From Rubripirellula sp. (GTDB lineage: Bacteria > Planctomycetota > Planctomycetia > Pirellulales > Pirellulaceae), in contig JAAXJB010000083.1 of assembly GCA_012270065.1 (NCBI GenBank), positions 1 through 32,737 on the forward strand: a stretch of DNA of 32,737 bases, written 5' to 3'. How positions within the stretch are numbered: the stretch's first letter is position 1; the number at the start of each line of letters is the position of its first letter. Of the stretch, positions 1 to 32,737 are shown one piece after another. Under the pieces are notes generated by a model. The model searched no databases, was not told where the DNA came from, and worked only from the letters and a program-made list of their open reading frames with translations. The translations under genes and the position numbers were made by a program.

Positions 1-1
1 T

Positions 2-355
2 GGGGTCGGTGTCCTGGCGCTGTTGCCCACGCCCGAGCCGATTGCAATCAATGGAGAGAAGTTTTTCGCCGTTCTTGTTCCCCAATCCCCGGTGCCAATC
101 GGTGGTGGGTTGTTATTCATGCCGGTGGACGCTGTCGAACGGGTGGACATGTCGGTTGAGGCTCTGATGTCGATCTATGTTTCAATGGGAGTTACGGCTC
201 CCGGAATGGTGGAAGAATCAGATTTGAAACACGCGAAATCAGGCGTGATTCGCAACGGCGGAGACGGGGGGGCCGGAGACGGAAGGGCCGGCGCCGGGGG
301 AGCCGGCAGTCAAGTTTTGGCAGAAGATGGCGATTCAGGTGAATCAGGTACCTGA
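2..355 (+). CDS. DUF502 family membrane protein, C-terminal part (5' truncated by window edge)
   Basis: The reading frame is open from base 2 to the TGA at 353-355, so only the last 117 residues of a longer protein are present. The stretch with 'FFAVLVPQSPVPIGGGLLFMP' character, followed by 'DMSVEALMSIYVSMGV', matches the conserved C-terminal core of DUF502 proteins, a family of small inner-membrane proteins of unknown function; this is family recognition by eye. The transmembrane segments expected upstream are outside the window. After the core comes a tail of about 45 residues that becomes very rich in Gly, Ala and Asp, which is not part of the family core and is probably disordered. A TTG at 23 could be mistaken for a start, but homology extends upstream of it. 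Function unknown. Confidence 0.7.
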   Translation, partial: GVGVLALLPTPEPIAINGEKFFAVLVPQSPVPIGGGLLFMPVDAVERVDMSVEALMSIYVSMGVTAPGMVEESDLKHAKSGVIRNGGDGGAGDGRAGAGGAGSQVLAEDGDSGESGT

Positions 356-534
356 GAAAGTTCCTGTTGTCCCGGCAGATTGTATGTTAGCGGATCACTC
401 GAGAACTTCAGTAACCTGAACCGGTTGTCGATTCTGGGCTTTGTACAAAAAAACGCGTTTAGCAATTTGCTCGTGCCCGCGTCGTTGGTTGGTGTCAGCA
501 TTTTGGTTGTGTTTCTGTAACGACTTCAGACATC

Positions 535-548
535 CAACGTGCACGTTG
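535..548. promoter_or_regulatory. Perfect 14-bp palindrome, possible operator
   Basis: CAACGTGCACGTTG is a perfect inverted repeat with no spacer. It lies about 60 bases upstream of the start codon at 609, in the gap between the DUF502 gene and the hydrolase gene. The position suits a dimeric repressor or activator site. No regulator family is identified; it could also be chance. Confidence 0.3.
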
Positions 549-608
549 CATGTTTGATATCAGTTTTTCTCTTTGCATATTCTCTTTTGATGACAGGGTT
601 GGAGACAC

Positions 609-3044
609 ATGCAGGTTCGAATCATTTCTGTGTTTTGTATCGTAGCTTTGGGCCTGTGTTTCTCCGGCTACGGACAAACTAGATCCGTTAAAAGCGGTGA
701 GCCGTTATCTGGCACGGGGTTGTTGGATGAAAAACAGCAGCTTGAGGCGTTGATGGGCAGCGGGATAGATCGGTTCGCGCTGCGTGCCATGGAAGATGCT
801 GCATCGCATCGACGAAACAGCATCCATGGCCTTGAGCCTGGATCTGAAGATCTCAGTTCGAAGCAGGAAGAACTTCGCGTTCAGTTTGCTAAGTTGATTG
901 GTGCGGTTGATGAGCGTGTCAAGCCACAGGGAATTGAGATCGTATCGACGACAACAGAAAATGGCGTGGTTGCCGAGAATGGTCAGGTTTCCGTGCTGGC
1001 AGTGCGTTGGAAAGTGTTGGAGGGAATGGATGCTTCCGGATTACTTATTCGACCCGTAGGCAAAGACATCGTCGCCCGAGTCGTAGCTATTCCGGATGCG
1101 GACTGGACACCCGAGATGATTTCCGGGATTCAGCCCGGCACTGTTGGTGAAGAAAGTAAAGTAACGAAGCGGAATGGCGGTGGTGGTTCCGGGGCACGAA
1201 CAGAATGTACAACTGAATTTGCGTTGAGCTTTGCGTTGATGGGGTGCGAAGTTCTCGTTCCCACATTGGTCGATAGAGACACCCGCTTCAGCCGCAATGA
1301 TGAGCTCGGACGTTCGACCAACCTTAGTCACCGTGAGTTTGTTTATCGACAGGCTTTCGAGTTGGGACGGCACGTGATCGGGTTTGAAGTGCAGAAGGTG
1401 CTCGCCGCTGTCGACCAGTTCAGGTCGATTGCCCAGACGAGTGATTTGCCAATCGTTGTAGCGGGTGTGAGTGAAGGCGGTTTGCTTGCGCTTTATTCTG
1501 CAGCGCTTGATTCGCGAATCGATGCCGCGATTGTCAGTGGGTATTTTGATCAACGCGAAGGTGTCTGGAAGGAACCCATTTACAGGAACGTGTGGGGATT
1601 GTTGAAACAACACGGTGATGCAGAGTTGGCCGCGATGATCGCCCCGCGAAGGTTGTTCATTGAGGCGGCACCAATGATTCCCGAAGTTTCAGGTCCAGCA
1701 GAAGCAAATCGAAATGTTGCGGCACCGGGGACCATTGTGTCTCCCAGTGTCGATTCGGTATTGCTGGAAGTCCAACGGGCCCGAAAACTTGTGAAGGAAA
1801 AATCGGTTGGTGACAGAATCGTAGTGCTCGATGGACGGAAGCCGGGATCCGATCCGTTGGAGTTCAGTACCGTGAAGGATTGTTTGGATCGGATTTGTGG
1901 AAACGAGAACACGTACGTTGAGACAAACAGGCGCTTAGTCGATCAGAGAAAGAAATTTTCAGCCGTTGAGCGGCAACGCGTCCAGATCGAGCAGATGGTT
2001 GGCTATACCCAGAATCTATTACGGAAAGCTCATCGACAGCGTGAAAAACGTTTTTCTCAATTTGATCGATCTTCGCCCGTTGCCTTTGATCGTGATGTGG
2101 AGCAAGAGAGGGTTAGGATTCATGAGGAACTGTTCGGGCGTTTGCCGAAGCCAACCAGTGACCCACGGCCAAGAACAAGGCTGGTAATTGACGCGACTGA
2201 GATGAGAGGTTACGAGGTTGTTCTCGATGTGTACCCCGATGTGATTGCATCCGGCATTTTGTTGTTGCCAAGTGATTTGAAAGATGGTGAAAAACGGCCA
2301 GTGGTGGTTTGTCAGCATGGTCTGGAGGGCACTCCCATGGATACCATTGGTGGCCCACAGACAAGTGGATACCGGGCTTACAAGGGATTTGCTGCGGAGT
2401 TGTGTCGGCGTGGATTCATCGTTTACGCGCCGCAGAATCCCTATCGTGGTGGAGATCGGTTTCGAACTTTGCAGCGGAAATCGAATGTCCTGGGACGCTC
2501 ACTCTTCAGTTACATCATTCCTCAACATCTGGTTGCGCTCCGCTGGTTGAGTGAACTACCAAACGTCGACCCTGAACGGATCGGTTTCTACGGTCTGTCC
2601 TATGGTGGCAAGACAGCCGTCAGGGTTCCACCAATGCTGCCTCCAACCGAGGACGAGCCGGGCTATTGCCTGTCCATCTGCAGTGCCGATTTCAATGAAT
2701 GGGTTGCCAAGAATGCTTCAGTTGACGCGCCATTCAGTTATTTGTGGACAGGAGAATACGAAATCTTTGAATGGAACATGGGGCACGTTGCCAATTACGC
2801 AGAACTGTCGATCCTGATGACGCCTCGGCCTTTCATGGTTGAACGCGGACACGACGACGGTGTCGGGATCGATGAATGGGTTGCCTGGGAGTTTGCCAAA
2901 GTGAGACGGCATTACAACAAACTCGGCATTGGACACCTGACAGAGATTGAGTTCTTCGACGGGCCACATACGATCAATGGGGACGCCACGTACCGCTTTC
3001 TGCATCGGCATCTTCAATGGCCGGAACCGGAAAACTCGAAGTGA
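609..3044 (+). CDS. Secreted tandem alpha/beta-hydrolase (two hydrolase domains, acetyl-xylan-esterase/dienelactone-hydrolase type)
   Basis: The 811-residue protein starts with a signal peptide (residues 1-22, hydrophobic core then 'GYGQ'), so it is exported. It appears to hold two alpha/beta-hydrolase domains in a row. In the first, roughly residues 100-430, the nucleophile elbow is G-V-S-E-G-G with Ser288. In the second, roughly 480-805, there is an oxyanion-type 'CQHGLEG', the elbow G-L-S-Y-G-G with Ser664, acidic candidates at Asp749/Asp750 and His787 in 'GPHTING', so a full Ser-Asp-His triad can be proposed. A clear catalytic His for the first domain is not evident, so that half may be non-catalytic or differently organised. 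Family knowledge suggests esterase activity on acetylated or esterified polysaccharides, but the substrate is not readable. The ATG at 609 is preceded by a short purine-rich 'ggttggag'. It is convergent with the ferritin-like gene. Confidence 0.8.
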   Translation: MQVRIISVFCIVALGLCFSGYGQTRSVKSGEPLSGTGLLDEKQQLEALMGSGIDRFALRAMEDAASHRRNSIHGLEPGSEDLSSKQEELRVQFAKLIGAVDERVKPQGIEIVSTTTENGVVAENGQVSVLAVRWKVLEGMDASGLLIRPVGKDIVARVVAIPDADWTPEMISGIQPGTVGEESKVTKRNGGGGSGARTECTTEFALSFALMGCEVLVPTLVDRDTRFSRNDELGRSTNLSHREFVYRQAFELGRHVIGFEVQKVLAAVDQFRSIAQTSDLPIVVAGVSEGGLLALYSAALDSRIDAAIVSGYFDQREGVWKEPIYRNVWGLLKQHGDAELAAMIAPRRLFIEAAPMIPEVSGPAEANRNVAAPGTIVSPSVDSVLLEVQRARKLVKEKSVGDRIVVLDGRKPGSDPLEFSTVKDCLDRICGNENTYVETNRRLVDQRKKFSAVERQRVQIEQMVGYTQNLLRKAHRQREKRFSQFDRSSPVAFDRDVEQERVRIHEELFGRLPKPTSDPRPRTRLVIDATEMRGYEVVLDVYPDVIASGILLLPSDLKDGEKRPVVVCQHGLEGTPMDTIGGPQTSGYRAYKGFAAELCRRGFIVYAPQNPYRGGDRFRTLQRKSNVLGRSLFSYIIPQHLVALRWLSELPNVDPERIGFYGLSYGGKTAVRVPPMLPPTEDEPGYCLSICSADFNEWVAKNASVDAPFSYLWTGEYEIFEWNMGHVANYAELSILMTPRPFMVERGHDDGVGIDEWVAWEFAKVRRHYNKLGIGHLTEIEFFDGPHTINGDATYRFLHRHLQWPEPENSK

Positions 3045-3105
3045 AGGGAATTCCGGGAACCACGATCAGTGTGGAGGTTTGAACTTGAATGCCGTTTCGA
3101 AATTC

Positions 3106-4536
3106 TCATTTCAGATTTTCGAGGTCGGCACGTTTCTGTTCGTACGTTTCGTGGAACGCAAGTGTATCGGGGTCAGGGGAAATTCCCCGCTTGTTGCAGA
3201 ATTCGGTATACAGATCTGGCCACCAGTTTCGATGGTCGGTAAGCCCTTGATCACGGTATTCCTTCCATTTGCTGAGCACTCGGGACCAGCATTCGTCGCC
3301 GTAGGATAACGCCTCGTTGAGGGATTGATAGCGAGGCACATACCAACGCCTGCCAATTTGAGCATGCAGCACTTCGTCGGCCCAGTCGAAGTCCTGGAAC
3401 AGTTTGGCGAGTGGGTCGCCACTCTCGGATGCCACTTCCCATTCAAAACGTTTGCCTGTTTTCGGCATAAGACCCTGTTCAATGAAAAACAGGACTCCAT
3501 GTCGTTCCCGAGGATCCAGTTGGGTGTTGAGGTTTTTCGACCAGGTGAAGTTGATCGGAATCTTGGTCCAATCAATTCCGTGTGACACGAAACCTGTTTC
3601 ACCCATCATTGCGTGGCGGGCTTCATCCCACAGTTGACGTGACATTTCCATGTGGAAGTCCCACGGCTCTTCATCTCGCAGGTCCACGAGAATGGTGGCC
3701 ATGACTTCCGGGACGTCAATTTCCCTTAGCCGCTTGTAGTACAGCATCAGTGTTTTGTCCATCGCGCTGTATCGCTCATCGTACAGGAACGCCTCGGGAT
3801 TGACTCCCGCGTTATATGGGTCCTTGAAGCGTGCATCACGTTTGGGTTCTTTCTCGTACACAACGGCATTCTTGTTGTACCAGCGAATGTCAGGAGGTTC
3901 CGTCGGTGGTTTGGTGGCGTCTATTCCACCTGCGGAATCGAGTAGGGAATGAAGATGTTCGTTCCACGGTTCCAATGACTCCAATTTCTCTTTCTCTCGC
4001 TTCTTTAGCCCGTCGAGACATGCGACTCCACTCTGCTGAAGTTCATCGAGTTCAAATTCCATCAGCTTTGCAATGCGAACGCTTGGCGCATCGGCAAGTG
4101 GGTGCGCGTCGCGTTTGAGGCGCTGGCAAGCTTGGATGCATTCATCGATCAGGACGGAATAAATTGCAGACAGAAATTGAAGCGTTTCGGGACATCGTGA
4201 GATTTCATCGAGGGTGGTTTCGAGGCCTCCGTGAGGCACCTTGTCGAGGCCTAGTGGGGGTTCACGCATTTCGCCGACGCGACTGCGTAACAGGCTGACT
4301 TGTTCTGCGCACAGGTAAGCATGGTGACTGTAGAGCATTTTGAGTTCGTAAATGGGTTCACCAGAGATACGCGCAATCAAAAGCTCGTGAACACCACGTA
4401 GTACATAGTGGATGCGTTTTAATCGAGTCACACTTTCGTCGAGTGACCAATCTGTTTGCGTTGCTCGATCCATGCTGCATAAGCCAGCCAGTGGTAGCAG
4501 GTAGGGATGAGTGCAGTTGCGTTCGGGCGGTTGCAT
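3106..4536 (-). CDS. Ferritin-like (four-helix, di-metal) protein, uncharacterised
   Basis: This 476-residue protein has no signal peptide and no membrane segment, so it is probably cytoplasmic. Candidate di-metal ligands are in helical contexts: 'HHAY..AEQ' around 71-79, 'DEARH' at 304-308 and 'DEVLH' at 387-391. The spacing of E-x-x-H-like motifs late in the protein is what ferritin-like oxygenases and the DUF455-type family show. The central part (210-260) is a Pro/Lys-rich linker. I cannot name the reaction; an oxidase or hydroxylase role is only a family-level guess. Met22 is an alternative start. It is divergent from the PQQ-repeat protein gene (480-base gap) and convergent with the hydrolase gene (61-base gap). 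Confidence 0.6.
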   Translation of the reverse strand: MQPPERNCTHPYLLPLAGLCSMDRATQTDWSLDESVTRLKRIHYVLRGVHELLIARISGEPIYELKMLYSHHAYLCAEQVSLLRSRVGEMREPPLGLDKVPHGGLETTLDEISRCPETLQFLSAIYSVLIDECIQACQRLKRDAHPLADAPSVRIAKLMEFELDELQQSGVACLDGLKKREKEKLESLEPWNEHLHSLLDSAGGIDATKPPTEPPDIRWYNKNAVVYEKEPKRDARFKDPYNAGVNPEAFLYDERYSAMDKTLMLYYKRLREIDVPEVMATILVDLRDEEPWDFHMEMSRQLWDEARHAMMGETGFVSHGIDWTKIPINFTWSKNLNTQLDPRERHGVLFFIEQGLMPKTGKRFEWEVASESGDPLAKLFQDFDWADEVLHAQIGRRWYVPRYQSLNEALSYGDECWSRVLSKWKEYRDQGLTDHRNWWPDLYTEFCNKRGISPDPDTLAFHETYEQKRADLENLK

Positions 4537-5016
4537 TGAATTCTCGTCTAACCAGGGGGAATGTAGGTTGGCGCGACATTGCTCATGCTATCGCGAATAC
4601 CAGCCATGTTGCCAATGGCCGCTTCACGTGAGCGGACGCAATGATTCTGTGACTGTGTGCAACATGGGCAGAGATGCTCTTGCCTCATTGGTCTTGTTCA
4701 TTACCGGTGCTTGAGATGCTAGCTAACGCATTGTTTTTGGTGCAAGCTGAAGCCTTCATCTTTTGGCGTTATCGGAAAATGTACCGGCAGGCCTATCCCG
4801 CGTGCAGCAGGCCGCAGTTGGGCTTCGCTTGATGTTGCGGCAAAGCACTGTGTGTGGGTGTGAATCTGCTTTTGTGATCCGAATTGTGTTTCTGCGTGGG
4901 AAAATACGGTATTATTGTGCTTTGTTGACGAAAGCGTTGTCCATGCGATGCATCGTTCGACTTCCGTATTTCAATTGTACGGTTGTAGTTTCTTGCCCGA
5001 TCTGTCTGATGATTTC
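4537..5016. other. 480-base divergent intergenic region
   Basis: This gap separates the minus-strand ferritin-like gene from the plus-strand PQQ-propeller gene and should contain both promoters. Short open frames cross it on both strands, but none has a plausible composition or a recognisable motif. I see no RNA gene, repeat or convincing terminator. Confidence 0.5.
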
Positions 5017-6243
5017 ATGAAAATTTTAAGCGTATGTTTTTTGCTGTTTTTGCCTGGCTTGGTTTCGGCGGAAGACATTTGGCCTGAATATCGCGGTCCC
5101 TCGGGTGATGGTCATGCGACTGATGCAGACTTACCGGATAAAATTGATGACGGCGTGGTGCAATGGAAGACCGCAATTCATGGAAAGGGCTGGTCATCGC
5201 CAGTTGTGTGGGGAAAGCAGATCTGGTTGACAACCGCAACGGAAGATGGCGCTGAGTTGTCGGTGTTGTGCATCGATCGTACCAGTGGAAACGTCATTCA
5301 TGACCGTGTGCTGGTTGAAAATGAATCGCCGGCTTTCTGCCATCCCATGAACAGTTATGCCACGCCGACACCGGTCATTGATCAGGGGAAAGTTTACGTC
5401 CATTTTGGGACGTACCTGACAGCGTGTCTTGATACGGCGACTTGCGAGGAGATCTGGGCAAGGCGTGATTTGCAGTGCGATCACCATCGTGGGCCCGCGT
5501 CATCGCCCATTCTGCATGATGGCAGGCTTTTTGTTGCGTTTGATGGATTCGATGTTCAGTACGTGGTTGCACTTGATAGCGAAACCGGTGAGACAGTCTG
5601 GAAAAAAGACCGTGACATTGATTATGGGACCGATAATGGTGATCGCATGAAAGCCTACTGCACGGCTCAGGTGATTGATGTTAACGGCAAAGAACAGCTG
5701 ATTTACCCTTCCGCCGCCGCGACGATTGCGTACGACCCACATACGGGTGAACAGCTTTGGAAGGTTTACCATGAGGGCATGAATGCCTCGGCCAGACCGC
5801 TGTTTGAAAAGGGACTGGTGTTCATCACCAACGGCAGCGGCTCAATGGTAGCGGTGCGTCCCGACGGAAAAGGTGATGTCACTGGCACACACATTGAGTG
5901 GTCTGACCGAAAGGGAGTTGCAAAGAAGTCCTCGCAATTGATGGTTGATGGCCTTTTTTACATGAACAGTGATGATGGAATCGTGTCCTGTAGAGAGCCC
6001 GAAACAGGTGACATTGTCTGGCAAAAAAGGGTGGCGAAGGAGTTTGCGGCTTCACCGATTTTTGCTGATGGCAAGATCTTCCTGTTTGGAACCGGTGGCG
6101 AAGTGATCACTCTACGCCCCGGCCGCAAATTTGATCTGTTACACGAAACAAAATTGGGCAGCGGGTTCATGGCGTCCCCTGCTGTTGTTGGAAATGATCT
6201 GATTCTGCGAAGTAAAAGTGATCTTTACTTGATCCGCAAGTGA
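5017..6243 (+). CDS. Secreted PQQ-like beta-propeller repeat protein (BamB-like fold)
   Basis: I start this 408-residue protein at the ATG at 5017 because it opens directly into a signal peptide (hydrophobic core 'VCFLLFLPGLVSA', cleavage near residue 18). The frame is open further upstream to 4915, but that part is not protein-like. The mature part begins 'WPEYRGPSGDGHA', the usual entry of planctomycete outer-membrane/periplasmic PQQ-repeat proteins. It contains repeated propeller blades with 'ALDSETGETVWKK', 'YDPHTGEQLWKV' and 'REPETGDIVWQK' signatures. Such proteins are eight-bladed propellers used for protein binding or, in true dehydrogenases, for PQQ; I see no dehydrogenase active site, so a BamB-like scaffold or an unknown periplasmic role is more likely. 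Confidence 0.85.
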   Translation: MKILSVCFLLFLPGLVSAEDIWPEYRGPSGDGHATDADLPDKIDDGVVQWKTAIHGKGWSSPVVWGKQIWLTTATEDGAELSVLCIDRTSGNVIHDRVLVENESPAFCHPMNSYATPTPVIDQGKVYVHFGTYLTACLDTATCEEIWARRDLQCDHHRGPASSPILHDGRLFVAFDGFDVQYVVALDSETGETVWKKDRDIDYGTDNGDRMKAYCTAQVIDVNGKEQLIYPSAAATIAYDPHTGEQLWKVYHEGMNASARPLFEKGLVFITNGSGSMVAVRPDGKGDVTGTHIEWSDRKGVAKKSSQLMVDGLFYMNSDDGIVSCREPETGDIVWQKRVAKEFAASPIFADGKIFLFGTGGEVITLRPGRKFDLLHETKLGSGFMASPAVVGNDLILRSKSDLYLIRK

Positions 6244-6439
6244 GCAGGTCGAAAGCTTGTGAGACGCGACGAGTTAGCTTGTTGAAAGCGCTTCCGATTC
6301 GATGCCATTTCAGGCCGGTGATGCTTCAGCATCATTCCTGAACAGAATCATTCCTGCACCATGGGTTCGGATCACCCGATGTAGCTTCTTGGGCTCGTGT
6401 TTTGTGCTTGCATTCAAGCGTGGTGGAAGTTACTTTGCA

Positions 6440-6904
6440 ATGCAAAGTAAATATCTGACTACTCACGTTTCAGCACACATGACGCCACTTCAAGAAACTC
6501 TGTTACAGATCTTTGTACCGGGCGCAATCGTTTCCGCTGGTGTGGCGTTCATCGCTGGGCGAGCTCGTGGATGGGCGGTGCCCCTCGTCTTGTGTGGTCT
6601 GAGTGTGCTGATTTTCTGGGTTACATTTTTTCTTGGTTTGGATCTGGGGTATCGCGCCTGGCAGTCGATGCCGGATCCACCGGATGCTGCGTACAGTGAT
6701 GCATCTCCCTCGGGAGTGTTGATTGCCGGTTGGGTTCCGGGGGGGATTTACGCAAGTTTCTGGTATGGGTTGTCGTGGCTGGTGCGGCTTTTTGTCTGGA
6801 AACCGAGAGTATTGCAGGCAGAGCTAGTGACGGATTCGCTCGAGGAGGGCATTGGGCCGCGTGCGGTTGAGACAGGCAACGCGTACCAGACGCCAGGTTC
6901 CTGA
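6440..6904 (+). CDS. Small planctomycete membrane protein, function unknown
   Basis: The frame opens at 6302, but its first 46 codons look non-coding, so I place the start at ATG 6440 (154 residues), with 'ggtggaag' about 11 bases upstream; ATG 6479 is an alternative (141 residues). Hydrophobic segments 'IFVPGAIVSAGVAFIAG', 'VPLVLCGLSVLIFWVTFFLGL' and 'GVLIAGWVPGGIYASFWYGL' suggest three or four transmembrane helices. The cytoplasmic tail ends 'GNAYQTPGS', similar to the NPYQ-like tails frequent in small planctomycete proteins. No function can be assigned. It is probably transcribed with or after the PQQ-repeat gene, 196 bases upstream. Confidence 0.6.
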   Translation: MQSKYLTTHVSAHMTPLQETLLQIFVPGAIVSAGVAFIAGRARGWAVPLVLCGLSVLIFWVTFFLGLDLGYRAWQSMPDPPDAAYSDASPSGVLIAGWVPGGIYASFWYGLSWLVRLFVWKPRVLQAELVTDSLEEGIGPRAVETGNAYQTPGS

Positions 6905-7223
6905 GTGATGATCCACGCCGCAGCATGCATTCCAGCAAATGAATGGGGCAAAAACTCAACCCGTGACGCGACGTAAACTGCGGTTGGGCTATCGGTATCG
7001 CTATTCAAAGCAGGTTAGCATCGGGGAGATGACGCTGTTGGATCCTGCCAGTCAGCTTAGATGATATGTGTCGTATCTCTCCTTGGGTCAGATCTTTCAC
7101 GCAATAAAAAAACGACCCGCAGCACGTTGCTGTGGGTCGCTTGTTTGCATTTTCAAGTGATGATCGGCTGCTGATCAGGCAGCATCCGTCTTGTCATGGA
7201 TTGCTGACCATTACAACGTCAGG
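6905..7223. other. 319-base convergent intergenic region
   Basis: This gap lies between two convergent genes. Its only clear element is the minus-strand intrinsic terminator at 7106-7139. The part from 6905 to 7100 shows no gene or hairpin that I can support. Confidence 0.5.
7106..7139 (-). terminator. Strong intrinsic terminator of the DUF1080-sugar dehydrogenase gene
   Basis: A 12-bp stem pairs 7113-7124 with 7128-7139 around a 3-base loop; one pair (7119/7133) is G-T on the plus strand and all others are Watson-Crick. Read on the minus strand it is followed at once by seven T residues (complement of A 7106-7112). It lies about 85 bases past the stop codon of the minus-strand gene ending at 7224. 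Confidence 0.9.
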
Positions 7224-9110
7224 CTATTTCGCGAAACGATAAATGCTTTCGCCGCGACTACTGTTGGTCAGGTAGTAAACTTCACCGTTCTGATCTTCTC
7301 CGAAGGCCAGCACGGCAATGCTTTCAGGAACAACTTGCTCATTGCTGATCAGCTTGTCGTTTGCAACGTCGTAATGCAATGCCCAGATTGATCCTGTTAC
7401 GTAATCTGCGTACAGGTACTTGCCGGTCAATTGAGGCAGTCTGGATGAATTGTAGACTCGTCCGCCAGTGATTGACTTTCCGATCTGGTGATCATACTCC
7501 CAGACGGGCTCAAGTGGCGTGGAGGCATTTTTTTCAGGGCTTCGGTTTCCGAAAGCGTGTGAGCCTTCGCGGCCGCTCCAGCCATAATTTCCACCTTTGC
7601 GAACAACGATCACTTCTTCCCATAATTCCTGTCCAACATCACCGACCCAAAGCGTTCCATCTTTGCGGTTGAATGCGATACGCCATGGGTTTCGGATGCC
7701 ATACGCATAGATTTCAGGTCTTGCGCCGTCGATGCCGACAAAGGGGTTGTCCTTGGGGATGCTGTAATTGTGATCGCTGTCAGCCTTGTCTACGTTGATC
7801 CGAAGAATGGATCCCAGCAAGGTGCCCAGATTCTGGCCGTTGCCGTGCGGGTCGTTTCGGTCACCACCATCGCCCAACGCGATATACAGAAAACCATCGG
7901 GGCCGAATTCAATTGGTCCACCATTGTGGTTCTGATAGGGCTGATCGATTTCCATGATGACGGTTTCAGAAGCTGGGTCCGCCTTGTTGGGGTCAGTTTT
8001 GGAAACGTTGAATCGTGAGACGATCGACTTTGGTTCAGTGGGGTGGGAATAGTAAACGAAGAATTGCCCGTTTTCCTTGTAGTTGGGGTGCATGGCCAAG
8101 CCGAGCAAGCCCTGTTCATTGGAGCCTCGTGTGGAGAAGTCCTTGACTTTGCCCCGCAGATCAAGGAACAGCGAGGATTCTTCCACAGCGGTGTCATTGT
8201 CAAATGTCCAGATTTCTCCGAACTGTGAGGCAGCGAACAGGCGATTCGAACCATCGTTTGCGTAGGTCAATTCCATCAGTCGCAAGGGTCGCACCTTGCC
8301 CGCGTCATTGACTGGTTCCCATTGGTCCCATTTCAGATTGGGAAATGCCAATTCACCTTTGAGATCCAAGGAACCGTCAATGGGTTGCGGTACCGTTCCA
8401 TCTTCTTTGAATTCCCTGAGCTTGATATTCCGGTACGCAACTTCGTTCCCATGATCCTGCAAGCAGATATGGCCATTCCCTGCGGATCCAAATCCTTCGA
8501 ACTTTGCAAATTTGCTTTTCGAGATCCGGTTTTTCCAGTCATCATTTCCAAGTTTGAAACGATAGTAACGGACCCCATTCATGCAGACTTCGCAGTCGTC
8601 TTTGTTGATCCGGATGTAAAGTTGGTTCCATTGACCAGCAGGCCGTGTTGCGTCAACGGGTTCCTTGTTGGTGGCCCATCTGGGAACAGTTGGCTGGTAA
8701 AGTTGATAAAGCCAACCAGCCTTTTGTGGGTCATGGCCATCGACGTTGTCCTGAACCTGAATTTCCGGGCCAGTACGCCACGGCGGCCCATCGCCCTCCA
8801 CGACATGGAACATGACACCACTGTTCCCGCCTTTGCTGATCTTGTATTCGAGGGAAAGTTCAAATTGGTCATACTTTCCGTCAGTCATGATGTCGCCAGC
8901 GCCTCGGGATGAACGCACCAGTGCACCATCGATTACTTTCCAGCCATCTGAAACATTGTCTTTCTTGTAGTTCCTCCATCCGTCGGTGGTTTCACCATCG
9001 AACAGGAGAGTCCAACCGCTTCGCTTTTCAGAATCTGTCAGTTCGTTGAGTGTTTCTGCGAGAGCAGGCGGCATTAGCAACAATGCCAATGCGATGGGCA
9101 AGAACTTCAT
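7224..9110 (-). CDS. Secreted DUF1080 (3-keto-disaccharide hydrolase) domain fused to PQQ-dependent glucose/sorbosone dehydrogenase domain
   Basis: The 628-residue protein has a signal peptide (residues 1-18, ending 'PPALA'). Residues about 33-215 form a DUF1080/3-keto-disaccharide hydrolase jelly roll: 'WTLLFDGETTDGWR', 'GKYDQFELSLEYKISKGGNSG', 'GPEIQVQDN' and 'PAGQWNQLYIRI' are typical. From about residue 255 to the end is a soluble quinoprotein glucose/sorbosone dehydrogenase propeller: 'LLGLAMHPNY', 'NHNGGPIEFGPDGFLYIALGD', 'YGIRNPWRIAF' and 'DVGQELWEEV' match the family. The fusion suggests that one exported protein binds or cleaves an oxidised sugar and oxidises a sugar or other alcohol, but this coupling is inference. 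DUF1080 domains are heavily expanded in planctomycetes. It ends at a strong terminator and is divergent from the larA-like gene. Confidence 0.88.
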   Translation of the reverse strand: MKFLPIALALLLMPPALAETLNELTDSEKRSGWTLLFDGETTDGWRNYKKDNVSDGWKVIDGALVRSSRGAGDIMTDGKYDQFELSLEYKISKGGNSGVMFHVVEGDGPPWRTGPEIQVQDNVDGHDPQKAGWLYQLYQPTVPRWATNKEPVDATRPAGQWNQLYIRINKDDCEVCMNGVRYYRFKLGNDDWKNRISKSKFAKFEGFGSAGNGHICLQDHGNEVAYRNIKLREFKEDGTVPQPIDGSLDLKGELAFPNLKWDQWEPVNDAGKVRPLRLMELTYANDGSNRLFAASQFGEIWTFDNDTAVEESSLFLDLRGKVKDFSTRGSNEQGLLGLAMHPNYKENGQFFVYYSHPTEPKSIVSRFNVSKTDPNKADPASETVIMEIDQPYQNHNGGPIEFGPDGFLYIALGDGGDRNDPHGNGQNLGTLLGSILRINVDKADSDHNYSIPKDNPFVGIDGARPEIYAYGIRNPWRIAFNRKDGTLWVGDVGQELWEEVIVVRKGGNYGWSGREGSHAFGNRSPEKNASTPLEPVWEYDHQIGKSITGGRVYNSSRLPQLTGKYLYADYVTGSIWALHYDVANDKLISNEQVVPESIAVLAFGEDQNGEVYYLTNSSRGESIYRFAK

Positions 9111-9414
9111 GGTGGTTATCCGGCAGGGTTCAAAGTGTAGGAGCAGAGGGGGTGACGCCGATGACGCCTTTGCAGATTCACATTATGGGTGATATTTTCG
9201 GAGTAGACAACTCTCGCGAGAGTGGTGATCGTGGGTGGAAATCTGTGTGCCACCCGTGATCTGGGTAATAGAAGCCGTGCGTACCTGTCACTCCGGACGC
9301 GCGTTCGCTGCGATACAGTGATTGAAGCGGTGGAAGCCCGACGGCGATTTTTATATCTCGCTGGTTCGATTACCGTTCGGGTTGGAAAATGTTCGCTTGT
9401 CAGCGGGGCCGATC
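9111..9414. other. 304-base divergent promoter region
   Basis: This gap separates the divergent sugar-dehydrogenase fusion and larA-like genes. The frame of the latter stays open upstream to 9322, but the composition there and the position of conserved family residues favour the later start. I see no repeat or RNA gene. Confidence 0.45.
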
Positions 9415-10737
9415 ATGAAAATACTTCTGAATTACGGGCAAAACGGGTTTGCACTTGTCTTGCCAGAAGGCGTAACGGCAGATGTCATTGAGAAGCCGGT
9501 CATGCCTGTTCTGAGTGATCCCGGGGGGACTGTCAAAGCTGCTCTGGAGTCCGCACTGACGAAGAAGTGCCAGGAGGTGTTCGAGCAGGCATCAGGCATG
9601 TCACGAGATGCAAGCCGCCGCAGAAAAGATGCCACGGTCTGTATTGCTATTTGCGATATCACGAGGCCGGTTCCCAACTCACTTTTTCTGCGACCCATGA
9701 TCGAAGTTCTACTTCAGAATGGAATCGATCAAAAAAATGTGACGATTCTGGTCGCAACCGGACTGCATCGCCCCAATGTTGGACAGGAACTCGAGGAACT
9801 GATTGGCGATCCGTGGGTCCTGGAAAATGTCCGTGTCAAAAATCATGACGCGAGGAATGATCAGGAACATGTGCTGCTGGGGAAAACGCAGAAACGTGGA
9901 ACGGTGGTCAGGATTGACAAGGAATTTGTCAATGCTGCCATCAGAATTGTCACAGGGCTGGTTGAACCGCATTTCATGGCGGGATATTCGGGTGGCCGTA
10001 AGGTCATTGCTCCGGGTCTGGCGCATGCTGAAACCATCACCACTTTTCACAGCTCACGGTTCATGGCCGACCCGGCTGCCGTGAGCTGTAACCTTGTCGG
10101 CAACCCTTTGCATGAAGAACAGCTTGAAATCGTTCAACTTGTGGGTGGTGCCATGGGTTTGAATACTGTTCTCGATGATCAACGTCGGCTTTCATTCCTC
10201 AACTTTGGCGAGATCATTGCTGCTCATGAGGATGCTGTGGACTTCGTTCGCAGCTATTGCCAGGTTACTGTTGCAAAAAGATTCAACACCGTCGTCACCA
10301 CGGCAGCCGGATACCCACTGGATAAAACCTATTACCAGACGATCAAGGGAATGGTTGGCGGCATGAATATTCTCGAGCCCGGGGGAGATCTGATCATCGC
10401 TTCCGAGTGTAGCGAAGGTTTCGGTTCACCTGAATTCATGGATGCTCAGCGGCGTCTGGTCGAACTTGGCCCTGACGCTTTCCTGACAAGCCTGCTTGGA
10501 AAAACGCACGCTGATGTTGATGAGTGGCAAACCCAGATGCAGTTGAAGCCGATGGCCATTGGAAAAATCCATCTGTATTGTCCGTTGTTGAAGGAGAGTG
10601 AGTGGGCATTGACCGGTGTCAATCGCGTTGACTCCATCGAGCAGGCAATCAGCGAAAGCGTACGCAAACATCGCGACCCTCGGATAGCAGTCATTCCAGA
10701 AGGTCCCTATGTGGAACCAAGAGTCGGGTTGCTGTGA
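9415..10737 (+). CDS. larA: LarA-type nickel-pincer-nucleotide racemase/epimerase
   Basis: Starting at ATG 9415 the protein has 440 residues, close to the usual LarA length of about 425. LarA racemases move hydride through a nickel-pincer nucleotide tethered to a lysine; the characterised member interconverts D- and L-lactate, and homologues act on other 2-hydroxy acids. The key residues are visible with the spacing of the Lactobacillus enzyme: His118 in 'TGLHRPN', His186 and the cofactor lysine Lys196 in 'HFMAGYSGGRK', and His212 in 'TTFHSS'. The 186-196-212 spacing is identical to the family's 174-184-200. No larB, larC or larE cofactor-synthesis gene is next to it, so the cofactor must come from elsewhere and the substrate is uncertain. 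Confidence 0.88.
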   Translation: MKILLNYGQNGFALVLPEGVTADVIEKPVMPVLSDPGGTVKAALESALTKKCQEVFEQASGMSRDASRRRKDATVCIAICDITRPVPNSLFLRPMIEVLLQNGIDQKNVTILVATGLHRPNVGQELEELIGDPWVLENVRVKNHDARNDQEHVLLGKTQKRGTVVRIDKEFVNAAIRIVTGLVEPHFMAGYSGGRKVIAPGLAHAETITTFHSSRFMADPAAVSCNLVGNPLHEEQLEIVQLVGGAMGLNTVLDDQRRLSFLNFGEIIAAHEDAVDFVRSYCQVTVAKRFNTVVTTAAGYPLDKTYYQTIKGMVGGMNILEPGGDLIIASECSEGFGSPEFMDAQRRLVELGPDAFLTSLLGKTHADVDEWQTQMQLKPMAIGKIHLYCPLLKESEWALTGVNRVDSIEQAISESVRKHRDPRIAVIPEGPYVEPRVGLL

Positions 10738-11059
10738 ATGTTGCGCTGCAACGAGAACGTTCGAGAGGCATGGGGTATTTGAGAGGTGCGGGGTTTGAGT
10801 GTTTTGCGGTTTGAGAGTTTTGCGGCTTGCGGGGTGAAAACATTTGAGAGTTGCAGGGTGGTAGTGCAGTTGCTTTCCACGATGCTACAATCCGCCAACG
10901 CTGGATCGACTGGCGTCATCCACTTGCACGATGACTGTGGACCCGGGCGTATTCCGGTTTTAACAACTGGTTCTGCGGCTCAGTGGTTTGGCAATGGTGG
11001 AGTGTCGAAATTGTTCTGCATGGGCTTGAAACTGTAATTGATTCGAGGAGTGAATATTC
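10738..11059. other. 322-base intergenic region before the selenoprotein gene
   Basis: This gap holds a degenerate repeat block (10777-10861, listed separately) and the leader of the predicted selenoprotein gene. Short open frames here are not convincing. A small GTTGC/GCAAC hairpin at 10740-10752 follows the larA stop but has no T-tract. Confidence 0.45.
10777..10861. repeat. Degenerate short direct repeats (TTTGAGAG-GTTGCGGG type)
   Basis: The stretch contains four imperfect copies of a unit close to TTTGAGAGTTTTGCGGG. Copies begin near 10778, 10794, 10810 and 10843; the second and third are directly adjacent with a 16-base period and differ at one position, and the fourth follows a short spacer. 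It is G-rich on this strand and lies between larA and the selenoprotein gene. It is likely a slippage-derived non-coding repeat. Confidence 0.6.
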
Positions 11060-11413
11060 ATGGCTAAGACAATCGGGTGGAGTTACCACCGCAAGGGCTG
11101 AACGTCCTGCACCCGTGCGCAAGAGTTTCTTGCGCCTCGCAAAGTGAAGATTTCTGAGGAGATCGACGCTCGTAAAGTCCGTTATGGAGACGCTGAAGCC
11201 ATCGGCCTGCTTGAAAACAAAACAAGCTTGATGGTTGCCAAAGGTAAGAAAGTCACCAAGGTTGACTTGAAGAAGGCTGATGTTGATCAGTCGGAACTGG
11301 TTGCTTTGATGCTGGGTCCCACCGGGAACCTGCGAGCTCCGACATTGATCGTGGGTAAAAAAGTCATCGTCGGTTTCAATGAAGATCTGTACGCAGAGGT
11401 TTTCGGCGGTTGA
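11060..11413 (+). CDS. Predicted selenoprotein: ArsC/Spx-type thioredoxin-fold protein with Sec14 in a U-T-S-C motif
   Basis: The gene opens at ATG 11060, with GAGGAG at 11045-11050 nine bases upstream, and runs to TGA 11411-11413 if the in-frame TGA at 11099-11101 (codon 14) is read as selenocysteine. The product is then 117 residues. Around codon 14 the protein reads 'GWSYHRKG-U-TSC-TRAQEFL', which aligns directly with the CxxC-containing start of Spx/ArsC proteins (first beta strand, CTSC, then helix). The C-terminal 'LRAPTLIVGKKVIVGFNED' is the family's Arg-Pro-containing strand and 'GFNED' motif, so both sides of the TGA belong to one domain. A perfect SECIS-like hairpin follows the TGA. 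Expected role: cytoplasmic thiol/selenol redox enzyme, perhaps a reductase; the substrate is unknown and arsenate is not implied. Without recoding, only an N-terminally truncated 89-residue frame from GTG 11144 would be called, and it lacks the active site. Confidence 0.85.
11114..11139 (+). promoter_or_regulatory. Bacterial SECIS-like hairpin downstream of in-frame TGA
   Basis: GCGCAAGA at 11117-11124 pairs perfectly with TCTTGCGC at 11128-11135, leaving a GTT loop at 11125-11127; if the closing A-T pair opens, the loop is AGTTT. Two further pairs (11114/11139 and 11115/11138) are possible below a small internal loop. The loop G is 24 bases past the TGA. Bacterial SECIS elements are stem-loops inside the coding region just after the UGA, with a G among the first loop bases and the loop about 16-37 bases downstream; this one fits on all points. 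It would bind SelB. Confidence 0.8.
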
Positions 11414-11581
11414 TATCCGCGTGAGACCGCGAGACTTGGGTGTGCGGACGTCAGACACGTGAGCACGGCCGCGAGGGCTGTTGGTTGGCTTGTCCCATCA
11501 CGAGGGTCACCGCAGAACCGGCGTAGCGATTGTGTCTTGAGCATGGTTTCTTCACTGCGGCTTCAGCGATACGTGCTTGAG

Positions 11582-11609
11582 ATCGGCTGAAGGTTGTGGC
11601 GCAGCCGAT
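11582..11609. terminator. Possible weak terminator hairpin after the selenoprotein gene
   Basis: ATCGGCTG (11582-11589) pairs with CAGCCGAT (11602-11609) around a 12-base loop, and 'TTGAGAAGCTTTT' follows on the plus strand. A second inverted repeat, TTGCCTGCC (11621-11629) with GGCAGGCAA (11645-11653), overlaps the end of the convergent minus-strand gene. Neither has a proper T-tract, so termination is only a guess. Confidence 0.3.
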
Positions 11610-11634
11610 TTGAGAAGCTTTTGCCTGCCGAATC

Positions 11635-12858
11635 TCAAGGATTTGGCAGGCAACGTTGAAGTGTCATCAAGGCATAGCCAGTGCCGTAGGGCTGGTGGTA
11701 GTCATACAGCGGATAGTCCCACCACGAACCATCTTTCTCCTGCCTGTCGAGCATCAGATCAGCGAGCATGGATTGATATGGGCCCCTCTGCGCCTCGGGA
11801 AGCAAGTCGATGCAAAGTGCAGCGTAGTAGTGACCGTAGTAGTAGAAGTAGCCAGCTACCTGCATCCATGATTCGTGAGGCACCGGACGTTTGCGACCAA
11901 TGTCAAGCCAGCCGTTGCGCACGTACAGGCGATACAGCCAGTTCTTGAGAACATTGTCGGTGATTGCCTTGTCTCCCCAATACCGCAGCGCACAGTTGCA
12001 GCACTGCGATCTACCCAGGGAACCGCCGGGGCGGTTAATGCCCCTCATCGGTTGGTACTGCAGATATTCTCCATAAAGATAGGAGAAGTCCGGTTTTTGC
12101 TGACGCAATAATGCAGCGATCGCCCTTTTGACGATTCGTTCAGGCGGTGCAACACCGATCGCTTTCGCTTCGGCGAAGGCAATCAATACGGTTCCATTGA
12201 CGAAGCTGATCGATGACGACGTTGGCTTTCGGGCTTCGTAGCGGAAATCATAATAGCCCCATCCCCCATCCACCGATTCGTATCGGGTAAGTTTGTCGTA
12301 CTGCATCTCGATCAGTTGTACGATCCGTTTCTGCAGGGGTTTGTCTGCGTCGTGACGCTTGTGCATTCGAACAAGTGCCTGAATCGAGTAGGCATGGCCC
12401 CATACGTTGTAAATCGCATCCCCGGTTGCACGACGCAGGTCAGGCAAATGTTCCAGCAGCCATTCTTCACCGCGTTTCAATGCGTTCACTGCAGCCGGGT
12501 CGGTGGATTTGGTTTCGATCAGCGCCGAGACACAGAGAGCTGTCGTTGCTGTTCGAAATGCATGGTGAGCTCCGGGAACAGGAGCGTAGATGTTGAGAGA
12601 TTTGGTTCGAGTGGGTGAACCCCATGATCCGTTGGGATTTTGATCTTCAATGAGAAAAGCGATTCCACGCTTGATGGAAGCTTCGATCTCTTCACGACCA
12701 GGTGGATCCAGCTTCGGCAAGACAGGGGGTTTGCTGAAGTCCAAAGGGTTTGACAGTATTTCCGCCGCCGCATCGGGTTCTTTTGCAAAGCATGTAACCG
12801 GGGTGACCACACAGGTAATGATCACGCAGACTGCGAAAGCGGCTGATAATCGTTTCAT
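11635..12858 (-). CDS. Secreted prenyltransferase/squalene-oxidase-repeat (alpha/alpha toroid) protein
   Basis: From ATG 12858 the protein has 407 residues and a signal peptide (hydrophobic 'AAFAVCVIITCVVTPVTCFA'); a start eight codons earlier at 12882 is possible. The mature part shows QW-type repeats of the terpenoid-cyclase toroid: 'IEDQNPNGSWGS', 'YESVDGGWGYYDF' and 'DRQEKDGSWWDYP', each with a helix pair between them. The Asp-rich catalytic motif of squalene-hopene cyclase (DxDD) is absent, and export is also unlike a cyclase. It is therefore best regarded as a toroid-fold secreted protein of unknown role, common in planctomycetes. It lies 86 bases downstream of the HlyD-like adaptor gene on the same strand and may share its transcript. 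Confidence 0.8.
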   Translation of the reverse strand: MKRLSAAFAVCVIITCVVTPVTCFAKEPDAAAEILSNPLDFSKPPVLPKLDPPGREEIEASIKRGIAFLIEDQNPNGSWGSPTRTKSLNIYAPVPGAHHAFRTATTALCVSALIETKSTDPAAVNALKRGEEWLLEHLPDLRRATGDAIYNVWGHAYSIQALVRMHKRHDADKPLQKRIVQLIEMQYDKLTRYESVDGGWGYYDFRYEARKPTSSSISFVNGTVLIAFAEAKAIGVAPPERIVKRAIAALLRQQKPDFSYLYGEYLQYQPMRGINRPGGSLGRSQCCNCALRYWGDKAITDNVLKNWLYRLYVRNGWLDIGRKRPVPHESWMQVAGYFYYYGHYYAALCIDLLPEAQRGPYQSMLADLMLDRQEKDGSWWDYPLYDYHQPYGTGYALMTLQRCLPNP

Positions 12859-12944
12859 GTCAGGGCAGGACTTTTTGTGCATGGATGCTGGATGGAGTAC
12901 CGCACCGCGTAGGCATGCGGCCCGTCAGTTTACGCAGTGTGCAA

Positions 12945-14183
12945 TCACTTTGCCGTGGTTTCAAAAATGACCTGGCAGCCCATGGTTGGTGTCAGCTTTT
13001 CTTTTCCCGCCGAAAAGGAAACCACGCAATCGTAGCGTGACCCGGCGTACGGAATGCTGGAAACAGATTTCACTGTGCCTTTTCCCTTGAACCCGGCCAC
13101 ACCCGGAACAACCACCGTGCATTTTGTCCCTGGTTGAACCGATGGGAGATCCTCCTGATTAACGTCCAGGCGGACCTGGAGTTTTCCGGGGGCAAGGACG
13201 GTGGCAATCACTTGTGACCCAGTGACGGAACTGCCTTTCTTCAACAGAGATGGCTTGTCACCGAGTTTGCCGCGGGTCAGTTTGCCGTGGACAACGATTC
13301 CCGCGAGCGGTGAAGAAATGACAACTTTTTTGCGTTCGGCTTTCAATTCCTCGTATTTCTGCTTCGCTTTGTTGAACTCGTCACGTTTTTTCGAAATTTC
13401 GATTTGCGCCCGCTCGGCTGCGAGCGACAGATCGCGTTGAGCCTTGGCGTGCGCATGTTGTGCACGGGTGAAAGTTGCTTCCTGCTCTGCAATGGTTCGT
13501 GGCAGGGTCTGTTTGATGGCACGTTCAGCCGCAATCTCAGTGCTTTGGTGCCGAAACTCAGCCGCTTCGACGGATCGTTTGGCACGCTTGAGGACAATCT
13601 CCTCGGATTCTTCCGTCAGTTCGTCGGCATCGTACATCTGTTGAAGTTGGTCGAGTTCTTCACGTGCGTTCTCGAGAGATGCCAAGGAGCCCTTGAGCAG
13701 GTTTTCCTGCGTTGCAATGGTCCTTTCGCGATCAACTTTTACGAAGTTCTGGTATGCCTGTTGAGCGGCTTTCCATGTGCGCTCCGCAGCTGCTCGATCC
13801 AGCTTTTGACCTTCGACGAACTGTTCGTGGTTGAAGTCTTCTTCTTGCATCCCAAGCGTCGACAGACGCATTTCACGCTCTGCGCCTTTCATCTGCTCGG
13901 TAATGGGTTCTGCGTCAAACCACACGACATTTTGACCAGCCTTGATGGTTGCGCCGTGGGGGACAAGCCGTTCGATGGTCAACGAGGCGATCTGTTCGGT
14001 GTCTGCACTGATTTCCTTGGAAACCACTGCTTCAATGACACCGCTGATCGTTTTGGTTTTTGTGTCGGAATCACTGGAAGAATCAGGTTCTCCCTCAGCA
14101 CGTGCTGATGCCGTGAACGCAAGAGTTGCGATCAGCACGGGAACAAGATGGCCCAGATGGTATTTGACGGCAAAGAAACGCAT
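12945..14183 (-). CDS. HlyD/RND-type periplasmic adaptor protein
   Basis: I place the start at ATG 14183 (412 residues) because it leads straight into a signal peptide ending 'FTASARA'; the frame also opens 11 codons earlier. Residues about 45-90 and 290-330 look like the two halves of a lipoyl/barrel-sandwich domain: 'RLVPHGATIKAGQNVVWFD' and 'VVISSPLAGIVVHGKLTRGKL'. Between them is a long charged coiled coil (about 100-285, rich in Glu, Lys, Arg, Gln and Ala). A beta-barrel domain follows ('LQVRLDVNQEDLPSVQPGTKCTVVVPG'). Such adaptors join an inner-membrane pump to an outer-membrane channel, yet no transporter or TolC gene is adjacent, so its partner is unknown. It is first in the minus-strand pair with the toroid-fold gene. 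Confidence 0.85.
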   Translation of the reverse strand: MRFFAVKYHLGHLVPVLIATLAFTASARAEGEPDSSSDSDTKTKTISGVIEAVVSKEISADTEQIASLTIERLVPHGATIKAGQNVVWFDAEPITEQMKGAEREMRLSTLGMQEEDFNHEQFVEGQKLDRAAAERTWKAAQQAYQNFVKVDRERTIATQENLLKGSLASLENAREELDQLQQMYDADELTEESEEIVLKRAKRSVEAAEFRHQSTEIAAERAIKQTLPRTIAEQEATFTRAQHAHAKAQRDLSLAAERAQIEISKKRDEFNKAKQKYEELKAERKKVVISSPLAGIVVHGKLTRGKLGDKPSLLKKGSSVTGSQVIATVLAPGKLQVRLDVNQEDLPSVQPGTKCTVVVPGVAGFKGKGTVKSVSSIPYAGSRYDCVVSFSAGKEKLTPTMGCQVIFETTAK

Positions 14184-14821
14184 GATTGGGTAACCTGTGA
14201 CTGAAAAAACAAGCAAGCTAAAATAGGTGGGTTGTTGCCGATTGTAGTCACAAACGGATTTCTGTGTTGCGAAACCGCCGGTTTCCAGCGGAGCTGGCCA
14301 AGATTTTGTGATCGAACCGCATCAACAGTGGGTCTGGGGTGACCACCAGAAGCGTTCGCACCGGAGCAGAACTACGAGGAATTTCGGTTTGTTTCTCTAC
14401 CAGCCCGCATGGTCGCGTTGAATGGCGTGCTGACTGGTTTCAGGACGCTGTTGTGTACTGCATACCGTTATCGAGATCTTGTTTTCCCCCGGCTGCGGCG
14501 CTGCGTGTCGCGAATAAGGCTTGCCTCATGGTTTCGCCAGCGATCATCGCTTTGGTGCCAGGTTTCTTGAACTTGCCACCCGCAAGAGGGGAATTGGGTC
14601 ACGTAGCAAGTTGCGATTCCCCGAGGGAATTTCAGGTGGTGTGATTTCGGATGGAACTTTTGGGAAATTGTGCCCCCGGTTAAGTGATCCCGGGTGGCCC
14701 GTTTATGTCCCGGTTGGCTGCTGGTCGTGATCATCAGCTTGCCTGTATGTTAATCAGGTTCCGACTCGGGACCCGGTATTCGCAAGTGGTACCCAATTCC
14801 CTTTTGAGGCTGTTGTATCAG
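14184..14821. other. 638-base divergent intergenic region
   Basis: This is the largest gap in the window, between the HlyD-like gene (minus) and the sugar isomerase gene (plus). Frames of 60-100 codons cross it on both strands, but their amino-acid composition is not protein-like and no motif is recognisable. It could hold a small RNA or a decayed gene; I see no direct evidence of either. Confidence 0.4.
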
Positions 14822-15586
14822 ATGACTCGACTGCGACCATCCGTTTGTATCGATGCGGTATTCGAAGGCCTGACCTTCGATGAAGCCATTGAGCGTGTTA
14901 AAGCTACGGGCATTTCTGCTTTTGAATTTTGGGGTTGGTGGGACAGAGAACTCGATGAACTGTTGGCGGCGCGTGACAAGGCAGGTCTGGAGATCGCTGC
15001 TTGTTGCACAAAATTCATTAGCCTCGTCGATCAGACTAAGCGTGAAGCCTATCTGGCAGGTCTCGAGGAATCGATTCAAGCTGCCCAAAAACTCGGATGC
15101 GAGACTCTCATTAGCCAGGTGGGGAACGCCTTGCCTGACACCAGCCGGTCAGATCAGCAAGCGTCGTTGGTGGACGGTTTGCGTGAGGCGGTTCCAATGC
15201 TTGAGAGCAGTGGCATCACCTTGGTGATTGAACCGCTGAATGTGTTGGTCGATCACCCGGGATATTATTTGGTAAGAAGTGATGAAGCGTTCGAAATCGT
15301 TGATAAAGTAGGTTCACCAAATGTTAAAGTTGTCTTCGACATTTACCATCAGCAGATCAGTGAAGGTCAGCTGATTGCCAATATTATCAACAACATCGAC
15401 AAGATTGCGCATTTTCATGCAGCGGGAAACCCGGGACGTAATGAGCTTTCACGAGGCGAGCTGCACTACCCTTCGATTTTTGAAGCGATCCGGGAAACGG
15501 ACTATGACGGGTACGTAGGCCTCGAATATTGGCCGGTGGAGGACGCATCGCTTGGTCTACGCGAAATTGCTCAGTGGTTTCGGTAA
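14822..15586 (+). CDS. Hydroxypyruvate isomerase-like TIM-barrel sugar isomerase
   Basis: The 254-residue protein starts at ATG 14822; the frame is open to 14684 but the upstream part is not conserved in character. It has the xylose-isomerase-like TIM barrel of the Hyi/hydroxypyruvate isomerase group, whose usual length is about 258. Metal and catalytic ligands are visible: Glu137 in 'LVIEPLN', Asp173 and His176 in 'VFDIYHQQ', His199 in 'AHFHAAGNPGRNE' and Glu235 in 'VGLEYWP'. The 'GNPGRNEL' stretch is typical of hydroxypyruvate isomerases rather than inositol or xylose isomerases. No glyoxylate-pathway gene is adjacent, so the physiological substrate could be another keto or aldo acid. The stop codon is followed by an exact 15-base duplication (15588-15602). 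Confidence 0.82.
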   Translation: MTRLRPSVCIDAVFEGLTFDEAIERVKATGISAFEFWGWWDRELDELLAARDKAGLEIAACCTKFISLVDQTKREAYLAGLEESIQAAQKLGCETLISQVGNALPDTSRSDQQASLVDGLREAVPMLESSGITLVIEPLNVLVDHPGYYLVRSDEAFEIVDKVGSPNVKVVFDIYHQQISEGQLIANIINNIDKIAHFHAAGNPGRNELSRGELHYPSIFEAIRETDYDGYVGLEYWPVEDASLGLREIAQWFR

Positions 15587-15602
15587 CCAGTGGTTTCGGT
15601 AA
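15572..15602. repeat. 15-bp tandem duplication spanning a stop codon
   Basis: CAGTGGTTTCGGTAA occurs at 15572-15586 as the final codons and stop of the isomerase gene, and again at 15588-15602 one base later. This looks like a recent replication-slippage duplication and leaves the gene intact. Confidence 0.85.
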
Positions 15603-15823
15603 TGAGCGGCGTTTGCGAAGCTGAAATATCTCAATCGATGTTGCATTTTCTGGTTTTTGAAGCACTGTCGGGCTCGAACGCACTGTTTGGCTCTCAACAG
15701 CTAAACTGGGCAAGTGCGAGATGCCCTCAGGCATGAATTTTCTGCGACAAAACTGCAGTGCAGAGCCTTCGATACAATCAGCGTTGATTTGAATCCGTAT
15801 CACAAACGAGAAGCACCCGAATC

Positions 15824-16918
15824 ATGGCAGAACTTCCATCCCGTTTGCAGCGTCTTGCAGATTCCCTCTCCGAGCTGGAAGTTGATGCTTTTTTGGTCAC
15901 GGATGAAATCAATGTCCGTTATCTTTCAGGCTTCACCGGGGATAGTAGTTCCTTGTTGGTTTCATCTGGTCAGGCCAGTATCCTCAGTGACGGACGATAT
16001 TCAGCACAGATTCAGGAGCAGTGTCGCGGGATCGAAATGCGGATTCGTAGTTCGACTCAGACAGCTCAGGATTTGATTTTGGAATCTTTGCAGGACTCTC
16101 GAATCCGAAGGGTTGCTTTGGAAGCCCATCATATGAGTGTTGCTCAGTTTCAGTTCTTCGAGCAAGGATGCAGCGGAGTCGAGCTGGTTGCCACGACCGG
16201 GGTGGTTGAAAAGCTGAGAATGATCAAAGACGAGTCCGAGATAGCAACGACGCGCACGGCGGTTGATCTGGCTGAACGCGTCTTTCGCGAAATGTTGCCG
16301 ACTTTGAGCAGTGAACACACCGAGCTTGAGGTTGCCCACAGTATCGAGCAACGGCTGCGTGACCTGGGTGCCGAGGGGTGCAGTTTTTCACCAATTGTGG
16401 GGGCCGGTCCGGGGAGTGCCCTACCACATTACCAGCCGCGGAATGTCGCACTTGGTGCCCACCAGTGCCTGTTGATCGATTGGGGAGCCAAATACCAAGG
16501 TTATGCCAGCGACCTGACACGGACGTTGCACGCTCCCCAAGTGGGGGATTCATTCAAACGGGCTTATGAAGGCGTTCTTGAAGCCCAACTGGCAGCAATT
16601 GACCTGATTAAACCGGGTATGCCGGTCAAAGAAGTGGACGCAGCAGCTCGTGCAGCTCTGCAGCGGCACGGTATTTTGGAGGCTTTTAGTCATGGATTGG
16701 GGCATGGAACAGGGCTCCAAATCCACGAAATGCCCCGGATGTCGCCGATCAGCGATGAAATTCTGGCTCCCGGCATGATCATTACCGTCGAACCCGGTGT
16801 TTATTATGATGGAGACTTCGGGATCAGGATTGAAGATGACGTTCTGGTGACGGAATCTGGGCATGAGGTACTAAGTACTTTGCCAAAGGGCCTCGATGAT
16901 TGCCGATTCATCCTGTAA
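15824..16918 (+). CDS. M24-family Xaa-Pro aminopeptidase/dipeptidase
   Basis: The 364-residue protein removes N-terminal residues next to proline, or cleaves X-Pro dipeptides, with a di-metal centre in a pita-bread fold. All five metal ligands are in place: Asp219 in 'LIDWGA', Asp230 in 'ASDLTR', His294 in 'HGLGHGTG', Glu323 in 'TVEPGVYY' and Glu337 in 'RIEDDV'. The N-terminal creatinase-like domain covers residues 1-135 ('DAFLVTDEINVRYLSGFTG'). The length fits the short YqhT/PepQ-like group. It has no signal peptide, so it is cytoplasmic. It precedes accB by 128 bases, an arrangement also seen in Firmicutes (yqhT-efp-accB-accC), which suggests a conserved operon. Confidence 0.88.
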   Translation: MAELPSRLQRLADSLSELEVDAFLVTDEINVRYLSGFTGDSSSLLVSSGQASILSDGRYSAQIQEQCRGIEMRIRSSTQTAQDLILESLQDSRIRRVALEAHHMSVAQFQFFEQGCSGVELVATTGVVEKLRMIKDESEIATTRTAVDLAERVFREMLPTLSSEHTELEVAHSIEQRLRDLGAEGCSFSPIVGAGPGSALPHYQPRNVALGAHQCLLIDWGAKYQGYASDLTRTLHAPQVGDSFKRAYEGVLEAQLAAIDLIKPGMPVKEVDAAARAALQRHGILEAFSHGLGHGTGLQIHEMPRMSPISDEILAPGMIITVEPGVYYDGDFGIRIEDDVLVTESGHEVLSTLPKGLDDCRFIL

Positions 16919-17046
16919 AACCTTGCAAAACAGGGCGGGTAGACCTTGGAAAATCGCCATGGGATGCTCCATGTGTTTTCCTAAACCGCCTAGATTTCCT
17001 AGAGGGATGGTTCTCTCGTTTCAAAATTATTGACGGCGAAGCAGGC

Positions 17047-17520
17047 ATGACTAAAGGCAAACAGCCAAAGGATATTTTCGACGTTCAGCGGATTCGCGAA
17101 ATCATCGAGTTGATGGAGGAGCATGACCTCAGTGCGGTTGATCTCCAGCAAGGCGATGAAAAAATCAAGCTAAATCGTGGTGGCAGTGCTCCGGTTTACG
17201 CGGCACCAACGCCCGCGCCCGCTGCAGCAGCGCCCGCTGTATCCGCCCCGGCAGCCGCTGATCCTGCTAGTAACGCGGGTTCGGTTACCATCAATGCTCC
17301 GATGGTGGGCACATTCTACGCTCGAGCGAATCCGGAATCCGATCCATTCGTCAAAGTGGGGGATGTCGTTTCCGAAGACACGATTGTCTGTATCGTTGAA
17401 GCCATGAAGGTATTTAATGAAATCCCCGCAGAGTGCAGCGGTAAAATTGTTGAAATCCTGGTGAAGGATCAGGAAGCAATCGACTTTGGTAAACCGATGT
17501 TTCGGGTTGAGCCAAGCTGA
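17047..17520 (+). CDS. accB: Biotin carboxyl carrier protein of acetyl-CoA carboxylase
   Basis: I start at ATG 17047 (157 residues); the frame stays open to 16900, but that part overlaps the peptidase gene. The N-terminal 'FDVQRIREIIELMEEHDLSAVDLQQGDEKIKL' region is the standard AccB start. An Ala/Pro-rich linker (about 57-80) joins it to the biotinyl domain with the 'EAMKV' motif, where Lys121 is the biotinylation site. It carries the carboxyl group between AccC and the carboxyltransferase in the first step of fatty-acid synthesis. accC follows after 162 bases; accA and accD are not in the window. Confidence 0.95.
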   Translation: MTKGKQPKDIFDVQRIREIIELMEEHDLSAVDLQQGDEKIKLNRGGSAPVYAAPTPAPAAAAPAVSAPAAADPASNAGSVTINAPMVGTFYARANPESDPFVKVGDVVSEDTIVCIVEAMKVFNEIPAECSGKIVEILVKDQEAIDFGKPMFRVEPS

Positions 17521-17682
17521 TCGTCGTAGACCATCGGTGCTGCGCTTTTTTGCAGAGTTATTTCACAGACGGGGATTTCATCCCGTAGCGAGCAGCGGTT
17601 GTACATGCTGACAACTTTTTGATTTCTGCTGATCGTTTTCTTTCTAATTTCAGTCCCTTGCGAACTCTTCCCAGCTTTTGCC

Positions 17683-19026
17683 GTGTTCAAAAAGATCCTG
17701 ATTGCCAATCGTGGCGAAATTGCCCTTCGCATCATTCGCGCTTGCCGAGAGATGGGAATCCAGTCCGTAGCCGTTTACAGCGAAGCCGACAGGGATTCCA
17801 TGCATGTCCAGCTTGCCGACGAAGCTTATTGTGTGGGGCCTGCTCGTAGCATTGATAGTTACCTGAAAATTGACCAGATCATCGCGGCGGCTGAGGTCGC
17901 TGATGTGGATGCGATTCATCCCGGCTACGGTTTTCTGGCTGAGAATTCGCATTTTAACGAGGTCTGTCGATCTAGCGGATTCGAGTTCATTGGTCCCAGT
18001 CCCGACGCGATGGAGAAGCTTGGAGACAAGAACACGGCTCGGGCCATGGCAATTGCCAGCGATGTCCCTGTGGTCCCCGGCAGTGACGGACTTGTAGAGG
18101 ATGATAAAGAAGCGATTGAGATTGCCAGAGGTATCGGTTATCCGGTGTTGATCAAAGCAACCGCTGGTGGTGGCGGCAAAGGCATGCGAGTCGCTGAGTC
18201 AGAAGACATGCTTGTCTCGGCGTTGAATCAGGCACGGACCGAAGCCCAGGCCGCCTTCGGCAACGGAGGCGTTTATCTGGAACGGTACGTGGGAAATCCG
18301 CGACATATCGAAGTGCAGGTGATCGCTGACAATCATGGCAATGTCTTGCACCTCTTTGAACGCGATTGCAGTGTTCAACGCAGACACCAGAAACTGATCG
18401 AAGAGGCCCCGAGTCCCAATCTGCCCGAAGCCCAGCGCAAAGAGATCTGTGATGCTGCGGTGCGGATGATCCGCGGTGCTGATTACAGCAATGCCGGCAC
18501 TGTCGAGTTCATTGTGGATGAAAACAATGATTTCTTCTTCATTGAAGTCAATGCCCGAATTCAGGTGGAGCATCCTGTTTCTGAAATGATCACCGGTGTT
18601 GACCTGATCAAAGCGCAGATTTCGGTTGCTGCCAACCAACCGCTGTCAATGACGCAGGAAGAAGTCCAATGTCAGGGGCATTCCATTGAATGCCGTATCA
18701 ATGCTGAGAATCCGGAGCGGAATTTTCAGCCAAATCCCGGTAAAATTACCAAGCTCTACACACCCGGAGGTCTCGGTGTTCGCTTCGATTCCCATGTGTA
18801 TGGCGGTTACATGGTGCCCCCACATTACGATTCAATGATTGGCAAATTGATCGTTTACATGCCTACGCGCGAACAGGCAATTGCCACCATGCGGCGGGCG
18901 CTTGGTGAATTGCAGGTTGAGGGAATATCAACAACTGCCGCTTTCCACGATCGCGTCCTCCAGCATCCCGAATTCGTCGAAGGCAGACACAACACAAAGT
19001 TTGTTGAACGCGAATTCATGGATTGA
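17683..19026 (+). CDS. accC: Biotin carboxylase subunit of acetyl-CoA carboxylase
   Basis: The 447-residue ATP-grasp enzyme carboxylates the biotin of AccB using bicarbonate and ATP. It begins at GTG 17683, since '[16 protein letters not shown]' is the conserved N terminus and no ATG precedes it in frame. Further motifs are the glycine-rich '[13 protein letters not shown]', '[19 protein letters not shown]' and '[20 protein letters not shown]', all intact. The length is that of AccC, not of a fused acyl-CoA or pyruvate carboxylase. The next gene starts 8 bases after its stop codon, indicating co-transcription. Confidence 0.96.
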
Positions 19027-19034
19027 GTCTGGTC

Positions 19035-19712
19035 ATGTTCAGCTTCCTTGACTCCGTTGATCCATTCACCGTCTTGCTCGCACTGGCACCGCTGGTTGCC
19101 TATCTGATGGTGATCAGTGGAGTCAGATTGTCAGGGCGTGCACTCGTCACGTCCGGAGGCAGGGATATCGCGGCCTTGGCATTGGCGATTTCCGGTTTTC
19201 TGGCCGTGGGGCCCGCGGAGCTGTTTTTTCCCACTGCTGCTGCGACCATGTTCGGTCCGGCTGTGTGGATAGCTCTGGCTGTCTTCTACGGACTCAGTGT
19301 TTCCTTGATTGCTCTCAGTTTTCCACCCAGAATCGCCGTCTATGGGCGCACTGCCGAGGAACTTTATGCTCCTTTGTTGGCTGCTGCCAAAACCATCGAC
19401 GACAAGGTTTCAGGCGATCAGAGTCTCTTGCAAATGACGCTTCCGCGATACGGGATTCATCTTCGGATTGATGGTCATCGAGGAATTGATTACGCGCAAA
19501 TTGTCGCTTTTGAACCAAACGTTTCATTGAGGTTCTGGAGTCAGTTGCTCGCGGCAACCCGAGGTCAGGTACAAGGTCAGAAGCCGCCTTTGCCCAGACG
19601 CGGTTATGCCATGTTCTTTCTTGCGTGTGTTCTCGTCGGTGTTCTGGTAACACAGAGCTTTGGCAATCAGGAATTGTTGGTGCAGGGGTTTCGCGACTGG
19701 CTGTGGCGTTAG
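19035..19712 (+). CDS. Uncharacterised membrane protein linked to accBC
   Basis: The 225-residue protein starts at ATG 19035, 8 bases after accC; a TTG at 19023 would overlap accC and is less likely. Three N-terminal hydrophobic segments ('TVLLALAPLVAYLMVISGV', 'ALALAISGFLAVGPAELFF', 'FGPAVWIALAVFYGLSVSLIAL') and one near the C terminus ('YAMFFLACVLVGVLVTQSF') flank a soluble middle part of about 85 residues ('IAVYGRTAEELYAPLLAAAK...'). I do not recognise a family. Its position between accC and efpL suggests co-expression with them. Confidence 0.75.
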   Translation: MFSFLDSVDPFTVLLALAPLVAYLMVISGVRLSGRALVTSGGRDIAALALAISGFLAVGPAELFFPTAAATMFGPAVWIALAVFYGLSVSLIALSFPPRIAVYGRTAEELYAPLLAAAKTIDDKVSGDQSLLQMTLPRYGIHLRIDGHRGIDYAQIVAFEPNVSLRFWSQLLAATRGQVQGQKPPLPRRGYAMFFLACVLVGVLVTQSFGNQELLVQGFRDWLWR

Positions 19713-19802
19713 TATTGACACACATTTGGGATGACGAAAGAGAAAACGTCGGCTGGCGTCCATCGGACAGGCTGATGTTTCAGTCCGGAGGAAATTGATT
19801 CG

Positions 19803-20366
19803 GTGCAAGCGAAAGACATCAAGACAGGCACGGTGGTGGTTTACAACGGAAACCCGGTAATCATCCAGGGGATTTCCGTCCAATCGCCTTCGGCCAGGGG
19901 CGCTGCCACGCTCTACAAATTCAAAGCCAGAAATGTCGTTACCGGTAACAAGGTGGACCTGACCCTGAAAGGGACGGAATCACTCGGTGAGGCGGATTTT
20001 GCCCGGCGGAATGTTCAGATGATGTATTCGGATGCATCCAACATGTATTTGATGGATCAGGAAGATTATCAGCAGTACGAACTGCCGCTTGCAGACCTTG
20101 AGGAACAGTTGCCCTATATCACGGAGGGGCTCGAGGGCATGAGGGCCCTGATTTACAACGATGCATGCGTGGGCCTTGAGATTCCGGCTGCTGTTGAACT
20201 TTTGATCACCGAGTGCGACCCCGGTGTGAAGGGTAATTCCGCTACATCACGAACGAAACCAGCCACCCTGGAAACGGGACTCGTGGTGCAGGTTCCCGAA
20301 TACATCAAGCAGGGCGAGAGATTGAAAATTGACACTCGCAATGGCGAGTATCTGTCCCGAGCCTGA
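19803..20366 (+). CDS. efpL: Elongation factor P paralogue of the EfpL/YeiP type
   Basis: The 187-residue protein has the three beta-barrel domains of EF-P and binds between P and E sites to help ribosomes through proline-rich stretches. Start is GTG 19803 with GGAGG at 19787-19791. In domain I the tip loop reads 'QSPSARGAATLYK', with Arg32 in the place of the modified Lys34 of classical EF-P. This loop is nearly identical to that of E. coli EfpL (YeiP), which has a longer, arginine-tipped loop needing no lysylation. Domain III has the family's 'PGVKGNSATSRTKPATLETGL' and 'VPEYIKQGE'. Whether a classical efp also exists in this genome is not visible. It closes the accB-accC run. Confidence 0.88.
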   Translation: MQAKDIKTGTVVVYNGNPVIIQGISVQSPSARGAATLYKFKARNVVTGNKVDLTLKGTESLGEADFARRNVQMMYSDASNMYLMDQEDYQQYELPLADLEEQLPYITEGLEGMRALIYNDACVGLEIPAAVELLITECDPGVKGNSATSRTKPATLETGLVVQVPEYIKQGERLKIDTRNGEYLSRA

Positions 20367-20557
20367 GCAAATCTGGCTCCGTTTGTTCATCCATGAGCCG
20401 CAGATGGCCGTTGACTCTGTTGATTCACCCGCATGGTCACGGAAACTTCAACTTGGTTGATGGTGCAAGTTGAATTCCCTCGCCGAGGTGGTTGCTCACT
20501 TCCAGCGCCGCAATCCAGTAAAGACGACCTCAATCCACAGGCTTTTCAGAGCAACAG

Positions 20558-20579
20558 AAACCACGTTTTGTGGTTTTTT
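20558..20579 (+). terminator. Intrinsic terminator after efpL
   Basis: AAACCAC (20558-20564) pairs with GTGGTTT (20570-20576) around a GTTTT loop, and the T run continues to 20579. It lies about 190 bases past the efpL stop and likely ends the acc-efpL transcript. Confidence 0.65.
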
Positions 20580-20686
20580 GTTGGTCGGGCATGAGGTGTC
20601 GATCAAGCTGACGACCCACATCCTGGTTCGGTCGAATGGCAGATGGGTGAAACGTGAGGGAAGAAGAACTGGTAAGGTGGCGACAG

Positions 20687-20704
20687 ACCACGGCTAGCTG
20701 TGGT
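20687..20704. promoter_or_regulatory. 18-bp near-perfect dyad, possible operator
   Basis: ACCACGGCTAGCTGTGGT is self-complementary except for one G-T position. It lies about 170 bases upstream of the oxidoreductase start and has no T-tract on either strand, so a protein-binding dyad is at least as likely as a terminator. Confidence 0.3.
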
Positions 20705-20870
20705 AAAATCCCGGAGTCAGAGACACGGTTGCAGTTGCCGGAACAACAGCATCGTGATGACTGAGCGGCAGGGCCTGTCGAGCAATTCGGTAGGTAACTT
20801 GCTGTAGTAATGATGCTGTTCCGCTACTCAACCAACCCGCCAACACAACCACCAGCCGGAAGTCCAACAG

Positions 20871-22184
20871 ATGCAGAAAAAAAGAAACACGAACGAAACC
20901 AGCGTTCAGCGAAGGCAATTCCTTCAGGCTACCGGAGCCGGTGCATTGGCGATGGGCGTGTGGAGTGAATTGCCGGCTCAAGAGTCCAAGTCACCCAATG
21001 AAAAGCTGAAGGTTCTATGCGTCGGTACAGCAAACCGTGCTGCAGCGGATGTTGATGGTGTTCAAAGTGAGGAAATCATTGGGCTTTGTGATATCGATCA
21101 AAACTACCTTGATCGTGCTGCCAAGAGATTTCCAGATGCAAGGCTATACAAAGATTATCGCGAGATGATCGCCACGGAAGCAGATAAGGCTGATGCAATC
21201 GTGGTTGCGACAACCGACCATAACCATGCTCCGGCAGCAATTCGTGGCATCAACGCAGGATTGCACTGCTATTGCGAAAAACCGCTCACGCATACTGTGG
21301 AAGAAGCAAGGAAAATTGCTGCTGCTGCAAAAGCCAAGGGTGTGGCAACTCAAATGGGAACCCAGATTCATGCGGGTGACAATTACCGTCGCGTTGTCGA
21401 GATCATTCAGTCTGGGGCAATTGGCGACGTGAACGAAGTACATGTCTGGGTCGGCAAAGGCTGGGGTGGCGGAGAGAGACCGGAAAAAGGTGTCGAGCCA
21501 CCCGCAAACCTCAGCTGGGATCTTTGGCTGGGGCCAGCTCCTGTGCGGCCATTCGCACCTGGGCGTTACCACCCGGCACAATGGAGACGCTGGTGGGATT
21601 TTGGTCAGGGAACACTCGGTGACATGGGATGCCATTACATGGACCTGCCTTTCTGGGCTCTTGACCTCAGACACCCGATCTCGATTGAGGCTGAGGGGCC
21701 GGAAGTGCACCCGGAAACATGTCCTCTGGGGCTGATCGTCAAATACAAGTTCCCTGCTCGAGGTGATATGCCTGCTCTTGACCTGACATGGTATGACGGA
21801 AACAAAACGCCACGCGTCGTGGCTGGCGAAAAGGTTCCCGGGAGTGGTGTGATGTTTGTTGGTACCGAAGGACACATGTTTGCGTCCTACGGCAATTACA
21901 AGCTTTTCCCCAAAGAGAAGTTTGCAGACTTCCAACCACCGCCAAAAACCATTCCAAAGTCGATCGGTCACCACGCTGAGTGGATCAAAGCCTGCAAAGA
22001 CGGTTCGCCGACCACATGCAACTTTGACTACTCAGGGGCTCTGACCGAGGCAGTGCTTCTGGGGAACGTCGCCTACCGCACTGGTAAACAGATTGACTGG
22101 GATGGTGAGAATTTCAAGGCGACCAACTGCCCGGAAGCAGATCAATATCTCCGGAAAGAGTATCGAGCCGGCTGGGAAGTCTAA
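20871..22184 (+). CDS. Tat-exported Gfo/Idh/MocA-family oxidoreductase
   Basis: The 437-residue protein begins with a twin-arginine signal ('RRQFLQATGAGALAMG', Arg14-Arg15), so it is folded with its nicotinamide cofactor in the cytoplasm and then exported. The Rossmann domain starts at about residue 46 ('LKVLCVGTANRAAADV') and the family motif E-K-P at 136-138 ('CEKPLTH') is intact. The C-terminal domain contains 'DMGCHYMDLPFWALDL', typical of the planctomycete branch. GGAAG-like 'cggaag' at 20857-20862 supports ATG 20871. Members oxidise or reduce sugar hydroxyls, and exported ones are greatly expanded in planctomycetes, possibly producing the 3-keto sugars handled by DUF1080 proteins; that link is inference. 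Confidence 0.9.
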   Translation: MQKKRNTNETSVQRRQFLQATGAGALAMGVWSELPAQESKSPNEKLKVLCVGTANRAAADVDGVQSEEIIGLCDIDQNYLDRAAKRFPDARLYKDYREMIATEADKADAIVVATTDHNHAPAAIRGINAGLHCYCEKPLTHTVEEARKIAAAAKAKGVATQMGTQIHAGDNYRRVVEIIQSGAIGDVNEVHVWVGKGWGGGERPEKGVEPPANLSWDLWLGPAPVRPFAPGRYHPAQWRRWWDFGQGTLGDMGCHYMDLPFWALDLRHPISIEAEGPEVHPETCPLGLIVKYKFPARGDMPALDLTWYDGNKTPRVVAGEKVPGSGVMFVGTEGHMFASYGNYKLFPKEKFADFQPPPKTIPKSIGHHAEWIKACKDGSPTTCNFDYSGALTEAVLLGNVAYRTGKQIDWDGENFKATNCPEADQYLRKEYRAGWEV

Positions 22185-22343
22185 ACCGGTTGAGAATATA
22201 AGGCTGGATTGATCTCCAGTCAGGAGACGCATTGCGATGGATTTCGCAGTGCGGCTTTTGTTGGGGAATGATGCTGGGGTGATGAACTTCACGACCAACG
22301 CGTTCCTCTTTTCCTGTTCACATTCTTGGTACCACGGTCTCTC

Positions 22344-23477
22344 ATGTTTTTACGTTTCTGTTTTTGCCTCTTCTCGCTTCTGTTTCTGGCTGGATGCAAA
22401 AGCGAAGTTGAATCGGTCAGCTCATCGTCTACTGGTCAGGATAACCACCAGGTAGACGGTGTTGCGGCAAACGTCAAAAAGGAACCGGTCGATCCGGAGG
22501 AGGCTGTTCTCGCAATCGAATCCCTGAATGGTAAGATTCGACGCGATGGGGCGGGAGCGATCATTGACGTCGATCTGCGGGGCCTCGACATCAGCGACAC
22601 GGATCTGGCTTCGCTGCCGGAACTGCCGCGTCTGAGAGCAGTGCGCCTCGCCGGAACCGCGGTTACCGATGACGGGATGAAAACAATTGGCAAGGTCTCA
22701 AGTCTTGAAGACCTTGACTTGCGAGATTGTGGAATCAGTGATGATGGACTCTCACACTTGACAGGACTCTCAAAACTGAAGGCGCTGAGGTTGTCAGGCA
22801 AGAGTGGTGATTGCACCGTCAGCGACGATGGCATGATTCATGTTGCAAAGTTGCCCTCGCTGAAGGTGCTCGGCGTTGATTTTCTCTGGATCAGCGAAGA
22901 TGGTGTGCAGGCAATCACGGCGCTGAAAAACCTGCAGGAACTTTACATGGCAGAGACGACGATCGGAAATGATGCCGTGGACCTTTTTGCTGAGTTCCCG
23001 CAGCTGAAAAAACTGCGTCTGGCGCGTAATCAGATTGATGCCGAGGGTGTCGCAAAACTCCCGCAATTGAAGCAGCTTGAAGAGCTTGATTTGAGTGAGT
23101 GCGCGCAGCTCCTCGATGATGCGATGCCCCCACTCGGGGAACTCACGAACCTGAAGAAACTCAACCTCTGGCGATTGAACATTTCGGATTCAGGTGTAGA
23201 GCCACTGAAAGGACTGACAGCAATGGAGTGGCTCAATTTGGACAACACACGGCTGAGCGATGCAGGGATGCCTTTTCTGAGTGATATGAATCAACTCAAG
23301 TTTCTTCATCTGGGATCTACTCAGATCACTGATCAGGGGCTTTCGGCGCTGCAGGGCATCAAAGGGCTTGAGGATCTGAAAGTAACCCGAACGGCAGTAA
23401 CCAAGGATGGAGTGGACAAGCTCAATGAAGCACTCCCCAACACGAAAATTCAGTTGGAATACATCGAAGGCGAGTAA
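22344..23477 (+). CDS. Leucine-rich-repeat lipoprotein
   Basis: From ATG 22344 the protein has 377 residues; a TTG at 22326 is in frame but less likely. It starts with a lipoprotein signal whose lipobox L-A-G-C puts the lipidated Cys at residue 18, and 'KSE' follows. After a short polar linker comes a run of about eleven leucine-rich repeats of roughly 24 residues. Their pattern, for example 'ISDDGLSHLTGLSKLKALRL', 'LSDAGMPFLSDMNQLKFLHL' and 'ITDQGLSALQGIKGLEDLKV', is the ribonuclease-inhibitor/internalin-like type common in planctomycetes. It should form a curved binding surface anchored at a membrane; the partner is unknown. Confidence 0.88.
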   Translation: MFLRFCFCLFSLLFLAGCKSEVESVSSSSTGQDNHQVDGVAANVKKEPVDPEEAVLAIESLNGKIRRDGAGAIIDVDLRGLDISDTDLASLPELPRLRAVRLAGTAVTDDGMKTIGKVSSLEDLDLRDCGISDDGLSHLTGLSKLKALRLSGKSGDCTVSDDGMIHVAKLPSLKVLGVDFLWISEDGVQAITALKNLQELYMAETTIGNDAVDLFAEFPQLKKLRLARNQIDAEGVAKLPQLKQLEELDLSECAQLLDDAMPPLGELTNLKKLNLWRLNISDSGVEPLKGLTAMEWLNLDNTRLSDAGMPFLSDMNQLKFLHLGSTQITDQGLSALQGIKGLEDLKVTRTAVTKDGVDKLNEALPNTKIQLEYIEGE

Positions 23478-23756
23478 TTTCATTCGATTTTCTGGTAAGA
23501 GTTGATCAGGTGTAGATCCTGAGCGGCTTGCTTCGATGCTCGAGGTGGCTGCAGTTGGAACGGTTTTATGGTTTCAGAAAACCGCCAACAGTTATTCCGT
23601 GCCTGGTTTGAGCTGTTGTGTGCCGTTTTTGTACGCTCTGGCCGATATCGGGTAGCTAGCACGGTGTGGGTGGCAAGGGTTAGATTGTTCGTGGAGTTGG
23701 GGAGTGATGCATCGAATCATTGAGGCCACTTTCCCGTCTGTTCATTTCAACCTCAG

Positions 23757-26570
23757 GTGCATGTTGTGGCAGCAAAATCGGCGGAACTTTTTCCGGACAA
23801 CTCGAAACTATTCCTTCTCGATGGCATGGCGCTTACTTATCGCGCCCATTTCGCACTGGTCCGAAGTCCACGTTTCACCTCCGGTGGCCTCTGCACCTCG
23901 GCTGTATTTGGCATGGCGAATACGGTTCTGGATATTTTGAAGCGGGAAACACCCACCCATTTATCCGTCGCTTTTGATACTTCTGAGCCCACGCAGCGGC
24001 ATCTCGATTATCCAGACTACAAGGCACAGCGCGATGCCATGCCCGAGGATATCGCTACCCAATTGCCATACATCGATCGTCTGCTTGATGCTTTGAATAT
24101 TCATGTGATTCGGCGTCCTGGTTATGAAGCGGATGATGTGATCGGCACGTTGGCTCATCAGGCGTGTGGGCTGGGATTCCGGACGTGGATGGTCACACCC
24201 GACAAGGATTACGAACAGCTCGTGACCCCTGATATCGTGATCTACAAGCCTGGACGCAGGGGTTCAGACCCGGAAATCGTTGGCGTTCCGGAGGTGCTGG
24301 AAAAGTGGGGTATCGAACGGGTTGATCAGGTCATCGATATTCTTGGTCTGATGGGAGACGCCAGCGATAACATTCCCGGTGTCGCCGGAATTGGACCCAA
24401 AACCGCGCAAAAGCTGATCGCTCAGTACGGCAGCGTTGAGAATCTGCTCAAGCATAGTGATGAATTGAAGGGGAAACAGAAGGAGCGTGTTCAGGGGCAG
24501 GCTGACATGGCTACCCTGTCAAAAAAACTTGTCACGATTCAGCTTGATGTTCCACACGATGTCAAATTTGACCAGCTGCGTGCAAAGCCATATGACAAGG
24601 AAAAGCTTCAGGACCTGTTCATGGAGCTTGAGTTCGATACGTTAGGCAAGAAACTCCTTGGAAAGACGTTTTCTTCAGCGGGAAGTCGGGCGAAAGTCAT
24701 CCGCGAAAAACGTGAATCAGAAATACAGGCCACCCTGTTTGATGAACCGGTGGATGAGAAAACGATCCGCGATGTACAGCATGAGTATCACACGGTCGTG
24801 ACGCATGAGGAGCGTGCGAAGCTTATCAAGCTGTTGGCGACTCAGGAAAAATTCTGTTTTGATACTGAAACGACCGGTTTGGATCCAAGGACGGCGAGAC
24901 CACTGGGTTTGGCTTTCAGTGTTGTTTCAGCGGAAGCCTACTACGTTGTTTTACCGGACGACGAAACGGAGACGCAGGAAATACTCGAGGAATTCAGGAG
25001 CGTATTTGAAGATCCCGGGATTGCAAAAATTGGGCATAATCTCAAGTACGACCTGACGCTTCTGAAGTGGCAAGGCATTGATGTGCAGGGTGAGCTGTTT
25101 GACACCATGCTGGCTCATTCAATGAAAGAGCCGGAGATGCGACATGGCTTGGATTATCTTTCGAAGCTGTATCTGGGTTATCTTCCCATCGAGACGAAAG
25201 ATCTCATTGGGGAAAAAGGTGAAGATCAAAAATGCATGAGCGAAGTTCCGCTCGACAAATTGGCCGAATACGCATGCGAAGATGCAGATGTGACGCTGCA
25301 AATTGCCAATCTGATTGGTCCGGAGATTGTTTCCCAGGGCACGAGCCAGGTCTGCAATGAAGTTGAGTGTCCCCTGATTCCCGTTCTTGTTGACATGGAA
25401 CACGAGGGGATTCGGCTCGATACTCAGGCACTGGCGATTTTCTCGGAAAAGCTTGCCAATGAAATCGATGCTTTGCAGTCCAGTATTTACGAGGCGGCTG
25501 GCCATGAGTTCAATATCGACTCACCCAAGCAGCTCGGCGTGGTGCTTTATGATGAGTTGCAGTTGGAAAAGAATCCAAAGAAAACTGCAACTGGCCAGTA
25601 TTCAACACGGGAAGCAGAACTGGAACGTTTGTCTCAGAGGCACCAGGTGATTGCAGATGTTCTGGACTACCGTAATGCCAGGAAATTGAAATCGGTCTAC
25701 GTGGATCAGTTACCGCTGGCGGTTAACCCAGTGACAGGTCGTGTTCATACACATTACAGCCAGGTGTGGACTGCTACCGGACGGATTCAATCAAACGACC
25801 CCAATCTGCAAACGATTCCAGTTCGAAAAGAACGTGGCAGGGATATACGCGCAGCATTTGTACCACGTGATGAGAATCATCTGATTCTCAGTGCCGACTA
25901 TTCGCAGATTGAACTCAGAGTGATGGCCGAGTTGAGTGGTGACGAGGCCATGTTGGAGGCTTTCCAGAGCGGGGATGATATTCACACGATCACTGCGTCC
26001 AAGGTTTACAAAGTTGATGTCAATGAAGTCACACGGGAAATGCGGGATAAAGCCAAGACTGTCAATTTTGGAATCATCTACGGAATCTCTGCGTTTGGCC
26101 TTCAGCAGCGTCTGAATATTCCCCGCCACGAGGCGACGGAGCTCATCGAGAACTATTTCGAAAAATATCCAGGTGTTCAAAGCTACATTGATTCGTCCAT
26201 TGCATTTGCAAAGGAGAATGGGTTTGTTGCGACAACGACAGGCAGACGCCGGTACATACGCGATATCAATTCAAAAAGTCGGAATGTTGCAAACGCCGCG
26301 GAACGGCTTGCCATGAATAGCCCCATTCAGGGAACAGCGGCCGACATGTTGAAGATCGCAATGGTGCGTACCCATCAAGCTCTCACTGATGGTGGTTTTT
26401 CGACAAAAATGGTGCTGACAGTTCACGACGAAATTGTTTTTGACATGGCAGTTTCTGAACAGGAAACCGTGATGCCTTTGATTGAGGACTGCATGAAATC
26501 GACTTTGCCGATGCAGGTCCCAATCGAGGTGGAATTGGGAGTGGGGAAAAACTGGCTTGAGGCTCACTAG
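23757..26570 (+). CDS. polA: DNA polymerase I with 5' nuclease and 3'-5' proofreading domains
   Basis: The 937-residue protein has the complete PolA layout. The 5' nuclease covers about 18-300 ('FLLDGMALTYRAHFAL', 'GYEADDVIGTLA', 'MGDASDNIPGVAGIGPKTA'). The 3'-5' exonuclease covers about 340-540, with Asp369 and Glu371 in 'DTETTGLD' and 'YACEDADVTL' intact, so proofreading should work. The polymerase domain has 'ATGRIQSNDPNLQTIPVR', motif A Asp714 in 'SADYSQIELRV', the O-helix 'KTVNFGIIYG' with the Phe position typical of bacterial enzymes, and motif C 'VHDEIVF' with Asp891 and Glu892. The start appears to be GTG 23757 (or GTG 23766), as no in-frame ATG exists before the first nuclease motif. 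It fills gaps in repair and lagging-strand synthesis. Confidence 0.96.
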   Translation: MHVVAAKSAELFPDNSKLFLLDGMALTYRAHFALVRSPRFTSGGLCTSAVFGMANTVLDILKRETPTHLSVAFDTSEPTQRHLDYPDYKAQRDAMPEDIATQLPYIDRLLDALNIHVIRRPGYEADDVIGTLAHQACGLGFRTWMVTPDKDYEQLVTPDIVIYKPGRRGSDPEIVGVPEVLEKWGIERVDQVIDILGLMGDASDNIPGVAGIGPKTAQKLIAQYGSVENLLKHSDELKGKQKERVQGQADMATLSKKLVTIQLDVPHDVKFDQLRAKPYDKEKLQDLFMELEFDTLGKKLLGKTFSSAGSRAKVIREKRESEIQATLFDEPVDEKTIRDVQHEYHTVVTHEERAKLIKLLATQEKFCFDTETTGLDPRTARPLGLAFSVVSAEAYYVVLPDDETETQEILEEFRSVFEDPGIAKIGHNLKYDLTLLKWQGIDVQGELFDTMLAHSMKEPEMRHGLDYLSKLYLGYLPIETKDLIGEKGEDQKCMSEVPLDKLAEYACEDADVTLQIANLIGPEIVSQGTSQVCNEVECPLIPVLVDMEHEGIRLDTQALAIFSEKLANEIDALQSSIYEAAGHEFNIDSPKQLGVVLYDELQLEKNPKKTATGQYSTREAELERLSQRHQVIADVLDYRNARKLKSVYVDQLPLAVNPVTGRVHTHYSQVWTATGRIQSNDPNLQTIPVRKERGRDIRAAFVPRDENHLILSADYSQIELRVMAELSGDEAMLEAFQSGDDIHTITASKVYKVDVNEVTREMRDKAKTVNFGIIYGISAFGLQQRLNIPRHEATELIENYFEKYPGVQSYIDSSIAFAKENGFVATTTGRRRYIRDINSKSRNVANAAERLAMNSPIQGTAADMLKIAMVRTHQALTDGGFSTKMVLTVHDEIVFDMAVSEQETVMPLIEDCMKSTLPMQVPIEVELGVGKNWLEAH

Positions 26571-27049
26571 GGAAGCTGCCCAGTTGTCAGGGCTTTCTTT
26601 TGGGAGACAACTGTTTACTATCCGGTACCAAATATCGAGTGTCCTCGATGGTACGCAGGCTCAGGCAGGTGATCCCGCGTGTACTGGGCATCGACGAAAT
26701 CGAAGTTGAGCGTTTCCGGTCCGGTTCCGCGGTTGAATTAGTCACGAAGCTGAACACGGGATGCACGGCATTGGTGAGGGGCGTTCCGATAAAAGCGGTT
26801 GGAACGGCGATAGGAAAGATGAGGTGGTGACCTTCGATGATGATGGAGGAAAATAGGGACTGTTCATGCGATACCCCCCGATAAGGAGGGTGTCGGATCG
26901 AGTTTGCGCAGTAGATTTGTTAACTCGCGGCGGTTTCATGATTCGGAATTCTGTGATGGCGACCCTGCTATTGGAGCATCTCTTGGCTCACAGTTTTCGG
27001 GGCGACAGCGTTGTGCGGCACAGCTGGTGGATGATTTGCGGAGCGTTTT
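26571..27049. other. 479-base intergenic region before the hybrid kinase gene
   Basis: A 60-codon frame from ATG 26648 to 26830 and a 63-codon frame at 26866-27057, which overlaps the kinase start by 8 bases, are open here. Neither resembles a known family and I do not call them genes. The region presumably carries the kinase promoter. Confidence 0.4.
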
Positions 27050-30000
27050 ATGTCTGACGACAAAATCCTGATCTCTAGAAAACGGCTTCCGAATTTTGGG
27101 ATGTTGATCGTTCTGATCATCGGGCTGGTGGCGACGTTCGTGGCCTATTCCATGGTCAGGAACAATGAATCAAAGCTGATACTCGAGCGTGGGGCGTCCG
27201 CTACTGACCTTCGTTGTCGCTCGGTTGAAAACGCATTTCGCTCGATGGTAACAAGCCGAAGTTGGGTTGGGACTCGTTCAGCGGAATCTTTCGAAAAGGT
27301 TCTTGGTGATTTTTACGATCTCTTCCATCGTCAGGATTCGGATGATCTGGAGGGGGAAGACAGACCTGTGCTCTACGCGGCATGGCTTCCCCGCTGTGAT
27401 CCGCATTCCAGCGACTTGGTGCAGACACGGTTGAGGGAAACGGACCCGACGTACAGTATTCAGTGCCCCACGGGTTATGAGGAACCGGAGGAACCTCATG
27501 TCTGGATTTATCCTGCGTTCTTGTCGTCCAGAAACAAAGAGCGTGGATTCATCAATGGATTGGACTTCTCATGCATTCCAGCATTCCAGCAGTGCGTCGA
27601 TTCGATTGTCGACGGAGCACATCGCTCGCAGATGACACGGCCGTTCAAACTTGATGATGGGGATAGCAGGTTCAGATATGTCACTGCTGTCCTGAGGCCA
27701 GTTTATGATGTGCCGAAATCAATGGTCTCTGATGTACCAGGGGAGAACAGTGATGGAAACGACGGAATACGGGAACGAATTCGTTCCCAACGGCAACGTT
27801 TTTATGACAAGACAGCATCGACGCCCGAGCAACGCAGTGAAGCGCTCAAAGGTTTCTACGCCGTTGTCATCGATGCAGGTGCTCTTTTCGATATGGCAAT
27901 GGAGAGCAGCGAGGGTAAGATCGATGTTTATTTCGAACACGCTTATGTTGACAAGGCTCCCGATACAGTTGCTCTGTTCTCCTACGACACTCCACGGACT
28001 GTTTTTGAAAAAATCAGAAACCCATTGTTTGTTTATGGGGACTCTTATGAAAGTCATGCCAAAACGTTGGATGCTCCGTTTGCAGATTGGTCGTTAAAAA
28101 CAATTCTCACTCCTGCATTTATCGAAGCAAATTCGACACGTCTGCCGCTCACCATCCTGGTGCTTGGGACATTGATCTCAGTGATTCTGGCTGGCTATAC
28201 CAGAACAATCAGTGAACGAACTGCGGACATCGAGCAGATGATCGAGGCGCGCACCCGGGAATTGAATCGTACAAAAGACAAGTTTGCCGTCGAACATTTT
28301 TTGCTCAATACGCTACTCAATCATTCCCCGGACCTGATCTTTTTCAAAGATGCTGATTCACGAATCGTTCGAGCGAGTGCGGCGATGGCACGTCATTTGG
28401 GTTTTGAGGATGCAGACTCGCTGATCAGTAAAACGGATAGCGACTTTTATTCTCCGGAGCAGTCGGGTGAGTACTTGGCCGATGAACACAAGGTGTTGGC
28501 AACCGGGATTCCCATCATCGGTAAGGAAGAGCGACAATACAGTCCCGACGGTAAACTTGTCTGGATATCAACGACGAAGGCTCCCCTTCGGGATGCTGAC
28601 GGCAATATCGTCGGTTTGTTCGGTGTGGCTCGCGATATCACTGATTACAAGCTTGCGCAGGATGCTGCTGAAGCTGCCAATACGGCCAAGAGTGATTTTC
28701 TTGCGAACATGAGTCATGAAATCAGAACACCAATGAACGCGATCATTGGGATGACCGATCTGGCTCTTGAGGCTGGTGATGAACGGTCAAAGTCCGAGTA
28801 TCTGCATGTGGTACGTGAATCTGCCGAAGTACTGCTTGAGATCATCAATGAAATACTTGATTTCTCGAAGATCGAAGCCGGCAGGCTCGAACTGGAAATG
28901 CGGGATTTTGATATCCGTGAAGAAGTTGCTGCGGCAATGAGGCCCGTTGGAGTTCGTGCCCAGGCAAAGAACATCGATTTGACGTGGCACGTGACGCCGA
29001 AAACCCCAAGCTTTGTTTGCGGAGATTCGACTCGATTGCGTCAGGTTCTGGTAAATCTGGTTGGCAATGCCATCAAGTTTACTGATCAGGGAAGCGTCAG
29101 CGTTGATGTGCTCGTGGATAGTATCAAAGAAGACACCATCAGACTTCACTTTCTCGTCAAGGACACCGGGATCGGGATCCCGCGTCGTCTACACTCGAAG
29201 ATTTTCTCCGCCTTCGAACAAGCCGACACGTCCACCACGCGGGAATTTGGTGGCACAGGTTTGGGGCTGGCAATCACCAAGAAGATTGTTGAAGCGATGA
29301 ATGGGGAAATCTGGTTGGAGAGTAAAGCGGGGGTCGGTAGCACTTTTCATTTTACAATTCTGTTTGGGAAATCTGATCACGCGGATGAATTGTGTGCCGA
29401 CCCGCCGGATCTTTCAGATCTGACTGGTGTTATCGTCGACCGTAACAGTAGTTCCGCACAGACCATCAGGCAGTTACTTGAGGGCTGGGGAGTCGAGACG
29501 CATGTGACGAACGAACGCGAGAGTGCGGTCGGTTTGATGAAATCGTTGTCCGCACGCGATCAGCTGCTGCCAATTCTATTGACGGATTCCGAGGTGGAAG
29601 GAATGAGTGCAGCGGAACTTTCCCAGCACAGTTCGTGGAATGCGGTTTTAAAACAGATCCCAGTGATTCGGTTTGCAGCCGACGAGCGTTTGAGTGACCT
29701 GTTGCGCAGCAAAGTGATGCAGGTCAGCTCATGCATTGAGAAACCCGTAGTGATCAGTGACCTGCTTGCGGCATTGATTCGTTGTCGGCGGCAACTCGTA
29801 TCGAAGACGTTCGAATCCGAGAAAGCTGATGGTGAAAGCGAGGGTGCGAAGAGCTTGCGGATTCTGATGGCCGAAGATGGGATAGCGAACCAGAAAGTAG
29901 CTTTGGGACTGCTTTCACAATTGCAGCATGAAGTTGTGGTTGCTGAGAACGGTCAGGAGGCAGTGGATCTGTTCACTTCGCAGGAATTCGATGTTGTTCT

Positions 30001-30679
30001 GATGGATATCCAGATGCCAGTGCTGAATGGTTTTGAGGCGACGAGGAAAATCCGGGAGCTTGAAATCGGGAGAGGAACCCATGTTCCAGTCATTGCCATG
30101 ACAGCTCACGCCATGAAAGGAGACAAATCACGTTGTCTGGAAGCCGGGATGGATGACTATCTCGCCAAACCCGTCAGGAAACGGGAGTTGCACCGGATCT
30201 TGCTCGAGTATTCCGATGGGGTGATTCAGAAGCCGCATGGACAGAGCCATCTTATGCATGACGACAGTACGTCTGCCAACTCGCTGGTGAGGGACGTGGA
30301 TTCCGGCAGCCAGCTCATCGCTGCTACGGTGACGCCCGTGGTGGATTGGTCGGAGGCACTTGCAAATGTTTCCAACGACGAGGAACTCTTTGAAGTGGTC
30401 AAGGCATCAGCTCTGGATGAAATACCTGAACTGCTCGAGAAACTGAGTGATGCCATGCAGGGTGCGGACAAGGAGGCTGTGGAACGCTACGCACATACGC
30501 TCAAGGGAGCTGCTCGGGTAGTCGGTGGACATCGAACTGTTGAGCTTGTTGAAAAATTTGAATCCGCGATCAGTCTGGGAGACGTCACTTTGGCTCGAGT
30601 CGCGCTGGTGGATCTTTGTGCCGCTGTCGACGAATTCGTTCGTGTGTTGCAGGCTGGTCCGGAGAAGGAGCAGAGCTGA
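27050..30679 (+). CDS. Membrane hybrid histidine kinase: CHASE-PAS-HisKA-HATPase-REC-REC-HPt
   Basis: The 1209-residue sensor has transmembrane helices at about 17-36 and 364-384, flanking a periplasmic CHASE-like ligand domain. A short coiled coil leads to a PAS domain (about 415-535, 'SPDLIFFKDADSRIVRAS'). The HisKA phosphorylation site is His556 in 'MSHEIRTPMN'. The ATPase domain has its N box 'LRQVLVNLVGNAIKFT', 'DTGIGIP' and 'GGTGLGLAI'. A first receiver-like domain (about 790-905) keeps Asp846 and a 'CIEKPV' lysine but has a poor acidic pocket. The second receiver is canonical, with Asp986 in 'VLMDIQMPVLNG' and 'YLAKPV'. The C-terminal HPt has His1149 in 'YAHTLKGAARVVGG'. This is a full His-Asp-His relay in one chain; its output regulator and signal are not in the window. 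Confidence 0.93.
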   Translation: MSDDKILISRKRLPNFGMLIVLIIGLVATFVAYSMVRNNESKLILERGASATDLRCRSVENAFRSMVTSRSWVGTRSAESFEKVLGDFYDLFHRQDSDDLEGEDRPVLYAAWLPRCDPHSSDLVQTRLRETDPTYSIQCPTGYEEPEEPHVWIYPAFLSSRNKERGFINGLDFSCIPAFQQCVDSIVDGAHRSQMTRPFKLDDGDSRFRYVTAVLRPVYDVPKSMVSDVPGENSDGNDGIRERIRSQRQRFYDKTASTPEQRSEALKGFYAVVIDAGALFDMAMESSEGKIDVYFEHAYVDKAPDTVALFSYDTPRTVFEKIRNPLFVYGDSYESHAKTLDAPFADWSLKTILTPAFIEANSTRLPLTILVLGTLISVILAGYTRTISERTADIEQMIEARTRELNRTKDKFAVEHFLLNTLLNHSPDLIFFKDADSRIVRASAAMARHLGFEDADSLISKTDSDFYSPEQSGEYLADEHKVLATGIPIIGKEERQYSPDGKLVWISTTKAPLRDADGNIVGLFGVARDITDYKLAQDAAEAANTAKSDFLANMSHEIRTPMNAIIGMTDLALEAGDERSKSEYLHVVRESAEVLLEIINEILDFSKIEAGRLELEMRDFDIREEVAAAMRPVGVRAQAKNIDLTWHVTPKTPSFVCGDSTRLRQVLVNLVGNAIKFTDQGSVSVDVLVDSIKEDTIRLHFLVKDTGIGIPRRLHSKIFSAFEQADTSTTREFGGTGLGLAITKKIVEAMNGEIWLESKAGVGSTFHFTILFGKSDHADELCADPPDLSDLTGVIVDRNSSSAQTIRQLLEGWGVETHVTNERESAVGLMKSLSARDQLLPILLTDSEVEGMSAAELSQHSSWNAVLKQIPVIRFAADERLSDLLRSKVMQVSSCIEKPVVISDLLAALIRCRRQLVSKTFESEKADGESEGAKSLRILMAEDGIANQKVALGLLSQLQHEVVVAENGQEAVDLFTSQEFDVVLMDIQMPVLNGFEATRKIRELEIGRGTHVPVIAMTAHAMKGDKSRCLEAGMDDYLAKPVRKRELHRILLEYSDGVIQKPHGQSHLMHDDSTSANSLVRDVDSGSQLIAATVTPVVDWSEALANVSNDEELFEVVKASALDEIPELLEKLSDAMQGADKEAVERYAHTLKGAARVVGGHRTVELVEKFESAISLGDVTLARVALVDLCAAVDEFVRVLQAGPEKEQS

Positions 30680-30758
30680 CGCGCTTGTGTTGTAGCGGCC
30701 GGGTGCATCAGAAGATTGTGAAGGCCCGCCCCGATGGATGCGTCTTGCAGCTGTGAAA

Positions 30759-32435
30759 CTAGAAAGCGGCTTCTGCAAGAGTCTTGCCTTGAACTGCTTG
30801 TCTTTCAGCCTGCTTCAGGGTTGCAAAGGAATCCCATGCCTTGTGCTGGTGTGGCGGACGGATCCGTTGGGCAAGATCGAGGATGTCTACCAGCTGGATC
30901 TGTTCTGCTGGTCGGGAAAGTGTTAGCCCCGTCTGCTCATCTGCATTGTTTACCTGCAGCAGAAACTTGGCGTCCAGTAAATGGGTGGTCAGATCGTGGA
31001 TGTTGCGTGACGACAAACCAATTCGATCTGATAGTGTCTGATGGTCAATGATTTCACCGGCTTCGAAGCAGCTTGCGATTTCACACATGATTGGAAGCAT
31101 CCAGTCGGGGTCCCCCGCGACGGAGTCAGATGGTTTGATTTCAAACTGTTCTGGCAGATGACCGCCTAATGCTTGAAGGGTATAGGTGAGAATCAAACCA
31201 AATAGAACGAGCAGCCAAGTGAGATAGATCCAAAAAAGGAAGAGTGGAATCAATCCTAAAGAGCCGTAGACGGAGTATGGAACGGCCTCGGATAGATAAA
31301 TCTGGAATCCGTATTTCGCTATCTCCCACAATACCGCACTCACGGCTGAACCGATCGCTGCTGCCTTCACTGATACCCTTGTGTTCGGCATCAGAGCATA
31401 AACGAGGAAAAGGAGTATCCAGCTCGCCAGAAGAGAAACGCAGTGCGTTAAAAACGGTTTCAGTGTTTCACTGCCTTCAAGGCTGCCAAACCATTCGACC
31501 AACTGTCCCGACAGATACAGGCTCATGGCCAGAAGGCCGCCGCCCAAGGTCAGGATTGACCAATGGATCGCAAGACGTAGATGTGCAGGCCGTTTGGAGG
31601 GTGCCTCATAGATTCGATTGAAAAGGTGTTCGGCTGCATTGGCAAGAGCGACAGCCGCATAAGTGAACAGCAGAAGTCCAAATACGCCAATGGATGCAAA
31701 ATCAACGGAACTGACTTTGTCTGCAAGATCGTGGAGAGTCCGGCGTATACTGATGCGGGCCTGTTGTGCTGCATTGAACTCCTTCTCGCCGGCGGTTGGG
31801 GCTTCGGCAGTGCTGCTGCCAGAATTACTGAGAGGATTTGACACTTCAGGCTCTGGCAGTTGTGCTGGTGTCAACGACTGGGTCCCGGGCAACACAGCGG
31901 TGTTCCCGGTCTGGCTCTCAGTTGAATTTGCTGCCAAAACTGGTTTCTCGGTTTCAGTTGTGGTGCTCGCGGTTTTTTCTGGACTTCGATTAGCTGAGCC
32001 AGGGTTGGATGCTGTTTTGGGTTCAACGTCATTCGAAGTGCGATCTGCAGAATTATCTACCGATGATGCGTCGGGACTTGAATCTGCGGGTGGCGTTGTT
32101 CCATCTGGTGTTTGTTTGGGAAGGATGGGCTCATAGCCCTCGGTAATTTCCGGGACACCGAAAAACGAAAATAGCTGGTTTTCTACTTTTGCCTGGACGT
32201 CCTCCAATCCACCAACGAGTCTGAACATGACCAGCCCAAGCACCACAACGGGAATCAGGGCAAAGATCGTCCGGTAGGTCAATTCTGCAGCCATGCCATC
32301 GGCACGTTGACGCTCTAGTTGTCGGTAACAGTAAACGACCAGTTCGATCGACTTGCGTAAAAACTGTTGTCCGCGTGAGAGCTGCTCCCGTGGGCTGCGA
32401 ATGGCTTCCAGCAGATAGTTGAGAAGGCGATTCAT
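30759..32435 (-). CDS. YihY/BrkB-family membrane protein with low-complexity insert and C-terminal winged-helix-like region
   Basis: The 558-residue protein carries the YihY/BrkB core: 'DGMAAELTYRTIFALIPVVVLGLVMF' at about 46-71, then after 'FASIGVFGLLLFTYAAVALANAAEHLFNRIY' further helices ('LTLGGGLLAMSLYLSGQLV', 'LLASWILLFLVYALMPN', 'LIPLFLFWIYLTWLLVLFGLI'). Between the first and second helix, residues about 105-217 are a Ser/Thr/Pro/Glu/Asn-rich low-complexity stretch absent from typical family members and probably periplasmic. The last 120 residues ('MLPIMCEIASCFEAGEIIDHQTLSDRIGLSSRNIHDLTTHLLDAKFL') look like a winged helix, which some family members carry. It was once wrongly annotated as RNase BN; its real function is unclear. 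It is convergent with the kinase gene, 79 bases away. Confidence 0.85.
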   Translation of the reverse strand: MNRLLNYLLEAIRSPREQLSRGQQFLRKSIELVVYCYRQLERQRADGMAAELTYRTIFALIPVVVLGLVMFRLVGGLEDVQAKVENQLFSFFGVPEITEGYEPILPKQTPDGTTPPADSSPDASSVDNSADRTSNDVEPKTASNPGSANRSPEKTASTTTETEKPVLAANSTESQTGNTAVLPGTQSLTPAQLPEPEVSNPLSNSGSSTAEAPTAGEKEFNAAQQARISIRRTLHDLADKVSSVDFASIGVFGLLLFTYAAVALANAAEHLFNRIYEAPSKRPAHLRLAIHWSILTLGGGLLAMSLYLSGQLVEWFGSLEGSETLKPFLTHCVSLLASWILLFLVYALMPNTRVSVKAAAIGSAVSAVLWEIAKYGFQIYLSEAVPYSVYGSLGLIPLFLFWIYLTWLLVLFGLILTYTLQALGGHLPEQFEIKPSDSVAGDPDWMLPIMCEIASCFEAGEIIDHQTLSDRIGLSSRNIHDLTTHLLDAKFLLQVNNADEQTGLTLSRPAEQIQLVDILDLAQRIRPPHQHKAWDSFATLKQAERQAVQGKTLAEAAF

Positions 32436-32737
32436 CGGCGGACATCTTGATTGAATGAGTTGTTAGCTGCAGAGGCAGTTTTGGATCCAGTGTACTGAAC
32501 ACGAAGGCACGCTGATGATGGATTTGTGTGCGATCATGTCATACGTGGCAGGCTGAGCTGATAAAGCATGCTTCGGTGGGGGTGAAAATTAATCGTTACC
32601 TGGGGTTTCCAGTTGCTTACCTGAGCCTCTTTTGCGGATTGGGTTGCGATGTTTTTGGTTTGCTGTTTCAAGCTGAGAACCATGGCCAACGCATCCGTGA
32701 ACTGCAATTTAGGGATTTGATGAGTTGTTGAACGCGT
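32436..32737. other. 302-base region at window end
   Basis: Upstream of the minus-strand YihY gene there is a possible short plus-strand frame from GTG 32582 to TGA 32731 (49 residues, hydrophobic 'FPVAYLSLFCGLGCDVFGLLF' then a charged tail). It could be a small membrane peptide or noise; the window ends 6 bases after the stop. The region should also hold the YihY promoter. Confidence 0.3.

Follow-up and report, generated by a model that had tools for sequence, protein, structure and literature searches.

The forward-strand frame at 11060-11413 of the window (the whole 32,737-nucleotide stretch of Rubripirellula sp. DNA analysed here) is a single conserved gene with TGA as codon 14 (11099-11101). 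It very probably encodes a genuine selenoprotein, one that adds a member to an already known selenoprotein family. Translated with this TGA as selenocysteine (Sec), the gene encodes a protein of 117 residues in which Sec is residue 14, reading MAKTIGWSYHRKGUTSCTRAQ...VGFNEDLYAEVFGG-stop, with the active-site surroundings ...YHRKG-U-T-S-C... The product is probably a redoxin, acting as a selenol-disulfide oxidoreductase, from the ArsC/Spx/YffB branch of the thioredoxin fold, Sec being inserted at the UGA. The initial annotation had proposed an ArsC/Spx-fold selenoprotein with a UTSC site, and family scores, Sec genes, the codon pattern and the hairpin support that proposal. Sequence, genome and RNA evidence back a selenoprotein where ORF calling with the standard code truncates the gene. 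What is new here is the distribution in the Planctomycetota, at least four supported Sec/Cys exchanges and the evidence at RNA level.

The ATG is preceded, as had been claimed, by a Shine-Dalgarno-like motif; this is GAGGAG (11045-11050, + strand, read directly from the sequence), located 9 nt upstream. The table 11 listing of ORFs of at least 80 aa contains two standard-code ORFs over this stretch, an 89-aa GTG ORF at 11144-11413 and a 180-aa antisense ORF at 10916-11458 (- strand); these are the two products which the initial annotation expected from gene callers. The antisense ORF (180 codons), listed mechanically, was rejected as a gene and judged spurious: within 11060-11413 its frame carries 0, 1, 2 and 1 stops in four close relatives, i.e. 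it is interrupted in three of them, and it was therefore judged not conserved. The selenoprotein gene, for its part, shows purifying selection, with pS of 0.63-0.70 and pN of 0.12-0.16 against four close relatives. Codons 1-13, upstream of the TGA, have 3-4 synonymous and 0-1 nonsynonymous differences in the same comparison, and this mostly synonymous change indicates that the part ahead of the TGA looks translated too.

The codon at the active site was compared in 64 planctomycete loci: that of the window, those of four named MAGs, and 59 others, which were the 29 and 30 best-scoring ones of two genome searches. It is TGA in 50 of them, TGC in 12 and TGT in two, and xxCys follows it in 64/64 loci, all of them being UxxC or CxxC. 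The in-frame UGA is therefore aligned with Cys of homologues (50 TGA versus 14 Cys codons), which is one criterion used for bacterial selenoproteins. The claim of a TGA at 11099-11101 within an otherwise intact gene is confirmed, the homologous loci having TGA, TGC or TGT at exactly this codon in 64/64 cases, and inspection of the homologues' codon at this site, a check proposed along with that claim, gave Sec or Cys codons throughout. A true stop at the TGA (a pseudogene, a sequencing error or a 13-residue product) agrees with standard gene calling, which halts there, but we regard it as highly improbable: a base-calling error is hard to reconcile with TGA at the same codon in 50 loci, the remaining 14 have Cys codons, selection acts on both sides of the TGA and the genome encodes Sec machinery. 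Pseudogene and sequencing error were rejected on codon conservation and two-sided selection.

The gene's own terminator is TGA as well (11411-11413, + strand, from the translation); since terminator and codon 14 are the same triplet, UGA would carry two meanings inside one gene, which argues against a global UGA reassignment. Decoding of UGA as another amino acid, e.g. Trp, under a reassigned code would account for the open frame through UGA and for nothing further, and its probability is close to nil: UGA-form genes end in TGA in 27 of 50 cases, the window gene included, the other 14 homologues have Cys and none has Trp, and a tRNA-Sec with UCA anticodon is present. Global reassignment was rejected, as TGA serves as terminator in the selenoprotein gene itself.

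The genome of the window (7.0 Mb, 122 contigs, 99.5% complete) was searched for the Sec machinery, whose presence had been named as a check of the selenoprotein reading, and all the components sought are there: tRNA-Sec on contig C29 (70.8 bits, cut-off 47, UCA anticodon) and SelA (515 bits), SelB (297 bits) and SelD (260 bits), each above its cut-off. SelD, SelA and SelB are encoded close together on contig C73, at roughly 93-99 kb. The open frame that holds the SelD match (C73 93274-94158, locus L020) has 754 aa, roughly double the length of SelD, and SelD in this genome may be fused to another domain.

Above-cut-off matches to the family model (NF041106) were found in 64/294 genomes of a phylum sample and in 44/396 of an order sample, the window genome belonging to both. 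In the phylum sample, a strong selA (E about 1e-120 or better; the others had 1e-11 or worse, or no match) was present in 53 of the 55 genomes with an above-cut-off UGA form versus two of the nine with the stop-free form only (one-sided Fisher p 2e-6); genome G045, which has both forms, was counted among the 55, and below-cut-off matches were omitted, including those of five genomes with TGA in the match (G065, G107, G223, G018, G072). No such separation by selA is seen in the order sample (32/37 UGA versus 5/7 stop-free, p 0.31). The UGA-form genomes with no strong selA number seven: G264 and G173 in the phylum sample; G520, G574, G624, G317 and G319 in the order sample. They are mostly incomplete assemblies, though G520 is listed as 99% complete.

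NCBIfam is the model set used by NCBI for naming proteins. Its model NF041106, 'ArsC family (seleno)protein' (ArsC_rel_Se_1), matches the window protein with 132 bits (cut-off 85) over model positions 1-107 of 107, and it is matched by 57/57 aligned members at E 0.001 or better. The window protein is thus a full-length match to a UxxC family with Sec first, it has the same motif, and nothing was found that excludes membership. The view that such a gene is unannotatable by default is not supported, NF041106 being named a (seleno)protein and its match to the window protein being far over the cut-off.

The family itself is in print. The available text of a 2026 review catalogues an 'Arsenate reductase-like protein, NF041106, UxxC' with reference 61 and credits NF041106 to the 2008 Global Ocean Sampling (GOS) survey (PMC2398784); in the review's reference list, the 2008 GOS paper stands directly ahead of number 62 (PMC13188914). 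In the accessible part of that survey there is an 'Arsenate reductase 2' (cd03032, UxxC, 42 sequences), which shares UxxC and fold class with the window protein, these being metagenome sequences likened to it by description (PMC2398784). The Sec arsenate reductase of the Sargasso Sea, in the available text of its report (PMC1088965), and the GOS ArsC 1 likewise have Sec in an ArsC fold; their motif is UxxS, whereas that of the window protein is UxxC. ArsC-like selenoproteins of deltaproteobacteria are covered in the accessible text of PMC1794560. As for the phylum, one substantial paper on Planctomycetota selenoproteins was found by the literature search, and the main text of this paper, the part available, describes planctomycete selenoproteins with no ArsC one among them (PMC4807772); a term search of the accessible text of PMC5029168 and PMC12013277 gave no occurrence of 'arsenate', 'ArsC' or 'Planctomycet'. 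The literature search found no paper naming a planctomycete member of the NF041106 family. The initial annotation had held that this member appears undescribed, a claim of novelty that is not supported: no such paper was found, but the family is described in the available texts of the review and the survey (PMC13188914, PMC2398784).

The AlphaFold model of the protein has a pLDDT of 92 and a pTM of 0.85. The nearest solved proteins are Spx and YffB, Spx being matched by the family profile at E 1.1e-9; Foldseek matches are to Spx, YffB and glutaredoxin folds, with Spx at the top (E 2e-4, TM 0.52, i.e. a TM of only about 0.5). The residues invariant in the 57-sequence alignment are Y9, R11, Sec/Cys14, C17, A37, G62, G86, P87, G89, L91, R92, P94 and G105. 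The predicted fold, together with the invariant Pro94 at what would be the cis-Pro position (by alignment, not geometry), is consistent with a thioredoxin-fold redoxin. In the mechanism we propose, a hairpin after codon 14 would recruit SelB and Sec-tRNA in translation, and Sec would go in at UGA 11099-11101 (residue 14, the first position of UxxC) in place of termination. Sec14-Thr-Ser-Cys17 would then sit at the start of the first helix, and Sec would attack an oxidised substrate such as a disulfide; Cys17 (11108-11110, + strand) would resolve the selenenyl-sulfide, and a cellular reductant would reset the protein. The roles of Sec14 as nucleophile and Cys17 as resolving partner are suggested by what is known of this fold's chemistry; Arg92 and Pro94 may shape the active site, and the location is presumably cytosolic. 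The NF041106 family is small and easy to assay, and the occurrence of Sec and Cys versions in the Planctomycetota makes it possible to test among related proteins what advantage Sec has over Cys.

YffB (1rw1, 2kok) resembles the window protein in fold and length and is without the ArsC arginine triad; the YffB treated in the available text of PMC3169414 has a single cysteine, in contrast to the Sec plus Cys of the window protein. Spx (1z3e and others) has the fold, the place of CxxC, Arg92 and RxP in common with it. An Spx-like transcriptional regulator, in which the UxxC switch would sense oxidation and the protein would bind the C-terminal domain of the RNA polymerase alpha subunit (alpha-CTD), is in keeping with Spx proteins being the closest solved relatives, with the switch motif and Arg92 being common to both families and with the usually basic residues at the positions matching Spx R60 and K62. 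The scores with the models made for Spx are nevertheless far below the cut-offs (Spx/MgsR model TIGR01617, 33.7 bits versus 75.05; PRK01655, 30.1 bits versus 123), and the residues of Spx which contact RNA polymerase are not conserved in the window family. According to the accessible text of PMC2801614, Spx depends on its Gly52 both to contact the alpha-CTD and to activate transcription of trxB, and it also needs Tyr263 of the RpoA alpha-CTD. Gly52 adjoins a 4-residue stretch of Spx that has no counterpart in the window family, and there is no invariant Gly between A37 and G62 in the 57 sequences; the RpoA encoded in this genome has the sequence VRANNCLE, in which Asn takes the place of Tyr263, two residues before the Cys matched by eye to C265. 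Judging from these sequences, Spx function is disfavoured, as Gly52 has no conserved counterpart and RpoA has Asn for Tyr263, and we consider it improbable.

An arsenate reductase of the ArsC type would explain the Pfam ArsC score of 35.9 bits, above the cut-off of 24, and its HX3U is similar to HX3C, the first part of the ArsC motif; the full motif is HX3CX3R, and E. coli ArsC has a triad of Arg60, Arg94 and Arg107, in the available text of PMC3169414. However, the glutaredoxin-dependent arsenate reductase model finds one of 57 members at E 0.001, and weakly (9.6e-4). One counterpart of the E. coli ArsC triad is invariant in the 57 members, Arg92 (judged from Spx/YffB alignments, not from an ArsC superposition), and the sole other invariant Arg is R11, just ahead of the active site; the Arg of X3R is absent in the window protein, which has Thr18, and a Pfam scan of the eight neighbouring genes of the window detected no ars gene. 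With Arg92 alone of the triad having a conserved counterpart, arsenate reduction appears disfavoured and, at the level of sequence, quite improbable.

A bacterial SECIS-like (bSECIS) hairpin is found at 11117-11135 (+ strand). It reads GCGCAAGA-GUU-UCUUGCGC, a perfect 8-bp stem with a GUU apical loop (11125-11127), and 23 nt lie between the UGA and the loop. The bSECIS rule, as given in the available text of PMC13188914, comprises a loop of 3-9 nt, a stem of 4-16 bp, G in the first two loop positions, a spacing of 16-37 nt and an energy of at most -7.5 kcal/mol; the window hairpin conforms to it (loop 3, 8 bp, spacing 23, -10.8 kcal/mol). A search of Rfam returned nothing at E 1 for 10900-11500. 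Taken alone, the fold in the window does not stand out in general tests: 20/200 dinucleotide shuffles fold as well and the z over the whole 48 nt is -0.23, while its local z is -1.41, 47/500 synonymous shuffles being as stable, yet only 6/500 reaching its stem length.

Stems that have at least 6 pairs and a loop starting 20-28 nt past the codon are present in 47/50 UGA genes versus 1/14 Cys genes, and the loop starts at 23 or 24 nt in 43 of those 47 hairpin-bearing UGA genes; the three UGA genes in which the hairpin is absent by the applied rule are those of L039, L040 and L041. The local 24-nt folding energy is below the mean of synonymous shuffles in 44/50 UGA genes (mean z -1.36) versus 6/14 Cys genes (mean z +0.22), a contrast that is partly post hoc, the local test having been devised after the hairpin positions were seen and after the test on the whole 48 nt, which does not separate UGA and Cys genes (p 0.27). 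When only perfect stems are counted, 17/50 UGA and 0/14 Cys genes reach the published energy limit, and 42 UGA and four Cys genes reach a limit of -4 kcal/mol. Codon choice also reflects the hairpin, to judge from the excess of CTT at codon +10 (32/50 UGA genes, compared with 57/522 of the Leu codons elsewhere in those genes). After correction for kinship only four independent Sec/Cys pairs are left, and the link between hairpin and UGA form does not reach significance (median p 0.25).

On the tree of the 64 proteins six Sec/Cys changes are needed, four of which are forced by well-supported branches; at least four exchanges within the Planctomycetota thus appear supported by these sequences. 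The tree is unrooted, it was built from 118 columns including the hairpin-encoded residues, and it gives no direction of exchange; Sec forms prevail on either side of its midpoint (19/26 and 31/38). Genome G045 holds a stop-free match of the NF041106 family (C12:140623-140940) plus a UGA match (C5:56898-57212), indicating that both versions can coexist.

In this planctomycete series of repeated exchanges the RNA signal may dictate the protein sequence, a reading to which we give slightly less than even weight. Upkeep of the hairpin would hold the Sec forms to AQEFLA-like residues just past the active site, and the Cys forms, released from the hairpin, would drift to other residues there. Position +7 is Gln in 42/50 UGA genes versus 1/14 Cys genes, and it is Asp in 11/14 Cys genes and also in 7/50 UGA genes; part of this Gln/Asp contrast could stem from shared ancestry. 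If the reading were true, loss of Sec would leave two traces, one at the catalytic residue and one in the segment that follows it, where constraint is relaxed.

The gene looks monocistronic, starting 325 nt after the upstream gene and being followed by a gene on the opposite strand. No promoter-like site was found; the one terminator-like site lies on the opposite strand and is at chance level. A plasmid search gave no match. The upstream gene (9322-10737, + strand) encodes a LarA-like nickel-pincer racemase family protein (Pfam Lar_N and LarA_C), for which several nickel-pincer racemase models matched, all below their cut-offs. Neighbourhoods were compared at 45 loci (the window, L052-L055 and L086-L125, with L055 and L086 from the same contig): the LarA-like gene, adjacent in close relatives only, recurs there along with other flanking genes, and no partner gene is conserved beyond these relatives. 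With no shared partner, gene context gives no function. A cluster of 10 loci with similar neighbourhoods was not taken as linkage, as it includes two distant loci at other places. The distant loci L120 and L121 have genes within 10 nt on the same strand, such neighbours not being common between loci. In L090 and L092, from genomes of the window's family, a ferrochelatase gene (PF00762) directly precedes the homologue on the same strand, at distances of 42 and 48 nt, and a link to haem, from these two of the 45 neighbourhoods, is possible. Elsewhere in the window, a 200-aa ORF at 6302-6904 has no Pfam or NCBIfam match at E 0.1; three close loci carry relatives of it in the corresponding position. 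The gene at 11635-12882 (- strand, 415 aa) gives short squalene-cyclase-like matches and a TED match below threshold.
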